Shown here in pieces: positions 1 to 64,000 of a stretch of 64,000 bases of DNA. The notes beneath the pieces were generated by a model, which was not told the DNA's origin, did no database searches, and saw only the letters and a program-made list of their open reading frames with translations. Numbering within the stretch: the stretch's first letter is position 1; each line of letters begins with the position of its first letter. Source of the DNA: Pseudonocardia alni (GTDB taxonomy: Bacteria; Actinomycetota; Actinomycetes; Mycobacteriales; Pseudonocardiaceae); contig NZ_PHUJ01000003.1 in assembly GCF_002813375.1 (NCBI RefSeq), positions 2,666,001 to 2,730,000 on the forward strand. The letters run 5' to 3'. A program made the translations under genes and the position numbers.

Positions 1-392
1 CGCAGGCCGGCGACGGTGTCGTTCACGTTGCGCAGGCCGAAGGAGATGGTGACGGCGTCGAAGCTGCCGTCGGCGAAGGGCAGGTGCAGCGCGTCGGCGG
101 CGGCCTTCGGGACGTCGCGGCGGGCGCCCGCACGCAGCATGCCGAGGGAGAAGTCCGCAGCGACGCACCAGGCGCCGTCCTTCGCCAGCTCGACGGTCGA
201 GACCGCGGTCCCCGCGGCGAGGTCGAGGACCTTCTCGCCCGGGCGCAGGCCGAGGGCCCGGCGGGTCTGGATCCGCCAGTAGCGGTCCTGGCCGCCCGAC
301 AGCGCGGTGTTGGTCAGGTCGTAGCGCCGGGCGACGCCGTCGAACATGCGGGCGACGTCGGTCGGGTTCTTGTCGAGCTCGGCGCGGGACAC
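1..392 (-). CDS. menG: Demethylmenaquinone methyltransferase MenG/UbiE, N-terminal part only
   Basis: The minus strand reads [20 protein letters not shown], then [14 protein letters not shown] (SAM-binding motif I) and FGLRNV. This is the classic UbiE/MenG methyltransferase start, which performs the last step of menaquinone synthesis (C-methylation of demethylmenaquinone with S-adenosylmethionine) at the membrane. The 3' end lies beyond the window. GTG at 392 is preferred because VSRAELDK aligns with the usual family start; GTG at 398 is an in-frame alternative. It follows mgtA and an unknown gene on the same strand. From memory, the mgtA-menG adjacency also occurs in M. tuberculosis (Rv0557-Rv0558). 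Confidence 0.93.
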
Positions 393-398
393 GAACAC

Positions 399-404
399 AG
401 CTTA
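399..404 (-). promoter_or_regulatory. Candidate -10 box for a leaderless menG transcript
   Basis: On the minus strand TAAGCT (fits TANNNT) lies six bases before GTG 392, with no Shine-Dalgarno sequence between. That spacing would start the RNA at or next to the start codon. The same layout is seen at menB. It is inferred from sequence only. Confidence 0.4.
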
Positions 405-422
405 GGCGACCCGGCGGCCGGC

Positions 423-1034
423 TCACCGCTGTCCGAACCGCTGTCCGAACTGCTGTCCGAACCGCTGTCCGAACTGCTCGCGCAGCACCTCACGCAGGCC
501 GCTCAGGTAGTCGGCACGGACCCGGGCGGCGACGCCCGCCCACTCGGCCGGCGGCGTGCTGACGCCGTTGCCGTCGCCGGTGAAGGCGCCCATGCCGTGC
601 AGGGCGATCCAGCGGTGGTCGTAGTCGTACGGCGCCGCCCGGTCCCAGGCGACGGCGCGGACCGCGGCCCGGCGGACCCGGGCCGGGTCGGCGAAGGCCC
701 ACCGGTTCACCGGCTCGCCGAACCGGTCGCGCAGCACGGCCAGCGCCTGGGCGGCGGTGGTGTCGGTGCAGCGGCAGGCGTCGTAGCGGGCCCGCAGCTG
801 GCCCGCGTAGAACCAGCGGGCGGCGTCGGGCATCGCGCCGTCGGCGACGAGGTTCTCCGACAGCGCGAACAGCACCGGCGGCATCTGCCGGTGCGGGGCG
901 TCGAGGACCTCGGCACGGGCGGCGGCACGGGCCGCGGGCGCGGGGTCGAGCAGCCGGGACATCAGGCGGACGGTGGCGGAGGTGTCGACCGTGGCGAGCT
1001 CACCACGGGGCGCGACGACGACGGTGCGGCTCAT
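423..1034 (-). CDS. Conserved protein of unknown function with C-terminal FGQR repeats
   Basis: This encodes 203 aa with no signal peptide or membrane segment. I do not recognise a named domain. The middle (MPPVLFALSENLVADG, then WFYAGQLRARYDA, then YDYDHRWIALHGMG) is rich in aromatic and charged residues and looks like a folded, conserved soluble domain, perhaps helical repeats. Two cysteines lie close together (DACRCTD). The last 16 residues are four FGQ(R/Q) units encoded by a 12-bp tandem repeat. It sits between mgtA and menG on the same strand, 24 bp before menG GTG 398, so probably co-transcribed. The function is unknown. Confidence 0.75.
   Translation of the reverse strand: MSRTVVVAPRGELATVDTSATVRLMSRLLDPAPAARAAARAEVLDAPHRQMPPVLFALSENLVADGAMPDAARWFYAGQLRARYDACRCTDTTAAQALAVLRDRFGEPVNRWAFADPARVRRAAVRAVAWDRAAPYDYDHRWIALHGMGAFTGDGNGVSTPPAEWAGVAARVRADYLSGLREVLREQFGQRFGQQFGQRFGQR
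428..475. repeat. Four-copy 12-bp tandem repeat at a gene 3' end
   Basis: GTCCGA recurs at 431, 443, 455 and 467, an exact 12-bp period. The unit length is a multiple of three, so copy-number change would only lengthen or shorten the FGQR tail of the unknown protein. Confidence 0.85.
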
Positions 1035-1138
1035 GGGACCACCGTCGCCGCCGGGCCGCGGTCACGGATCCGCACGACTACGCAGGCACCCTCCCCGGCC
1101 GCGTCGGCCCGGCCGGGCACCGGCCCGACCAGGCGGGG

Positions 1139-1218
1139 GTCCGGTCGGGCGGAGGTCCGGTCGGGCGGAGGTCCGGCAGGGCGGGGGTCCGGCAGGGCGG
1201 GGGTCCGGCAGGGCGGCG
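1139..1218. repeat. Five-copy 16-bp tandem repeat (VNTR-like) between genes
   Basis: GTCCGG recurs at 1139, 1155, 1171, 1187 and 1203, a strict 16-bp period. The units read approximately GTCCGGYMGGGCGGRG. The repeat fills most of the gap between mgtA (stop 1228) and the unknown gene (start 1034), inside a probable operon. Because 16 is not a multiple of three, it is non-coding in all frames if the copy number varies. Confidence 0.88.
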
Positions 1219-1227
1219 GCGGGCCGG

Positions 1228-2388
1228 TCAGGCCGCGAGGCGCTCCGGGGCCGCGGCGCGGAGCACGTCGCCGTAGTGAGCGAGCAGCTCGTCGCCGACC
1301 GCGGTCCAGGTGCGGCGCAGCACCGACTGGCGGGCGGCCAGGCCGAACTCCCGGTTGCGCTGCGGCTCGCACAGTGCGGCGACCGCCCCGACCAGCTCGC
1401 GGTCGGCGGCGTCGGTGGCCGGGTCGCCGGGCTCCCCGCCGTCGGGGCGGGGTGCCACGAGGTAACCGGTGCGGTCGGGCAGCACGAGGTCGCGCGGGCC
1501 GCCCGCGTCGGGCGCGACCACCGGGACGCCCGAGGCGAGTGCCTCCTGCACGGCCTGGCAGAACGTCTCGGCCTGGCCGGTGTGGACGAACACGTCGAGG
1601 CTGGCGTAGATCTGCGCGAGCTCGTCGCCGCCGCGGTGCCCGAGGAACGCCGCCGAGGGCAGCCGCTCGCGCAGCCCGTCGGCGCTGGGGCCGTCGCCGA
1701 CGACGACCAGCCGTGTCCCGGGCAGCTCCCCCAGCACGGCGAGCCGCTCGACCTGCTTCTCCGGGGCGAGGCGGCCGACGAAGCCGACGAGCCGCTCGCC
1801 GTTCGGGGCGAGCCGGCCGCGCAGTGCGTCGCTGCGCCTGGACGGGGTGAACCGGCGGGTGTCGACGCCGCGCGCCCACTGGTGCACCCGCGGGACGCCG
1901 CGCTCGCGCAGGGCCCCGGTCGCCCAGCTCGACGGCGCGAGGGTCCGGTCGGCCAGGCCGTGCAGCCGGCAGGTCCAGCGCCACGCGGCCCGCGCGGTCA
2001 GCCCGAGCCCGTACGCGGAGGCGAACCCGGCGACGTCGGTCTGGTAGATCGCGACCGTCGGCACGCCGAGGCGCCGCGCCGCCGCCAGCCCCCGCGCCCC
2101 GACGACGAACGGCGCCGCCAGGTGCACCACGTCCGGCCGGAACCGGCGCAGCGCGGTCAGGATCCGCCTGCTGGGCACCCCGACCGGCATCGAGTTCACC
2201 ACCGGCAGCTCGACGGCCGGGATCCGCACGACCGGGATCCCCTCGTGGGAGTCCGGCTCCCCGGTGCCCGGCGCGATCACCACGACGTCGTGACCCCCTG
2301 CCCGCAGGTGCTCGCACACCCGCAGCACCGAGTTGGTGACGCCGTTGACCACCGGCAGGAAGCATTCCGAGACGATTGCGACGCGCAC
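1228..2388 (-). CDS. mgtA: GDP-mannose-dependent alpha-mannosyltransferase MgtA-like (GT4)
   Basis: This 386-aa GT-B fold glycosyltransferase has an N-terminal Rossmann start ([12 protein letters not shown]), an acceptor-side loop [11 protein letters not shown], a C-terminal donor site [15 protein letters not shown], and the GT4 E-x7-E region [20 protein letters not shown]. It should transfer mannose from GDP-mannose to a glycolipid acceptor at the inner membrane face; MgtA of mycobacteria and corynebacteria acts in lipomannan assembly. GTG 2388 is chosen because the protein begins directly with the beta strand there; an ATG at 2463 would add 25 low-complexity residues. Synteny with menG supports MgtA over other GT4 enzymes. 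Confidence 0.85.
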
Positions 2389-2555
2389 GGCCGGAACGGT
2401 GACGGGGGCGGGACAGCGGGCCGGGTCCCTGGCGTGATCAACCACCCAACCCTGGGCGAACATCGGGTGGGCGGATCACGAGTTGGCACGTCCGGCACAA
2501 GGTGGACACCCGCACGTCGTCGCCGGGACATCACCCGCCCGGACACTCGGGTCGC

Positions 2556-3398
2556 ATGACGGCCGTGCCCCACACCCCGCCACACACGGCGCCACCCCCG
2601 GTGCCGTCCCCCCGGCCGGTGGACCCGGCGCTGCTCTCCCGCGCGCTCGAGACCGCGGGCCGGCTGGCCAACGACGCCGCCGAGGTGATCACCGCGACGC
2701 TGGGTCGCGAGCACACCGGATCGCTCGACGCGTCGGCCAAGGCCAACCCGTTCGACTGGGTCACCGACACCGACCGCACCCTGGAGCGGCACACCCGCCG
2801 GGTACTGGCCGCGGAGTTCCCCGGCTGCCCGGTCGTCGGCGAGGAGTTCGGCGCCGACGCCGGTGCCGACACCGCACCGCTGCGCTGGGTCGTCGACCCG
2901 GTCGACGGGACCGCGAACTACGTCGCGGGCCTGCCGTGGTGCGCCTACAGCCTGGCCCTGGTCGACGGCGACGGCCCGGCCGTGGGTGTCGTCGCCGACC
3001 CGGGCCGTGGGCAGATCTACGCCGCCGCCCGCGGGCGCGGCTTCCGGGCCAACGGCGTGCCGGTGCCGTCGCGGCGCACCGCCCGGGTTGCCGGGTCGCT
3101 GATCTGCGCCGAGGACCCCGACCCCGGGTTCGTCGAACGCGCCCGCGCCGCGCACGTCGGCGTGCGGGTGCTCGGCTCGGCCGCGCTGGCGATCACCCAG
3201 GTCGCGCTGGGCAACGCCGTCGCCGCGGTGCTGACCCGTTACCACGAGTGGGACGTCGCCGGGGCGCTCTGCCTGGCCACCGAGGCCGGCGCGCTGGTGC
3301 TGGGCCGCGACGGCCGGTCGACGCCGCTGCCCGAGGGCGGGCTGCTCGTCGCCGCACCGCAGGTCGCCGCCGAGGTCGGGGCGCTCTGGCGGGGCTGA
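2556..3398 (+). CDS. Inositol monophosphatase-family phosphatase
   Basis: This is about 280 aa. The IMPase metal sites are visible: VGEEFG (about residue 94), WVVDPVDGTANY (about 111-122) and EWDVAGALCLATEAG near the C-terminus. The family dephosphorylates myo-inositol 1-phosphate, histidinol phosphate or related sugars with Mg2+. The substrate cannot be told from sequence alone; HisN-type histidinol phosphatase and SuhB-type IMPase are both possible. It is divergent from mgtA, whose pathway (PI mannosides) consumes inositol lipids, which makes an inositol role attractive but unproven. ATG 2556 is preferred; ATG 2502 would add an 18-residue Pro/His-rich tail. Confidence 0.85.
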   Translation: MTAVPHTPPHTAPPPVPSPRPVDPALLSRALETAGRLANDAAEVITATLGREHTGSLDASAKANPFDWVTDTDRTLERHTRRVLAAEFPGCPVVGEEFGADAGADTAPLRWVVDPVDGTANYVAGLPWCAYSLALVDGDGPAVGVVADPGRGQIYAAARGRGFRANGVPVPSRRTARVAGSLICAEDPDPGFVERARAAHVGVRVLGSAALAITQVALGNAVAAVLTRYHEWDVAGALCLATEAGALVLGRDGRSTPLPEGGLLVAAPQVAAEVGALWRG

Positions 3399-3445
3399 GC
3401 CCGGTGCGGGGCGGCGCGGTCCGGTGCGGTCCGGCCCGGGCGCCG

Positions 3446-3940
3446 TCAGACGGTGCCGGTGCGGGCCCGGCGGCGGCGCAGCCACACGTACAGCGGCCCG
3501 AGGAGCACCCAGCCGCCCGCGATCAGCCCGGCGACCGGGAGGATCCCGTCGACGGCGGTGCGGCCCGCGACGCGCACGTGCGTCGGGTCGGCGGTGTCGT
3601 ACTCGACGTAGATGTTCTCGCCCGGGGTGAGCCCGACCGGGTAGGAGATGCCCGCGGCCGGGGTCTGCAGCCGGCCCTCGTCGTCGACGAACCTGACCAG
3701 GGTGCGCCAGTAGTCCGAGCCGTCGAGGACGGTCGCGGCGGTGGTGCCGCGGTTGCCGTCGATCGCCGCGTCCTCCAGGAACGCACCGCCCAGGGCCACC
3801 AGCGCGACCAGCGTCCACGCCAGTGCGACGGCCAGGACGATCTCGGGCAGGTGGTACCGCGTCCGGCCGATGAGACGGGCCGCGACGGCCGAGGTCTCGG
3901 TCAGCACATCGCCGGTGGGACGGCCGCTCGGACTGGTCAC
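3446..3940 (-). CDS. DUF3592-type small membrane protein
   Basis: This encodes 164 aa from GTG 3940. There are two hydrophobic segments: ALAWTLVALVALGGAF near residue 40 and VAGLIAGGWVLLGPLYVWL near the C-terminus, which is followed by RRRRAR (cytoplasmic). Between them lies a roughly 90-residue soluble beta-rich loop with SYPVGLTPGENIYVEYD, the pattern of DUF3592 proteins. The function is unknown. It is convergent with the phosphatase gene and divergent from menF. A membrane protein also sits between menD and mgtA in mycobacteria (Rv0556, from memory), so it may be the positional equivalent. Confidence 0.75.
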   Translation of the reverse strand: MTSPSGRPTGDVLTETSAVAARLIGRTRYHLPEIVLAVALAWTLVALVALGGAFLEDAAIDGNRGTTAATVLDGSDYWRTLVRFVDDEGRLQTPAAGISYPVGLTPGENIYVEYDTADPTHVRVAGRTAVDGILPVAGLIAGGWVLLGPLYVWLRRRRARTGTV

Positions 3941-4036
3941 GGGACCCGATTCTAGGAGCGCTCCGGCACCCGGGTGTGTCCGGTGCCTCCCACCCTGGCG
4001 CCCGCCCCGGCCGAGGAAGTTGCCTACTCTCGAAGG

Positions 4037-5293
4037 GTGACCGTCGCACCGGCCAGCACCGCGTTGCGCGTCCGGACACGCCCGCTGCGGCTCGACGGGC
4101 GGCTGCTGGACGTGCTGCCCGCCGACGCCGGGGCGCTGTCCTGGGTGCGCGACGGCGAGGGCGTGGTCGGCTGGGGCGAGGTCGCGCGGTTCACCGCGTC
4201 GGGACCCGAGCGCTTCGCCGAGGCCGACCGCTGGTGGCGCCGCGTGGTCGACCGGCTCGACGCCGGCGCCGGCTACGACGACGTCCGCCTCCCCGGTACC
4301 GGCGCCCTCGCGTTCGCCTCGTTCACCTTCGCCGACGGCTGCCCGGGCTCGGTGCTCGTCGTGCCGCAGGTGATCGTCGGGCGGCGCGGGCACCGCGCCT
4401 GGATCACCGAGATCACCCCCGCCGACGCCCCGGAGACCCCGGGCAGGCTGCCGGTCCCGTCGCCGGTGCGCCCGAGCGGACGGCTGCGCTACGCCGACGG
4501 CCAGGTGTCCGCGCACCGGTACCGGGCCGCCGTCGCAGCGGCGGTCGGGCGGATGCGCGACGGGGAGCTGGAGAAGGTGGTGCTCGCGCACGACCTGCTC
4601 GCCGTCGCCGACCGCCCGCTGGACCCCCGGTTCCTGCTCCGCGGGCTCGCCCGGCGCTACCCGACGTGCTGGAGCTACGCCGTCGACGGCCTGGTCGGCG
4701 CCACCCCCGAGCTGCTGTTGCGGCTGCGTGGGCGGACCGTGGAGTCGCGGGTGCTGGCGGGCACGATGTGGCCCGGCTCCGGACCGGACGGCGACACCGC
4801 GGGCGCGCTGATCGGCTCGTCGAAGGACCGCCGCGAGCACGCCTACGCCGTGGACTCCCTCGCTGCGTCGCTGCGCCCGCTGGTGGCCGAGCTGCACGTG
4901 CCGGACGCGCCGTCGGTGCTGACCCTGCCGAACGTGTCGCACCTGTCCAGCGACGTGCACGCCCGCCTCGACCCGGCCCGGCCCGCGTCGCTGCTGACGC
5001 TGATCGGGGCGGTGCACCCGACGGCCGCCGTGGGCGGCACCCCGACCCCGGACGCGACGGCGCTGATCTCCGAGATCGAGGGTCTCGACCGCGGCCGCTA
5101 CGCGGGCCCGGTCGGCTGGGTCGACGCCGAGGGCGCGGGCGAGATGGGCATCGCGCTGCGCTGCGCCGAGCTGCAGGGACGCACGGCGCGGCTGTTCGCC
5201 GGATGCGGGATCGTCGCCGACTCCGAGCCCGACGGCGAGGTGCGCGAGGCCGCCGCCAAGATGCGCGCGGTCCGCGAGTCCCTGGAGGGCTGA
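4037..5293 (+). CDS. menF: Isochorismate synthase MenF
   Basis: This 418-aa chorismate-binding enzyme converts chorismate to isochorismate, the entry step to menaquinone (or to a siderophore). Visible family motifs are DGELEKVVLAHDL (catalytic Lys), LVGATPELLL, SRVLAGTMWPG, SSKDRREHAYAVDSL, AVHPTAAVGGTP and SEIEGLDRGRYAGPVGW. GTG 4037 is preferred over ATG 3974 because the coding pattern and homology start there. It converges on menD, the next enzyme, which supports the menaquinone role over siderophore EntC/DhbC; no siderophore genes are nearby. Confidence 0.92.
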   Translation: MTVAPASTALRVRTRPLRLDGRLLDVLPADAGALSWVRDGEGVVGWGEVARFTASGPERFAEADRWWRRVVDRLDAGAGYDDVRLPGTGALAFASFTFADGCPGSVLVVPQVIVGRRGHRAWITEITPADAPETPGRLPVPSPVRPSGRLRYADGQVSAHRYRAAVAAAVGRMRDGELEKVVLAHDLLAVADRPLDPRFLLRGLARRYPTCWSYAVDGLVGATPELLLRLRGRTVESRVLAGTMWPGSGPDGDTAGALIGSSKDRREHAYAVDSLAASLRPLVAELHVPDAPSVLTLPNVSHLSSDVHARLDPARPASLLTLIGAVHPTAAVGGTPTPDATALISEIEGLDRGRYAGPVGWVDAEGAGEMGIALRCAELQGRTARLFAGCGIVADSEPDGEVREAAAKMRAVRESLEG

Positions 5294-5310
5294 GCCCGGC
5301 ACGGTCCGGA

Positions 5311-5337
5311 CGGACGCCGTGTCCGCCGGGGCGTCCG
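5311..5337. terminator. Short hairpin between convergent menF and menD
   Basis: The arms CGGACGCC (5311-5318) and GGCGTCCG (5330-5337) pair perfectly over 8 bp with an 11-nt loop. It sits 18 bp after the menF stop and 38 bp from the menD stop, so it could end both transcripts. There is no T-tract, as is common in actinobacteria. Confidence 0.5.
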
Positions 5338-5374
5338 CACCACCTGCCGCGGCGCGGACGCGGGCGGGACCGGC

Positions 5375-7063
5375 TCAGTCCAGCGCCGCGACGACCACCC
5401 GGCGGAGCTCGGCGTGCGCGTCGCGCAGCCCGGCACGGTGAGCCGCGACCCGGACCAGCCGACGTCCCGAGCCGGGGCGGGCCGCGAGTTCGCCCGCGTC
5501 GCCGCCCCAGTCGGTCGCCCGCCAGCCCGCCGCCCGGGCCAGGGCCACGAGGTCGACGCCGGTCGGCGTGCCGAAGATGCGCTCGAAGGCGTGGGCGTGC
5601 GACGGACCGCCCTGTTCGAGCAGGTGGAAGATGCCGCCGCCGTCGTCGTCGAGGACGGTGACGGTCAGGTCCGGGGACGGCTCCCCCGGGCCGACGACCA
5701 GTCCGGTGGTGTCGTGCAGCAGCGTGAGGTCGCCGAGCAGCAGCGCCGTCGGGCCCGGGTGGGCGAGCGCGGCGCCGAGGGCGGTCGACACCGTCCCGTC
5801 GATGCCCGCGACCCCGCGGTTCGACCGCACGGTGAGCCCGGAGCGGGGCACGGCGGCCAGCGCGACGTCGCGTACCGGGTTCGACGAGCCGAGGACGAGC
5901 TGGCCGCCGTCGGGCTGGGCGGCGACGAGGTCGCGGGCCAGCCGCAGGCCGGGTGCGCCGGCGGCGGTGCCGTCGTCGAGCGCGGTGTCGAGGGACGTGG
6001 CCGCGGCCCGGTCCGCGTCGCGCCAGGACCGCACCCAGTCCTCGGGCGGGGACAGCGCGGGCAGCGCACCGACGGCCCGGACCGTGCCGGCGACGTCGGT
6101 CCACGGGGCGCCGTCCGGACCGGGGTCGGCGAACACCGCCACCGACGGGTCGGCGAGCAGCGCGGCGACGCCCCGGTGCAGGGTGGGCCTGCCGAGCACG
6201 ACGACCTGGGTGGGGCGCAGCTCCGGCCGGTCGAGCAGCCACGGCCCGGTGCGCAGCGCGTGCGCCCACCAGCACGACGACGGCTCCGCGACCAGTGGGG
6301 CCCCGCCGAGCAGGCCGGGGTCCGCGGCGGGCCCGCCCGCCCCGGCGACGACGAGCGTGCGCGCCCCCGGGTCGAGCTCCAGCGGGGGCAGCGCGCGGAC
6401 CGGGCGGGACACCGCGGTCCACGGCGCACCGCCGGGCCGTCCGGCGGGGAGGTCCGCGCCCGGGAGACCGGCGTCGTGGTGCCCGGTGTCCGGCCCGGCC
6501 GGGTCGTCGTCGGGCACGAGCGGGTCGGTGTAGGGCAGGTCCAGGTGCACCGGACCGGGCGCGCCCGCGCCGGCACCGGCGGCCGCGGCGAACATCCGCG
6601 CGACGACCGCCCGCCAGCGCCGCGCCTCCGGCTCGGTGGTGCCCACGGGCACCGGCAGCGCGCCCGCCCAGCGCACGGCGCCGCCGTACAGACCGGCCTG
6701 GTCGACGGTCTGGCTGGCGCCGGTGCCGACCAGCTCCGGCGGCCGGTCCGCGGTCAGGACCAGCAGCGGGACCCCCGAGTGCGACGCCTCCAGCACCGCG
6801 GGGTGCAGGTTCGCCGCGGCCGTCCCGGACGTGACGACGACCGGGACCGGGCGCCCCGACGCCAGCGACAGGCCGAGCGCGAGGAAGCCCGCGGCACGTT
6901 CGTCGATGCGCACGTGCAGCCGGACCGTGCCCCGCTCGTCGGCCCGGGCCAGCGCGAACGCGGGTGGCGCGTTGCGGGAGCCGGGGCACAGGACCGCGTC
7001 GGTGACACCGGCCCGCGCCAGCTCGTCGACGAGTACGCGCGCCTGCGCGGTCGAGCCGTTCAC
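5375..7063 (-). CDS. menD: 2-succinyl-5-enolpyruvyl-6-hydroxy-3-cyclohexene-1-carboxylate synthase MenD
   Basis: This 562-aa ThDP-dependent enzyme condenses isochorismate with the succinic semialdehyde unit from 2-oxoglutarate. N-terminal motifs are VLCPGSRNAPPAFAL, IDERAAGFLALGL and VVTSGTAAANLHPAV. The C-terminal ThDP/Mg domain shows RSNRGVAGIDGTVSTALGAA, LLLGDLTLLHD and LDDDGGGIFHLLEQ. GTG 7063 is chosen because AGGGG lies just upstream and the protein begins NGSTAQARVLVDEL; the in-frame GTG at 7078 is possible. The middle is unusually rich in Ala/Gly/Pro (about residues 160-210), an expanded linker. Confidence 0.95.
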   Translation of the reverse strand: MNGSTAQARVLVDELARAGVTDAVLCPGSRNAPPAFALARADERGTVRLHVRIDERAAGFLALGLSLASGRPVPVVVTSGTAAANLHPAVLEASHSGVPLLVLTADRPPELVGTGASQTVDQAGLYGGAVRWAGALPVPVGTTEPEARRWRAVVARMFAAAAGAGAGAPGPVHLDLPYTDPLVPDDDPAGPDTGHHDAGLPGADLPAGRPGGAPWTAVSRPVRALPPLELDPGARTLVVAGAGGPAADPGLLGGAPLVAEPSSCWWAHALRTGPWLLDRPELRPTQVVVLGRPTLHRGVAALLADPSVAVFADPGPDGAPWTDVAGTVRAVGALPALSPPEDWVRSWRDADRAAATSLDTALDDGTAAGAPGLRLARDLVAAQPDGGQLVLGSSNPVRDVALAAVPRSGLTVRSNRGVAGIDGTVSTALGAALAHPGPTALLLGDLTLLHDTTGLVVGPGEPSPDLTVTVLDDDGGGIFHLLEQGGPSHAHAFERIFGTPTGVDLVALARAAGWRATDWGGDAGELAARPGSGRRLVRVAAHRAGLRDAHAELRRVVVAALD

Positions 7064-7296
7064 CCCATCACCCCTCACGACGACGGTACCGGCGTACTGC
7101 CCGCGATCCCCGCCCGGGCGAAGTCCTCCGGCAGGGGCAGCAGGTCCGCCATGTGGCCCAGTCTGCCGCGCAGTCGCGACCGGGTGTGGCCGGGGCACGT
7201 CACGGTCGGGGTACCGATGTGGCCGGAACCGGTGAAAACGGCGCACCACGGCCCTACCGTGACGCCACCGCAGATGTCCGTCGACGGGGAGGGACC

Positions 7297-8673
7297 GTGT
7301 CCGACACGCACGCCGGCGCCACCGCGCCGGGATCACCGACGCCACCGGCGTCCGACCAGCCGCGCACGCCGATCGCGAAGGTCGTCGCGGGGAGCATGCT
7401 GGGCACGACCGTCGAGTGGTACGACTACTTCCTCTACGGCGTCGCCGCCGCCCTGGTGTTCCCGGCGGTGTTCTTCCCCGAGTCCGACGGCGCGACCGGG
7501 ACCCTGCTCTCGCTCGGCACGTTCGCGGTCGGGTTCATCGCGCGCCCGGTGGGCGGCCTGGTCTTCGGCCACTACGGCGACAAGATCGGCCGCAAGAAGC
7601 TGCTGGTCCTGTCGCTGATGATGATGGGCGCCTCGACGTTCGCGATCGGCCTGCTGCCGGCCTACGCCACGATCGGGATCGCCGCGCCGCTGCTGCTCGT
7701 CGTGCTGCGGCTGGTCCAGGGCTTCGCGCTGGGCGGTGAGTGGGGCGGCGCGGTCCTCATCGTGTCCGAGCACGGGAAGCCCGAGCACCGTGGGTTCTGG
7801 GCGAGCTGGCCGCAGGCCGGTGCCCCGGCCGGGCAGCTGCTGGCCAACGGCCTGCTCGCGATCATGGCGCTGGTGCAGTCCGAGGAGGCGTTCCTGGCCT
7901 GGGGCTGGCGGATCCCGTTCCTGCTGTCCGCGGTGCTGGTCCTGATCGGCCTCTACGTCCGCCTCGCCGTCGAGGAGTCGCCGGTCTTCCGGGAGGCGCA
8001 GGCCAGGGCCGCCGCGCGGGCCGCGGCCGGCGAGAAGGACACCATGCCGATCCTGGACGTCCTGCGGCTCTACCCACGCGAGGTCCTCACCGCGATGGGC
8101 GCCCGGTTCGCGGAGAACGTCTCGTACTACATCTTCACGATCGTCATCTCGACGTACGTGAAGGAGCAGTTCGGGCTGCCGTCGTCGTTCGTGCTGGGCG
8201 CGGTGCTGATCGGTGCCGCGGTGCACCTGGTGACCACCCCGATGTGGGGTGCGGTCTCCGACCGGGTCGGCCGCAAGCCGGTCTACCTGTTCGGCGCCGC
8301 CGGCGTCGGCATCTGGGCGTTCGTGTTCTTCCTCCTGGTGGACACGCAGAGCTTCGCCCTCACCGCCGTCGCGGTGACGGTCGGGCTGGTGCTGCACGGC
8401 GCGATGTACGGCCCGCAGGCGGCGTTCCTGTCCGAGCTGTTCGGTACCAGGGTGCGCTACTCGGGCATCTCGATCGGCTACCAGCTGGCGTCGGTGTTCG
8501 CGGGCGGCCTGGCCCCGCTGATCGCGGCGTCGCTGCTGGTCGCGACGGGTACCGGCTACTCGATCGCGGTGTACATCGCGGTCGCGTCGGTGGTCACGAT
8601 CATCGCCGTGGCGAGCTACTCGGAGACCCGCACCCGGCGCCTCGACGACGACGGCGCGCTGACCAGGACCTGA
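7297..8673 (+). CDS. MHS-family (metabolite:H+ symporter) major facilitator transporter
   Basis: This is 458 aa with about 12 membrane segments. The signature GTTVEWYDYFLYG, the loop FGHYGDKIGRKK and RLVQGFALGGEWGGAVL are typical of the MHS group (ShiA, ProP, KgtP, CitA). These take up polar solutes such as shikimate, proline/betaine or dicarboxylates with protons; the substrate cannot be assigned. GTG 7297 has a good GGGAGGG ribosome site, whereas ATG 7153 lies within the promoter gap shared with menD. It stands alone, divergent from menD and upstream of the hydrolase gene. Confidence 0.88.
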   Translation: MSDTHAGATAPGSPTPPASDQPRTPIAKVVAGSMLGTTVEWYDYFLYGVAAALVFPAVFFPESDGATGTLLSLGTFAVGFIARPVGGLVFGHYGDKIGRKKLLVLSLMMMGASTFAIGLLPAYATIGIAAPLLLVVLRLVQGFALGGEWGGAVLIVSEHGKPEHRGFWASWPQAGAPAGQLLANGLLAIMALVQSEEAFLAWGWRIPFLLSAVLVLIGLYVRLAVEESPVFREAQARAAARAAAGEKDTMPILDVLRLYPREVLTAMGARFAENVSYYIFTIVISTYVKEQFGLPSSFVLGAVLIGAAVHLVTTPMWGAVSDRVGRKPVYLFGAAGVGIWAFVFFLLVDTQSFALTAVAVTVGLVLHGAMYGPQAAFLSELFGTRVRYSGISIGYQLASVFAGGLAPLIAASLLVATGTGYSIAVYIAVASVVTIIAVASYSETRTRRLDDDGALTRT

Positions 8674-8774
8674 TCCGGTACGTACCACCCGAACCGCGCC
8701 GGCGGTCCGGCGGAACGCCTCCCGGGGGCGTAGAACGGGTGCGACCCGTCGATCACCCCCGGGAGGCCGGACCC

Positions 8775-9509
8775 GTGCCGCGCACCGACTTCACGATCAG
8801 CACCCCCGACGGCGACGCCGCCGCCACCCTGCACACCCCGGACGGCGACGGCCCGTGGCCGGGTGTGCTCCTCTACCCCGACGCCGGCGGTGTCCGGACG
8901 GCCATCCACGACATGGCCGCGCACCTGGCGTCGCTCGGCTACGCGGTGCTGCTGCCCGACGTCTACCACCGGCACGGCGACTGGTCCCCGTTCGACTTCG
9001 CCACCGTGTTCTCCGACCGGCCCGAGCGGGCCCGGCTGATGGGGATGGTGGGCTCGCTGACGCCCGAGTTCGTCGCCGTCGACGCCGAGGCGTGGGTGAC
9101 CGCACTGCTGGAACGGCCCGAGGTCGGCGGCAGCACGGTCGGCACCACCGGCTACTGCATGGGCGGGGTGATGAGCCTGCGCACCGCCGCGACGCAGCCG
9201 GAGCGGGTCGCGGCCGCGGCGTCGTTCCACGGGGGCAACCTCGCCACCGACGACCCGGCCAGCGTGCACCGGCTCGCCGACCGCATCCGGGCCGAGGTGT
9301 ACGTGGCCGGTGCCACCGACGACGACTCCTTCCCCGACGAGCAGAAGCAGCGCCTCGGCGACGCGCTGTCCGCGGCCGGGGTGTCGGCGACCCTGGAGAC
9401 CTACCCGGCGGCGCACGGTTTCGCGGTGCCGGACGCCCCCACCCACGACGACGACGCCGAGCAGCGGCACTGGGACGCCCTGCACCGGCTCTTCGGGGCG
9501 AACCTGTAG
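8775..9509 (+). CDS. Dienelactone hydrolase-family protein
   Basis: This 244-aa alpha/beta hydrolase has the nucleophile elbow TGYCMGG (Cys nucleophile, as in DLH), an early YPDAGGVR oxyanion-side loop, and a C-terminal His in YPAAHGFAVPD. The family hydrolyses dienelactone to maleylacetate, and many members act on other esters. No aromatic-ring catabolic genes are adjacent, so the substrate is open. GTG 8775 has GGGAGG eight bases upstream. The gap to the ABC-F gene is 20 bp, so the two may be co-transcribed. Confidence 0.88.
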   Translation: MPRTDFTISTPDGDAAATLHTPDGDGPWPGVLLYPDAGGVRTAIHDMAAHLASLGYAVLLPDVYHRHGDWSPFDFATVFSDRPERARLMGMVGSLTPEFVAVDAEAWVTALLERPEVGGSTVGTTGYCMGGVMSLRTAATQPERVAAAASFHGGNLATDDPASVHRLADRIRAEVYVAGATDDDSFPDEQKQRLGDALSAAGVSATLETYPAAHGFAVPDAPTHDDDAEQRHWDALHRLFGANL

Positions 9510-9529
9510 GGGTAGCGTCTGCGCTCGAG

Positions 9530-11176
<1,647 letters not shown>

Positions 11177-11182
11177 GACGGC

Positions 11183-11214
11183 CGTGGCCCCACCGGGTGT
11201 CCGGCGGGGCCACG
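11183..11214. terminator. Hairpin between convergent ABC-F and HesB-like genes
   Basis: CGTGGCCCC (11183-11191) pairs perfectly with GGGGCCACG (11206-11214), with a 14-nt loop. It lies 7 bp after the ABC-F stop and 17 bp from the opposing stop, so it can serve both strands. Confidence 0.7.
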
Positions 11215-11230
11215 CAGTGCGTCGGGTGGG

Positions 11231-11548
11231 TCAGGCCTGGACGGTGTCCGGGGCCTCGGGCTGCTCGACGATCGCGAAGCGCAGCTCCTGCTCGCCCTGC
11301 TCGGTCGCCACGGGCTGGACGTCGAGGACCTTGTCGTCCAGGAGCTCCGCCGCGGCCGGCTCGAGGAAGACGGTGATGCCCTCCCCGCGCAGCACGGTGT
11401 CCTGCGCGTCGGCCTCCTGCGCGAGGGCCAGTTCGAGGCCCTGCGCCGGGTCGGTCGCGGAGATGCGCAGGCCGCCGTCGTCGGGCAGCTCCGCGTCGGT
11501 GCTCAGGGTCTTGATCGCCTCGGCGGCGTTCTCGGTGATCGCCAACAT
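11231..11548 (-). CDS. HesB/IscA-like small protein lacking cysteines
   Basis: This is 105 aa. The fold-typical pattern (MLAITENAAEAIKTL, then GLRISATDPAQGLELALAQ, then GITVFLEPAAAELLDDKVLDV) matches the A-type iron-sulfur carrier/HesB fold. However, the protein contains no cysteine, while true IscA/ErpA carriers need three. It therefore cannot hold a cluster by the classical ligands and may be a structural or regulatory relative. ATG 11548 is preferred; the longer frame to 11698 adds an Arg-rich tail with no support. It lies between two terminators and is monocistronic. Confidence 0.8.
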   Translation of the reverse strand: MLAITENAAEAIKTLSTDAELPDDGGLRISATDPAQGLELALAQEADAQDTVLRGEGITVFLEPAAAELLDDKVLDVQPVATEQGEQELRFAIVEQPEAPDTVQA

Positions 11549-11679
11549 CGTCCCCACCGTACGGACGCACGCGCGGACGTCCACCGCGCCGGCCCGTCCG
11601 CGTCCCCTGTCGGGTGATCCGTGGCGCTGTGCCCTCCGCACATGCCGCACGGTGACACCCGTCACTCCCACCGACGACG

Positions 11680-11718
11680 ACGGCCCGGCGCCCCTCACGG
11701 AAAGGGGTGCCGGGCCGT
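11680..11718 (-). terminator. Strong hairpin downstream of the aldo/keto reductase gene
   Basis: The arms 11680-11695 and 11703-11718 pair over 16 bp with one G-T wobble and a 7-nt loop. It starts 18 bp after the reductase stop on the minus strand. Confidence 0.85.
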
Positions 11719-11735
11719 GGCGCGCGGGATGCGGA

Positions 11736-12560
11736 TCAGCCGAAGTCGTCGGGGTCCGGGCCGATGCGCTCGCCGGTGTGGAGCTTCTCGACGGCGGCGA
11801 TGTCGTCCTCGCTCAGGGCGAAGTCGAAGATCTCGGAGTTCTCCTTGATCCGCTCCGGGTTGTTCGACTTGGGGAACACGATGTTCCCGAGCTGGATGTG
11901 CCAGCGGAGCACGACCTGCGCGGCGGACTTTCCGACCCGCTCGGCGATCTCCTTCAACTCGGGCGCGTCGAGCAGGCCCTTGCCCTGGCCGATCGGGCTC
12001 CACGCCTCCAGCGCGATGTCGTGCTGCTGGAGGTACTCGCGGAGCTCGCGCTGCACCAGGTGCGGGTGGAACTCGATCTGGTTGATCGCGGGGACCGTGG
12101 AGGTCTCCGCCGCCAGCCGGTCGAGGTGGCCGGGCTGGAAGTTCGACACGCCGATCGACAGCGCCTTGCCCGCCTTCTGCGCGTCCTCGAGGCCCTGCCA
12201 GGTCTCGACGTAGCGGTTCTCCTTCGGCCGCGGCCAGTGGATCAGGTACAGGTCCACGTGGTCGAGGCCCAGCTTGGTGAGGCTCTCGTCGAGCTTGCTC
12301 ACCGCCGACTCCCGGCCGTGCCCGTCGTTGTTGAGCTTGGTGGTGATCCACAGCTCGTCGCGCGGGATGCCGGAGTCGGCGATGGCCTTGCCGACGCCCT
12401 CCTCGTTGCCGTACATCTGCGCGGTGTCGATGTGGCGGTAACCGACATCGAGGGCCGCCCTGACCTTCTCCGCGGTGTCACCGGGCTCGATCTGGAAGAC
12501 GCCGAAGCCGAGCTGGGGGATCTCGCGGCCGTCGTTCAGCTTGATCGTGGGAACAGTCAT
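11736..12560 (-). CDS. Aldo/keto reductase (2,5-diketo-D-gluconate reductase-like)
   Basis: This 274-aa NADPH-dependent carbonyl reductase has the complete catalytic tetrad: Asp and Tyr in HIDTAQMYGNE, Lys in LWITTKL and His in LYLIHWP. The cofactor-site region GNIVFPKSNNPERIKEN is typical of the AKR5-like group. It reduces small aldehydes or ketones in the cytosol; the physiological substrate is unknown. It is a single-gene unit with a terminator after it and a 76-bp gap upstream. Confidence 0.93.
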   Translation of the reverse strand: MTVPTIKLNDGREIPQLGFGVFQIEPGDTAEKVRAALDVGYRHIDTAQMYGNEEGVGKAIADSGIPRDELWITTKLNNDGHGRESAVSKLDESLTKLGLDHVDLYLIHWPRPKENRYVETWQGLEDAQKAGKALSIGVSNFQPGHLDRLAAETSTVPAINQIEFHPHLVQRELREYLQQHDIALEAWSPIGQGKGLLDAPELKEIAERVGKSAAQVVLRWHIQLGNIVFPKSNNPERIKENSEIFDFALSEDDIAAVEKLHTGERIGPDPDDFG

Positions 12561-12636
12561 GGCCCTCGGCTACCCGGGCCGTTGCGCGCTCATGCGACCC
12601 CGTGGGATCGGTCTCCGGCGGGAATACAGGCCGAGC

Positions 12637-13482
12637 TCAGCCCCAGACCCGTGCGACCTCGGCGGCGACGATCGCCGCCTGCGCGCGGCCGGCCCGCACC
12701 GACGCGGGGCGCCGCGCCGGGTCGAGCATGTTGCGCCCGAACGCCCGGCGCGACCGCCGGTCCGGCTCGACGACCACGACCCGGGCCAGCGCGCCGAGCG
12801 CCTCGGCCTGGACCCGCGGCGCCACGGCACCGCCGAGCCCGCCGGACAGCGGCGCCAGGACGACGACACGGCCGTAGCCGGCGGCGAGGTCGGCGTTGGC
12901 CATCGAGCGGACCCCGCCGTCGATCCACCGGGTGCCCGCGGCCGTGACCGGCGGCCAGACGCCGGGCACCGCGCAGCTGGCGGCGACCGCGGTGGCGAGC
13001 TCGACGCCGTCGTCGCGGCCGAAGACCCGGAACCCGCCGGTGTGCGCGTCGACGGCGGTGACCCGCAGGTCGCGGTCGGCGGGCCAGTCCGCGCCGTCGA
13101 GCCGCGAACGGATCACCGCGATCCGCTCGGCCTCGTCGACCGTGTCGGTGTCGAGGGCGAGGCGGCCGATCCGGGCCCGGACCCGGGTCGCGTCGCGCGG
13201 TCCGGAGAGCGCGGCGACGCCGTAGCGGACCGCGAGCCGCAGCCCGAGGGTCGCGGCGATCTCCCCGGACGGCGGGGCGAGCTGGGTCGCGGCGAGCGCC
13301 GCCGGGTCACGCCCGACGGCCAGGTTGGTGCCCACCACCGACCCCGCCGAGGTCCCGACGACGAGGTCGGCGTCGCGCAGGTCGACGCCGTCGGCGAGGA
13401 GCCCGGCCAGCAGCCCGTACATCCAGGCGATGCCGGTCAGCCCGCCGCCGCCCAGCACCAGCGCCCGTCGGTCGTCGGCCAT
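12637..13482 (-). CDS. Patatin-like phospholipase
   Basis: This 281-aa protein has the glycine-rich oxyanion loop LGGGGLTGIAW (about residue 10), the nucleophile elbow VVGTSAGSVVG (Ser), and the catalytic Asp in WIDGGVRSMAN. The Ser-Asp dyad predicts hydrolysis of acyl esters of phospholipids or other lipids. There is no signal peptide, so it acts in the cytosol or at the inner membrane face. ATG 13482 follows a purine-rich stretch (GAGGAGGACCC). It lies downstream of the FAD/Fe-S gene, but a strong terminator separates them. Confidence 0.9.
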   Translation of the reverse strand: MADDRRALVLGGGGLTGIAWMYGLLAGLLADGVDLRDADLVVGTSAGSVVGTNLAVGRDPAALAATQLAPPSGEIAATLGLRLAVRYGVAALSGPRDATRVRARIGRLALDTDTVDEAERIAVIRSRLDGADWPADRDLRVTAVDAHTGGFRVFGRDDGVELATAVAASCAVPGVWPPVTAAGTRWIDGGVRSMANADLAAGYGRVVVLAPLSGGLGGAVAPRVQAEALGALARVVVVEPDRRSRRAFGRNMLDPARRPASVRAGRAQAAIVAAEVARVWG

Positions 13483-13518
13483 GGGTCCTCCTCGTCGTCG
13501 CCCTGCACGATCACCACG

Positions 13519-13560
13519 GGCGAGGGGTCCGGTGCCGGATCCGGCACCGGCCCCCTCGCC
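13519..13560 (-). terminator. 42-bp near-perfect palindromic terminator
   Basis: The arms 13519-13538 and 13541-13560 pair over 20 bp with a single mismatch (T13528/C13551) around a 2-nt centre. The hairpin starts nine bases after the stop of the FAD/Fe-S gene. The perfect inner part GGTGCCGGATCCGGCACC spans the centre. Confidence 0.85.
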
Positions 13561-13568
13561 GCCGGCGA

Positions 13569-16499
13569 TCACCCTCGCAGGGAGCGGTAGGCGATCTGGG
13601 CCAGGTGCACCGGTTCCCGTTCCCCGGCCTGGCGGACCTGGGTGCGGCAGGAGTAGCCGTCGGCGAGCAGGTCCACGGTCTCGTCGGCGGCGCGCAGCGC
13701 GGGCAGCAGGGCCCGCTCGGCGCACGCCATCGACACGTCGTAGTGGCCGTCCTCGAACCCGAAGTTGCCGGCCAGGCCGCAGCAGCCGGAATCGAGCACG
13801 GTGGCGTCGACGCCGAGCGCGGCGAGCACCGCCCGGTCGGGCTCGGAGCCCAGCTCGGCGTGCTGGTGGCAGTGGATCTGCACCAGCGCGGCACCGTTCC
13901 CGGTCCCCGCGACGGCCGACAGCTCGTCGGCGTGCCGGGCCAGCAGCTCGGCGAAGGTCGACACCTGCCGCGCCAGCAGCGGCACCCGCGGGTCGTCGGG
14001 CAGCAGCTCCGCGGCGTCGCTGCGCAGCGCGGCGGTGCAGGACGGCTCCAGCCCGACGACCGGGATGCCGGCGTCGAGCGCCGGCCCGATCGCGCGCAGG
14101 CTGCGGGCCAGCACCCGGCGGGCCGCGGTGACCTGGCCGGTGGAGGTCCAGGTCAGCCCGCAGCACACGTTCTTCGGGGGCAGCTCGACCCGGTACCCGA
14201 GCCCGGTGAGGACCGCGACGGCGTCGGCCGCGATCTCCGGGTCGAAGTGGTCGGTGAAGGTGTCGGTCCACAGCAGCAGCGGGCCGCGGCTGCCGGGTGC
14301 GACGCCGAGGTCCGGCACCGTCGACATCGGCAGCCCGCGGGCGGCACGGGCGGTGTAGGTCTCCCGGGCGATCGGCGGGATGGCGCGACGGGCGTCGATC
14401 CCGCCCGCCTTCTTCGCGACCTTCGCCAGCAACGGCACCTGCGCGAGCCGGTTCACCCCGTCAACGGCGGCGGCCGGCAGCACCCCGACCGCGCGCAGCC
14501 AGCGCGGGAGCGCGCCCATCGAGTAGTGCGACCGCGGCCGCAGCTTCCGGTGGTAGCGGTTCGCGAGGAACTCGGTCTTGTACGAGGCCATGTCGACCCC
14601 GACCGGGCAGTCGGACTTGCAGCCCTTGCAGGACAGGCACAGGTCGAGGGACTCGGCGACCTCGTCGGACTGCCAGCCGTCGGTGATGATCTCGCCGTTC
14701 GCCATCTCGAACAGCAGCCGGGCGCGTCCGCGGGTGGAGTGCTTCTCCTCCTTGGTCACGTTCCAGCTGGGGCACATGACCCCCGATCCGGTGTCGACGG
14801 CGCACTTGCCGACGCCCAGGCAGCGGCGGGTGGCCCGGTGGAAGGAGCCGCGGTCGTGGCCGAAGGCCAGCTTCGGCTCGTCGGGCATGGTCGGCATGCC
14901 GAGCTGGACGCGCAGGTTCTCGTCCATCGTCGCCGGGCGCACGACGCGGCCGGGGTTCATCCGGTCGTCCGGGTCCCAGATCCCCTTGAAGTCCTCGAAC
15001 GCGGTGATGATCTGCGGCGGGTACATCCGCGGGAGCAGCTCGGCGCGGGCCTGGCCGTCGCCGTGCTCACCGGACAGCGACCCGCCGTGCGCGACGACGA
15101 GGTCCGCGGCCGCGGTCATGAAGTCCCGGAAGTTCTGCACGCCGGGCTTGCTGAGCAGGTCGAAGTCGATCCGGACGTGCAGGCAGCCGTCGCCGAAGTG
15201 CCCGTAGTAGATGCCCTTGCGGCCGTGGTCCTCCAGGACCTTGTCGAACTCGCGCAGGTAGGCGCCGAAGCGCTCCGGCGGGACGGCGGCGTCCTCCCAG
15301 CCGGGCCAGGCCTCGCCGCCCTCGGGCGAGCGGGTCAGCAGGCCGGCGCCCTCCTCGCGGATCTTCCACAGCGCGGCCATCCGGGCCGGCTCGCCGACGA
15401 CGACCGCACCGGTCGTGTACGCCCTCATGGCGTCGGCGACGGCCTGCGCGGCCGCCTCGGCCTCGGCGCGGGTGGCCCCGCCGGTCTCGACGTAGAGCCA
15501 GCCCTTGCCCTCGGGGAGCATCCGGCTCGTCGTCTCGTTCGGGCGCAGGGCGCGCAGCGAGGCGATCAGCCCGGCGTCCATGCCCTCGATCGTCAACGGC
15601 GAGTGCTCGCGGACGATCATCACGTTGTCCGCGGCGTGGTAGGCGTCGGGGAAGCCGAGCACGGCCAGCGCCCGTGCGGGCGGGGACTCGACGAGGTCGA
15701 CGGTCGCGGACAGGATCGTCGCGCAGGTGCCCTCGGTGCCGACCAGCGCCTTGGCCAGGTTCACGTTGCCCGGGACGAGCTGGTCGAGGTTGTAGCCCGA
15801 CACCCGCCGGGTCAGCTCGGGAACGTGCTTCTCGACGTCGTCGGCGACCCGCGCGCCCAGCGCACGCAGCGCGTCCGGGATCGCGCCGGTCTCGGTGCCG
15901 TCGCCGCCGAGCACGAGCCGCTCGCCGCGGTAGGTGAGGACCTCCAGCGATGCGACGTTGTCGACGGTCTTGCCCCAGGCCACCGAGTGCGAGCCGCAGG
16001 CGTTGTTGCCGATCATCCCGCCGATCGAGCAGCGGTTGTGCGTCGACGGGTCCGGGCCGAACGTCAGGCCGTGCGGCTTGCCGGCGTCGCGCACGGCGTC
16101 GCAGACGGCGCCGGGCTGCACGGTCGCGGTCCGGGCGTCGGGGTCCACGGACAGGATCGCGTCCATGTGCGTGCGGAAGTCCATCGCGACCGCGGTGTTG
16201 ACGGCCTGGCCCGCGATGGAGGTGCGCGACCCGACCGGCAGCACCGGCACGTCGTGGGTGCGGCACACGGCGACGGCGGCCTCGACGTCGGCGGCGTCGC
16301 GCGGGGAGATCACGCCGATCGGGACGCCCCGGTAGTTCGAGGCGTCCGCCGACCACATCGCGCGGCTGCCCGCGTCGAACCGGACCTCACCGCCGATGGC
16401 GGCACGCAGGTCGTTCTCCAGGGCGCGGTACGCGGTGGTCGAACGCGATCCGCCTTCGCTCCTCGCGGTGGTGGGACGCGCGGCGCTGTCGGTGGTCAC
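13569..16499 (-). CDS. FAD-linked oxidase fused to Fe-S/CCG domains (YdiJ-type D-2-hydroxyacid dehydrogenase)
   Basis: This 976-aa fusion carries an N-terminal PCMH FAD domain (PVGSRTSIAGQAVN, CSIGGMIGNNACGSHSVAWG, LVGTEGTCATILS), then a GlcD-type C-domain (YGHFGDGCLHVRIDFD, SGEHGDGQARAELLPRMYP). Two cysteine groups for 4Fe-4S clusters follow (CLGVGKC...MCPSW and CLSCKGCKSDCPVGVD), then two CCG modules (NVCCGLTWTS and SGCCGLAGNFG). The length and order match E. coli YdiJ (about 1018 aa), linked to D-2-hydroxyglutarate/D-lactate oxidation into the quinone pool. GTG 16499 has GAGGAG just upstream. It is next to menB, so it may feed electrons to menaquinone (inference). Confidence 0.9.
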   Translation of the reverse strand: MTTDSAARPTTARSEGGSRSTTAYRALENDLRAAIGGEVRFDAGSRAMWSADASNYRGVPIGVISPRDAADVEAAVAVCRTHDVPVLPVGSRTSIAGQAVNTAVAMDFRTHMDAILSVDPDARTATVQPGAVCDAVRDAGKPHGLTFGPDPSTHNRCSIGGMIGNNACGSHSVAWGKTVDNVASLEVLTYRGERLVLGGDGTETGAIPDALRALGARVADDVEKHVPELTRRVSGYNLDQLVPGNVNLAKALVGTEGTCATILSATVDLVESPPARALAVLGFPDAYHAADNVMIVREHSPLTIEGMDAGLIASLRALRPNETTSRMLPEGKGWLYVETGGATRAEAEAAAQAVADAMRAYTTGAVVVGEPARMAALWKIREEGAGLLTRSPEGGEAWPGWEDAAVPPERFGAYLREFDKVLEDHGRKGIYYGHFGDGCLHVRIDFDLLSKPGVQNFRDFMTAAADLVVAHGGSLSGEHGDGQARAELLPRMYPPQIITAFEDFKGIWDPDDRMNPGRVVRPATMDENLRVQLGMPTMPDEPKLAFGHDRGSFHRATRRCLGVGKCAVDTGSGVMCPSWNVTKEEKHSTRGRARLLFEMANGEIITDGWQSDEVAESLDLCLSCKGCKSDCPVGVDMASYKTEFLANRYHRKLRPRSHYSMGALPRWLRAVGVLPAAAVDGVNRLAQVPLLAKVAKKAGGIDARRAIPPIARETYTARAARGLPMSTVPDLGVAPGSRGPLLLWTDTFTDHFDPEIAADAVAVLTGLGYRVELPPKNVCCGLTWTSTGQVTAARRVLARSLRAIGPALDAGIPVVGLEPSCTAALRSDAAELLPDDPRVPLLARQVSTFAELLARHADELSAVAGTGNGAALVQIHCHQHAELGSEPDRAVLAALGVDATVLDSGCCGLAGNFGFEDGHYDVSMACAERALLPALRAADETVDLLADGYSCRTQVRQAGEREPVHLAQIAYRSLRG

Positions 16500-16775
16500 G
16501 GGGCTCCTCTCGGCGCAGACTCCGGCACCTGCGACGGCCCGGGGCTGGGAGATGACGCTACCCCGCGGTCCCCGGGCCCCTCCCGTCGACGGGAACGCGG
16601 TTGCGGTGATCCGGATCGCCGTCGGGATCGGGTGGGACCGCGCCGTCGCGTGGGGGTACGCGGTGTGCGTGCTGTCCGCGGTGTGGGACGCCGGCGGCGA
16701 CACCGGGTGGCCCGGCCCGGGCCCCGCACCGGCCGCGGCCCGACGGCTGGCGCCGCTCGTCGCGGAGTGAGTCCT

Positions 16776-16781
16776 TAGGGT
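16776..16781 (+). promoter_or_regulatory. Candidate -10 box for a leaderless menB transcript
   Basis: TAGGGT ends six bases before the menB ATG (16788) and no Shine-Dalgarno sequence is present. This spacing would place the RNA start on the ATG. The 288-bp gap 16500-16787, shared with the divergent FAD/Fe-S gene, holds no gene that I can support. Confidence 0.45.
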
Positions 16782-16787
16782 TCGGCC

Positions 16788-17690
16788 ATGACCGTCTCCG
16801 AGACCTTCGACCCGGACGCCTGGACGCCGGTCGACGGGTTCGACTTCCGCGACATCACCTACCACCGTGCCCGCGCCACCGGCGCCGTGCGGATCGCGTT
16901 CGACCGTCCTGAGGTCCTCAACGCGTTCCGGCCGGGCACCGTCGACGAGCTCTACCGCGCCCTGGAGCACGCCCGGACCAGCGCCGACGTGGGCGCGGTG
17001 CTGCTGACCGGGAACGGCCCCTCCCCGAAGGACGGCAAGCGCGCCTTCTGCTCCGGCGGCGACCAGCGCATCCGTGGCCGCACCGGCTACCAGTACGCCT
17101 CCGGGGACACCGCGGAGACCGTCGAGCAGGGCCGGGCCGGGCGGCTGCACATCCTGGAGTGCCAGCGGCTGATCCGGTTCATGCCGAAGGTCGTCATCGC
17201 CGTGGTGAACGGCTGGGCCGCCGGCGGCGGGCACTCGCTGCACGCCGTCGCCGACCTCACGATCGCCTCCCGCGAGCACGCCCGCTTCAAGCAGACCGAC
17301 GCCGACGTCGGCTCGTTCGACGGCGGCTACGGCTCGGCGTACCTGGCCCGCCAGGTGGGGCAGAAGTTCGCCCGGGAGATCTTCTTCCTCGGCCGCACCT
17401 ACAGCGCCGAGCAGATGCACCACATGGGCGCGGTCAACGCGGTGGTCGACCACGCGGACCTGGAGACCGAGGCCCTGCAGTGGGCGACGGAGATCAACGG
17501 CAAGTCACCGCAGGCCCAGCGGATGCTGAAGTACGCCTTCAACCTCGCCGACGACGGCCTGGTCGGCCAGCAGCTCTTCGCCGGTGAGGCGACCCGGCTG
17601 GCCTACATGACCGACGAGGCGGTGGAGGGCCGGGACTCGTTCCTGGAGAAGCGGGACCCGGACTGGTCGCCGTTCCCCTGGCACTACTAG
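16788..17690 (+). CDS. menB: 1,4-dihydroxy-2-naphthoyl-CoA synthase MenB
   Basis: This 300-aa crotonase-fold enzyme cyclises o-succinylbenzoyl-CoA to DHNA-CoA. The hallmarks are KRAFCSGGDQRIRGRTGYQY (oxyanion and substrate loop), VNGWAAGGGHSLH, TDADVGSFDGGYGSAYLARQVG and a C-terminal RDPDWSPFPWHY tail that closes the neighbouring active site. The length matches family members (285-314 aa). It precedes a short unknown gene and menE, and lies opposite the FAD/Fe-S dehydrogenase. Confidence 0.97.
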   Translation: MTVSETFDPDAWTPVDGFDFRDITYHRARATGAVRIAFDRPEVLNAFRPGTVDELYRALEHARTSADVGAVLLTGNGPSPKDGKRAFCSGGDQRIRGRTGYQYASGDTAETVEQGRAGRLHILECQRLIRFMPKVVIAVVNGWAAGGGHSLHAVADLTIASREHARFKQTDADVGSFDGGYGSAYLARQVGQKFAREIFFLGRTYSAEQMHHMGAVNAVVDHADLETEALQWATEINGKSPQAQRMLKYAFNLADDGLVGQQLFAGEATRLAYMTDEAVEGRDSFLEKRDPDWSPFPWHY

Positions 17691-17694
17691 GTCG

Positions 17695-17952
17695 TCACTC
17701 CGCGGCGGGGCGCGGCCGGGGCACGGGGACCGGCCGCGCCGCGACGACGGCCCGCGGGCCGCTCTGCTGCGGGACGGCGACCGCCGGGCGCTGCGCCGCC
17801 GCGGCCGGGGCCACCCGGCCGGACGGCACGTCGAAGGCCAGGGCCGCGAGCTCGCCGGCGACCGCACGGTGCCCGGAGCCGGCGGGCCGGCGGCAGCGCA
17901 GCGAGCGCGGGCTGCCGGTCGGGGACGCGTCGGCGGTGGCGGTGTACGGCAT
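17695..17952 (-). CDS. Small Pro/Ala/Arg-rich protein of unknown function
   Basis: This encodes 85 aa. The start is well supported: AAGGAG lies six bases before ATG 17952. The protein begins MPYTATADASPTGSPRSLRC, has one Cys, a more hydrophobic stretch VAGELAALAFDVPSG near residue 32-46, then a PAVAVPQQ/VPVPRPRPA tail. There is no signal peptide or membrane segment. It is antisense to the flanking men genes and its stop is 5 bp from the menB stop. I do not recognise the family; it could be a lineage-specific small protein. Confidence 0.55.
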   Translation of the reverse strand: MPYTATADASPTGSPRSLRCRRPAGSGHRAVAGELAALAFDVPSGRVAPAAAAQRPAVAVPQQSGPRAVVAARPVPVPRPRPAAE

Positions 17953-18128
17953 GGTGAGCTCCTTCGAACCCGTGACCGGCGGGCGGGTGCGCCGCCGCTC
18001 TCACCCCCTGAGTCGGGTGGGAGGCCCCCCGCGTTGCACCTGCCCTACACCGTTCCCCGAATCTGATGAAAGACGCCGTTCGGACGCCGCTCCCGGTTGC
18101 GTGCGTCACGACAGACAGGGTTGACAGC

Positions 18129-19367
18129 ATGACTGTGCGTGCACTTCCGGTGGACGGCTCCGCGGAGTCGGTGACCCGGCTGGCGGCCGCGCTGCGGGCC
18201 GCCGTGGACGGCACGGGTCCCGCGGTGCTGCCCGTCCGGGCCGAGCCGGGCCCGGGTCCGGGTGCCGCGGCGCCGGGCGACGCCGGGCCGGACACCGCCG
18301 GACCGGATCCGCTGCCCGGGCCGGTGGCGCGGGCCGCCGCGGCCGGGGAGCTGCCCCACGGGCTCGCCGCCGTCGTCGCCACCTCGGGGTCGACCGGGGA
18401 GCCCAAGTACGTCGCGCTCACCGCGGACGCGCTGCGGGCCTCGGCCACGGCGACGCACGCCCGCCTCGGCGGCCCGGGGTCATGGCTGCTCACGCTGCCC
18501 GCCGAGCACGTCGCCGGGGTCCAGGTGGTGCTGCGCGCCCTGCTCGCGGACACGGCCTGCGTGGTCCAGGACGTCCGCGACGGCTTCCGGCCCGACGGCC
18601 TGGCCCGCGCCACCGGGCGGATGGCGCACGGCACCCGCCGCTACACCAGCCTCGTCCCGACCCAGCTGGCGCGGATCCTCGACCACGGCGGTGCCCCGCT
18701 GTACGCCCTGGCCGGGTACGACGCCGTGCTCGTCGGCGGGGCCGCGCTGGACCCGCGGCTGCGCGGGCGCGCGCTCGCCGAGGGGATCCGGGTGGTCACC
18801 ACCTACGGGATGAGCGAGACCTGCGGCGGCTGCGTCTACGACGGGGTCCCGCTCGACGGCGTCGAGGTCACCCTCGACCCGGCCGACGGGCGGGTGGTGC
18901 TCGGCGGCCCGGTCGTCGCCGGCGGGTACCTGGGGGCGCCGGAGGCGACCGCGGAGGCCTTCGTGTCCGACGGGGACGTCCGCCGGTTCCGGACCGGGGA
19001 CCTCGGCGCGCTCGCACCGGACGGGACGCTGACCGTCCTGGGCCGGGTCGACGACGTCATCAACACCGGGGGCGAGAAGGTCGCGCCGGCCGCGGTGGAG
19101 CGGGCGCTCCTGGCGGTCGACGGCGTCCGCGCGGCGTGCGTCGTCGGCCTCCCCGACGACGAGTGGGGCCAGATCGTGGCCGCGCTCGTGGTGTCCTCCG
19201 GGGCCGCGCCGGACGATCACGCTCTGTGTGCCGCGGTCCGCGCGGCGTGCGGCCGGGCCGCCGTGCCGCGGCTGCTGCTGCGGGCCGACACCGTGCCCGA
19301 GCGCGGGATCGGCAAGCCCGACCGCACCGCCGTCGCGGAGATCCTGGCGGGGGCGCGCCGCACCTGA
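18129..19367 (+). CDS. menE: o-Succinylbenzoate-CoA ligase MenE
   Basis: This 412-aa ANL-family adenylating enzyme makes OSB-CoA from OSB, ATP and CoA. Its motifs are the P-loop VATSGSTGEPKYV, TYGMSETCGGCVYDG, RFRTGDLG, the hinge LGRVDDVINTGGEKVAP and the C-terminal catalytic Lys in GIGKPDRTAVAEIL. The first 75 residues contain a Gly/Pro-rich insert. ATG 18129 is preferred over ATG 18066, as MTVRALPVDG starts the recognisable domain. It is divergent from the small unknown gene. Confidence 0.94.
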   Translation: MTVRALPVDGSAESVTRLAAALRAAVDGTGPAVLPVRAEPGPGPGAAAPGDAGPDTAGPDPLPGPVARAAAAGELPHGLAAVVATSGSTGEPKYVALTADALRASATATHARLGGPGSWLLTLPAEHVAGVQVVLRALLADTACVVQDVRDGFRPDGLARATGRMAHGTRRYTSLVPTQLARILDHGGAPLYALAGYDAVLVGGAALDPRLRGRALAEGIRVVTTYGMSETCGGCVYDGVPLDGVEVTLDPADGRVVLGGPVVAGGYLGAPEATAEAFVSDGDVRRFRTGDLGALAPDGTLTVLGRVDDVINTGGEKVAPAAVERALLAVDGVRAACVVGLPDDEWGQIVAALVVSSGAAPDDHALCAAVRAACGRAAVPRLLLRADTVPERGIGKPDRTAVAEILAGARRT

Positions 19368-19593
19368 CCGCTCACCCAGCGGAGTTGTCGGTCACGGTGG
19401 GCAGTCGGATCACGGCGTTGCGTCACGGTCTCCACCACCCGATCCGTGTACACACCTTGGAGTTGGTTCACGCAGCGTGCGTTGCGCCCGCCCCGGAGAT
19501 CGAGTGTGCTTCGACCACTGGCGGCACAGAGCCCTCACCCATCACAGGGCTCCCCGTCGTCACACGAGTCACAGCGATCAGCGGGGGTTGTCC

Positions 19594-21225
19594 ATGCGCA
19601 GCATCACGCGGGCCGGGCTGCGGGCCATCGGTCTGCTCGCCGCGACCGGCGCGCTCTGTGCCGCCGCCACGGTCCCGGCGATGGCCGACGAGCCGGGCAC
19701 GACGTGGCAGCCGGAGCTGAGCGAGGGCAGCGGCAACGGTGTCGTCGTCTCGCCCGACGGGGCCCGGTTCGACCGGTCGACGGCCTTCGGGGCCCCGGCC
19801 GACGAGGGGGCCACGGAGTCCTCCGCCGACCCGGCCGAGGTGGTCCCGACCGGGCTGCTGACCCTCGCGCCGCGCACCCTGGACACCCCGACCCGGGAGA
19901 TCGACTCCCGGCTCCTCGCGGACACCCCGCCCGGCTCGACGGCGTCGGTCGACGTCCGCGGGAAGCGGGCGGGCGGCGGCTGGACCGAGTGGATCCCCGC
20001 CCAGGACTCCCGCACCGAGCTGCCGGAGGCCGTCACCGAGGTGCAGGGACGCCTGATCCTCACCGCCACCGGCGCGGCCGACCCGACCGTCCGGGAGCTC
20101 ACCCTCACCGCGACGCCCGGCTCCGGCGCCGAGAGCGAGCCGGTCACCGAGGCCGCTCCGCGCAGCTACTCGGTGTTCGCCACCCGCGAGGGGCTCGTCG
20201 GCGGCACCACCGCGAACGGCCACAAGATCGTCAACCGGGACCGCTTCGTCGCGCTGCCCTCGCGCCGGGCGCTCTCGGCCAACGGCAAGACCGACTACTC
20301 GGTCAAGGTCTGCGCCCCCAACGGACGCTGCGCGATCGCCCCGGTCTGGGACATCGGCCCGTGGAACACCAAGGACGACTACTGGAACCCGTCGAACCAG
20401 CGGGAGATGTGGAAGGACCTGCCCCAGGGCGTGCCGCAGGCCGCGGCCGCACGCAACGGGCACAACGGCGGCAAGGACCAGTTCGGGCGCCGGGTCGCCA
20501 ACCCGGCGGGCATCGACCTGGGCGACGGCATCTTCTGGGACGTCCTCGGCCTGAAGGACAACTCGCAGGTCCAGGTCGACTACCTGTGGACCGGGTCGCA
20601 GCGGCTGTCCGCGATCCGCACCGAGGGCACCCCGGACATCCCGATCCTTGCCCGGCCCGAGGCCGGCGCGGAGTCGGTCGGGATCGCCGTCGACGCCACC
20701 GAGGTGCCGGTGCAGTGCACCTCCGGCGCGTTCGTCCGGATCGGCGACGGCCAGTACCTGCCGGCGACGGCGTTCACCGGGTTGCCGGGCGACGTCCCGG
20801 CCTGCGACGCGGCGGCCCCGTCCGCACCCACCGCACCCTCGCCCGCTGCGCCCACCGCGCCCGACGCCTCCGCCGCTCCGTCGGCGCCCGGCACTCCCGC
20901 GGCTCCCCCGGCGCCCGACACCTCCGCGGCTCCCGCGGGGCCCGACGCCTCCGCCGCGGTCGGCAGCTCGCCGGCTCCGGTCCCGGCCGCCCCCACCGCA
21001 CCGTCCGGTGCCGCCCCGTCCGCGCCGGCACCGTCCTCCCCGACGCCGTCCGCGGCGACGGGGCCGGGAGCCGGAACACCGACCGCCGGCGGGGCCACGG
21101 CGGGCACCCCCTCACCCGGGTCCACCGCCGCGCCCACACCCGCGGCCGAGGCCCCCGACGGCGACAGCCAGGCCGCCCGGGTGAGCCCCGGCTCCGCCCA
21201 GCGCGCCCCCTCCGGCACCTCCTGA
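19594..21225 (+). CDS. Secreted double-psi beta-barrel protein with Pro/Ala/Ser tail
   Basis: This is 543 aa. A Sec signal peptide is clear (RAGLRAIGLLAATGALCAAA, cut near AMA-DEP, residue 31). Residues about 190-330 hold an RlpA-like double-psi barrel block: GLVGGTTANGHKI, RFVALPSRRAL, VKVCAPNGRC, APVWDIGPWNTKDDYWNP. Such barrels bind or cut glycans, but the catalytic residues cannot be confirmed here. A short SH3-like stretch follows (IPILARPEAGAESVGIA), then about 150 residues of PSAPTAPS-type low complexity that could span or bind the wall. The 226-bp upstream gap shows a 7-bp hairpin (GAGCCCT/AGGGCTC) but no riboswitch I recognise. Confidence 0.82.
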   Translation: MRSITRAGLRAIGLLAATGALCAAATVPAMADEPGTTWQPELSEGSGNGVVVSPDGARFDRSTAFGAPADEGATESSADPAEVVPTGLLTLAPRTLDTPTREIDSRLLADTPPGSTASVDVRGKRAGGGWTEWIPAQDSRTELPEAVTEVQGRLILTATGAADPTVRELTLTATPGSGAESEPVTEAAPRSYSVFATREGLVGGTTANGHKIVNRDRFVALPSRRALSANGKTDYSVKVCAPNGRCAIAPVWDIGPWNTKDDYWNPSNQREMWKDLPQGVPQAAAARNGHNGGKDQFGRRVANPAGIDLGDGIFWDVLGLKDNSQVQVDYLWTGSQRLSAIRTEGTPDIPILARPEAGAESVGIAVDATEVPVQCTSGAFVRIGDGQYLPATAFTGLPGDVPACDAAAPSAPTAPSPAAPTAPDASAAPSAPGTPAAPPAPDTSAAPAGPDASAAVGSSPAPVPAAPTAPSGAAPSAPAPSSPTPSAATGPGAGTPTAGGATAGTPSPGSTAAPTPAAEAPDGDSQAARVSPGSAQRAPSGTS

Positions 21226-21285
21226 CCGCCCTCCCGGCCCCGTCGCACCGCAGCACAGGTGCGTCCCCGGACCTGGCATGGACAA

Positions 21286-21349
21286 CCACACCCCTTTGCC
21301 GGTCCTCACACCTGTTGCAACGGGTGTGCCGACCGGCGCAGGGGTGTGG
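21286..21349. repeat. 64-bp imperfect palindrome upstream of menA
   Basis: The sequence is symmetric about 21317/21318. Its outer arms CCACACCCC (21286-21294) and GGGGTGTGG (21341-21349) pair perfectly. Then CCGGTC/GACCGG, CACACC/GGTGTG and the centre GTTGCAAC follow. Of 32 pairs, 27 are Watson-Crick, two are wobble and three are mismatched. It lies 61 bp after the barrel-protein stop and 55 bp before menA GTG. It may be a terminator, a regulator site with nested half-sites, or an RNA switch; sequence alone does not decide. Confidence 0.8.
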
Positions 21350-21403
21350 CCGTGCCGTGGGACGGTTCCGTCGCACGGCGGCGCGGCGGGATAGGTTGCC
21401 GGG

Positions 21404-22276
21404 GTGGCCACCACGGCAGAGTGGGTCGAGGGTGCGCGGCCGCGCACCCTCCCCACCGCGATCTCCCCCGTCCTCGTCGGGACCGGCGCCGCGCTCGGCG
21501 CGGGCGCCCTCGCCCCCGGTTCCGCGCTGCTCGCCCTCCTGGTGGCGGTCGCGCTGGTGATCGGGGTGAACTTCGCCAACGACTACTCCGACGGCATCCG
21601 CGGCACCGACGACGACCGTGTCGGCCCCCAGCGTCTGGTCGGCTCCCGGGCCGCCGAACCGGCCACGGTGAAGGCCGCGGCGTTCGCCTGCTTCGGGGTC
21701 GCCGCCGTCGCCGGGCTGGTGCTCACGGCGGTCTCCGGCCAGTGGTGGCTGCTGCTCGTCGGGGCGCTGTGCATCGTCGGCGCCTGGTACTACACCGGCG
21801 GCTCGCGGCCCTACGGCTACGCCGGGCTCGGCGAGGTCGCGGTGTTCGTGTTCTTCGGCCCGGTCGCGGTGCTGGGCACCATGCTGACCCAGGCCGGGCG
21901 CGTCGACGCCGCCGCCGTCGGGGCCGCGGCCGGTGTCGGGCTGCTGACGTGCGCGGTGCTGGTCGCGAACAACCTGCGGGACATCCCGGGCGACCGGGTC
22001 GTCGGCAAGCGGACCCTCGCGGTGCGGCTCGGGGACCACGGCACCCGGGTGCTCTACCTCGCGCTGGTGCTGGTGCCGTTCGTCGTCGCGGTCGGTGCCG
22101 CGTTCGACCGGCCGGGCCTGCTGGTGGCGCTGCTCGCGCTGCCCGCCGCCGTGCGGCCGGTGCGGATCGTGCTCGGCGGGGCACAGGGCCCCGCGCTCAT
22201 CCCGGTCCTCAAGGACACCGGCCTGCTCCTGCTGGCCTGGGGCGTCGCGGCGGCGGTCGGGCTCGCGTTCGGCTGA
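21404..22276 (+). CDS. menA: 1,4-dihydroxy-2-naphthoate polyprenyltransferase MenA
   Basis: This 290-aa integral membrane protein of the UbiA family has about eight to nine helices. The two Asp-rich prenyl-diphosphate/Mg sites are [17 protein letters not shown] and [20 protein letters not shown]. It attaches the polyprenyl tail to DHNA to give demethylmenaquinone, the substrate of MenG. GTG 21404 is the start; the protein begins [19 protein letters not shown], as usual for actinobacterial MenA. It converges on the DUF4229 gene. Confidence 0.95.
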
Positions 22277-22356
22277 GCGCTCCCGTCACCGCGCACCTCC
22301 CGCCGACGCGCCCCTGGGCGATCCGCCCCGCCCCACGTCGGGCCGGGCCCGGACCG

Positions 22357-22860
22357 TCAGCGGGTCGGGCCGTCGCCCTCCGACGGGACCGGGTCGGACC
22401 CGGCCGGCACCTCGGCGCCGTCCGCACCGGCCGCGGCAGGCGGGGACGCGACGGTCGACGACGCGGACGGCGCGGCGGGGGCGCCCGGGGACGCGGGCGC
22501 GGCGGGGACGCCCGGGGACGCGGGCGCGGCGGGCGTGTCCGGGGACGGCGGCGGGCCGACGTCGCCGCGCAGCTGGGCCCGCAGCGACGCCCGCTCGGAC
22601 GACCGGCGGGCCGTCGACGCGGCGATCGCCCGGTCCAGCCGCTCCCGCAGCCCGCGGAACAGCACCATCGACAGCGGCAGTGCGACGACGAGCGCCACGA
22701 GCAGCGCGACGAGCCACGGCACGCCGATCAGCGCGAGCACGACCGTCAGCACGGCGAGCAGACCGAGCCGCGCGAGCGTGTAGAGCGCCACCGTGGTGGC
22801 CAGCCCGGGCTCACCGGCGCGCTCCCGCGCCGCGGCCTGCGGCGGGGTCGGAGACGTCAT
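22357..22860 (-). CDS. DUF4229-type membrane protein with Pro/Ala tail
   Basis: This is 167 aa. Two adjacent membrane helices (residues about 20-65: ATTVALYTLARLGLLAVL, then IGVPWLVALLVALVVALPLS) are followed by LFRGLRERLDRAIAASTARR, the pattern of DUF4229. The C-terminal half is a disordered tail of SPGVPAAPASPGAPAAP-type repeats, encoded by tandem GGACGCG-containing repeats near 22470-22540. The function is unknown. A gene of this type also sits in the men region of mycobacteria (from memory). ATG 22860 is preferred over a much longer upstream frame. Confidence 0.75.
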   Translation of the reverse strand: MTSPTPPQAAARERAGEPGLATTVALYTLARLGLLAVLTVVLALIGVPWLVALLVALVVALPLSMVLFRGLRERLDRAIAASTARRSSERASLRAQLRGDVGPPPSPDTPAAPASPGVPAAPASPGAPAAPSASSTVASPPAAAGADGAEVPAGSDPVPSEGDGPTR

Positions 22861-23160
22861 GGCCTCCAGGGTACGGGCCGGACCGGCCGGATCACGGCTG
22901 CCCGGTTCCACCCGCCCCCGTCCCGGACGTCCGGATCGCGACCACCCGGCCGGGCGGCGGTCCCTCCCCGGACGTCCCCGACTGTCCGGTTCGAGGCGTT
23001 CACCGGCTTTGCCCTTTAAGAACCCTTTACTCACACAACACCGTTCGAGTACCCGGGGTCTGAGGTGTCACGATGGCCCGGAAACCGAGAGCGGTACCCG
23101 GCCGGATGCCTCCGGCGAGCACCGTGACACATACTCCACGTGCACTTCGGGAGGATCCCC
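22861..23160. other. Divergent promoter region upstream of bldC
   Basis: This 300-bp stretch has no supportable gene. It contains an unusually AT-rich patch around 23010-23045 (includes CTTTAAGAACCCTTTACTC) and a possible -10 box CATACT at 23130-23135, 25 bases before the bldC ATG. It should carry the bldC promoter and the divergent DUF4229 promoter. Confidence 0.5.
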
Positions 23161-23373
23161 ATGGCAGCTCCGACTCAGGCACCCGAGCGTCTCCTCACCC
23201 CGGGTGAGGTGGCCACGCTCTTCCGCGTCGACCCCAAGACCGTGACCCGCTGGGCCTCGGCCGGGCGGATCGGCTCGATCCGTACGCCGGGCGGCCACCG
23301 TCGGTTCCGCGAGTCCGAGGTCCGTGGCCTGCTGGCCGACCTGACCAGCGAGGCGAACACCGGTCTCCGCTGA
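23161..23373 (+). CDS. bldC: BldC-type MerR-like developmental regulator
   Basis: This encodes 70 aa. The whole protein is one winged-helix DNA-binding domain: LLTPGEVATLFRVDPKTVTR, then WASAGRIGSIRTPGGHRRFR. This is nearly the BldC consensus (Streptomyces BldC is 68 aa). BldC lacks an effector domain and polymerises head-to-tail on direct repeats to control the switch from growth to development. ATG 23161 has GGGAGG six bases upstream. It stands alone with its own promoter gap. Confidence 0.95.
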   Translation: MAAPTQAPERLLTPGEVATLFRVDPKTVTRWASAGRIGSIRTPGGHRRFRESEVRGLLADLTSEANTGLR

Positions 23374-23419
23374 TCCGGAGGGCACACATGGGGTGAGGGT
23401 CTCGACTTCACCCGTACGT

Positions 23420-23458
23420 CAGGCCACCTTCGCTACGCTGGACAGCGGAGGTGGCCTG
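23420..23458. promoter_or_regulatory. Perfect 10-bp inverted repeat around the -10 box and start of a small gene
   Basis: CAGGCCACCT (23420-23429) and AGGTGGCCTG (23449-23458) are exact inverted copies. The right arm covers the ribosome site (GGAGG) and ends at the ATG. A -10-like TACGCT lies between the arms at 23434-23439. If RNA starts after that box, the left arm is not transcribed and the repeat is a DNA operator; if RNA starts upstream, it could hide the ribosome site. Confidence 0.55.
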
Positions 23459-23692
23459 ATGTTGTTCTTCCTGATCCTTCTCGTCGGCGCGGCCGTGGTC
23501 GCGGTGCTGCTCGTGCGGACCCTGCGGTCCGAACAGGTGGTCTCCGACCGCATCCCACGCGCGGAGTTCCCCTGGTCGTCGGGCCAGCGGGCCGAGAAGC
23601 CGCGCGCGACCGGCCCCGACGACGATCCCGACTTCCTGCGCGAACTCGACGAGAAGGTGCGTGACCAGGAGGACCCGCCCGAGCGTTCCTGA
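23459..23692 (+). CDS. Small single-span membrane protein
   Basis: This encodes 77 aa. An N-terminal membrane helix (LFFLILLVGAAVVAVLLV) is followed by an acidic, Pro-containing cytoplasmic tail ending DFLRELDEKVRDQEDPPERS. There is no recognisable domain. ATG 23459 has GGAGG eight bases upstream, within an inverted repeat. It follows bldC by 85 bp and ends before a strong terminator. The conserved place after bldC suggests a real gene; the function is unknown. Confidence 0.75.
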   Translation: MLFFLILLVGAAVVAVLLVRTLRSEQVVSDRIPRAEFPWSSGQRAEKPRATGPDDDPDFLRELDEKVRDQEDPPERS

Positions 23693-23730
23693 GCGGGTCG
23701 CGCCGGCCGGCACCTCCCCGACACGCCTTG

Positions 23731-23771
23731 ACCGAAGGGCGGTCCACCCACCGGGCGGACCGCCCTTCGGT
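23731..23771. terminator. Strong bidirectional terminator
   Basis: The arms 23731-23745 (ACCGAAGGGCGGTCC) and 23757-23771 pair perfectly over 15 bp with an 11-nt loop. It lies between the convergent small membrane gene (stop 23692) and the ParA-like gene (stop 23820). Confidence 0.9.
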
Positions 23772-23819
23772 GTCTCCGGTCACGTCCGGGGCGGCGACGG
23801 GGACCGTCGCGGCCCGGGA

Positions 23820-26069
23820 TCAGACCGGGAAGCCGTCGGCGACGGCCGCCGCCAGCTCCAGCAACGCCGTCCGGGTCGTCTCCTCCAGGCGCTCCAGGTC
23901 GATCTCCGCGCCCTCCTCCAGGTGCGGGTCGAACGGCACCTTGACCACTGCCCGGCACCGTCCCGAGAAGTGCTCGGCGACGCGGTCGAGGTCCACCCCG
24001 CCACCGGCACGCCGGTAGACGGTGTTGATGACGACGACCGCGTTGCGGACCAGCGCCCCGTAGCCGTGGGCGTCGAGCCAGTCCAGGGTGGCCGAGGCGC
24101 TGCGGGCGCCGTCGATCGAGCCCGACGACACGACGACGATCTGGTCGGCCATCCCCAGCACGCCGTACATCGCGGAGTGCATCAGGCCGGTACCGCAGTC
24201 GGTCAGGACCAGGTTGTAGAAGTGCTCCAGCAGGTCGACCGCGCGCCGGTAGTCGTCCTCGCTGAACGCCTCCGACACCGCCGGGTCCTGCTCGCTGGCG
24301 AGCACCTCGAGCCGGGACACGCCCTGCGAGGTGTAGGCGCGGACGTCGCTGTAGCGGCGGACCCGGTCGGCGTCGCGCAGCAGGTGGCGGACGGTCGCGG
24401 TGGTCTCCAGCGGGATCTTCTGGCTCAGCGTGCCGCGGTCGGGGTTGGCGTCGACGGCCACGACCCGGTCGCCACGGTGCGACGCGAACGTGGCCCCGAG
24501 GGTCGCGGTGACCGTCGTCTTCCCGACCCCGCCCTTGAGGCTCAGCATCGCGATCTTGTGCGAGCTGATCAGCGGCCGGTTCGCGCGGGCCACGAGGTCG
24601 CGCCGGCGCAGCTCCGCGGGGCTCTCCCCCGGGTTCACCAGGCCACCGGTGAGCACGTAGACCCAGCGACGCCACCCGCTCGCCGGCGGACGGCCCGCGC
24701 TGCCGTGCCCCGTGCGCGAGGGCGCGAGGTCCAGCCCGCCGTGCGGCTCGTCGCCGCGGCGGTGCTGAGCGGCCCGGGCCTCGATCGCCTCGGGGGCCGT
24801 CCAGCGGGGCCGCTTCACCCCCGTCTGCGGGCGGCCGCGCGGCGGGGTGAGGGTGCGCTGGGGCCCGGTCTCCGCGGACTCGTCGTCCCAGGCCGCGCGC
24901 CAGGGACGGTCCCCCTGGCGGGGGCGCCGGTCGTCGCGGGAACGGTCGTCGCGGGAGCGCTCCGTCCGGGGGGTGCCGGTCCGGGCCCCCCGGCCGGGGC
25001 CACTGCCGGGTGCGGAGGGCCCGGCGACGGCGGTCCCGTCCTCCCGCGCGGCCGCCGGGTGCCGTGCGGCCTCGGCGGGCCGTGCCGGTCCCGTGTACCC
25101 GGAGCCCTCGCCCGGCGACGGTTCCGGGGCCGGATCGGCGGAGGACGGGTACCCGTCCCGCACCGCGCGACCGCCGTGACCCGCGTGCACCGGCCCCGCA
25201 GGATCCGTGGGCGCCGGAGCGGCGGGGTCGGAGTGCGGCGGATCGGCGGACACGGGCGCGTCGTCGTACCCGGCGGTCGCGGTGCGCCCCGGGGAGTCGT
25301 CGCCGCAGGCCGTGGCGCGGTCCGGGAGGTCCAGGCCCACGGCGCCGCCGTCCGGCGGGTGCCCGGGGGCCGGGGCGTCACCGTCCGGGGAGTACCCGGG
25401 GGCCGCGTCGCCGGCCGGGGAGTACCCGGGGGTCGTGTCGCGGTCGCCGGTGTCGTCGGCCGCGCGGCCCGCGGCGCGCCAGATGAGGTCCGCGTCGGGG
25501 TCGTCGTCGGGCACCGCGGAGGCGGGCACGGCCCACCACGGCTCGGGGTCGGCACCCGCGGCGCGGTAGAGACCGGTGTCGTCGGGGCCGTGGTCCTGCA
25601 CGGCCGGGTCCGGGGCCGCGTCGTCGCGGCGGTGCCGGGGGTCGCCCGCGGAGGCCGGGGTGGGCTCGTCGTCGGGGTCGGCGACGGTCGCGGTGCCGGA
25701 GGAGGCCGGGCGCGGGGGCTCGCGCAGGGCGGACAGGTCCATCCCGTGCGGCGGGGTGGACGGGTCGATCTCGTCGACCAGGTCGTCGTCGATCTCGGGC
25801 AGCTCGCTGCCCCACGCCGAGCCCGCCGGCGGGGTCTGCGTCCCGATGGCCGCGCGGCCCGGGGCGGGCGCCGACGCGGCGCGTTCGGCGGCCGACGGGG
25901 TCCGCGGCGGCGTGGCGCCGGCCTCCGGAACCGGCTCCGCAGCGTCGTCACCGCCGGACCGCCTGCGCCGTCCGAAGGACCGGCCGGGGGACTCCGTCGT
26001 GGCCCAGCGCTCCCGCACGTAGCGGCCCACCGACCCGTCGGGCTGCTCGCCGGAACCGTTCTCACTCAC
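23820..26069 (-). CDS. MinD/ParA-like ATPase with ~500-residue disordered N-terminus
   Basis: This is 749 aa. The C-terminal ~245 residues form a ParA/MinD-type P-loop ATPase: deviant Walker A MLSLKGGVGKTTVTATL near residue 509, VVAVDANPDRGTLSQ, VLTDCGTGLMHSAM and VVSSGSIDGARSASATLDWL. The N-terminal two-thirds is Pro/Asp/Gly/Arg-rich with repeated GYSP(A/D)GD units and probably unstructured. It resembles Rv0530 by position (just upstream of ccsB) and EspI/EccA-linked MinD-like proteins by layout. The role is unknown; a positioning or secretion-linked ATPase is a guess. GTG 26069 is preferred because VSENGSGEQPDGSVGRYVRE follows an A-rich gap. Confidence 0.82.
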   Translation of the reverse strand: MSENGSGEQPDGSVGRYVRERWATTESPGRSFGRRRRSGGDDAAEPVPEAGATPPRTPSAAERAASAPAPGRAAIGTQTPPAGSAWGSELPEIDDDLVDEIDPSTPPHGMDLSALREPPRPASSGTATVADPDDEPTPASAGDPRHRRDDAAPDPAVQDHGPDDTGLYRAAGADPEPWWAVPASAVPDDDPDADLIWRAAGRAADDTGDRDTTPGYSPAGDAAPGYSPDGDAPAPGHPPDGGAVGLDLPDRATACGDDSPGRTATAGYDDAPVSADPPHSDPAAPAPTDPAGPVHAGHGGRAVRDGYPSSADPAPEPSPGEGSGYTGPARPAEAARHPAAAREDGTAVAGPSAPGSGPGRGARTGTPRTERSRDDRSRDDRRPRQGDRPWRAAWDDESAETGPQRTLTPPRGRPQTGVKRPRWTAPEAIEARAAQHRRGDEPHGGLDLAPSRTGHGSAGRPPASGWRRWVYVLTGGLVNPGESPAELRRRDLVARANRPLISSHKIAMLSLKGGVGKTTVTATLGATFASHRGDRVVAVDANPDRGTLSQKIPLETTATVRHLLRDADRVRRYSDVRAYTSQGVSRLEVLASEQDPAVSEAFSEDDYRRAVDLLEHFYNLVLTDCGTGLMHSAMYGVLGMADQIVVVSSGSIDGARSASATLDWLDAHGYGALVRNAVVVINTVYRRAGGGVDLDRVAEHFSGRCRAVVKVPFDPHLEEGAEIDLERLEETTRTALLELAAAVADGFPV

Positions 26070-26112
26070 GGGAAACGACGGTAGCCGCGCGGAACCCGGT
26101 GGTCGAGGCGCC

Positions 26113-27069
26113 TCACACCCCCGCGTACGAGTGCAGTCCGGCCACCACCATGTTGATGAAGAACAGGTTGAACACGATCGTGGCGAAGCCGGCCGTGTTG
26201 ATCCAGGCCGCGGCACCGGAGTTCTTCCACCCCGCGGTGGCCCGGGCGTGCAGGTAGGCGGCGTAGAGCACCCACGCGACGAAGGCCACGGTCTCCTTCG
26301 GGTCCCAGCCCCAGAACCGGCCCCAGGCCGCCTCGGCCCACACCGCTCCGGTGATAATGCCGAAGGTGTAGAGCGGGAACGCGAGCACCGTCACGCGGTA
26401 CGCCAGCCGGTCGAGCGACTCCGCCGACGGCAGCTTCGCGGCCCACGACGCCGGCTTCCCGTTCCGCTTGACCAGGAACAGGAGGCTCGCCACACCGGGC
26501 ACGAGCAGCAGGCCCGACGCCAGCGTGATCGTCGTGACGTGGATGATGATCCAGTACGACTGCAGGGCCGGGACGACGGGCGCCGCGTCGAGGTAGAGCA
26601 CGGTGCCGGTGACGAACATGAGCAGCACGACCGGCGTCAGCACGAACACCCCGGCCGGGCGCAGACCCGGGTGCCGGCGCACGAGCACCAGCCACGCCCC
26701 GACGGCCATCAGACACAGCGCCGAGGTGAACTCGTACATGTTGCCCAGCGGCCACCGGTAGGCGGCGAAGCCGCGCAGCACGATCGACCCGAGGTGGGTC
26801 AGGGCCGCCAGCACCATCAGCGAGATGCCGATCCGGCCGTAGCGGTCGGCACGGGAGCGGCGGCCGTCGTCGGACGGGGGCTCCTCGGGCGCCGCGACCG
26901 CCGTGGACCCGGCCCCCACCGGGGCGGGCTCCTCGTGCCGGGCGGCGGCCCGCGCGACGCGCCGGGCCGCGTACTCCAGCGACGCGAACACCAGCGCCAG
27001 CAGCAGCACGACGAGCGTCGCCTGGAACAGGCGGTCGCTCCACATCGCGGTGGTCGGGTCGACGAGCAT
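26113..27069 (-). CDS. ccsB: System II cytochrome c biogenesis protein CcsB/CcsA (heme handling)
   Basis: This 318-aa protein has about eight membrane helices. The WWD heme-binding motif is AAWGRFWGWDPKETVAFVAW; conserved His residues appear in HLGSIVLRG and IHVTTITLASG. With ResB it forms the synthetase that carries heme across the membrane and ligates it to apocytochrome c. It starts 7 bp after the resB stop, so the genes form one operon ccdA-resB-ccsB. The N-terminus has an added Pro/Glu-rich cytoplasmic loop (about residues 45-75). Confidence 0.93.
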   Translation of the reverse strand: MLVDPTTAMWSDRLFQATLVVLLLALVFASLEYAARRVARAAARHEEPAPVGAGSTAVAAPEEPPSDDGRRSRADRYGRIGISLMVLAALTHLGSIVLRGFAAYRWPLGNMYEFTSALCLMAVGAWLVLVRRHPGLRPAGVFVLTPVVLLMFVTGTVLYLDAAPVVPALQSYWIIIHVTTITLASGLLLVPGVASLLFLVKRNGKPASWAAKLPSAESLDRLAYRVTVLAFPLYTFGIITGAVWAEAAWGRFWGWDPKETVAFVAWVLYAAYLHARATAGWKNSGAAAWINTAGFATIVFNLFFINMVVAGLHSYAGV

Positions 27070-27075
27070 CTCGGG

Positions 27076-28722
27076 TTAACCGTCCTTCTTGTCCGTCGGG
27101 TCGAGCAGCTCGGTCGCGAGCCGGTCGAACTCCTCGCCGTAGCCTGCCCGGTCGGTCCGGGCCAGACCACCGAGGGCGATGTGACCGCCCCCGCCGTCGC
27201 GCGGGGACACCCGCACCCAGAACCGGCGACGCGTGACCGACAACGACAGCGCGAGGCCGCCGACCATCAGCACCGCCGCTGCCAGCACCCAGGACTGGCC
27301 GGGGTCGTGGCCCACCTGCAGGTTCACCCACGGGGTCACACCGTCGAACCGGACGACCGTGCCGTCCGGCAGCCGTGTGGTGTCGCCGATCCCGAGCCGC
27401 GCCGTCGCGACGGAGCGCAGCTCGCCGTCGTCGATCTTGCTCTGGTCGACGCTGAAGATCGACTGGCCTCGGCCGTCGTCGATGCCGAGGTCACCGAGGA
27501 GCACGTCGACGTCGGCGGTCGGCGAGCGCAGGTCCGGGTGCACCGACACCAGCGTGCCCTCGGGGTCGACCGCGCCGGTCGGTGCGAACGTCCCGGTGAC
27601 GGCGAGCTGCGTGGTGCGCCGCTGCTCCGGGTCGGTGATGCCGGGGCGCTCGAACTTCGTCGCCCCCTCCGACAGCTGGGTGCCGGACTGGTCGACCGGG
27701 CGCCACTGCACCTCACCGGTGCGGCTCTGCCCGTCCGGCCAGGTCACCGTGAACTCCGGTGCGTAGCCGTAGCCGGTCAGGTAGACCCGGTCGCCGTCGG
27801 TGCGCAGCGGGTGGTTGACAGCGATCTCGTCGGGGCGCCAGGTGCTGACGCCGTCGCGGACGTCCTGCCCGGTCTGGAACCCGACCGAGGCGCCGAAGGT
27901 CGACGGCTGGCCGTTCGGCAGCCAGGTGCCGTCGAACCGGTCGACCTTCACGCAGAAGTTGTTGAGGTCGGTGCCGTCGACGCGCAGCCCGGCGCGGAAG
28001 CTGTCGTAGCCGAGGATGGAGCTGTTGCAGAACTCGCTGCCGTCGGCGCGGACGATGACGTCGCCCTCGTAGCCGTACATCTTGCCGCCGGCCAGGCCGA
28101 GCAGGATGCCGATCAGGCTGAGGTGGAAGACGAGGTTGCCGGTCTCGCGCAGGAACCCCTTCTCCGCCGAGATCGTGCGGGAGCCGTCGTCCTCGGTGCG
28201 CTCCACGGTGCGCCAGCCGCGCAGCAGCCGCCGCGCCCTGGCCAGCTCGTCGTCGACGCCCGCGGTCGTGTCGCCCTCGGCGTGGTGCGGCAGCCGTGCC
28301 AGGTTGCGCGGGGTCATGACCGGGGGCTGGCGGATCGAGCGCAGGTACTCGCCGGTGCGCGGGAGCACGCAGCCGACCAGCGAGATCATCAGCAGCAGGT
28401 AGATGGCGGCGAACCACGGGCTCGCGAACACCTCGAACCCGCCGACCGCGTCGATCACCGGCGCGACGGCGGGGTTGTCGCGGTAGAAGTCCTCGACGAG
28501 GAACGCGTTCAGCGACCGCTGCGGCAGCAGGGCCCCGGGCATCGCGGCCAGCGCGAGGAGGAACAGCAGGACCAGCGCGGTGCGCATGCTGGTCAGCCCG
28601 CGCCAGGTGTTGCGCAGGAACGCCAGCGCGCGGGCGAGCGGCCCGGGCCGCGGCGACGACGGGGGCACGCCGTCCGGTGTCGACACGGACGGCTGCGGCG
28701 GGGCGTCGGGCGGGGAGCTCAT
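27076..28722 (-). CDS. resB: Cytochrome c biogenesis protein ResB/Ccs1
   Basis: This 548-aa protein has three N-terminal membrane helices (from SMRTALVLLFLLALAAMPGA; WFAAIYLLLMISLVGCVLP; GNLVFHLSLIGILLGLAGG), a large extracytoplasmic domain, and a last helix (SWVLAAAVLMVGGLALSLS). This is the ResB layout. It is the partner of CcsB in heme delivery to cytochrome c. Its ATG shares a base with the ccdA stop (TGATG at 28720-28724), implying translational coupling. The N-terminal 40 residues are a Pro-rich cytoplasmic tail. Confidence 0.94.
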   Translation of the reverse strand: MSSPPDAPPQPSVSTPDGVPPSSPRPGPLARALAFLRNTWRGLTSMRTALVLLFLLALAAMPGALLPQRSLNAFLVEDFYRDNPAVAPVIDAVGGFEVFASPWFAAIYLLLMISLVGCVLPRTGEYLRSIRQPPVMTPRNLARLPHHAEGDTTAGVDDELARARRLLRGWRTVERTEDDGSRTISAEKGFLRETGNLVFHLSLIGILLGLAGGKMYGYEGDVIVRADGSEFCNSSILGYDSFRAGLRVDGTDLNNFCVKVDRFDGTWLPNGQPSTFGASVGFQTGQDVRDGVSTWRPDEIAVNHPLRTDGDRVYLTGYGYAPEFTVTWPDGQSRTGEVQWRPVDQSGTQLSEGATKFERPGITDPEQRRTTQLAVTGTFAPTGAVDPEGTLVSVHPDLRSPTADVDVLLGDLGIDDGRGQSIFSVDQSKIDDGELRSVATARLGIGDTTRLPDGTVVRFDGVTPWVNLQVGHDPGQSWVLAAAVLMVGGLALSLSVTRRRFWVRVSPRDGGGGHIALGGLARTDRAGYGEEFDRLATELLDPTDKKDG

Positions 28723-29594
28723 CAGATCGGCGGGGTGAATCCGGCGATCGAGACCTGCAGCTTGACCAGCCACTGGGACCACAGACCGGACACCAGCAGC
28801 GCCCCGACGAGTACCAGCAGCACTCCCCCGGCGATCTGCACCGCCCGGGTGTGGCGGCGCAGCCAGCCCAGCGCGCGGACCGCCCGGGTCGCGCCCAGCG
28901 CGATCAGCACGAACGGGATACCGAGCCCGGCGCAGTAGGCCAGGATCAGCACGATCCCGCGCACCGAGCCGCCCCCGGTACCGGCGGCGACGGCCACCAC
29001 CCCGGCCAGCGTCGGCCCGATGCAGGGCACCCAGCCCAGGCCGAAGACCGCGCCCAGCAGCGGGGCGCCCACGAGACCGGCCCGCGGCGTCCAGTGCGAG
29101 CGGTACTCGCGCTGCAGCGCGGGGATGGCACCGGCGAACGCCAGCCCCATCACGATCATCACGACGCCGCCGATGCGCTGCAGCAGCGCCTCGTTGTCGA
29201 TGAGGACGTCGGACAGCCACACGACGCCGACCATGATCGCGCCGAACACGACGGTGAACCCGCCGACGAACAGCAGTGCGGCCCCGGCGACCCGCCAGCG
29301 GCCGTCGTCCCGGGCCGGCGCGGCGGTCACGGCGGCGGCCCCCGCGACGCCGTCCTGCACACCGTCCGCGGGCGCGGTCGCGGTCCCGCCCCGGCGGGCG
29401 GCGGCGCGCTCGGTGGCCTCGGCCGGGGTGACCGGCGGGGACTGCGCGCCGACGAGCCCGGCGAGGTAGGCCAGGTAGCCGGGGACCAGCGGGACGACGC
29501 ACGGCGACGCGAAGCTCACCAGCCCCGCGGCGACCGAGACCAGCACTGCGAGCAGCAGCGGCCCCGAGATCGCCAGCGTCGTCGTCGCGTCCAT
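28722..29594 (-). CDS. ccdA: Thiol-disulfide membrane transporter CcdA
   Basis: This 290-aa, six-helix protein of the CcdA/DsbD-beta family has both functional Cys in context: FASPCVVPLVPGYLAYLAG and LGWVPCIGPTLAGVVAVA. It passes electrons from cytosolic thioredoxin to extracytoplasmic ResA to keep the apocytochrome CXXCH thiols reduced. A 55-residue Ala/Gly-rich loop (about 53-100) is inserted after the first helices. It is the first gene of ccdA-resB-ccsB; 86 bp separate it from resA upstream. Confidence 0.95.
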   Translation of the reverse strand: MDATTTLAISGPLLLAVLVSVAAGLVSFASPCVVPLVPGYLAYLAGLVGAQSPPVTPAEATERAAARRGGTATAPADGVQDGVAGAAAVTAAPARDDGRWRVAGAALLFVGGFTVVFGAIMVGVVWLSDVLIDNEALLQRIGGVVMIVMGLAFAGAIPALQREYRSHWTPRAGLVGAPLLGAVFGLGWVPCIGPTLAGVVAVAAGTGGGSVRGIVLILAYCAGLGIPFVLIALGATRAVRALGWLRRHTRAVQIAGGVLLVLVGALLVSGLWSQWLVKLQVSIAGFTPPI

Positions 29595-29680
29595 CGCATC
29601 CCAGGGTAGAAGCCCTGCTCGCGGTGCCGCGCGGCGGGTTCTACAGCGTGTAGTTCACCGGGCGGGGCGCGCCCGCGCGG

Positions 29681-30289
29681 TCACCCGGGGTCAGCGGACG
29701 AACCGGACCTCGGCTCGGCGGCGAGCCGGGTGATGAGCGGCAGCAGGTCCGAGCTCCCGACCGGGACCAGGAACACCGCGGCCACCCGGGCGTCGCGGTC
29801 GAGCACGATCGTCGAGGGCACGACGTTGCGCGGGTAGCCGTCGAGCCGGGCCAGGGTGCGGCCGGGCGCGTCGTAGATCGAGTCGTAGGTGATGCCGCGG
29901 TCGGTCACGAAGTCCAGGGCGGCCTGCCGGTCGTCGCGGACGTCGATCCCGAGGACGACGGCCTTGCCCCGGGCCGCCTCGGCCACGGCCTGCAGCTCGG
30001 GGGCCTCGGTCCGGCACGGGCCGCACCAGGAGCCCCAGATGTTGATGACCCGCACCGTGTCGGGGAAGTCGCCGATGCCGACCTGGGTGCCCTCGCGCAG
30101 CAGGCTCTCGCCGCGCAGGTCGGTGATCGGCTGACGGCTCTCCGGCGGGTCGTAGGTGATGCGCACCTGGCCGCCCGGGGCGACGAACTGGAAGTCCTGG
30201 CCGGGTCCCCCGCCCGCGGCGTCGCGGCCGACGCCGCACCCGGCGACGAGCAGCAGCAGCCCGAGCAGGGCGGGCAGCAGACGTCTCAT
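29681..30289 (-). CDS. ResA/TlpA-like thioredoxin lipoprotein
   Basis: This is 202 aa. The lipobox LLLLVAGCGV gives a lipid-anchored Cys at about residue 18. The thioredoxin fold follows: RVINIWGSWCGPCRTEAPEL (CXXC active site) and a cis-Pro in NVVPSTIVLDRD. It should reduce the apocytochrome heme-binding cysteines outside the membrane, fed by CcdA downstream. The ATG overlaps the stop of the phosphatase-like gene (ATGA). The position equals Rv0526 in M. tuberculosis (from memory). Confidence 0.9.
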   Translation of the reverse strand: MRRLLPALLGLLLLVAGCGVGRDAAGGGPGQDFQFVAPGGQVRITYDPPESRQPITDLRGESLLREGTQVGIGDFPDTVRVINIWGSWCGPCRTEAPELQAVAEAARGKAVVLGIDVRDDRQAALDFVTDRGITYDSIYDAPGRTLARLDGYPRNVVPSTIVLDRDARVAAVFLVPVGSSDLLPLITRLAAEPRSGSSADPG

Positions 30290-30945
30290 GCCCCGGTCAC
30301 CATCGCGCCGCTCGGGCCGGCCGGCTCCGCGTAGCGCAGCCCGGTCATCCGGGTGCCGGTGAACTCGATGCTGGTCAGCGAGGCGAGCGCGCACTGGCGG
30401 CGGCGCGGGTCGTGCCAGAGCTGCCGGCCCGTCAGGTAGCGGCGCAGCGTCCAGATCGGCAGCTGGTGGGACACGCACACGACCTCGCGGCCGGGTGCGA
30501 GCGCCCGCGCGGCGTGCACGGCGCCGAGCATCCGGTGCGCGATCGCGAGGTACGGCTCGCCCCAGGACGGGGTGAACGGGTCGCGCAGCAGCCGCCACAC
30601 CTGCGGGCGCTTGAGCGCGCCGTCGCCGACTCCGAACCGCTTGCCCTCGAAGAGGTTGCCGGACTCGATCAGGCCCTCCTCGGTGTGGATGTCGACGCCG
30701 TGGGCGTCCGCGATCGGGCGGGCGGTCTCCTGGGCGCGCTGCAGCGGCGACGCGACGACGGCGGCGACGTCGTTGCCGTCGAGGTACGCGGCGACGGTCT
30801 TGGCCTGGGCCCGGCCGTGGTCGGACAGGTGGTAGCCGGGGATGCGGCCGTAGAGGACGCCCTCGGGGTTGTGCACCTCGCCGTGGCGCAGCACGTGCAC
30901 CACGGTCACCGGTCCCGATGCGGGCGGGCTGGTCCGGTCGCCCAT
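30286..30945 (-). CDS. Histidine phosphatase-superfamily protein (phosphoglycerate mutase-like)
   Basis: This 219-aa protein has the RHG motif HVLRHGEVHNPEGVLYGR (catalytic His), SPLQRAQETARPIA and a second catalytic His in VVCVSHQLPIWTLRRYL. It is likely a cofactor-independent phosphatase of the GpmB/PhoE group, not the glycolytic mutase, which is at 57.8 kb. It lies between hemL (2-bp gap) and resA (4-bp overlap), so it is translated with heme and cytochrome c genes; the substrate is unknown. Confidence 0.9.
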   Translation of the reverse strand: MGDRTSPPASGPVTVVHVLRHGEVHNPEGVLYGRIPGYHLSDHGRAQAKTVAAYLDGNDVAAVVASPLQRAQETARPIADAHGVDIHTEEGLIESGNLFEGKRFGVGDGALKRPQVWRLLRDPFTPSWGEPYLAIAHRMLGAVHAARALAPGREVVCVSHQLPIWTLRRYLTGRQLWHDPRRRQCALASLTSIEFTGTRMTGLRYAEPAGPSGAMVTGA

Positions 30946-30947
30946 GC

Positions 30948-32288
30948 TCAGGCCCCGTCCGGACGGGTGGCGGCGGCCGCGGCCCGCGCGGCGGCGGCCA
31001 GGCCGATCTCGATCCGCTCGAACGCCTCGTCGTCCAGCGCGGTGGAGACGAACCAGCCCTCGAAGGCGCTCGGGGGCAGGTAGACGCCGTGGTCGAGCAT
31101 CGCGTGGAAGAACGCCGGGTAGCGCCAGGTCTCGGCGGCCTTCGCACCTGCGTAGTCGGTGACCGGGTCGGCGGTGAAGAACGGGGAGAACATGGTGCCC
31201 GCGTACTGGATCGTGTGGGCGACGCCCTCCCGGTCCAGCGCGGCGGTGACCAGCGCGCCGATCCGGTCGGCGTGGGACTGCAGGGTGGCGTAGGCGGCGT
31301 CGTCGGCGTGGCGCAGCGTGGTGAGCCCGGCGGCGACGGCGACCGGGTTCCCGGCCAGCGTGCCCGCCTGGTAGACCGGCCCGGCCGGGGCCAGGTACGA
31401 CATGTGCTGCGCCGACCCGCCGAACGCGGCCGCGGGCAGCCCGCCGGACATGACCTTGCCGAAGGTGTAGAGGTCGCCCGCGACGCCGTCGCAGCCGAAC
31501 CAGCCCTGCCGCGACGCGCGGAACCCGGTCATCACCTCGTCGATCACCAGCAGCGCGCCGTGCGCGTGGCACAGGTCGCGCAGCCCGGCGTTGAAGCCCT
31601 CGACCGGCGGTACCACGCCCATGTTGCCCGCGGCGGCCTCGGTGATCACGCAGGCGATGTCGGCGCCGCGCTGCTCGAAGACCTGGCGGACGGCGTCGAG
31701 GTCGTTGTAGGGCAGCACCACGGTGTCGGCGGCCTGGGCGCCGGTGACGCCCGGGCTGGTCGGCAGGCCGAGGGTGGCGATCCCGGAGCCGGCGTCGGCG
31801 AGCAGCGCGTCGACGTGGCCGTGGTAGCAGCCGGAGAACTTCACGATCACCGTGCGGCCGGTGATGCCGCGGGCGAGCCGGATGGCGCTCATCGTCGCCT
31901 CGGTGCCCGAATTGACCAGACGGACCTGCTCGACCGGGGTCCGGTCGACGATCTCGGCCGCGAGGTCGATCTCGCCCGGGGTCGGGGTGCCGAACGACAG
32001 CCCCTGCGACGCCGCGGACCGCACCGCCTCGACGACGGCCGGGTGCGCGTGCCCCAGGATCATCGGCCCCCAGGAGGAGACGAGGTCGACGTAGGTGGCG
32101 CCGTCGGCGTCGGTGAGGCGGCAGCCCTCACCCGAGACCATGAACCGCGGGGTGCCGCCGACCGAGTTGAACGCCCGTACCGGGGAGTTCACCCCGCCGG
32201 GGATCAGCTCGGTCGCCCGCTCGAAGAGGCGGGCGGACTCCTCGGGTTCCGGGTTGCTCACGGCGGTCCCTGCGCTTCCGGTGCTCAC
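30948..32288 (-). CDS. hemL: Glutamate-1-semialdehyde 2,1-aminomutase HemL
   Basis: This 446-aa PLP enzyme is a class III aminotransferase. Motifs are [57 protein letters not shown] and the PLP lysine in [20 protein letters not shown]. It makes 5-aminolevulinate from glutamate-1-semialdehyde, the second step of the C5 heme route after HemA. GTG 32288 gives a short N-terminal tail; GTG 32261 ([13 protein letters not shown]) is an equally good start. Confidence 0.96.
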
Positions 32289-32310
32289 ATCCCCAGTCTC
32301 GCAGCCGGTG

Positions 32311-33087
32311 TCAGGACCGGCTCGCGGCCCCGAGCTTGCGGGTGGCGTACCACTCCTTCGCCGGGCGCCCGAACAGCAGCGCGACCCCGGCGACGGACAG
32401 CGCCACGACGAGTACCGCGAACAGCGGGATCGTCGGCGCCATGAGCAGCAGGAGCGGGATCCCGTAGACGCCGGCCAGCACGGCCAGCGCGATCCGGGCG
32501 CCACCGGCCCCGAGGAACGCGACGACGGCCAGCGCGATCCACACCAGCGCCAGGACGAGGAAGACCCCGCCCATCACCCGCACGAACTGGGTGAGCTGAT
32601 CCATCGTCAGACCGGTCTGGGCCAGCGCGGCGTCGATGTCGGCACGCGGGAGCCCGGTGTCGTTGAGGACCGCGTCGTTGATCGTCGCGAACATCGCGCC
32701 GATGCCCATGACGACGAACGGCAGCGCCGCCGCGACCAGTGCGACCAGCGCGGTGACCACCTGACGCGGCCGGGCCGGACGTCCCTGCGGCCCGCTGCCG
32801 AGCCCCGCCGGGGGCGGCCCCCAGCCCGACGCGGTGTTCCACTGCGGGCCCTGCCCGGCCTGCTGCCCGGGCCCCGGCTGCGGCGCGGCGCCCGGCTGCG
32901 CGGTGGTGCCCGGCTGCGGCGCGGGCGCGGCGGGTGCCTGCTGCGGGGCCGGCGGCGGTGTGGCGCCGCCGTGCCAGCCGTGGGGGTACGGGTTCTGCGG
33001 GTACTGCGGGTAGCGCCCCGTCGACGGCCCGGGCCGGTAGTACTGCGGGGCGTCGTGCTGTCCCGGGTTGCTGCTCACGATGTCCAC
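32311..33087 (-). CDS. Pro/Gln-rich membrane protein of unknown function
   Basis: This is 258 aa. The first 100 residues are Pro/Gly/Gln-rich and probably cytoplasmic and unfolded ([20 protein letters not shown] and similar). Then come four likely membrane helices: [59 protein letters not shown] and [20 protein letters not shown], ending in a basic tail. No domain was recognised. It sits between hemL and hemB, where M. tuberculosis has the transmembrane gene Rv0513 (from memory). Confidence 0.75.
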
Positions 33088-33431
33088 GGTAGCCGTGCCG
33101 GTGTCCGGTTTGCCACGTTCGGCGGTACCCGGCGCCGCGATTCACCCCTCACCGAGCGACCGCCCGGCACCGCCCGGCGGGATCCGGCACCACCGGCCGG
33201 CCGCCGGGGCCCTGCGATGCCGTTCCTCCGGAACCGGAACCCGGACGCGGCGTCGGGCCCGGGTCTCGTCGAGGTCTCCACAGGGAGTGCGGCGAAGTCG
33301 CTTACCCGGTAAGCGAATTCACGGACAGATGGCCCCGGGGGTCGCCGGCCGGTCGGCACGAATGGCGCCGGGCGGCCGAGCCGAGCAGCGCCGGTCGGGT
33401 CCGACCGGCGACGCGCCCCAGGTGGGCGGGG
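33088..33431. other. 344-bp intergenic region upstream of the membrane-protein gene
   Basis: No supportable gene lies here. It should hold the promoter of the minus-strand membrane-protein gene (start 33087) and the end of the hemB transcript. A clean 19-bp palindrome at 33298-33316 is its one strong signal. Confidence 0.6.
33298..33316. promoter_or_regulatory. 19-bp perfect palindromic operator-like site
   Basis: TCGCTTACC-C-GGTAAGCGA is a 9-bp perfect inverted repeat around one base. Half-sites of this size suit TetR- or GntR-type dimers. It lies 211 bp before the membrane-protein start and 116 bp after the hemB stop. The regulator is unknown. Confidence 0.6.
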
Positions 33432-34412
33432 TCAGCCCCGGTCGAGCCAGGTCGCGGCCTCGGTGGCCCAGTAGGTCAGGATCACGTCCGCACCGGCGCG
33501 GCGGATCGAGGTCAGCGTCTCCATGATGGTCCGCTCACGCTCGAGCCAGCCCCGGGCGACGGCGGCCTCGACCATCGCGTACTCACCGGAGATCTGGTAC
33601 GCCGCGACGGGCACGTCGGCGACGTCGGCCACCCGGGCCAGGATGTCCAGGTAGGCCAGGGCGGGCTTCACCATCACCATGTCGGCGCCCTCGTCGAGGT
33701 CGAGTGCCAGCTCGCGCAGCGCCTCGCGGGCGTTGCCGCCGTCCTGCTGGTAGGTCTTGCGGTCGCCCCTGAGCTGCGAGTTCACCGCCTCACGGAACGG
33801 GCCGTAGAACGCCGAGGCGTACTTGGCGGTGTAGGCGAGGATGCCGGTGTCGGTGAACCCGGCCTCGTCGAGCGCGGTGCGGATGACACCGACCTGGCCG
33901 TCCATCATCCCGCTGGGGCCGACGAGGTGGGCGCCCGCACGGGCCTGCTCCACGCCCATCCGGGCGTAGATCTCCAGCGTCGCGTCGTTGTCGACGCCGC
34001 CGTCGGCGTCCAGCACGCCGCAGTGCCCGTGGTCGGTGAATTCGTCGAGGCACAGGTCGGACATGACGACCAGGTCGTCGCCGACCTCGGAGCGCACGTC
34101 GCGCAGGCCGACGTTGAGGATCCCGTCCGGGTCGACGGCGCCGGAGCCGGTCGCGTCGTGGTGCTCGGGGACCCCGAACAGCATCACACCGCCGACGCCC
34201 GCGGCCGCCGCCTCCGCGACCGCCTTGCGCAGCGAGTCGCGGGTGTGCTGGACGACCCCCGGCATCGACCCGATCGGGACCGGTTCCGTCGCGCCCTCAC
34301 GGACGAACATCGGCAGCACCAGCTGCCGCGGACGGACCTCGGTCTCGGAGACCAGCCGCCGCATCGCGGGGGTGGTCCGCAACCGTCGGGGACGCTGCGC
34401 CGGGAAACCCAT
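33432..34412 (-). CDS. hemB: Delta-aminolevulinic acid dehydratase HemB
   Basis: This 326-aa TIM-barrel enzyme joins two ALA molecules into porphobilinogen. The two Schiff-base lysines are in [20 protein letters not shown] and [13 protein letters not shown]. The metal loop reads [20 protein letters not shown], with two Cys and an Asp where classical zinc enzymes have three Cys, so metal use may differ (Mg/Zn mixed type). It is separated from hemD by a hairpin, so it may be transcribed partly apart from rex-hemACD. Confidence 0.96.
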
Positions 34413-34442
34413 GCGGACCAGGCTACGACCGCCCCGGACACA

Positions 34443-34485
34443 CGTCGGCCCCGCACCACCTCGGGAGGCGGTACGGGGCCCGACG
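34443..34485 (-). terminator. Imperfect hairpin between hemD and hemB
   Basis: The arms 34443-34457 and 34470-34485 pair over about 14 bp with one bulge and one mismatch, with a 12-nt loop. It begins nine bases after the hemD stop on the minus strand. It may stop or attenuate transcription from the rex-hemACD operon before hemB. Confidence 0.55.
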
Positions 34486-34493
34486 GGAGCAGC

Positions 34494-36035
34494 TCAGCGG
34501 CGGCGCGCCTTCACCTTCTTCGGCGGCGGCAGGTTGCCCTCGGCGCGCAGCTTCGCGGTGTGGCTGGCCAGCGCGTCGACCAGGGTCGGGACGCGGGCCT
34601 CCTCCGGCTGCACGTCGACCCGCAGGCCGAACTCGCGCGCGGTCTCCGCGGTGGCCGGACCGATGCAGGCGACCAGGGTCCGGGCGTGCGGCTTGCCGGC
34701 GATGCCGACCAGGTTCCGCACCGTCGACGACGAGGTGAAGCACACCGCGTCGAAGCCGCCGGTCTTGATCGCCTCACGGATCGGCGCGGGCGGCGGGGCG
34801 GCCCGGACGGTCCGGTACGCCGTCACGTCGTCGACCTCCCAGCCGCGCTCCTGCAGCCCGGCCGACAGCGTCTCGGTGGCGATGTCGGCGCGCGGGAGCA
34901 GCACCCGGTCGACCGGGTCGAGCACGTCGTCGTGCGGCGGGAAGATGTCCAGCAGGCCCTCGGACGTCGAGGACTGGGACTCGTCGATGTCCGGGACGAG
35001 CTCGGGCTCGATACCGAACTCGCGGACCTTCTCCGCGGTCGAGCGGCCGACGCAGGCGATCTTCACACCGGAGAAGGCGCGGGCGTCGAGGCCGAACTCA
35101 CCGAACTTCTCCCAGACGGCCTTGACCGCGTTGGTCGAGGTGAACACGACCCACTGGTAGCGGCCGTCGACGAGACCCTTGACCGAGCGCTCCATCTGCG
35201 CGGGCGACCGGGGCGGCTCGACGGCGATCGTCGGCACCTCCTCCGGGATGGCGCCGTGCATCCGCAGCCGCTCGCTCATCACGCCGGCCTGGTCCTTGGT
35301 GCGCGGCACCAGGACCCGCCAGCCGTAGAGCGCGCGCGACTCCCACCAGGACAGCTCGCCGCGACGACCGGCGGCCTCGCCGACGGTCAGGACGAGCGCG
35401 CCCTCGAGGTCGCCGCCGTCGGCGGCGATCCGCCCGACCGACGACGAGATGGTCCGCTGGGTGGAGGTGGTGCCGCCCGCGGTGATCGCGACCGGCGTCT
35501 CGTCCGGGACGCCCTGGGCGCTCAGACCGGCGGCGACATCACCGAGCAGCGCGCTCGTCGCGTGCAGCACGACCGGGCCCGGGCTCGCGGCCAGCGCGGC
35601 CCAGTCGACGCCCGCGCGGACGTCGGCCTCGACGTGCGCCGACCCGAGCGCGACACCGGCGTAGGCCGGGACCGCGGTCGAGGACGGGACGCCGGGGACG
35701 ACGTCGAACGGCGTGCCCGAGGCGGACACGGCCATCGCCTCGGCGACGACGGCGTCGTTGGTCAGGGGGTCACCGGAGACCAGCCGGGCCACCGAGCGGC
35801 CCTGGCCCGCCTCGGTGAGCAGGTCGCTCGCGATGTCGGCGGGCTGGCCGACGGCCGGGCGCACCTCGGCGCCGTCGGCGGCCAGGGCGAGGATGCCCTC
35901 GGGCACGTCCGGGTCGGTGATGACCAGCGGCGAGCCGGCGAGCACGTCCCGGGCGCGCACGGTGAGCAGCGCCGGGTCCCCCGGTCCGCTGCCCACGAAG
36001 GCGATCCGCCCCGAGGGGTTGGCAGGTCCTGTCAT
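34494..36035 (-). CDS. hemD: Uroporphyrinogen-III synthase fused to a degenerate SUMT-like domain (HemD)
   Basis: This is 513 aa. Residues about 8-240 resemble the SAM uroporphyrinogen methyltransferase fold (FVGSGPGDPALLTVRARDVL; VVPGVPSSTAVPAYAGVALG; PVAITAGGTTSTQRTI). The usual GDPFxFGRGGEE motif is replaced by GDPLTNDAVVAEA, so methyl transfer is doubtful. Residues about 255-495 are the HemD domain (LVPRTKDQAGVMSERL, VFTSTNAVKAVWEKF, VCFTSSSTVRNLVGI, IGPATAETAREFGL), which closes the ring to uroporphyrinogen III. It lies 16 bp after hemC. Such fusions are usual in actinobacteria. Confidence 0.93.
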   Translation of the reverse strand: MTGPANPSGRIAFVGSGPGDPALLTVRARDVLAGSPLVITDPDVPEGILALAADGAEVRPAVGQPADIASDLLTEAGQGRSVARLVSGDPLTNDAVVAEAMAVSASGTPFDVVPGVPSSTAVPAYAGVALGSAHVEADVRAGVDWAALAASPGPVVLHATSALLGDVAAGLSAQGVPDETPVAITAGGTTSTQRTISSSVGRIAADGGDLEGALVLTVGEAAGRRGELSWWESRALYGWRVLVPRTKDQAGVMSERLRMHGAIPEEVPTIAVEPPRSPAQMERSVKGLVDGRYQWVVFTSTNAVKAVWEKFGEFGLDARAFSGVKIACVGRSTAEKVREFGIEPELVPDIDESQSSTSEGLLDIFPPHDDVLDPVDRVLLPRADIATETLSAGLQERGWEVDDVTAYRTVRAAPPPAPIREAIKTGGFDAVCFTSSSTVRNLVGIAGKPHARTLVACIGPATAETAREFGLRVDVQPEEARVPTLVDALASHTAKLRAEGNLPPPKKVKARRR

Positions 36036-36051
36036 TGAAGAAACTCCCGAA

Positions 36052-37008
36052 TCAGCGGTTGGCGGGACCACCGGGACCTGCGGGGGGCAGGTCCTCGGCT
36101 CCCAGGTCGAGAAGTTCGAGGGCGACCGCGGCCCCGATCTTCTCTGCGTCGTCCATGTCTCCGGTGGCGGAGGCGCGCACCACGTCGCCCCCCGCGATGT
36201 CCCCGATCCCCAGCGCGCCGCGCAGCGACAGCCGGTCGACCGCGCGGCCGTCGTCGTCGAGGTCGGAGACGACCTCGGCGAGCGCCCCGACGGGGGTCGT
36301 GCACTCGGCCTCCAGGCCCGCCAGCACCGCACGCTCGGCGGTGACGGCGAAGCGCACGCCGCTGTCGTCCAGCACCGCGGCCAGCACCGACACCAGATCG
36401 GTGTCGGCGGTGCGGCACTCGATCGCCAGCGCACCCTGGGCGGGGGCGGGCAGCATCTGCAGCGGGTCGATCAGCTCGTCCGCCTCGTCGACCCGGCCCA
36501 GCCGGCGCAGCCCGGCCGCCGCGATCACCACGGCGTCCAGCTCGCCGGAGCGGACCTTCCCGATCCGGGTGTCCACGTTCCCGCGGATCGGCAGCACCTC
36601 CAGGCCCTGACCGAGCGCGTGCAGCTGCACCGTCCGGCGCGGGGACCCGGTGCCGACCCGGGCACCACGGCCCAGCTCGCCGAGCACCGCACCGCCGGTG
36701 ACCAGCGCGTCGCGGACGTCCTCGCGCTCCGGGATCGCCGCGATCGTCAGCCCGTCGGGCTGTGCGCTCGGGAGGTCCTTGTACGAGTGCACCGCGACGT
36801 CGATCTCGCCCGCGTACAGCGCGTCGCGCAGCTGCGAGACGAACACCCCCACCCCGATCTGCGGGATCGGCGCCGACGACCGGTCGCCGCTGGTCGAGAT
36901 GGTGACGAGCTCGCTCGGGTGCCCGGCGGCGGTCAGCCGGTCGGCGACGGTCGTGGACTGCGCGACCGCCAGCTTCGACGGCCGCGTGCCGATCTTCAGG
37001 ACGCTCAC
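36052..37008 (-). CDS. hemC: Porphobilinogen deaminase HemC
   Basis: This 318-aa enzyme polymerises four porphobilinogens into hydroxymethylbilane. Motifs are [70 protein letters not shown] and the cofactor Cys in [16 protein letters not shown] (carries the dipyrromethane). Its start overlaps the hemA stop by 4 bp, so the two are translationally coupled. Confidence 0.97.
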
Positions 37009-38426
37009 GGGATCTGCTCCGGGGGACGGGACCCGATCGACGGCGTGGGGCCGAGCGGGGCGTTCAGGGCTGCGGTCACGTCGCCGCCGTCGACGCTCGC
37101 GTCGGAGCCCCGGACCGGGGCGGCGACCGCGGCGGCGGCCTGCGGGTCGAGCTCGAACAGGGTGCGCAGCGCCGCGGCGTAGCTGTCCCCGTCCGGGCCC
37201 TCGGCCAGGCGCTTCACCTGGACCGTGGGCGTGTGCAGCAGCTTGTCGACGACGCGGCGGACGGTCCTCGAGAGCTCCTCGCGGACGTGGCCGTCCAGAT
37301 CGGGCAGCCGGGAGTCCAGGCGCAGCAGCTCGGCGTCGACGACCTCCGAGGCGCGCCGGCGCAGGGCGGTGACCGTCGGCGTGACCTCGGCCGAGCGCTG
37401 CCCGGCCAGGTACTGCTGGGCCTCGGCGTCGACCATCGTCTGGGCCGCGGCGACGGAGCCGCCGTCGGCGGTGTCGAGCAGCCGACGCTGCAGGGTGATG
37501 AGGTCGACCATGCGCACGCCGGCCAGCTCACCGACGGCCGGGTCGACGTCACGCGGCAGGCCCAGGTCGCACACGACCAGGGGTGAGGTGCGACCGGTCA
37601 GCGCCTCGGCGACCGGGGCCACGTCGACGACGTGCCCGATGGCGCCGGTACAGGCCAGCATCAGGTCGGCGTCGCGCAGCTCGTCGGCCAGGGAGTCCAT
37701 CGGCGCGTAGCGCGCGGTGGTGCCCTGCTCGGCGTGCTCGAGGACCTTCTCCACGAGCCGCTCGCCGCGCTCGGCCGAGCGGTTCAGCACGACGATCTCG
37801 CCCGCCCCGGCACGACGCAGGTGCGCGGCGGCCAGCGCGCCCATCGCCCCGGCGCCGACGATCACGGCGCGGGTGCCGCCCAGGCCGACGCCGCCGAGCT
37901 CACGGTCGGCGTCGCGCAGTGCCTCGGACACCACCGAGGCGCCCGCCTCGTCGATGCCGGTCCCGGCGTGCACCCGCTTGCCGACGCGCAGAGCCTGCTG
38001 CACCAGCTCGTGCAGGACCTTGCCGACGGCGCCCGCGGCGTCCGCGGCCGCGTAGGCGCCGCGCAGCTGGCCGAGGATCTGCGACTCGCCGACCACCATC
38101 GAGTCCAGGCCCGCCGCCAGCGCGAACAGGTGCTGGACCGCGGAGCCCGCATAGTGCACGAACAGGTGCTCGGACAGCTCGCCGATGGGGAACCCGGCGT
38201 GGGTGCCGAGGACGTCGGTGACGTCGCCGAGGCCGCCGTGGAACGCGTCCACGACCGCGCAGATCTCGATCCGGTTGCACGTGGAGAGGACGACCGCCTC
38301 CTCGACGTGCGTGCGGTCGAGCATCTCCTCGAGAAGCTTGGACACGTCACCCGGAGCGACCGCGAGGCGCTCCAGCACCTCGACCGGCGCGCTGCGGTGC
38401 GACAGGCCGACCACGAGGACGCTCAT
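37005..38426 (-). CDS. hemA: Glutamyl-tRNA reductase HemA
   Basis: This 473-aa protein makes glutamate-1-semialdehyde from glutamyl-tRNA with NADPH, the first committed step of heme. Motifs are [25 protein letters not shown] (catalytic Cys), [13 protein letters not shown], the NADPH loop [14 protein letters not shown] and [11 protein letters not shown]. The C-terminal dimerisation helix region is followed by an extra ~40-residue Ala/Pro-rich tail. It starts 5 bp after the rex stop. The rex-hemA-hemC-hemD order matches Streptomyces coelicolor. Confidence 0.97.
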
Positions 38427-38430
38427 GGCT

Positions 38431-39159
38431 CTACGACACCACCGATTCGTTCGTCTTGTCCGTCACCGCGGCGGCACCGGTGTGCCGTCGCGCCACGTGG
38501 AACGCGAGGACCTGCAGTTCGACCGACAGGTCCACCTTGCGGACCTCGACGTCGTCCGGGACCGTCAGCAGCACCGGAGCGAAGTTGAGGATGGACTGCA
38601 CACCGGCCGCCACGAGCAGGTCGCAGACCTTCTGGGCCGCCGGGCCCGGCGTCGCGATCATCCCGATGGTGACGCCGCCACCGGCGCACACCTCGGGGAT
38701 CTCGCGCACGTGCCGCACCCGGATGCCGTTGATCTCGCTGCCGACGAGGTCGTCGTCGACGTCGAACAGGGTGCTGACCGGGAAGCCGCGGCCGGCGAAG
38801 CCGGTGTAGCCGGCCAGGGCGTGGCCCAGGTTGCCGACGCCGACCAGCGCGACCGACTGCCGGTGGTCCATGCCCAGCTCGCCCTGCAGCCGTCCCTGCA
38901 GCGAGGTGACGTCGTAGCCGACGCCGCGCACCCCGTAGGAACCCAGGTAGGACAGGTCCTTGCGGAGCTTGGCCGAGTTGACCCCGGAGGCACCGGCGAG
39001 CTCCTCGGACGACACCGTCTCGACGCCGGCCTCGCGCAGCTCGCCGAGCACCCGCAGGTACACCGCGAGCCGGGACACGGTGGCCTCCGGCACCGGGCGC
39101 GCGGGGCGCTCGCCGTTGCCGTCGGGCGCGGCGGCACCGGACTCGGGCGGCAGGGTCAC
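38431..39159 (-). CDS. rex: Redox-sensing transcriptional repressor Rex
   Basis: This 242-aa protein has an N-terminal winged helix ([54 protein letters not shown]) and a C-terminal Rossmann NAD(H) domain ([28 protein letters not shown]). Rex leaves DNA when NADH rises and so lifts repression of respiratory genes. GTG 39159 has AGGAGG nearby. It heads the rex-hemACD operon, with a Rex operator about 270 bp upstream, which indicates autoregulation and redox control of heme synthesis. Confidence 0.95.
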
Positions 39160-39426
39160 GGGCCGTCCTCCTCGGGCGTCGGTCGCGGGCGGCCGGGTCC
39201 CGGTGCCCGCTCCTGCTCGCGGGGGCTTGATCCGCGGGCGGTCGGTCATCGAAACCGGGCGTGCTCCGGTCGGGGGTGTGCAGGTGCCGGTCACCGGCGC
39301 GCTCGTGGCACGCCCGCTCACCGGCCGGACGGGCCGGTCGGGCTGCGGACGGACGAGGCCCGGCGTTCCCGGCGCCGCGGAGGCACCGTGCCACCGGGTC
39401 CGGCGACGGGAACCCACGGTAGCCGC

Positions 39427-39444
39427 TTGTGAAGGCACGCACAA
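39427..39444. promoter_or_regulatory. Rex operator (ROP)
   Basis: TTGTGAAGGCACGCACAA matches the Rex consensus TTGTGAA-N4-TTCACAA at 12 of 14 defined positions; only the TT of the right half is changed (CG). It lies upstream of rex itself, as in Streptomyces. Confidence 0.8.
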
Positions 39445-39643
39445 AGTTGCGATCTTGGTCCTCTCCGTGCTCGGCCCGGGCCCCTGACCTGGAACTACCG
39501 GTGATCGACGGGCAGGAACCGCTCATCGTGCGACGAGTGCCACGTCGTTCTCCACGACACCACCGTCACGCATACCGTGCGACCACCCGTGACGCACCTC
39601 TCCGCCCGGGACGGCGCGACGAGGCCCAGGTCACGGTCCCTCG

Positions 39644-39665
39644 GGTCACCGCTTCTCAGGTGACC
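39644..39665 (-). terminator. Hairpin after the molybdopterin oxidoreductase gene
   Basis: GGTCACC (39644-39650) pairs perfectly with GGTGACC (39659-39665) across an 8-nt loop, 5 bp beyond the stop codon. Two further GGTCAC copies flank it, giving alternative pairings. Confidence 0.5.
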
Positions 39666-39670
39666 GCCGT

Positions 39671-41356
39671 TCAGGTCACCGTGACGGTGCGGGTCGGCCG
39701 GCCGGTCGCCGCGCCCGGCAGCGGGGAGCGGCGCTCGGCGGTCTGGACGACGCCGTCGCCGTCGGTGGCGCGGCACACCAGGGTGTACCCGCCCGGCGGC
39801 AGGTCCAGCTCGGCGCGCCACTGCCGCCAGGTGGCCCCGCCGGACGGGACCGGCGCGAGCTCCGCGGTGACCCAGGACCCGGCCGCGCCCCCGTCCTGCA
39901 CCCCGACCTCGACCCGGCGGATCCCCCGGGGCACCGCCCAGGCGGAGCCGGTGACCACGACCCGGCCGGCGGGCACGCTCGCGTACGAGGCGGGCGACTC
40001 GATCCGCGCGGCGGTCTCCATCGGCCCGGGCGGCGCCCACCCGCGGTCGCGCCAGTAGTCGGCGCGGGCGGCGAAGGTGGTGAACTCGATGTCGGTGACC
40101 CACTTGGTGGCCGAGACGTAGCCGTAGAGCCCGGGGACGACGATCCGCACCGGGAAGCCGTGCTCGGGCGGCAGCGCGACCGGGCCGTCCGGTCCGGCCA
40201 TCGCGACCGCGAGCAGCGCACCGCGGGCGGGGTCGAGCAGCAGCGACGACGGGCTGCCCGCCGTCCAGCCGTCGGTGGAGGTGGACAGCGCCTGGTCCGT
40301 CGCCGGGTCGGGCGCGGCGGCCGCGAGCAGCGGCGCGAGCTCCACCCCGGTGAACCGGGTGGTGGACACGAGGTCCCCGCCGACGTCGTTGGAGACGCAC
40401 GCCATCGTCACCCAGCGTTCGACGAGCGGGCGGGCCAGCAGGTCGTCGAGGGTGAGGGTGAGCTCGCGCCCGACCCGCCCGTGCACCCGCAGGCTCCACG
40501 ACGCCGGGTCGACCGACGGGACCCGCAGCGCGGTGTCGATCCGGTAGAAGTCGTCGACGGCGGTGGTGAACGCGGCCGCGCCCGGCACCTGCGCTCCGGC
40601 GGGCAGCGCCGGGGCGGGCGCGATGCGGCCCTGCGCGGCGAGCGTCCGGATCCGGGCGGTGAGCGCGTCGCGTTCGGGCCCGATCCGGCCCGAGGGCAGC
40701 AGGGGCGCGGCGACCGCGGCCCCGGTGCCCAGCACGACCCCGCCCGCCCCCGCCAGCGCGGTGGTGCGCAGGAACCGCCGCCGGGTCAGCGACGACCGGA
40801 CGGGCCGCCCGTCGGGCAGCGTCCCGTCCGCGGTCGGGGCGGGGATCCGGGCCGCCAGCGCGTGCAGCCTCCGGAAGACCGTCACCGCGACGACGGCCGC
40901 GGCACCCGCCGGCACCATGTCGAGCTGACCGGCGCCCGACGCCGTCGCCGCGGCGACGACACCCAGCAGCCCGAGCGCCGCGAGCCCCCACGCCCCCGGC
41001 CACGGCGAGCGGCGCGACAGCGCGCCGAGCCCGGCCGCGGCCAGGGCCAGGACCACCAGCACCCCGGCGACGACGGTGTGACGGCTGCCGATCCCGGCCC
41101 CGACGGTCGCCGCGCCGGCCAGCGCGGGCGGGGTGAGCGCCACGACCTGCTCGGCGACGGCGTTCACCGGCCCGGCGGCCGGGGCGACCAGCAGCGCGAG
41201 CGCCTGCCCCGCACCGACGCCCAGGGCGGCCGCGGCGAGCCCGGCCAGGGCGGTGCGGGCAGCCGGTGCGGTGCGGACCGGCGGGCGGACCGCGTCCGGG
41301 GCCCCGCCGGCCGGACCGTCCGAGGCCGCGACCGGACCGTCGGGGTCCGGGCTCAC
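39671..41356 (-). CDS. Membrane-anchored molybdopterin-dependent (sulfite oxidase-type) oxidoreductase
   Basis: This is 561 aa. The N-terminal ~170 residues hold about five membrane helices. A twin-arginine-like LTRRRFLRTTALAGAGGVV at about 190 leads into the external part. The sulfite-oxidase Mo-binding domain follows, with the Mo-ligating Cys in VERWVTMACVSNDVGG and GFPVRIVVPGLYGYVSATKW, then an Ig-like Mo-co dimerisation domain. It resembles YedY/sulfite oxidase-like proteins that repair methionine sulfoxide or oxidise sulfite; the substrate is unknown. GTG 41356 overlaps the glutaredoxin-like stop by 4 bp. Confidence 0.9.
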   Translation of the reverse strand: MSPDPDGPVAASDGPAGGAPDAVRPPVRTAPAARTALAGLAAAALGVGAGQALALLVAPAAGPVNAVAEQVVALTPPALAGAATVGAGIGSRHTVVAGVLVVLALAAAGLGALSRRSPWPGAWGLAALGLLGVVAAATASGAGQLDMVPAGAAAVVAVTVFRRLHALAARIPAPTADGTLPDGRPVRSSLTRRRFLRTTALAGAGGVVLGTGAAVAAPLLPSGRIGPERDALTARIRTLAAQGRIAPAPALPAGAQVPGAAAFTTAVDDFYRIDTALRVPSVDPASWSLRVHGRVGRELTLTLDDLLARPLVERWVTMACVSNDVGGDLVSTTRFTGVELAPLLAAAAPDPATDQALSTSTDGWTAGSPSSLLLDPARGALLAVAMAGPDGPVALPPEHGFPVRIVVPGLYGYVSATKWVTDIEFTTFAARADYWRDRGWAPPGPMETAARIESPASYASVPAGRVVVTGSAWAVPRGIRRVEVGVQDGGAAGSWVTAELAPVPSGGATWRQWRAELDLPPGGYTLVCRATDGDGVVQTAERRSPLPGAATGRPTRTVTVT

Positions 41357-41589
41357 GGCCGGGCCAGGTCCGCGCGCAGGCGCTCCTCGTCCACCCGGAA
41401 CGAGTCGTGCTCACGACCGTCGAGCAGCACCACCGGCACCTGGTCGCCGTACTCGGCGCGCAGCTCGTCGTCGGAGTCGACGTCGACGGTGTCCCAGCCG
41501 GTGCCGGTCTCGGCGCACACCCGGGCCAGCACCTCGGCGGCGTCGTCGCACAGGTGGCAGCCCACCCGGGTCAGCAGTCGTACGCGCAT
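41353..41589 (-). CDS. Glutaredoxin-like (DUF836) small thiol protein
   Basis: This 78-aa protein has an early CXXC motif (LLTRVGCHLCDDAAEVL) and the cis-Pro segment DQVPVVLLDG, the pattern of thioredoxin-fold DUF836/glutaredoxin-like proteins. It has a likely disulfide or thiol-transfer role in the cytosol. It lies 1 bp after the acyl-CoA ligase stop and overlaps the oxidoreductase start. A similar gene (Rv0508, from memory) lies next to hemA in mycobacteria. Confidence 0.9.
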   Translation of the reverse strand: MRVRLLTRVGCHLCDDAAEVLARVCAETGTGWDTVDVDSDDELRAEYGDQVPVVLLDGREHDSFRVDEERLRADLARP

Positions 41590-41590
41590 C

Positions 41591-43207
41591 TCACATCCTC
41601 GCCAGTGTCCTTCGGGCGATCTTGCCCGTCGGGGTGCGGGGCAGCTCGTCGGCGAAGGCGACGACCGCGGGCCGCTTGAACCGGGCGAGCCGGGCCGCGC
41701 AGTGCGCGGCGACCGTCTCCTCGGTGAGCTCGGCGCCCGCGACCGGCACGATCACGGCCTTGACCGCGGCGCCGGTCCGGTCGTCGGGCACCCCGACGAC
41801 GGCGACCTCGGCCACCGCGTCCAGCTCGGCGACGACCTGCTCCACCTCGCGCGGGTAGACGTTGAAGCCGTTGACGATGACCAGGTCCGAGGACCGGTCG
41901 ACGAGGTGCAGGTCGCCGTCGGTGTCGAGGTAGCCGACGTCGGCGGTGACGAACCAGCCGTCCTCGCCCGGGCCGCCGGAGCCGTCGGGCCAGTAGCCGG
42001 AGAACAGGTTCGGCCCGCGCACCGCGATCAGTCCGGTGTCGTCGGACGGGTCGGAGCCGTCGTCGTAGTCCAAGTCGTCCAGCGGGTCCGCACCGCGCGG
42101 CTCGGGCTCCGGCGCGGGCCTGCGCTCCATCGCCTGCCCGTCGGCATCGACCAGGCGCAGCTCGACGCCGGGCAGCACCTGCCCGACCGAGCCGGGCTTG
42201 GCCGGCCGGCCCAGGTCGTTGCTGGTGACGACGGGCCCGCCCTCGGTGAGGCCGTAACCCTCGTGCAGGTCCAGCCCGCTCGCCGCGCGGAAGTCCGCGA
42301 GCCAGCCCGCGGGCAGCGGCGCCCCGCCGGAGGTGCACAGCCGTACCCCGGCCATCGCGGCGCGCAGCCGCTCCGGGCCGAGGTCGAGCAGCATCCGGAA
42401 CATCGACGGCACCCCGGCGACGACGCTGACCCGCTCCTCGACGACCGTCTCGACCAGCCGGTCCGGGGAGAACCGGCCGGGCAGCACGACGGTCGCGCCG
42501 GTCCAGCAGACCTGCAGCAGCCCGGCGGCGAGGCCGTAGACGTGGAACAGGGGCAGCGCCAGCAGGACCCGGTCGACGCCGTTCACCGGCGCCGGGCGGA
42601 GCGCACCCGCCTGCTCGCGGTTGGCCAGCAGCGCGCGGTGCGACAGCTGTACCCCGCGCGGGCGCCCGGTGGTGCCGGAGGTGAACACGACCAGCGCGAT
42701 GCGCTCGGGGTCGGCGGGAGCCCGGCCGACCGGGGCGTCCGGGACCGGGGCGGCCAGGTCCGGCGGGCCCAGCAGCGTCGCGCCGACGCCCTCGGCGCAG
42801 CCGGCCGCGACGGCGTCGTCGGGCCGGGCGACGACCGCGACCGGCCGGGCCTGGTCGAGCACGACCTCGAGCTCGCGGGTCACCGAGCCCGCGCCGAACG
42901 GTACGACGACCGCGTCGGCCCGCAGCGCGCCGAACAGGGCCACGCAGTAGCCGGCGCCGTCGGGCAGCCCGATCGCGACCCGGTCGCCGTGGCGGACGCC
43001 CGCCGCACGCAGCCGGGCGGCCTCGGCGGAGACCGCGGCGTCGAACGCCGACCAGGTCAGCGTGAGCGGCGCCGCGCCGGACAGGTCACGGACGGCGTCG
43101 TGGCCCGGACGCTCGGAGGCGTTGCGCGCCACCAGGTCGGCGAGGTGGGTGGGCCGGTCGGGACGGTGGCCCGGCACGGGGTCGGAACTCGGCACGGCGG
43201 TCTCCAT
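41591..43207 (-). CDS. AMP-dependent acyl-CoA synthetase (long-chain fatty acid-CoA ligase-like)
   Basis: This 538-aa ANL enzyme has the P-loop LVVFTSGTTGRPRGVQLSH, YGLTEGGPVV, GWFVTADVGYLDTDG, the hinge DRSSDLVIVNGFNVYPREVE and the catalytic Lys in TPTGKIARRTLARM. It activates a carboxylic acid as its CoA thioester. A 35-residue acidic insert (about 355-390, DDLDYDDGSDPSDD) is unusual. It leads the operon with the glutaredoxin-like and molybdopterin genes and is divergent from the sigma factor gene. Confidence 0.9.
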   Translation of the reverse strand: METAVPSSDPVPGHRPDRPTHLADLVARNASERPGHDAVRDLSGAAPLTLTWSAFDAAVSAEAARLRAAGVRHGDRVAIGLPDGAGYCVALFGALRADAVVVPFGAGSVTRELEVVLDQARPVAVVARPDDAVAAGCAEGVGATLLGPPDLAAPVPDAPVGRAPADPERIALVVFTSGTTGRPRGVQLSHRALLANREQAGALRPAPVNGVDRVLLALPLFHVYGLAAGLLQVCWTGATVVLPGRFSPDRLVETVVEERVSVVAGVPSMFRMLLDLGPERLRAAMAGVRLCTSGGAPLPAGWLADFRAASGLDLHEGYGLTEGGPVVTSNDLGRPAKPGSVGQVLPGVELRLVDADGQAMERRPAPEPEPRGADPLDDLDYDDGSDPSDDTGLIAVRGPNLFSGYWPDGSGGPGEDGWFVTADVGYLDTDGDLHLVDRSSDLVIVNGFNVYPREVEQVVAELDAVAEVAVVGVPDDRTGAAVKAVIVPVAGAELTEETVAAHCAARLARFKRPAVVAFADELPRTPTGKIARRTLARM

Positions 43208-43766
43208 CCTCGGACCCGCCGGGGCGGGGTCGGCTCATCGGCACGCGTCGCCGTCAGTGTTCCAAACCCGGCCACGACCGTCGTGTCCCGAGGGACCGCT
43301 CACCGCTGTGTACGCCACGTGTCGATTCGGACACGCTTCGCGCACGGTTCGTCCACCGCGCGTATCGGGCCGCTCGCCGGAACGGCACGCGACGAGAGGC
43401 GGCGAGTGCGTTGCGCCACTCGACAGACGTCTATGCTCCGCCGCTACATGAAGTTCAACGCGTGAACCGCCGGTTCGTCGCGCGACTCACCCGAGGGAGT
43501 GGCATGCAGCTCGACGCCAGCGCGCCACGGCGCACACCGCGCCGCGCCGCGCGGGACGCGCCGGCGGTCCCCGCCGGCCGGGTCGCCCGCCGAGCCGTAC
43601 CCCGTCCGACCCCCCGGGATCCATGACCCGGCCGATGCGACCGCACCGCCTGCTCCGACAGCAGCGCTCCGAGACCATCCCCGAGACCGTCCGTCCGAAC
43701 CGGGCCCCCGAACCCGGCCAGGACAGACCCGACACCGTCCGCCCCCAGCCGGACGGGGAGGTGTCC
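43208..43766. other. Divergent promoter and leader region upstream of the bldN-like gene
   Basis: The stretch contains a candidate promoter TTGCGC (43411-43416) and TATGCT (43432-43437) with 15-bp spacing, pointing to the sigma gene. A possible 40-codon leader frame runs 43504-43626 (GAGGGAG before ATG; Arg/Pro-rich product) and its stop overlaps ATG 43623, the alternative sigma start. There is weak evidence that the leader is translated. Confidence 0.45.
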
Positions 43767-44561
43767 GTGACTTCAGCGACCTCTGCACCGTCCCAGCCGA
43801 CGGGGCCGATCGCGTCCGCTCCCCTGGTCGACGCTCCCCCCACGTACCCCGCAGGCCCCGCCCTACACCGCCCGGACGGCCGGACCACCCGGTCGGGTCC
43901 GCCCGGCCGTACCGAGCAGGACATGCCGATGCCACGACAGGCACCGCAGATCTCGCAGGAGCTGCAGCGCCCGGAGGCCGACCCGGCCGACGAGGCCGCC
44001 CGCGCCGTCGAGGACGCGAACAGCTCCTGGGCCCTGGTCGAGGCCTGCCAGGCCGGCGACGCGGCCGCGTTCGGCGAGCTCTACGAGCGCTACCACGACG
44101 TGGTCTACCGGTACGTGCTGTTCCGGATGGGCGACCGGTCCTTCGCCGAGGACGTGACACAGGAGACCTTCGTCCGGGCACTGCGCCGGATCTCCTCGGT
44201 CAGCTACCAGGGCCGTGACATCGGGGCCTGGTTCGTCACCATCGCCCGAAACCTGATCTTCGACTACGTCAAGTCCAGCCGGTTCCGGCTGGAGCAGACG
44301 ACCTCGGAGATCGTCGAGCTGTCGCCCAGCACCGGTGGTCCCGAGCAGCAGGTGCTCGACATGGCCACCAACGACGAGCTGCTGGCCTCGATCGCCAAGC
44401 TCAACTCCGACCAGCGCGAATGCATCCAGTACCGGTTCCTCAAGGGCCTGTCGGTCGCCGAGACCGCCGAGCTGATGGACCGCAACGAGGGTGCGGTCAA
44501 GGCGCTGCAGCACCGCGCGGTGCGTCGTCTGGCGCAGCTCCTCCCGGACGGTCTGCGGTGA
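43767..44561 (+). CDS. bldN: ECF sigma factor, BldN-like
   Basis: This is 264 aa from GTG 43767, which has GGGGAGG five bases upstream; ATG 43623 would give 312 aa. Sigma-2 runs about 88-165 (SWALVEACQAGDAAAFGELY, DVTQETFVRALRRI, GRDIGAWFVTIARNLIFDYV) and sigma-4 about 205-260 (LNSDQRECIQYRFLKGLSVA, AELMDRNEGAVKALQHRAVR). The KSSRFRLEQTTSEI linker and RFLKGLSVAETAELM match Streptomyces BldN. The roughly 86-residue Pro-rich extension before sigma-2 recalls the BldN pro-sequence, which is removed by proteolysis. The next gene looks like its anti-sigma factor RsbN. Confidence 0.85.
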   Translation: MTSATSAPSQPTGPIASAPLVDAPPTYPAGPALHRPDGRTTRSGPPGRTEQDMPMPRQAPQISQELQRPEADPADEAARAVEDANSSWALVEACQAGDAAAFGELYERYHDVVYRYVLFRMGDRSFAEDVTQETFVRALRRISSVSYQGRDIGAWFVTIARNLIFDYVKSSRFRLEQTTSEIVELSPSTGGPEQQVLDMATNDELLASIAKLNSDQRECIQYRFLKGLSVAETAELMDRNEGAVKALQHRAVRRLAQLLPDGLR

Positions 44562-44652
44562 GCGGGTCTGCCGCCGGATCAGCCGGAACGCGAGAGGGTG
44601 TGTCGATCACTGCGCCGAACGCACTACTCGATGCGGTGAACGGTTTGAAGGC

Positions 44653-44680
44653 CGTAACCTCGTCCGCAGTCGGTCGTTGT
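44653..44680 (+). promoter_or_regulatory. Candidate sigma-BldN-dependent promoter
   Basis: CGTAAC (44653-44658), a 16-bp spacer, then CGTTGT (44675-44680). This matches the sigma-BldN/AdsA consensus CGTAAC-N16-CGTTGA (from memory) except for the last base. RNA would start near 44686-44690, about 60 bases before the rsbN-like ATG. It lies in the sigma/anti-sigma gap, as the BldN-dependent rsbN promoter does in Streptomyces. Confidence 0.72.
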
Positions 44681-44751
44681 ACAGACCGGCGTGCACTGAC
44701 GGCGCCACACGCGCCGACGAGCAGCGCGAGACTGCAGTGAGGACGGACGGC

Positions 44752-46176
44752 ATGCCCAGGGCATGGGACGACGGGTACCCCGGCGACGACGGTTTCGACC
44801 GTGCGCCGGCGGGTGCCCCTGCATCGGAGGAGCTGGCGCACGAGATCGCGCTGGCCGCCGCGCTGGACCGTTCGCGGCGTGATCTCTCGCCCGATCCGCA
44901 CTCCTCGGCCCGGATGCGGGCGCGGCTGTTCGAGGTGCTGGCCCAGGAGGGCGTCGGACAGCAGTCCGGCGGGTCCCCGTTCGGCGACCGGTTCGACCGC
45001 GTCGACCAGGCCGACCTCACCGCGCCGATCGGCCCTCCGATCGCCGACGACCTCGACTGGGACGCGGTGTCCAACCGCCGCGCCGCCGGCGAGCACGCCC
45101 CGGCCGCGGACGACCCGACCGGACGCAGCAGCCGTCCGCGCCGCGGCCGCCACGTGCTGCCGTCGGACCACCCGGACCATCCGGAGCAGGTGGGTGCCCC
45201 GGCCGGACCGGCCCGCGACGCCGAGGCCGGCCCCGGCCGCGACGACTCCGCCCGCCCGGCGCAGGCCGGCGCCCGGATGCTGGACCGCCGCCGTCCGAGC
45301 GTGCGCAAGCGCTTCGGCGTCGTCGTCGGCGGGTTCGCCGCGCTCGCGGTGATCGCCGGCGTGACCTCGACCGCCAGCCGCGACGCCCTGCCCGGCGACG
45401 CGATGTACGGCATGAAGCGCGCCAGCGAGAGCGTCGGCGGGGTGTTCACCGTCGGGCAGCAGGCCGAGGCCGCCCGCCAGCTCGACCTGGCCCGCTCCCG
45501 GGTCGACGAGCTGGAGAGCCTGGTCGCGCGGTCCACACCGCCGTCGCCGGACGCGGTCGCGTCCGCGATGGGTGACTTCGACCGGGCCACCAGCACCGGC
45601 AGCAGGCTGATGCTCACCGGCGCCGGGACCGACGGCGCGGACACCTCCCGCCTGGCCGAGCTGCGGACCTGGGCGGCCGCCCAGTCCGGGCGCATCACCC
45701 GTCTGCAGTCCGATCTGCCCGCCGAGAGCCGCGGGGAGACCTCGGAGGCGATCCGCCTGCTGGACCGGGTGCTCTCCCGGGCCGAGGCGCTGCGGGCCGG
45801 CACCGGCTGCGCCGCGGACAGCGGCGGCACCGTCGACGACCTCGGCCCGGTGCCCGGCGAGTGCCGCACCGCGGGCGGGCCGTCCTCGGCGCAGGCCGTC
45901 GAGCAGTCCGCGCCGGTGACGCCGTCGGAGACCGCGACCGGCACGCCGTCGCCGTCGCCGACCTCCGGTCCGGCGACCTCGACCTCGCAGGCCCCGACCA
46001 CCTCGGGGTCCTCGCAGCAGGACGGCGGGTTGCCGCTGCTGAACGGTGGTGGGTCGACCACCTCCGACAGCGGGTCGGGCAGCTCGTCGGAGTCGTCGTC
46101 GGAGCAGGACCGTCTGCTGCCGCCGATCACCATCCCGCCGCTGCTGCCGGGCCTCGGCCCGGTCACCCTCGGCTGA
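44752..46176 (+). CDS. RsbN-like membrane anti-sigma factor (DUF5667)
   Basis: This is 474 aa. Residues about 25-66 form a short helical segment (SEELAHEIALAAALDRSRRD, then MRARLFEVLAQ) that fits an RsbN-type sigma-binding domain. A Pro/Asp-rich linker leads to one membrane helix (GVVVGGFAALAVIAGVTS, about 189-206). Outside is a DUF5667-like helical domain (PGDAMYGMKRASESVGGVF, RQLDLARSRVDELESLVAR), then a Ser/Thr/Pro-rich tail. It should hold the BldN-like sigma at the membrane. ATG 44752 is preferred; GTG 44737 is in frame. Its pairing with the sigma gene is the main evidence. Confidence 0.8.
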   Translation: MPRAWDDGYPGDDGFDRAPAGAPASEELAHEIALAAALDRSRRDLSPDPHSSARMRARLFEVLAQEGVGQQSGGSPFGDRFDRVDQADLTAPIGPPIADDLDWDAVSNRRAAGEHAPAADDPTGRSSRPRRGRHVLPSDHPDHPEQVGAPAGPARDAEAGPGRDDSARPAQAGARMLDRRRPSVRKRFGVVVGGFAALAVIAGVTSTASRDALPGDAMYGMKRASESVGGVFTVGQQAEAARQLDLARSRVDELESLVARSTPPSPDAVASAMGDFDRATSTGSRLMLTGAGTDGADTSRLAELRTWAAAQSGRITRLQSDLPAESRGETSEAIRLLDRVLSRAEALRAGTGCAADSGGTVDDLGPVPGECRTAGGPSSAQAVEQSAPVTPSETATGTPSPSPTSGPATSTSQAPTTSGSSQQDGGLPLLNGGGSTTSDSGSGSSSESSSEQDRLLPPITIPPLLPGLGPVTLG

Positions 46177-46198
46177 TCCGCTCCGGACACCACGGGTA

Positions 46199-46251
46199 CG
46201 GGCCCGGTCCCCGGTGCGTCGACATGTGTCACGTACCGGAGGCCGGGCCCG
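46199..46251. terminator. Hairpin after the anti-sigma gene
   Basis: CGGGCCCGG (46199-46207) and CCGGGCCCG (46243-46251) pair perfectly; inner ACCGG/CCGGT pairing may extend it. It starts 22 bp after the stop. The sequence from here to the serB1 start holds a TAGGCT box near 46269 that could start the next transcript. Confidence 0.55.
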
Positions 46252-46331
46252 CTCCCGCGTTCCGGCAGTAGGCTGGGGCCGCGCCCCGATCCCCTCGGGA
46301 CGCGAGACGCCGTCGCACCAGGAAGGCCGCC

Positions 46332-47318
46332 GTGGTGAGTGATCCCGGGTCCGTCCCCCCTCTCGACCAGAGCGGGACCCGCGAGTCTCACCCGCCCACC
46401 CACACCGGGTTCTCCGAGGAGCCGGGGGTGCTGGAGCGGGCGACCGCGCTGGACTCCGCGCAGCGGGCCGGTCAGGCCTCCGCCGCCGCGGCCGTCGCCG
46501 CCGAGGCCGACGACCACCCCGACGGTCCGGAGGGTGGGGACGGCGCGCCGCCCGACCTCACCGCCGCCGCCTTCTTCGACTGCGACAACACGATGATGGT
46601 CGGCGCGTCGATCTTCCACTTCGCCCGCGGCCTGGCCGCGCGCAAGTTCTTCACCACCTCCGACATGGCCGGCTTCGCCTGGCAGCAGATCAAGTTCCGG
46701 GTCGGCGGCCGGGAGGACAAGGGCGGCATCGCGGGGCACCGCGACACCGCGCTGTCGTTCGTCGCGGGCCGTCCGGTCGACGAGGTCGTCGCCCTCGGCG
46801 AGGAGATCTACGACGAGCTGATGTCGGACCGGATCTGGGCGGGGACCCGGGCGCTGGCCCAGATGCACCTCGACGCCGGCCAGCGGGTCTGGCTGGTCAC
46901 CGCGACGCCGATCGAGCTGGCCCGCATCATCGCGCGGCGGCTCGGACTGACCGGGGCGCTGGGCACCGTCGCGGAGTCCGTCGACGGGCTCTACACCGGA
47001 CGGCTGGTCGGCGAGATCCTGCACGGCCCGGCGAAGGCGCACGCTGTCCGCGCACTGGCCGCGTCGGAGGGGCTGGACCTGCGTCGCTGCACCGCGTACT
47101 CGGACTCGGTGAACGACGTCCCGATGCTCTCGGCGGTCGGCACCGCGGTCGCGGTGAACCCGGACTCCGAGCTGCGTGACGTCGCGAAGGCCCGCAACTG
47201 GCAGATCCGCGACTTCCGGACCGGGCGCAAGGCCGCCCGGATCGGGGTGCCCTCGGTGCTCGGCGCGGGCGCCGTCGCCGGGGCGGTGGCGGCCGGGATG
47301 GCCTACCGCAAGCGCTGA
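46332..47318 (+). CDS. serB1: HAD-IB phosphatase, SerB1-like
   Basis: This 328-aa protein has the HAD motif I nucleophile in [16 protein letters not shown], motif II in [16 protein letters not shown], and motif III/IV in [11 protein letters not shown] and [18 protein letters not shown]-terminal hydrophobic stretch ([18 protein letters not shown]) may anchor it to the membrane. The family includes phosphoserine phosphatase-like and lysophospholipid phosphatase-like enzymes. It resembles Rv0505c by position. The N-terminal ~75 residues are disordered. GTG 46332 and 46335 are alternative starts after AGGAAGG. Confidence 0.88.
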
Positions 47319-47331
47319 CCCGCCCGGCCGC

Positions 47332-47562
47332 TCAGGGCGGCGGGGCCCCGCGGTAGCGCTCGTCGTAGCGGCGGGCGGCCTCGGCCCGCCCGTCGGCGGT
47401 GGCCTCCCGTCGCGGCGCGGGCGGTGCCCACGGGGTAGCCGGCCTTCGTCACGCGGTGCTCGACGGACTCCTCCATCACGAACAGCGCGTACTGCAGCGA
47501 CACCGCAGCCGTCCGCCGACTGCGTACCAGAGCCACCGCAGCGGGTCCGGCCGCCGGATCAT
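47332..47562 (-). pseudogene. Decayed DUF5313-like membrane protein gene
   Basis: Reading from ATG 47562, frame 1 gives MIRRPDPLRWLWYAVGGRL, then shifts and stops near 47476. A second frame continues with LQYALFVMEESVEHRVTKAG and YPVGTA. The first frame then resumes with RREATADGRAEAARRYDERY and ends at TGA 47332. Together these look like the two ends of a DUF5313-type protein that has lost its central membrane helices (about 50 residues) and gained two frame changes. The ATG still overlaps the acyltransferase stop (ATGA), so it was once coupled. The family call is from memory and moderately sure. Confidence 0.6.
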
Positions 47563-48524
47563 CCCAGGAACACGTTGCGCCGCTGGGACAGCAGCCGGTA
47601 CAGCGTGTGCTGGATGGTCTCCCGGACCTGGTCGGTCAGGTTGAACACGAGCATCGGGTCGTCGGCGTCGGCCGGGGTGTGGTCGTCGGTGCGGATCGGC
47701 TCGCCGAACTCGATGTACCACTTCGACGGCAGCGGGATCAGCCCCGCCGGGCCGAGCAGCGGGAAGGTCGGCGTGACCGGGAAGTACGGCGCGCCGAACA
47801 GCCGGGCCAGCGGTGCGAGGTCGCCGATCTTGGGGTAGATCTCCTCGGCGCCGACGATCGAGCACGGGATGATCGGGACCCCGGTGCGGAGCGCGGCGGA
47901 GACGAACCCGCCGCGGCCGAACCGCTGCAGCTTGTAGCGGTCCCGGAACGGCTTGCCGATGCCCTTGAACCCCTCGGGGAACACCCCGACGAGCTCGCCG
48001 GAGGTCATGAGCCGCTCGGCGTCGGGGTTGCAGGCCAGCGTCGCGCCGGCCTTGCGGGCCAGCGAGCCGGAGACCGGCATGGTGAACATGAGGTCGGCGC
48101 CGAGCAGCCGCAGGTGCCGGTGCGACGGGTGGTCGTCGTGCACCGCGACGGTCGTCATCACCGCGTCGAGCGGCAGCGTCCCGGAGTGGTTGGCGACGAT
48201 CAGCGCGCCACCGGTCTCGGGGATGTGGTGGGTGCCGATGGTCTCGACGCGGAACCAGCGCTTGTAGAGCGGGCGCAGGGCGGGCAGCACCATCGCGTCG
48301 GTGAGCTCGCGGTCGAATCCGAACTCGTCGATCGGGTAGTCGCCCGCGAGCCGGCGGCGCAGGAACTCCAGGACCTGCTCCAGCGCGGCCTCCCAGGCCG
48401 GGCCCTCGTCGTCCTCGGGCTCGGGTGCGGAGGCGACCGGCGCGGGCCGCGCCGGCTCCTCCGTCCGCGCGGGCCGGGCAGGCCCCCGGTTGCCCCGGAT
48501 CGGGATCACCCGCGCCTCGGCCAT
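47559..48524 (-). CDS. 1-acyl-sn-glycerol-3-phosphate acyltransferase-like (PlsC family)
   Basis: This 321-aa protein has acyltransferase motif I (IVANHSGTLPLDAVM, the NHxxxxD His/Asp pair), motif III (ELVGVFPEGFKGIGKPF) and motif IV (VPIIPCSIVGAEEIYP). It transfers acyl chains to a lysolipid or another alcohol at the membrane face. The N-terminal 45 residues are Pro/Glu-rich. It lies downstream of the SDR gene by 77 bp, in the Rv0501-Rv0502 order (from memory). Confidence 0.9.
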   Translation of the reverse strand: MAEARVIPIRGNRGPARPARTEEPARPAPVASAPEPEDDEGPAWEAALEQVLEFLRRRLAGDYPIDEFGFDRELTDAMVLPALRPLYKRWFRVETIGTHHIPETGGALIVANHSGTLPLDAVMTTVAVHDDHPSHRHLRLLGADLMFTMPVSGSLARKAGATLACNPDAERLMTSGELVGVFPEGFKGIGKPFRDRYKLQRFGRGGFVSAALRTGVPIIPCSIVGAEEIYPKIGDLAPLARLFGAPYFPVTPTFPLLGPAGLIPLPSKWYIEFGEPIRTDDHTPADADDPMLVFNLTDQVRETIQHTLYRLLSQRRNVFLG

Positions 48525-48601
48525 GCCGTCGCCCTTCGTCGTACCACCGCGGCCGCCCGGCCGTCCCTGCTCGCGTGCCCGCATGCCGCCGTCCCGACCC
48601 G

Positions 48602-49648
48602 TCACCGCAGCGACCGGGCCAGACCGAGCACGCCCCGTTCGAGCGAGGCGATCCGCTCCGGGCCGAGCACCGGCGCCAGCGCCTTGCCGCGCACGAAGTC
48701 GTCGAACGCCTGGGTGGTCGTCCACCGCGGCTCGAAGCCGAAGTCGTCGATCAGCCGGGTGAGGTCCACGACCCGGCCGAAGTTGAGGAAGCGCATCTGC
48801 TCGGGAGAGAAGTCGACGACGCGCGCGCCGCGCAGCACCCGGCTGACCGGGCCGACCGCGCCGCTCGGCACCGGGACGGCGATCTTGCCCGCGCGCCGGA
48901 TGGCCTGGGACAGCATCAGCACCCCGTGCGCGGCGACGTTGAACACGCCCGGCAGCTCGTGGGTGGCGGCACGCTCGAGCACGGCGAGGCCGTCCTCCTC
49001 GTGCAGCAGCTGGATACGGGCGTCGTAGCCCAGCACGGTGGGGACGACCGGCAGCGCGAAGTAGCGCGACAGCACGGTGTCCATCCGCGGGCCGATGAAG
49101 TTGGCGAACCGCAGGACCGTGGTGGTGACGTCCGGGCGGCGACGGCTGAACCCGCGCAGGTAGCCCTCGATCTCCGCGGCGTCCTTGGCGTACCCGCCCG
49201 AGGGCAGGTCCTTGGCCCCGATGGCCTCGTCGAACACGGCGGGGTCGCGGGAGCTGGAGCCGTAGACCGCGGTCGTCGACTTGAGCACGACCCGGCGCAC
49301 GCTGGTCGCCTTCTGGCACGCGGCGAGGAGCTGCATCGTGCCGATGACGTTCATCTCCTTCATCGTCGCGCGGCCGCCCGCCGAGGCGGGGCTGGCCGAG
49401 AGCGACGCGTGCACGACGGTGTCGACGTTCGCCGAGGAGATGACCTTCGCGATGAGCGGGTTGCGGATGTCGGCGCGCACGAACTCGGCGCGCCCCATCC
49501 GCTTCAGCAGATCCCGGGGCGGGGGGACGGTGTCCACGCCCAGCACCCGGTCGATGGCCGGGTCGGCCGCCAGCCGGGCCGCGAGGTGCCCGCCGAGGAA
49601 GCCGCTGACCCCGGTGACCAGCACGACGTTCGGGGTCGGCCGGTCCAT
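48602..49648 (-). CDS. NAD-dependent epimerase/dehydratase (extended SDR, GalE-like)
   Basis: This is 348 aa. The Rossmann start VVLVTGVSGFLGGHLAARLA has the TGxxGxxG motif. The middle holds LKSTTAVYGSSSRDPAVFDE and GGYAKDAAEIEGYLRGF. Extended SDRs normally have YxxxK; here a Lys lies two residues after the Tyr and position +4 is Ala, so catalysis may be altered. The sugar-nucleotide substrate is unknown. ATG 49648 has GGAGC upstream and is preferred over the start at 49663. The position equals Rv0501 (galE2). Confidence 0.88.
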   Translation of the reverse strand: MDRPTPNVVLVTGVSGFLGGHLAARLAADPAIDRVLGVDTVPPPRDLLKRMGRAEFVRADIRNPLIAKVISSANVDTVVHASLSASPASAGGRATMKEMNVIGTMQLLAACQKATSVRRVVLKSTTAVYGSSSRDPAVFDEAIGAKDLPSGGYAKDAAEIEGYLRGFSRRRPDVTTTVLRFANFIGPRMDTVLSRYFALPVVPTVLGYDARIQLLHEEDGLAVLERAATHELPGVFNVAAHGVLMLSQAIRRAGKIAVPVPSGAVGPVSRVLRGARVVDFSPEQMRFLNFGRVVDLTRLIDDFGFEPRWTTTQAFDDFVRGKALAPVLGPERIASLERGVLGLARSLR

Positions 49649-49775
49649 GGGAGCTCCGTTCACCGGGTGCTGACGCGAGATCGTGCCGATCGTAGTCCCG
49701 CCCCGTCACACCGGGCAGGTTCGGCACGTGAGGTGCGCGACGCGTCCGTCCGGGGGGACGGACCGCCACAACGAC

Positions 49776-49814
49776 ACCGGCCGCGCACCCGCGGGGAGCG
49801 GGGGCGCGGCCGGT
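49776..49814 (-). terminator. Terminator hairpin after bS22 gene
   Basis: ACCGGCCGCGC (49776-49786) and GCGCGGCCGGT (49804-49814) pair perfectly over 11 bp. The hairpin begins 8 bp after the bS22 stop on the minus strand. Confidence 0.85.
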
Positions 49815-49821
49815 GCGCGAG

Positions 49822-49923
49822 TCACTTACCGAGCTTGCGGCGCTGCACCCGGGTCTTGCGCAGCAGCTTGCGGTGCTTCTTCTTCGACATCCGCTTGCGG
49901 CGCTTCTTGATGACCGAGCCCAT
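49822..49923 (-). CDS. Small ribosomal subunit protein bS22 (AURKAIP1/COX24 domain)
   Basis: This encodes only 33 aa, extremely basic: [20 protein letters not shown], then [13 protein letters not shown]. It is almost identical to the small protein found in mycobacterial ribosomes (bS22, from memory), related to mitochondrial mS38. It would sit in the 30S decoding region and stabilise rRNA. AGGAGGAG lies 8 bases before ATG 49923, and a strong terminator follows, so it is highly expressed and monocistronic in design. Confidence 0.93.
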
Positions 49924-50134
49924 GTGGGTGCTCCTCCTGTGTCGACGCAGATCGTCAGCGACCGCTCCACCGGGTGACCTCGGAGTGGGCCGCCCGCACG
50001 ATCCGTGCACGTGGACACGAGGCGCGGGCCGGGCGACGCCCGCCGGAGCGGAGCGACGACGCGATGCGACCGGTGGGGGTCGGCAGCCGGTTCACCAGTC
50101 TACCCGGGCGTACCGGCCTTCACCCCACCGGGGA

Positions 50135-50347
50135 TCAGCCCGCGTCGAAGTAGGCGTTGCGCAGGTAGTCCTCGACCGCGCGCTGCGGCACGCGGAACGA
50201 ACGACCGACCCGCGCGGCGGGCAGCTCGCCGGAGTGCACGAGCCGGTACACGGTCATCTTCGAGACGCGCATCATCGACGCGACCTCGGCCACCGTCAGG
50301 AACTGGACCTGGGACGGCCGTAGGGGCTCGGGACGTTCCGCCGCCAT
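50135..50347 (-). CDS. Excisionase-type (HTH_17/MerR-like) small DNA-binding protein
   Basis: This 70-aa protein is one winged-helix domain: FLTVAEVASMMRVSKMTVYR, then LVHSGELPAARVGRSFRVPQ and AVEDYLRNAYFDAG. It resembles BldC in size and fold, but is a distinct family (Rv0500A-like by position). It is probably a transcription regulator, not a phage excisionase, since no integrase is nearby. Its promoter region holds a 14-bp palindrome that could be its own operator. Confidence 0.9.
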   Translation of the reverse strand: MAAERPEPLRPSQVQFLTVAEVASMMRVSKMTVYRLVHSGELPAARVGRSFRVPQRAVEDYLRNAYFDAG

Positions 50348-50460
50348 GGGGCACCGCCTTCCTCCCCCGAGACGGGTTCCCCGGTTCGCCCGGTGGTGGG
50401 GGATGCAGATGCAGTCTACCGGGGCGGATGTGACGATCGGTCCGCCAGAGGGGGCCCGAT

Positions 50461-50474
50461 CGTGCTACAGCACG
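50461..50474. promoter_or_regulatory. 14-bp palindrome upstream of the HTH gene
   Basis: CGTGCTACAGCACG is a perfect 6-bp inverted repeat around two bases, 114 bp before the HTH start (minus strand). The minus strand reads TGTAGCAC here, which also resembles a -10 box. It is a possible autoregulatory site. Confidence 0.4.
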
Positions 50475-50532
50475 GCGCGTCCGTGTGACTTTGCGTCATA
50501 CGATGAGCTGAACGAGGGACCGACGGCCCGGG

Positions 50533-51333
50533 TCAGCCGCGACCGAGCGCCACCGAGCGGTCGTGCGCCGCGGTGACCGCGTCGGCCAGGGCCGCACGCA
50601 GCCCGTGCCGCTCCAGCTCGCGCAGGGCGGCCGCCGTCGTCCCGGCCGGCGAGGTGACGTTCTCCCGCAGCACCGCGGGGTGCTCGCCGGTCTCGCGCAG
50701 CATCCGCGCGGCACCGAGCGCGGTCTGCACGGTCAGCTCGGTCGCGTCGGGGCGGGTCAGGCCCAGCCCGACGCCCGCCTCGATCATCGCCTCGGCGACG
50801 AGGAAGAAGTACGCGGGCCCGGAGCCGGACAGCGCGGTCGCGGCGTCCTGCTTCGCCTCGTCCAGGCGCAGCACCGCACCGACGGTGGACAGCAGTGCCT
50901 CGGTCTCGTCGAGGTGCGCGGGGGTCGCGTGCGCACCCGGGGAGATCGCGCACATCGCCGCGCCGAGCAGCATCGGGGTGTTCGGCATGACCCGCACGAC
51001 CGGCGTGCCGTCGGGCAGGGCGCCCTCGAACAGCGAGGTCGGCAGGCCCGCGCACAGCGACACGACGAGCGCGCCCGGCTCCAGCGCCCCGGCGACCTCG
51101 CCGAGCAGCGTGACGACGTCCTGCGGCTTGACGGCGACGACGACCGTCCCGGCCCCGCGCACCGCCTCGTCGACCGGGGCCGCGGTGACCCCCAGCGACG
51201 CGGTCAGCTCCTGCGCCCGCGCCGGGTACCGCTCGGCGACCACCAGGTCACCGGCGTCCCGCCCGGCCGCCAGCAGCCCGCCGAGCAGCGCCTCGCCGAT
51301 CCGTCCCCCGCCCAGTACCGCGATCCTCGTCAT
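50533..51333 (-). CDS. proC: Pyrroline-5-carboxylate reductase ProC
   Basis: This 266-aa enzyme makes proline from P5C with NAD(P)H. The Rossmann start is RIAVLGGGRIGEALLGGLLA. Family motifs are VKPQDVVTLLGEV, VVRVMPNTPMLLGAAMCAIS, ALSGSGPAYFFLVAEAMIEA and ENVTSPAGTTAAALRELERH. It follows the thioesterase gene by 20 bp. The order with the HTH gene and bS22 matches Rv0500-0500A-0500B. Confidence 0.96.
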   Translation of the reverse strand: MTRIAVLGGGRIGEALLGGLLAAGRDAGDLVVAERYPARAQELTASLGVTAAPVDEAVRGAGTVVVAVKPQDVVTLLGEVAGALEPGALVVSLCAGLPTSLFEGALPDGTPVVRVMPNTPMLLGAAMCAISPGAHATPAHLDETEALLSTVGAVLRLDEAKQDAATALSGSGPAYFFLVAEAMIEAGVGLGLTRPDATELTVQTALGAARMLRETGEHPAVLRENVTSPAGTTAAALRELERHGLRAALADAVTAAHDRSVALGRG

Positions 51334-51353
51334 GGGGGCAGCGTAGGAACCCC

Positions 51354-52199
51354 TCAGCGGGCCAGCGGGGCCAGGGCGAGCTGGCGGGCCTGGCAGACGG
51401 TGCGGCCGCGCGCGTCGACGACGGTGACGTCCTCGTCGAACTGCGCGCTCGACACCCCGCCGCCGGCGGGCGGGCTCGACACCGCGCGGGACCGGGACCC
51501 GACCCGCAGCCAGCCCGGGGCGGGGCGGGCCCGCAGCAGCGCGGTGAGCTGCACCGTCGGCGCCCAGCCGAACGTCCCGCCGAGGTTGAACACGGTCGGG
51601 GGCAGGATGTCGCCGGCCATCAGCGCGAACAACACGTCCGGCTCCTCGCCGCGCGGGCGGACCCAGCCGGTCATCTCCGGCGGACCGGTCTCGCCGCGCA
51701 GGAACGGCAGCGCGCCGCGCGGGTAGCGCAGCTCGCAGGCGGCGGCCAGGCCGCGCGCGCCGCCCTCGGCCGACGCCGGATCGAGCGCGTCCGGATCCGG
51801 TTCGACGGCGAGCGCGGAGCCGTCGTCCAGGCGTGGGGCCTCGGTCGGCAGCACGCCGGCGGTGACGGTGGAGTGCAGCATGAGCCTGCCCTCCTGGTGC
51901 AGCCGCACGGCGACCGTGGACACCGTCCGCCCGATCTTGAGCGGGTCGGTCGTGATCTCGACCGGGCCCAGGTCGGGCGCGCGCAGGAAGTCCACGGCGA
52001 CGGCCAGCGGGTCGGGCGCGGGGGCGTCGTCGGCCGCGAGGCGGGCCAGCCCGGACTTGGCCATGAGCACCATCAGCAGGCCGCCGAAGGCCTTGTCCCC
52101 GATCGCCCAGGTCTCGTCGAGCCGGGCGCGGAACCGGCCGTCCCCGAGGTGCTCGATCACGTGCGAGTCGGCGAAGGGCCGGACCGTCGTACTGCTCAT
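51354..52199 (-). CDS. Double hot-dog acyl-CoA thioesterase-family protein
   Basis: This is 281 aa. The first half (TWAIGDKAFGGLLMVLMAKS, VDFLRAPDLGPVEITTDPLK, VAVRLHQEGRLMLHSTVT) and second half (GGTFGWAPTVQLTALLRARP, SSAQFDEDVTVVDARGRTVC) each resemble a hot-dog repeat of the TesB/4HBT_3 type. It likely hydrolyses or binds acyl-CoA. It is downstream of the TIM-barrel gene with a 9-bp gap and upstream of proC. Confidence 0.82.
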   Translation of the reverse strand: MSSTTVRPFADSHVIEHLGDGRFRARLDETWAIGDKAFGGLLMVLMAKSGLARLAADDAPAPDPLAVAVDFLRAPDLGPVEITTDPLKIGRTVSTVAVRLHQEGRLMLHSTVTAGVLPTEAPRLDDGSALAVEPDPDALDPASAEGGARGLAAACELRYPRGALPFLRGETGPPEMTGWVRPRGEEPDVLFALMAGDILPPTVFNLGGTFGWAPTVQLTALLRARPAPGWLRVGSRSRAVSSPPAGGGVSSAQFDEDVTVVDARGRTVCQARQLALAPLAR

Positions 52200-52208
52200 G
52201 CGGGCATG

Positions 52209-53093
52209 TTACCCACGGGTAGGGGCGGCGGCGGACATCGTCGGTGTGAGGTGCAGCCGGGCGAACAGCAGCGACTCGGCGAGCAGCGCCGTGCGCTCCT
52301 GCCGGGTCCGGCAGCGCCGGGTCGACACCTCCAGGACGACCGTGCCGCCGTCCGCGGCGAACCGGGAGTCCGCCAGGCGCTGGCACACCTCGGCGCACGG
52401 TTGCGCCCCGCGGCCGGGGACCAGGTGCTCGTCGCGCGGGGCGCCGGAGCCGTCGGTGAGGTGCAGGTGGGTGAGCCGGTCCCCCATCCGCCCGGCGAGG
52501 TCGAGGGCGTCGACGCCGGCCGCGGCGGTGTGCGACAGGTCGAGGGTGTACGCGCCGAACCCGACCTCGGTCGGGTCGTGGCCGAGCGCGTAGGGCACGG
52601 TGCTGATCGCGCCGCGGGTCACCGGGAACATGTTCTCCACCGGCAGCGTGACGTCGTGGACCTCGTGGGCGCGGACGACCTCGTCGGCGAAGACGCCGGC
52701 GTAGCGGCGCTGCCAGCGGAACGGCGGGTGCACCACCACGGTGCGCGCGCCGAGCCGGGCCGCGACCTCGACGGTGCGCCGCAGCCGGTGCACCGGGTCA
52801 GCCCCCCAGACGCGCTGGGTGACGGCGAGACAGGGGGCGTGCACGGCGAGGATCGGCACCCCGTGGCGGTGCGCGAGGCGCTCGACCGCGCGCGGGTCCT
52901 GGCTGACCGGGTCGGTCCAGATCATGAGCTCGACGCCGTCGTAGCCCAGCTCACCGGCGATCTCGAACCCGGCGGCGACGCCCTCCGGGTAGACCGAGGC
53001 CGTGGACAGCGCGACGGGTGCCGCCCCGGGCAGGTCGGCGGTGGACGGGCGCGACGGTGTCACGAATCGTGGAGTCGTCGCACCGTCGCTCAT
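52209..53093 (-). CDS. Sugar phosphate isomerase/epimerase-like TIM-barrel protein
   Basis: This 294-aa AP-endonuclease-2/xylose isomerase-like barrel shows typical metal-site segments: GYDGVELMIW, ILAVHAPCLAVTQRVWG, TVVVHPPFRWQRRYAG, LPVENMFPV, FGAYTLDLSHTAAAG and THLHLTDGSGAPRDEH. The activity is unknown; relatives are isomerases or endonuclease IV-like. Its ATG is 2 bp after the Rv0497-like stop, so it is coupled. The position equals Rv0498 (from memory). Confidence 0.85.
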   Translation of the reverse strand: MSDGATTPRFVTPSRPSTADLPGAAPVALSTASVYPEGVAAGFEIAGELGYDGVELMIWTDPVSQDPRAVERLAHRHGVPILAVHAPCLAVTQRVWGADPVHRLRRTVEVAARLGARTVVVHPPFRWQRRYAGVFADEVVRAHEVHDVTLPVENMFPVTRGAISTVPYALGHDPTEVGFGAYTLDLSHTAAAGVDALDLAGRMGDRLTHLHLTDGSGAPRDEHLVPGRGAQPCAEVCQRLADSRFAADGGTVVLEVSTRRCRTRQERTALLAESLLFARLHLTPTMSAAAPTRG

Positions 53094-53095
53094 CG

Positions 53096-54595
53096 TTACC
53101 GGTCCAACAACACCAGGATCGCCGGGGACACGGTCAGCAGCAGCCCGACGAGCACCGCGAACAACGTGGTCCTCAGGTCGTCGTTGCGCAGCAGGGCCCG
53201 CACGCCGAGCACGAGCCCGACGGTCAGCACGACCGCGAGCGACAGCGCCACGATCGGCAGCGAGGTCCACAGGTAGCGGAACAGCACCCAGATCGCCGCA
53301 CCGGCGACGGCGCCGCCGATCCACTGGGCGATGACGACCGCCCAGGCCTGGCCGGTTCCGGCCGCACCGGCCGGGGTGTCGCCGTCGAGGCCCGCGGGCG
53401 GCTGCGCACCGCTGTCGGTGACGGCACCGCGGCGTCCGGAGCGGCGACGCGGGGGCTCGTCCTCCTCGACGGCGCCGGCGGCGAGCTCGCCGTGGTCCTC
53501 GTAGTCGTCGTAGTCGTCGTCCTGCGGGCGCTCGGGGGCGAGCACGCCGGTGCGGCCGCCGTCGGCGGAGCCGGGTCCGTCGTCGTACCCGGCGGGGCCG
53601 TGGCGGTCGTCGTAGCGGGGGTCGGCGTCGTAGCGGGGGTCGGCGTCGTAGCGGGGGTCGGCGTCGTAGCCCCAGCTCTCGTAGCCCCGGCTCTCGTAGC
53701 CCCGGTCGTCACGGCCCAGGTCGTCGTCACCCTGCCGGTCGTCGTAGTCGTCGGTGTACGGGTCGTAGGCGCCGGTCGGCGGGCCCGCGTCGGCCGGATG
53801 CGGACGAGGGCCGTCGTGCTCGTCGTCCAGCGGCGGGGCGCCGAACTGGGTGGGCGGGCCGCCGTCGTCGTCGGCCGCGGGGGCCGGGCGGCGGGCGCCG
53901 AGCCGGCTGGTGGGGATCTCGTCGGGGCCGTCGTCGGCCGCGCCGGGCGGGGGGCCGTACGGACCGCCCGGGCGCGGGGCGTCGCGGGGACCCCAGGCCT
54001 GGGTGGCGGGTCCGTCGTCGTGACCGTGGGGGCGGCCGTTCGGCGGGCCCTGCGGCTCGGGCGGGAGCGGACGGGCCTGCGGGGCCGGACCGGGACCCGC
54101 GGACCACTGACCGGGGGGCGGGCCCTGCGGCCTGCGGGGCGGGGCACCGTTCGGGGCGCCACCGAAGGCCGTGGCCCCGTGGGGCGCAGCACCGTTCGGG
54201 CTGCCGCCGTTCGGAGCGCCACCGTGAGGGGCGCCACCGTTCGGGGCGTTGCCGTTCGGCACGAACGGCTCCGGTGCGCGCCCGGCCTGCCCCTCGGAGG
54301 GGTCGGGGCGGCGCGCGGGCGGGAACGAGGGGTGCTCGATGGGGGGCGGGCCGTCGCCGCCGCGCGGGGCGAACCCGCCCGCGCCCTCGGGCGGGCGGAC
54401 ACGGTCGGCGGCCGCGGGGCGTCGCGGCGGGGCCGCCACGTCCGTCCGCGCGGGTGCCGCGGGCGACGGGGCGCCGGGCCCCTCGTCGTCCTCCGCGGCG
54501 CGACGACGGCGGCGTCGTCCGGGCTGCTGGCCGCCGTTGGCGGCCAGGAGCTCCGCGACCGTCCGCTGGCGAGGCTCTCCGCTGTCCACACTCAT
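53096..54595 (-). CDS. Rv0497-like membrane protein with long repeat-rich N-terminus
   Basis: This is 499 aa. The start holds a conserved-looking VAELLAANGGQQPGRRRRRR patch (a similar patch starts Rv0497, from memory). About 370 disordered residues follow, with APNGGAPHGG units near 125-150 and YDADPR units near 320. The last ~115 residues contain four membrane helices (WAVVIAQWIGGAVAGAAIWV, SLPIVALSLAVVLTVGLVLG, TTLFAVLVGLLLTVSPAILV). ATG 54595 shares its A with the ppx stop. The function is unknown; its place between ppx and the barrel protein is conserved. Confidence 0.82.
   Translation of the reverse strand: MSVDSGEPRQRTVAELLAANGGQQPGRRRRRRAAEDDEGPGAPSPAAPARTDVAAPPRRPAAADRVRPPEGAGGFAPRGGDGPPPIEHPSFPPARRPDPSEGQAGRAPEPFVPNGNAPNGGAPHGGAPNGGSPNGAAPHGATAFGGAPNGAPPRRPQGPPPGQWSAGPGPAPQARPLPPEPQGPPNGRPHGHDDGPATQAWGPRDAPRPGGPYGPPPGAADDGPDEIPTSRLGARRPAPAADDDGGPPTQFGAPPLDDEHDGPRPHPADAGPPTGAYDPYTDDYDDRQGDDDLGRDDRGYESRGYESWGYDADPRYDADPRYDADPRYDDRHGPAGYDDGPGSADGGRTGVLAPERPQDDDYDDYEDHGELAAGAVEEDEPPRRRSGRRGAVTDSGAQPPAGLDGDTPAGAAGTGQAWAVVIAQWIGGAVAGAAIWVLFRYLWTSLPIVALSLAVVLTVGLVLGVRALLRNDDLRTTLFAVLVGLLLTVSPAILVLLDR
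53609..53662. repeat. Three-copy 18-bp in-frame tandem repeat
   Basis: GTCGTAGCGGGGGTCGGC repeats at 53609, 53627 and 53645 with a partial fourth copy at 53663. It encodes the YDADPR units of the Rv0497-like protein; the 18-bp unit keeps the frame. Confidence 0.9.
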
Positions 54596-55602
54596 CACGA
54601 CCACCGTGCCCTGTGTGTTGTCAAGGGTCCAAGCCCGCCCGGGGATGTCTGCGCCGAGCGGTCGTCCCCGTTCGTCCCATCGAGCATGTCGAAGCGCCGG
54701 AGGATCACTCCCTCGCGCAACGCCCACGGACAGATCTCGAGTTCGGTCACGCCGAGGGCGTCCATCGCGGCCTGCGCGACGACCGCCCCGGCGACGAGCT
54801 GGTGCGCCCGGCTGGCGCTCACACCGTCGAGCTCGGCGAGGTCGGGACCCGACATCCGGGTGATGAACGCCGACAGCTGGCGCAGGCCCTGCGCGGTCAG
54901 CGTGCGGCGGGCGCCCGGCCCGGCGCTGGACGGCGCGGCACCGGCGAGCCGGGCCAGCGTCCGGAAGGTCTTGGAGGTGCCGACGGCCCGGTCCGGGCGC
55001 CCCGCGGCACGCAGCCGTCCGGCGACGGGGGCGATCTCGTCGCGGACACGCTCGGTCAGCGCGGCGACCTCCGCCCGCGACGGCGGGTCGGAGGTGAACG
55101 CGTCGCGGGTCAGCCGGCCCGCACCCAGCGGCACCGACGCGGCGACGTCGGGGGTCTCGTCGCGCCCGACGGCCAGCTCCAGCGAGCCGCCGCCGATGTC
55201 GAGCACGAGCAGCCGCCCGGCCGACCAGCCGCACCAGCGGCGGACGGCGAGGAAGGTCCAGCGGGCCTCGTCCTCGCCGGGCAGGACCTCCAGCGCCACC
55301 CCGGTCTCGCGCTGCACCCGGGCGAGGACCTCGGCGGAGTTCGTCGCGTCGCGCAGCGCGGACGTGGCGAACGCCAGGAGGTCGTCGCAGCCGGCGGCCC
55401 GGGCGGTGTCCCGGGCCCGGTGCACGCTCTCCAGCAGCGCCTTCACACCGTCGCGGCCCAGCGCTCCCCTGCGGTCGAGGTGCTCGGCCAGGCGCAGCTG
55501 GTCCTTCTCCGACGACATGGGCTTCGGGTGAGCACCCCGGTGGGCGTCCACCACCAGGAGGTGAACGGTGTTGGACCCCACGTCGAGAACGGCCAGGCGC
55601 AC
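54595..55602 (-). CDS. ppx: Exopolyphosphatase/GppA-family phosphatase (Ppx)
   Basis: This 335-aa ASKHA-fold protein has phosphate 1 (LAVLDVGSNTVHLLVVDAH), AFATSALRDATNSAEVL, VLPGEDEARWTFLAVRR, phosphate 2 (LLVLDIGGGSLELAVGRDE) and GTSKTFRTLARL. It hydrolyses polyphosphate or pppGpp. It is shorter than E. coli PPX (no C-terminal domains), like mycobacterial PPX1. It lies close to regX3-senX3, matching a phosphate theme. GTG 55602 is the start. Confidence 0.93.
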   Translation of the reverse strand: MRLAVLDVGSNTVHLLVVDAHRGAHPKPMSSEKDQLRLAEHLDRRGALGRDGVKALLESVHRARDTARAAGCDDLLAFATSALRDATNSAEVLARVQRETGVALEVLPGEDEARWTFLAVRRWCGWSAGRLLVLDIGGGSLELAVGRDETPDVAASVPLGAGRLTRDAFTSDPPSRAEVAALTERVRDEIAPVAGRLRAAGRPDRAVGTSKTFRTLARLAGAAPSSAGPGARRTLTAQGLRQLSAFITRMSGPDLAELDGVSASRAHQLVAGAVVAQAAMDALGVTELEICPWALREGVILRRFDMLDGTNGDDRSAQTSPGGLGPLTTHRARWS

Positions 55603-55648
55603 CCGATCAGGTTACCGAGCCGTTATCGACGGTCGGGCAACCCCTGGC

Positions 55649-56338
55649 TCACACGTCGAACTTGTAGCCGAGCCCGCGCACCGTGACCAGGTGCTTGGGC
55701 GTCGAGGGGTCGCCCTCGACCTTGGACCGCAGCCGCTTGACGTGCACGTCGAGGGTCTTGGTGTCGCCGACGTAGTCCGCGCCCCACACCCGGTCGATCA
55801 GCTGGGCGCGGGTGAGCACCCGCCCGACGTTGCGCAGCAGGTACTCCAGCAGGTCGAACTCCTTGAGCGGGAGCGCGACCTCGTCGCCGTTGACCGACAC
55901 GACGTGCCGCTCGACGTCCATCCGCACCGGGCCTGCCTCCAGCACACCGGTGCCGCCCTCGGTCTCGCCGCCGGTCTCGCCCCCGCGGCGCAGCACCGCG
56001 CGGACGCGGGCGATGAGCTCGCGCGCCGAGTAGGGCTTGGTGACGTAGTCGTCGGCGCCGAGCTCCAGCCCGACGACCTTGTCGATCTCGCTGTCGCGGG
56101 CGGTCACCATGATCACCGGCACGGCGGAGCGGGAACGCAGCGCCTTGCAGACGTCGGTACCGCTCATGCCGGGCAGCATCAGGTCCAGCAGCACGATGTC
56201 GGCGCCGTTGCGGTCGAACTCGCTCAACGCGTCGTTGCCGTTGGCCGCGACGGCGGTGGTGAACCCCTCCTTGCGCAGCATGAACGCGAGCGGGTCGGCG
56301 AAGGACTCCTCGTCCTCGACGATCAGCACCCTGGTCAT
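55649..56338 (-). CDS. regX3: Response regulator RegX3
   Basis: This 229-aa OmpR/PhoB-type regulator has the receiver domain RVLIVEDEESFADPLAFMLR, the phospho-acceptor Asp in ADIVLLDLMLPGMSG, and Lys in GADDYVTKPYSARELIAR. The winged helix is LPLKEFDLLEYLLRNVGRVL, then DTKTLDVHVKRLRSKVEGDP and TVRGLGYKFD. It controls the phosphate response with SenX3. The start lies 2 bp after the senX3 stop, whose last codons (GGAGGA) serve as its ribosome site. A short Gly/Glu linker (GGETGGETEGG) is expanded. Confidence 0.95.
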   Translation of the reverse strand: MTRVLIVEDEESFADPLAFMLRKEGFTTAVAANGNDALSEFDRNGADIVLLDLMLPGMSGTDVCKALRSRSAVPVIMVTARDSEIDKVVGLELGADDYVTKPYSARELIARVRAVLRRGGETGGETEGGTGVLEAGPVRMDVERHVVSVNGDEVALPLKEFDLLEYLLRNVGRVLTRAQLIDRVWGADYVGDTKTLDVHVKRLRSKVEGDPSTPKHLVTVRGLGYKFDV

Positions 56339-56339
56339 C

Positions 56340-57602
56340 TCATCCTCCGGTTCCGGCGGTCTGGGGGGAGCTGCCGGCGGCAGCCTCACCGTGGGGGGCG
56401 CCGCCGATGCCCATCCGGGCGGGCAGGCGCATGGTGAAGGTCGATCCGGTGCCGGGACGGCTCCACAGCCGCACCTCGCCACCGTGGTTGGCGCAGACGT
56501 GCTTGACGATCGCCAGGCCGAGACCGGTGCCGCCGGTGGCCCGCGAGCGGGCCGGGTCGACCCGGAAGAAGCGCTCGAAGACCCGCTGCTGGTGCTCGGG
56601 GGCGATGCCGATGCCGCGGTCGGTCACCGCGATCTCGATCGAGCCGTCGACCGAGCGGCGGCTCACCGACACCGACGAGTCCGCCGCGGAGTAGGCGATC
56701 GCGTTCTCCAGCAGGTTCGTCAGCGCGGTGACGAGCAGCGTGCGGTCGCCGTCGACGACCAGCCCCGAGGTCTCGTCGGCGGTGATCTCGACGGCGTGCG
56801 ACTCGGCGGAGGTGCGGCTGCGGGCCAGCGCCTCGGAGACGACCTCGTCGACGTCGACGGCGGCCAGCGCGGGGAGCCGTTCGGCGCCGGTCAGCCGGGA
56901 CAGCGCGATCAGCTCCGAGACCAGGTTCCCCATCCGGGTGGCCTCGCGCAGCAGCTTGTCGCCGAACCGGCGGACCTCGCAGACGGCGTCGGGGTCGGGC
57001 TCACCGCCGTCGGCGGGCTCCAGGCCGTCGAGGCTGTCGAGCAGGGCCTCGGCCAGCAGCGCGACCGCGCCGACCGGGGTCTTGAGCTCGTGCGAGACGT
57101 TGGCGACGAAGTCGCGCCGGGTCGCCTCCAGCCGGGCCACCTCGGAGGTGTCGACGGCCTCGACCAGCGCGAAGCCGTCGCCGAGGGAGCGGACGCTGGC
57201 CTGCACCGCGACCGGGCCGCGGGGCGTGCGGTCCAGCGGCGAGAGATCGACGGTGTAGTCGCCGGAGGCGAGCAGCCGGTCCCTGCCCTGCACGCGCCGG
57301 CAGGCGGCGAGCGCGCGCGGGTCGAGCCGCTCACCGGCGACGGCGCCGAGCGCGGCGGCCCGCGGGTTGTGCAGGAGCACCTCGCCGCCGGCCCCGACCA
57401 CGGCGAGCCCGGAGCTCGACTGGCGGAACGTGCGGTGCAGCAGCTCGCCGAGGGTGGGTCCGTCGGCGGCCACGGGGTCCGCCGGGGGGCGGCCGGTGCC
57501 GGGGCTGGGTCGGCCGTGCGACGACCGTCGCGCCAGTGCGGCCCCGGCGGTGAGACCGAGGAGCAGGGCGAGGGCCGTGATCAGCCACGCGAGCGTGGTC
57601 AC
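56340..57602 (-). CDS. senX3: Sensor histidine kinase SenX3
   Basis: This is 420 aa. One N-terminal membrane segment (LAWLITALALLLGLTAGAAL) is followed by a PAS-like domain (TFRQSSSGLAVVGAGGEVLL). Then come the H-box (DFVANVSHELKTPVGAVALL), N-box (LLENAIAYSAADSSV), G1 (VTDRGIGIAPEHQQRVFERF) and G2 (GGTGLGLAIVKHVC). It is the partner of RegX3. GTG 57602 is preferred because the membrane helix starts there. A PHO-type box lies about 100 bp upstream. Confidence 0.95.
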   Translation of the reverse strand: MTTLAWLITALALLLGLTAGAALARRSSHGRPSPGTGRPPADPVAADGPTLGELLHRTFRQSSSGLAVVGAGGEVLLHNPRAAALGAVAGERLDPRALAACRRVQGRDRLLASGDYTVDLSPLDRTPRGPVAVQASVRSLGDGFALVEAVDTSEVARLEATRRDFVANVSHELKTPVGAVALLAEALLDSLDGLEPADGGEPDPDAVCEVRRFGDKLLREATRMGNLVSELIALSRLTGAERLPALAAVDVDEVVSEALARSRTSAESHAVEITADETSGLVVDGDRTLLVTALTNLLENAIAYSAADSSVSVSRRSVDGSIEIAVTDRGIGIAPEHQQRVFERFFRVDPARSRATGGTGLGLAIVKHVCANHGGEVRLWSRPGTGSTFTMRLPARMGIGGAPHGEAAAGSSPQTAGTGG

Positions 57603-57697
57603 GGGTGCATGGTAGGCAGCCGGGGGTACCCCCTGACCAGCGCCGGACACCGGATGGTGACGCCCGCGACCCCTCCGCGCGACACTGTTCGGTCCCC

Positions 57698-57719
57698 GTT
57701 CACCGTGGGTTCAGCGAAC
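57698..57719 (+). promoter_or_regulatory. PHO/RegX3-type box upstream of senX3
   Basis: Two direct 11-bp units, GTTCACCGTGG (57698-57708) and GTTCAGCGAAC (57709-57719), match the GTTCAnC-n4 repeats bound by actinobacterial PhoP and RegX3. It lies 96-117 bp before the senX3 start (minus strand), in a 227-bp gap. This suggests autoregulation. Confidence 0.65.
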
Positions 57720-57744
57720 CCCTCCCCCACCCGCCCCGGGGTGC

Positions 57745-57793
57745 CCCCAGGGTCACTCTCGTAGCGCTCTAAGCCACGAAAGTGACCCTGGGG
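57745..57793. terminator. Large 18-bp stem hairpin between gpmA and senX3
   Basis: The arms 57745-57762 and 57776-57793 pair over 18 bp with one mismatch; the loop is 13 nt. It begins 37 bp after the gpmA stop on the minus strand and ends 26 bp from the PHO box. It is likely the gpmA terminator; the AGTGACCCTGGGG arm could also be part of a dispersed repeat. Confidence 0.75.
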
Positions 57794-57829
57794 ACATCCC
57801 CGGGGGTGCAGCGGGCGGGGGCGGTGGGG

Positions 57830-58564
57830 TCAGCGGCCCTGGTTCGCCACCCCGGCGATGGCCTCCTGCGCCGCGGCCGGGTCGAGGTAGCGCCCGCCCG
57901 GGTTCGTCGGCGTCAGGTCGTCGTCGAGGTCGTAGACCAGCGGGATGCCGGTGGGGATGTTCAGGCCGGCGATGTCGGCGTCGGAGATGCCGTCGAGGTA
58001 CTTCACCAGCGCGCGCAGCGAGTTGCCGTGCGCGGCGAGCAGCACGACCTTCCCCTCGCGCAGGTCCGGCACCACGGCCTCGGTCCAGTAGGGCAGGAAC
58101 CGGTCGACGACGTCGGCCAGGCACTCGGTCAGCGGGGCGTCGACGCCGGCGTAGCGCGGGTCGGCGTCCTGGGAGAACTCCGAGCCCTTCTCGATCGCGG
58201 GCGGCGGGGTGTCGTAGGAGCGGCGCCAGAGCATGAACTGCTCCTCGCCGTACTGCTCCAGGGTCTGCTTCTTGTCCTTGCCCTGCAGCGCGCCGTAGTG
58301 GCGCTCGTTGAGGCGCCAGTCGCGCTTGACCGGGATCCAGTGCCGGTCGGCGGCGTCGAGGGCGATGTTCGCGGTGGAGATGGCCCGGCGCAGCAGCGAG
58401 GTGTGCACGACGTCGGGCGCGACGCCCGCCTCGGCCAGCAGCTCGCCGCCCCGGCGGGCCTCCGCCTCGCCCTGGGAGGAGAGCGGCACGTCCACCCAGC
58501 CGGTGAACAGGTTCTTCGCGTTCCAGTCGCTCTGACCGTGACGCAGCAGTACGAGGGTCGGCAT
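57830..58564 (-). CDS. gpmA: 2,3-bisphosphoglycerate-dependent phosphoglycerate mutase
   Basis: This 244-aa glycolytic mutase interconverts 3- and 2-phosphoglycerate. Motifs are [20 protein letters not shown] (phospho-His), [32 protein letters not shown] and [20 protein letters not shown] (second His). It is followed on the same strand by senX3-regX3, as gpm1-senX3-regX3 in mycobacteria. The gap to rocD upstream is 17 bp, but rocD is not part of that conserved order. Confidence 0.96.
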
Positions 58565-58581
58565 GGCCGACAGCCTGCCAC

Positions 58582-59802
58582 CTACCCGTGGGAAAGGTCC
58601 CCGAGCGCGGCCCCGAACGTGTCCACCAGCACGTCGACCTCGTCGTGGGTGACCACCAGCGGCGGGGACAACCGCACGGTCACGCCGTGGGTCTCCTTGG
58701 CCAGCACACCCCGCCGGGCGAGTGCGACGCACACGTCGCGGCCGGTGCCGATCCGCGGGTCGACGTCGACGCCGGACCACAGCCCCACCCCGCGCACGGC
58801 GGTGAGCCCGGGCAGCGCGCGCAGCCGCGCGTCCAGGTGCGCGCCGAGCTCACGGGCCCGCGCCTGGTACTCCCCCGTCGCCAGCAGCGCGCACACCGCG
58901 GACCCGACAGCGGCGGCGAGCGGGTTGCCGCCGAAGGTGGAGCCGTGCTCGCCGGGGCGCAGCACGCCGAGCACGTCGCGCCGCCCGACGACGGCGCTGA
59001 CCGGCACGATCCCACCGCCGAGCGCCTTGCCGAGGGTGTAGAGGTCGGCGCGGACCCCCGACAGGTCGGTGCACAGCGTGGCCCCGGCCCGGCCCAGCCC
59101 GGACTGGATCTCGTCGCAGACCAGCAGCACACCCCGCTGCTCGGTGAGCTCACGGACCGCGCGCAGGTAGCCGGGTGGCGGCACGAGCACCCCCGCCTCG
59201 CCCTGGACCGGTTCGAGCAGCACCGCGACGGTGTCGTCGGTGAGCGCGGCGGCCAGCGCGTCGGCGTCGCCGAAGGGGACGCGGTCGAAGCCGGGGGTGA
59301 ACGGGCCGAAGTCGTCGCGGGCGACCGGGTCGTCGGAGAACGAGACCACCGTCGTCGTGCGGCCGTGGAAGTTCCCCCCGGCGACGACGATCCGCGCCGC
59401 CCCCGGCCGCACGCCCTTCACCCGGTACCCCCAGGCGCGGGCGACCTTCACCGCGGACTCGACGGCCTCCGCGCCGGTGTTCATCGGCAGGACGGCCTCG
59501 GTGCCGGTCAGCGCGGCGAGATCGCGCTGGAACGCCGGCAGCCGGTCGTTGTGGAACGCCCGCGCGGTCAGGGTGAGCGTGTCGAGCTGGGCGTGCGCGG
59601 CCGCGGTGAGCGCGGGGTGGCGGTGCCCGAAGTTGAGCGCGGAGTAGCCCGCGAGAGCGTCGAGGTAGCGGACGCCGTCGACGTCGGTGACCCAGGCGCC
59701 GTCGCCGTGGGACAGCACCACCGGCAACGGTGCGTAGTTCGCCGTGCCGAACTCCTCGGCGAGGGCGATCTGCGGGTCGGTGCCCGGGACCACGGCGGTC
59801 AC
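58582..59802 (-). CDS. rocD: Ornithine aminotransferase
   Basis: This 406-aa class III PLP aminotransferase has [89 protein letters not shown] and the PLP Lys in [19 protein letters not shown]. These are ornithine-delta-aminotransferase features. The product, glutamate semialdehyde, can go to glutamate, or to proline via P5C and ProC (at 50.5 kb). GTG 59802 overlaps the ddaH-like stop (GTGA), so the two are co-translated. Confidence 0.93.
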
Positions 59803-60599
59803 GACCGCAGCTCCAGCGTGGCGCACTTGATCCCGCCGCCGCCCCGGCGCAGCTCCGAGGTGTCGACGCCGACGGTGCCGAACCCGCGCTCGGCCAGGTC
59901 GGCGGCGAACTTCTCGGCCTGGGGCGCGTGGACGACGGTGCGCCCGTCGGAGAAGCAGTTCAGGCCCAGTACGGCCGCGTCGTCGTCGGAGACGACCACC
60001 GCGTCGGGGAAGCGGAACCGCAGCACCTCCTGGGAGGCGTCGTCGAACGCGCCGGGCAGGTAGGCGACCGCGCCCGGCCCGCCGGCCGGGTCGAGCACCG
60101 CGAACGCGGTGTCGAGGTGGTAGTAGCGCGGGTCGATCAGCTGCAGGGACACGACCTCGCGGCCGAACACCTCCGCGGCCTCGCCGTGCGCACGCGGGTC
60201 GGTGCGGAACCCGGTGCCGGCGTAGACGGTGTCGCCGACGAGCAGCAGGTCGCCCTCGCCCTCGTTGACGTGGCGGGCCTCGTGCACGGCGAACCCGGCG
60301 GCCCGGAACCACGCGCCGTACGCGGGCCCCTCGGCGGCGCGTTCGGTGTGCCGGAACCGGGCGGTGAGCGCGGTCCCGTCGATCACGGTGCCGCCGTTGG
60401 CGGCGTAGACCATGTCCGGGTACCCGGGCAGCGGGTCGACGAGCCGGACGTCGAACCCGAGGTCGCGGTAGACCGCGTGCAGGGTCTCCCACTGCGCCAG
60501 CGCGAGCCGGGTGTCGGTCGCCTGCTCCGGACGCATCCACGGGTTGATCCGGTAGCTCACCGTGAAGTGCTCGGGGCGGCACATCAGCACAGAGGTCAT
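59799..60599 (-). CDS. ddaH: Dimethylarginine dimethylaminohydrolase/amidinotransferase-family protein
   Basis: This 266-aa five-bladed propeller enzyme of the guanidine-modifying superfamily has the early motif SVLMCRPEHFTVSY, the catalytic His in DPRYYHLDTAFAVLDP and the nucleophilic Cys in GGGGIKCATLELR. Members hydrolyse methylarginine, arginine or related guanidines. Coupling to rocD suggests that the product is, or leads to, ornithine. ATG 60599 is preferred over GTG 60605. The divergent AsnC/Lrp gene and rocD match the Rv2321c-Rv2324 layout (from memory). Confidence 0.85.
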   Translation of the reverse strand: MTSVLMCRPEHFTVSYRINPWMRPEQATDTRLALAQWETLHAVYRDLGFDVRLVDPLPGYPDMVYAANGGTVIDGTALTARFRHTERAAEGPAYGAWFRAAGFAVHEARHVNEGEGDLLLVGDTVYAGTGFRTDPRAHGEAAEVFGREVVSLQLIDPRYYHLDTAFAVLDPAGGPGAVAYLPGAFDDASQEVLRFRFPDAVVVSDDDAAVLGLNCFSDGRTVVHAPQAEKFAADLAERGFGTVGVDTSELRRGGGGIKCATLELRS

Positions 60600-60624
60600 G
60601 GGCACAGCATGGCGCGCTTACCCC

Positions 60625-60649
60625 GTGCGTTTCCCGGCTTCGGGCGCAC
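60625..60649. promoter_or_regulatory. Inverted repeat in the ddaH-asnC divergent promoter
   Basis: GTGCG (60625-60629) and CGCAC (60645-60649) flank CCCG/CGGG, giving a 9-bp stem with a 3-nt bulge. It sits between the divergent starts 60599 and 60713, where an AsnC/Lrp regulator would bind. Weak evidence. Confidence 0.35.
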
Positions 60650-60698
60650 GATCTGGGCGTGCTGTACCGGTTCGGCGCCGGTTCCGCGCGCTCCGGTC

Positions 60699-60704
60699 TA
60701 GCAT
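60699..60704 (+). promoter_or_regulatory. Candidate -10 box for the AsnC-family gene
   Basis: TAGCAT ends eight bases before GTG 60713 and no ribosome site lies between. This suggests a leaderless or nearly leaderless transcript and supports GTG 60713 over ATG 60659. Confidence 0.4.
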
Positions 60705-60712
60705 CCGGCGTC

Positions 60713-61153
60713 GTGGACGGGATCGACGCGATCGACCGCAGACTGCTGGACCTCCTCCGGGTCGACGGGCGGGCCGGCTGGGCCGAGCTGGGCGAGCGGG
60801 TGGGTCTGTCGGCGTCGGCGGTGCGGCGCCGGGTGGACCGGCTGACCGCCCGCGGCGTGGTGCGGGGCTTCACCGTGCAGGTGGACCCGGACGCCGAACG
60901 GACCCCGGGTGTGGAGGCCTACGTCGAGCTGTTCTGCCGCGGCACGGTCGCCCCGGCCGAGCTGCAGCGGATGCTGTCGGCGGTGCCGGAGGTCGTCACG
61001 GCGGGGACGGTCACCGGGGAGGCCGACGCACTGGTCCTGCTGCGCTCGCGCGACGTGCGGTCCCTGGAGGACGCTCTGGAGCGGCTGCGGCTCGCCGCGA
61101 ACGTCGACCACACCCGCTCGGCCGTCGTCCTGACCTGGCTGGTGACTCGTTGA
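60713..61153 (+). CDS. Lrp/AsnC-family transcriptional regulator
   Basis: This 146-aa protein has an N-terminal HTH (IDAIDRRLLDLLRVDGRAGW, then LGERVGLSASAVRRRVDRL) and a C-terminal RAM effector domain (VEAYVELFCRGTVAPAEL, VVTAGTVTGEADALVLLRSR). It is divergent from ddaH-rocD and probably senses arginine, ornithine or a related amino acid to control them. ATG 60659 would add 18 residues that overlap the promoter, so GTG 60713 is chosen. Confidence 0.92.
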   Translation: MDGIDAIDRRLLDLLRVDGRAGWAELGERVGLSASAVRRRVDRLTARGVVRGFTVQVDPDAERTPGVEAYVELFCRGTVAPAELQRMLSAVPEVVTAGTVTGEADALVLLRSRDVRSLEDALERLRLAANVDHTRSAVVLTWLVTR

Positions 61154-61196
61154 ACTCTCACGGGTCACCGCGTACGGTAGTCGGTTGAGAGTTCAA
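61150..61196. promoter_or_regulatory. Paired TTGA-N4-TCAA operator sites before the VOC gene
   Basis: TTGAACTCTCA (61150-61160) and TGAGAGTTCAA (61186-61196) are perfect 11-bp inverted copies. The right copy extends to TTGAGAGTTCAA, itself a TTGA-N4-TCAA palindrome of the kind bound by MarR-type dimers. It lies just before AAAGGAG and GTG 61211. The left copy begins in the last codons of the AsnC gene. Confidence 0.65.
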
Positions 61197-61210
61197 TCAA
61201 AGGAGCAGTC

Positions 61211-61720
61211 GTGCCCGTCCAGCGTCTCAACCACGCCGTCCTCTACGTCCGCGACGTCCCGCGCAGCGTCGGCTTCTATCGCGACACCCTCGGCTTCCGC
61301 CCGGTCGTCGAGCTCCCGGGCGGGCGCGGCGCGTTCCTGCAAGCCGAGGGCTCGACCAACGACCACGACCTCGCCCTGTTCGGGATCGGCGCGCAGGCCG
61401 GGGCCTCGCAGGCGGGCCGCGGCACCGTCGGGCTCTACCACCTGGCGTGGGAGGTCGACACGCTCGGCGAGCTCGCCCGGATCGGCGAGCGGCTGCAGGC
61501 GGCCGGGGCGCTGGTCGGCGCCTCGGACCACGGCACGACCAAGGCGCTCTACGCGAAGGACCCCGACGGCCTGGAGTTCGAGGTGTGCTGGCTGGTCCCG
61601 GCGGCCCTGATCGACGGCGACGACCACGACATGCGCATCGAGCCGCTCGACATCGCGGCCGAGATCGCCCGCTACGGCGCGGACACCCGCGGCGGGATCG
61701 GCGTCTCGGTCCCGGCCTGA
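61211..61720 (+). CDS. VOC-family (glyoxalase/extradiol dioxygenase-like) metalloprotein
   Basis: This is 169 aa. Two beta-alpha-beta-beta-beta modules carry likely metal ligands: LNHAVLYVRDVPRSVGFYRD (His), VGLYHLAWEVDTLGELARIG (His) and LYAKDPDGLEFEVCWLVPA (Glu). This His-His-Glu pattern suits an extradiol dioxygenase or isomerase. The substrate is unknown. GTG 61211 has AAAGGAG nearby. It has its own operator pair, so it is probably induced by an aromatic or reactive compound. It converges with the GntR gene. Confidence 0.88.
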   Translation: MPVQRLNHAVLYVRDVPRSVGFYRDTLGFRPVVELPGGRGAFLQAEGSTNDHDLALFGIGAQAGASQAGRGTVGLYHLAWEVDTLGELARIGERLQAAGALVGASDHGTTKALYAKDPDGLEFEVCWLVPAALIDGDDHDMRIEPLDIAAEIARYGADTRGGIGVSVPA

Positions 61721-61727
61721 GCCCGCC

Positions 61728-62492
61728 TCAGCCGGGCTCGTTGAGGTTTACCCGGTAACCCGAGCGGGACGAGAACCGGGCGGTGACCGAGAACCGGTCG
61801 CCGCGGACCAGGGTGTGTCGCCACTCCACGGGGCGCCCGGCGGACAGGCCGAGCCGCTCGATCGACAGGGCGGCGACGCCCTCGTCGATGCCGAGCAGCT
61901 CCCGCTCGCCGCGCCCGGGCAGCACGGCCCGGATGTTCTCCATGCCGCCGTCGACGCGGATCCCGCAGCGGCGCCGGTATTCGGGGTAGATGCCGGTGTG
62001 GGTGAAGTCGACGTCGAGCAGCGGCGCCGCCAGCTCCCCGGGCAGCCACACCCGGTCGACGGCGAGCGGCTCGGCGTCGGCGAGACGCAGCCGCTCCAGG
62101 TGCACCAGCGGCGTGGACTCCTCCAGCCCCATCCGGGCCGCGACCACGCCGTCGGCGCGGACCTCGAAGGTCCGCACCACGCTGCGCTGGGTGCGCCCGG
62201 CGGACTCGACCGCCACGTAGAGCGAGTACGGCTCGTCGAGCGGCTGCTCGATCTCCGAGCGCACGGTCGGGCGGGCGACCCGCCCCCGCCCGGCGACGAC
62301 GGCGCCGTCCTCCCGCAGCCGGCGCAGCGCCTCGCGCACGGTGTGCCTGCTGACCCCGTAGTCGGCGGCCAGCGCGAACTCGCCGGGCAGGGCCTCGTCG
62401 AACTCGCCGTCGGACAGCCGGCGGCGCAGGTCCGCGAGCAGCTGCTGCCACAGCGGCATGGTCCCGTCGCGGACCAGTGCTCGCGCCGTCAT
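61728..62492 (-). CDS. GntR/HutC-family transcriptional regulator
   Basis: This 254-aa protein has an N-terminal winged helix (MPLWQQLLADLRRRLSDGEF, GEFALAADYGVSRHTVREAL, RRLREDGAVVAGRGRV) and a C-terminal UTRA ligand domain (TPLVHLERLRLADAEPLAVD, ENIRAVLPGRGERELLGIDE, PVEWRHTLVRGDRFSVTARF). The HutC group senses amino sugars, histidine-pathway or similar small acids. It follows the permease gene by 46 bp on the same strand, so it likely controls uptake by that permease. Confidence 0.92.
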   Translation of the reverse strand: MTARALVRDGTMPLWQQLLADLRRRLSDGEFDEALPGEFALAADYGVSRHTVREALRRLREDGAVVAGRGRVARPTVRSEIEQPLDEPYSLYVAVESAGRTQRSVVRTFEVRADGVVAARMGLEESTPLVHLERLRLADAEPLAVDRVWLPGELAAPLLDVDFTHTGIYPEYRRRCGIRVDGGMENIRAVLPGRGERELLGIDEGVAALSIERLGLSAGRPVEWRHTLVRGDRFSVTARFSSRSGYRVNLNEPG

Positions 62493-62538
62493 CGCCCCAC
62501 CCCCTCGCGCGTGATCACCGTAGGCGAGCGCCGTGGGG

Positions 62539-63942
62539 TCACCGCACGACGGCCCGCGCGCGACGCCGGGTGAGCAGCACGCCGACACCCACGACGCCGG
62601 CCGCGATGAGCGCGGTCATGCCCAGCTCGAAGCGCGAGCCCTCGCGGGTGGCCATGTAGACGAGCACCACCGGGATCACGACGATCACCGACCAGGTGAG
62701 CACCGGGTAGCCCCACATCCGCACCGGCATCGCGACGCCGTCGCGCTCCAGCACCCGGCGCATCCGCAGCTGGGACACCGCGATGACCAGGTAGACCAGC
62801 AGCGCGATCGCGCCGGAGGTCGCGAGCAGCGCGGCGAAGACCTCCTCCGGGAAGGCGTAGTTCGCGATCACCGCGACGAACCCGACCAGCGTCGACCCGA
62901 GCACCGCGAACCGCGGCACGCCCTGCCCGGTGGTCCGGTTGACCAGGTCCGGGGCCTGCCCGCGGCGACCGAGGGAGAACAGCATCCGCGACGCCGTGTA
63001 CAGCGCCGAGTTCAGGCAGCTGGCGACGGCGACGAGCACCACGACGTCGACGATCAGCTTGGCCGACGGGACGCCCAGCGCCTCCAGGGCCGCCTGGTAG
63101 GAGCCGACCTCGGGCAGCCGCGGGTCGTTCCACGGCACGATCGCGACGACGAGCAGGATCGAGGCCAGGTAGAACACCGCGATCCGCCAGATCACCGAGC
63201 GGGTGGCCCGGCCGATCCCGCGGGCCGGGTCGCCGGATTCCGCGGCCGCGATCGTGACGATCTCGGTGCCCATGAAGCTGAACATCGTCACCAGCACCGC
63301 GGCGACCACCGCGCCCGGCCCGTTCGGCAGGAACCCGCCCTCGGACACCAGCCGGGACAGCCCCGACACCGACGAGTCGTCGCCGACGAAGCCGGGCAAC
63401 AGGCCCAGCACCGCGAGCACCCCGACGACGATGAACGCGATGATCGCGACCACCTTGAGGAGTGCGAACCAGAACTCGAACTCGCCGTAGTTGGCGACGG
63501 AGAACAGGTTGGTCACCGTCAGCAGCACGGTGACGGCCAGCGCCCAGCCCCACTGCGGCACCCCCGGCAGCCACGAGTTGAGGATGACCGCGGCCGCGGT
63601 GGCCTCCACCGGGATCACGAGGACCCAGAACCACCAGTACAGCCAGCCGACGGTGAACCCGGCCCACGGCCCGATCGCCCGGTCGGCGTAGGTGGAGAAC
63701 GAGCCGGAGTCCGGCTGCGCGGCCGCCATCTCGCCGAGCATCCGCATCACCAGCACGACCAGCGTCCCGGCGAAGAGGTAGGCCAGCAGCACCGCGGGGC
63801 CCGCGGTGGCGATCGCGCTGCCGGAGCCGATGAACAGCCCGGCGCCGATCACCCCGGCGATGCTGATCATCGTGACGTGCCGGTCGCGCAGCCCCGCCTT
63901 CAGCTCGCCACCGGCCTCCGTCCGGTTCGCGGTCTCCGTCAT
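62539..63942 (-). CDS. APC-family amino-acid permease
   Basis: This 467-aa protein has about 12 membrane helices. The N-terminal signature LKAGLRDRHVTMISIAGVIG, then AGLFIGSGSAI, and SFMGTEIVTIAAAESGDPAR match the AAT group (GabP, AnsP, RocE, LysP). It takes up an amino acid with protons. Its nearness to ddaH-rocD suggests arginine, ornithine or GABA, but this is inference. ATG 63942 has GAGGAGGGGAGG upstream and is preferred over the start at 63966. Its promoter lies in the last 58 bp of the window. Confidence 0.92.
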   Translation of the reverse strand: MTETANRTEAGGELKAGLRDRHVTMISIAGVIGAGLFIGSGSAIATAGPAVLLAYLFAGTLVVLVMRMLGEMAAAQPDSGSFSTYADRAIGPWAGFTVGWLYWWFWVLVIPVEATAAAVILNSWLPGVPQWGWALAVTVLLTVTNLFSVANYGEFEFWFALLKVVAIIAFIVVGVLAVLGLLPGFVGDDSSVSGLSRLVSEGGFLPNGPGAVVAAVLVTMFSFMGTEIVTIAAAESGDPARGIGRATRSVIWRIAVFYLASILLVVAIVPWNDPRLPEVGSYQAALEALGVPSAKLIVDVVVLVAVASCLNSALYTASRMLFSLGRRGQAPDLVNRTTGQGVPRFAVLGSTLVGFVAVIANYAFPEEVFAALLATSGAIALLVYLVIAVSQLRMRRVLERDGVAMPVRMWGYPVLTWSVIVVIPVVLVYMATREGSRFELGMTALIAAGVVGVGVLLTRRRARAVVR

Positions 63943-64000
63943 GGCGCCTCCCCTCCTCGGTGCCACAGCCGGCGGCGGCCGGTGCGTTGCGCAATGGTCA

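Follow-up and report, generated by a model that had tools for sequence, protein, structure and literature searches.

The sigma-BldN/RsbN pair of Streptomyces venezuelae was reportedly the subject of studies by Bibb et al. (2012) and Schumacher et al. (2018). Passages of PMC4255298, PMC4125116 and PMC7406223 deal with this pair, and the first of them describes the S. venezuelae rsbN promoter as BldN-dependent. The motif given for BldN in the relevant part of PMC2375139 is CGTAACN16CGTTGA. A class III anti-sigma domain (ASDIII), a short helical segment binding two sigma domains, is described in a passage of PMC7406223 which swaps the names BldN and RsbN. In the passages of PMC4255298 that concern this locus, Chater and Chandra (2013) reported bldN with adjacent rsbN in complex actinomycetes, with local synteny and a fast-diverging RsbN, and inferred early establishment of the step leading from BldN to BldM.

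In this work, we analyzed a stretch of 64,000 nucleotides of Pseudonocardia alni DNA (the window), in which two genes and the short region between them resemble this system (Table 1). We assign a probability of about 0.87 to the reading that this is a Pseudonocardia bldN-rsbN locus with a self-inhibiting loop and envelope-enzyme outputs. The likeness to the S. venezuelae pair comprises the adjacency of the two genes, the ECF core of the sigma factor, a membrane partner with a DUF5667-type domain and a PPLLPGL tail, and a BldN-type promoter of rsbN; as an orthologous pair with local synteny, the locus also resembles those of other complex actinomycetes, as far as these are described in the passages of PMC4255298. 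On the other hand, the spacer of the rsbN promoter is 16 nucleotides long in the window and mostly 17 in Streptomyces-like genomes, the Pseudonocardia partner is much diverged, the bldM-like gene is devoid of a near-consensus BldN promoter, and the genome has no match to the chaplin family. The module itself thus belongs to a known kind; its conserved feedback promoter is well supported, and a change of output is probable and testable.

Table 1. Features of the bldN-rsbN region and of the genes flanking it (positions in the window).
Feature	Position	Strand	Basis or remark
Acyl-CoA synthetase-like gene, syntenic flanking gene, outside the circuit	41591..43207	-	near bldN in 69/80 named loci (best 80 of 588)
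Possible in-frame N-terminal extension of the sigma factor	43623..43766	+	from ATG 43623; MTRPMRPxRLL-type peptide in some members of the genus
bldN orthologue, ECF sigma factor	43767..44561	+	264 aa from GTG 43767; Pfam Sigma70_r2 and r4
-35 element (CGTAAC), predicted BldN-type promoter of rsbN	44653..44658	+	columns 92-100% alike in 25 N16 sequences
N16 spacer of the rsbN promoter	44659..44674	+	between -35 and -10
-10 element CGTTGT	44675..44680	+	CGTT 100%, next two bases 96 and 88%, in 25 N16 sequences
Expected transcription start	44686..44688	+	from the usual distance to -10
rsbN orthologue, probable anti-sigma factor with one membrane span and DUF5667	44752..46176	+	474 aa from ATG 44752
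Putative sigma-binding segment, cytoplasmic, with predicted helices at residues 26-45 and 49-65	44827..44946	+	AlphaFold2 helices, block pLDDT 67-85; loose conserved pattern
Membrane-spanning helix region, residues 184-210	45301..45381	+	AlphaFold2 model; hydropathy of named relatives
Extracytoplasmic DUF5667 domain, predicted helical bundle	45385..45720	+	most blocks at or above pLDDT 90
C-terminal PPLLPGL-type tail, common to Streptomyces-like RsbN	46114..46173	+	alignments
HAD-IB hydrolase, syntenic flanking gene, outside the circuit	46332..47318	+	near bldN in 73/80 named loci (best 80 of 588)

Judged by their sequence relationships, the two genes are the Pseudonocardia orthologues of Streptomyces bldN and rsbN. 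The first-pass annotation had called the sigma factor BldN-like on the basis of two peptides, both of which are present, and this assignment was borne out by profile, structure and tree comparisons. TIGR02952, the model of the BldN family, was the best curated ECF family and the top NCBIfam model (E 1.6e-54; runner-up 2.6e-30), though the score of 184.4 bits lies under the equivalog cut-off of 206.45. Of the 197 genomes in the class survey, 81 matched TIGR02952 at E 1e-40 and only 36 of these 81 exceeded the cut-off, hence many probable members score below it. The closest solved structure was chain 6dxo_A (E 5.8e-49; next chain 1.9e-21), and we take 6dxo to be the S. venezuelae BldN-RsbN complex. 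This agrees with the structure described in the pertinent passage of PMC7406223. The genomes termed Streptomyces-like throughout this text belong to family f33, genus g37, a name inferred from the one genome tested (G226); the sigma factor of G226 follows 6dxo_A nearly letter for letter (E 4.3e-81), and the N-terminus of its RsbN-like partner matches 6dxo_D (E 1.3e-28), a chain listed under the label BldN, yet matching the partner and not the sigma factor.

The nearest named relatives of the window's sigma factor are those of Pseudonocardia, with P. parietis in the first place (93% over the core), and the two proteins pair in the tree with support of 100/96. The same tree separated a BldN set of 48 rows, the window's sigma factor and the Streptomyces-like ones included, from an outgroup of only two ECF rows, its bootstrap being not fully settled. 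The sigma core is conserved from about residue 87 and is preceded by an N-terminal extension. Two in-frame candidate starts are present, ATG 43623 and GTG 43767, and many members of the genus show both kinds; the latter is preceded by GGAGGTG, and the internal start in relatives also stands behind GGAGGTG or a similar sequence. Long and short forms of the sigma factor could arise from these two starts.

The product of the second gene is a probable anti-sigma factor of sigma-BldN. Its translation most probably begins at ATG 44752, with GAGGA in front, a start at GTG 44737 being also possible. DUF5667 was the sole Pfam domain found in it (E 2.6e-8) and is present in all 32 aligned relatives. When a profile of seven relatives was compared by hhalign with nine Streptomyces-like partners, 137 columns were aligned with a probability of 99.4% (E 1.4e-21), and alignments revealed the PPLLPGL-type tail at the end of the partners in both groups. 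Together with the single predicted membrane helix, these results uphold the initial description of the protein as RsbN-like. The same description included a short N-terminal helical segment binding the sigma factor, and here the outcome was divided: two helices are indeed predicted (Table 1) and relatives share a loose pattern in this part, but the segment alone showed no significant similarity to Streptomyces-like RsbN in the profile comparison (probability 3.3%, E 0.013). As the sequence link of the N-terminus is not significant, we assign the sigma-binding part by its position, the predicted helices and the loose pattern. As a predicted short helical segment, it resembles the ASDIII of the PMC7406223 passage. 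Comparison of the RsbN profile with solved structures returned no useful PDB match, and fold searches with the model of the partner gave no clear result.

It might be argued that the sigma factor is a BldN-like paralogue belonging to some other ECF group and that the DUF5667 protein is a sensor by itself rather than an anti-sigma factor, as could be suspected from the TIGR02952 score under the cut-off and from N-terminal helices unmatched by profile to the solved RsbN. However, the window's genome (G000, 6.0 Mb) contains a single TIGR02952 match with an E value of at most 1e-40, the neighbourhood of the gene is shared in three families, and the partner as a whole matches the Streptomyces-like profile and has the same C-terminal tail, which makes such a paralogue highly improbable.

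Assignment of the pair as bldN and rsbN draws attention to the sequence between them. CGTAAC-N16-CGTTGT, noticed already in the first-pass annotation, is found there, and we regard it as a strongly conserved, predicted BldN-type promoter; the positions of its elements make the start given in Table 1 reasonable. Among 25 sequences with a 16-nucleotide spacer, the hexamer columns were 88-100% alike, whereas 13 of the 16 spacer columns were at 40-80% (the others at 32, 92 and 100%), and such retention of hexamers while most of the spacer varies is the signature of a promoter. We searched for CGTAAC-N15-17-CGTT within 250 nucleotides of the bldN stop and found it behind bldN in 27 of 30 loci of relatives (best 30 of 34 matching genomes, window included; two of the three misses read CGTATC), in 63 of the 80 best named loci among 588 confirmed stretches and in 24 of 30 class loci (best 30 of 81 matching genomes), every locus being counted in the last two sets, and the loci being related and best-scoring, so that these counts are not independent draws. 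Shuffles of single bases matched 5 times in 30,000, 4 in 24,000 and 3 in 9,000 for the three sets, respectively, or about 2 in 10,000, and neither the other strand nor the reversed pattern gave any match behind bldN in the 80 named and 30 class loci.

Within the best 80 of 588 named loci, the element was present in 16 of 17 loci of Pseudonocardia plus Actinomycetospora (L076-L092), 35 of 40 mostly from other Pseudonocardiaceae (L093-L132) and 12 of 23 mostly from Geodermatophilaceae (L133-L155); within the best 30 of 81 class loci, it occurred in all 15 Streptomyces-like ones and in 9 of the 15 others. The exact element is missing from 17 named and six class loci of these best-scoring sets, and five of the 17 (L079, L134, L136, L138 and L144) have one -35 base changed (CGTATC or CGTACC) with CGTT kept. 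In the genome-wide search, CGTAAC-N15-17-CGTTG was found at 3 sites in G000, against 0 for the reversed control. Conservation of the rsbN promoter outside Streptomyces, demonstrated here, is not reported in the passages of PMC4255298.

One could still imagine that the pair is BldN/RsbN but that another ECF sigma factor reads CGTAAC-N16-CGTTGT, in which case rsbN would tie BldN to a different pathway instead of being self-driven. The 63 first-look sigma candidates in the window's genome make the presence of other ECF sigma factors likely. Nevertheless, loci from several families have the element behind bldN, and it corresponds to the published bldM motif of Streptomyces. Moreover, four loci among the best 80 of 588 (L101, L105, L113 and L151, together Allokutzneria, Kibdelosporangium, a record labelled Rhodococcus rhodnii, and Geodermatophilus obscurus) have the HAD gene where rsbN would be expected, and three of these four are also devoid of the element, L101 alone keeping it. 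We therefore consider reading by another sigma factor improbable, and the four loci indicate additionally that the bldN-rsbN pair is not obligatory.

A negative feedback circuit of the BldN type, as in Streptomyces, which the first-pass annotation had envisaged, is thus very likely on account of the conserved promoter and the orthologous pair. Sigma-BldN would take RNA polymerase to CGTAAC-N16-CGTTGT promoters, among them the intergenic one, which would drive rsbN. RsbN in the membrane may then use its short N-terminal helices on the cytoplasmic side to bind sigma-BldN and hold it away from core polymerase, so that the negative feedback would limit or time the BldN response. An envelope signal which sets the release is probably sensed or relayed by the extracytoplasmic DUF5667 domain and the PPLLPGL tail, and the outputs of the released sigma factor would remodel the envelope. 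In this scheme, orthology, architecture, promoter conservation, synteny and a bldM-like gene without a near-consensus BldN site are read from the sequence, and we infer the reading of the promoters by BldN, the protein binding, the nature of the signal and the set of output genes. For the logic of the circuit we rely on S. venezuelae, in which rsbN is described as BldN-dependent in PMC4255298. Presence of the element behind bldN in most of the named and class loci, against the controls, suggests that the feedback loop is probably ancient.

The surroundings of the module are conserved as well. In the best 80 of 588 named loci, some of which end early at contig ends, the acyl-CoA synthetase gene occupies one side of bldN and the HAD hydrolase gene the other (frequencies in Table 1), the latter side including also an acyltransferase (68/80) and an epimerase gene (64/80). 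This neighbourhood is syntenic in Pseudonocardiaceae, Geodermatophilaceae and Dactylosporangium. The module had been viewed as inserted between genes that are close together in mycobacteria; since its neighbours are syntenic across three families with the module in place, that view is not sustained. There was no BldN match among the 14 genomes of family f8 (probably mycobacteria) listed, the listing covering all but 96 of the genomes without a match, and loss of the module in that family would be a simpler reading than insertion. Two records labelled as Rhodococcus rhodnii (L113) and Nocardia sp. (L131) carry Pseudonocardiaceae-type loci and may be misnamed.

A separate problem is what BldN controls beyond rsbN. 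The bldM-like gene of the window's genome encodes a response regulator plus a LuxR-type domain and lies near groEL; its neighbours are an ECF-sigma-like gene on one side and, on the other, a whiB gene, with an extra open frame before whiB; the Streptomyces-like bldM-like gene is flanked by the same kinds of genes, and the proteins of the genus and of Streptomyces-like genomes are 49-52% identical. Orthology was judged from similarity and, where inspected, neighbours, and the survey detects near-consensus promoters only. As a positive control, the BldN motif was found before the bldM-like gene in all 15 Streptomyces-like genomes, one having TTAA for TTGA. By contrast, CGTAAC-N15-17-CGTT was found before this gene in 0 of 30 relatives, including 23 genus loci with 1,300 nucleotides of upstream sequence; 21 of these 23 genomes also have bldN. 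Hence bldM, suggested at first as a target, has no near-consensus BldN promoter at any of the 23 full-length genus loci. Outside the Streptomyces-like family, the promoter was equally missing from this gene in all of 29 further genomes with bldN (0 of 29 having it), and from the 11 genomes without a bldN match. Of 12 inspected among those 29, seven (G061, G064, G065, G066, G075, G089 and G107) have the rsbN promoter and five (G106, G124, G151, G193 and G223) do not; in this sample, therefore, the rsbN loop can persist without the bldM link. Our survey conflicts with the very early BldN-to-BldM step inferred in the passages of PMC4255298, which it does not bear out.

The change of output could be only apparent if the bldM of Pseudonocardia still has a BldN-dependent promoter, but one so degenerate that pattern searches miss it. 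In nine genus loci, relaxed matches (TGTAAT or CGTAAT ... CGTC) do occur 170-171 nucleotides upstream of the bldM-like gene, with the same element in a tenth, incomplete one (L296), and the Streptomyces-like sites lie at 151-161 nucleotides. However, the conserved part of these matches is the 'spacer' (CTCCATTCGG) rather than the hexamers, the window's genome lacks the -35, and rsbN promoters of the same genus keep their hexamers almost letter for letter. Such a hidden promoter thus seems unlikely to us, and a change of BldN output in Pseudonocardia relative to Streptomyces remains the probable interpretation. Apart from this question, CTCCATTCGG is accompanied by an inverted copy (CCGAATGGAG or near) at a distance of about 40-50 nucleotides in many Pseudonocardia (L270-L292); the pair sits about 100-165 nucleotides before the bldM-like gene and is a possible operator.

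Chaplins were the other suggested target. The PF03777 search gave a match in one of 40 genus genomes and none in the window's genome, leaving this suggestion without a candidate gene there; as 14 control genomes gave none, the sensitivity of the search for small genes rests on that one match and is weakly shown. Instead of bldM and chaplins, the outputs in the genus appear, from the promoter patterns, to be envelope enzymes, namely an L,D-transpeptidase in a number of species and an SGNH hydrolase in the window's clade. In the 40 genus genomes, CGTAAC-N15-17-CGTTGT occurred at 60 sites versus 5 for the reversed pattern. Fifty of the 60 were classified: 23 belong to rsbN, 5 to L,D-transpeptidase and 22 to other genes or places, some of the last preceding exported or envelope-type proteins and seven lying inside an open frame. 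The looser CGTAAC-N15-17-CGTT was found at 7, 5 and 12 sites in G000, G014 and G001, respectively, against one control site in each.

A BldN-type site precedes the secreted L,D-transpeptidase (YkuD) gene in 12 of 30 loci, foremost those of closer homologues (7 of 9,000 shuffles), and the secreted SGNH hydrolase gene in 8 of 30 (0 of 9,000 shuffles). The latter eight are the seven loci closest to the window and L261, whose site is almost at the gene start and may be due to chance. An exact site precedes the SGNH gene of the window's genome, in which the best transpeptidase homologue has a CGTATC variant; six other transpeptidase homologues (seven of nine matches were inspected) have none. Considering the loci without a site (18/30 for the transpeptidase and 22/30 for the hydrolase) and the 22 of 50 genus sites found elsewhere, the list of outputs is incomplete in part, and some of the sites may have arisen by chance.

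We consider it an even bet that the BldN-rsbN loop represents an ancient core, that control of bldM by BldN was a later acquisition of the Streptomyces lineage, and that elsewhere, Pseudonocardia included, BldN would serve a regulon for remodelling of the envelope, made up of the L,D-transpeptidase, the SGNH hydrolase and further exported proteins, its original job being remodelling of the cell surface and not commanding sporulation genes. The value of the comparison lies in a wiring diagram in which the promoter of self-inhibition is retained over great distances and, among the sampled genomes, a near-consensus BldN promoter at bldM is found only in the Streptomyces-like family, which makes the assembly of actinomycete multicellular development testable by start-site mapping in one non-Streptomyces species. 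Many Pseudonocardia form aerial hyphae and spores, and the 'different life cycle' ascribed to the genus by the first-pass annotation may be overstated.

Several BldN-like sites deserve mention separately. Near-identical ones precede an ABC transporter ATPase gene in G004 and G011 (L056 and L327) and a glycosyltransferase gene in G041 and G046 (L052 and L332). In G050 (L067:1501), a transpeptidase-type site stands about 220 nucleotides before an OsmC-like gene, with no space for a transpeptidase, a possible case of gene loss under a retained promoter. Finally, G000 and G014 have a BldN-like site at an equivalent place (L231:1501, G000:C3:4186134, and L221:1501, G014:C2:584942). This site follows an undecaprenyl-diphosphate-synthase-like gene, precedes a terminator-like hairpin and is convergent with a gene for a small secreted protein; transcription from it would yield only a short RNA.
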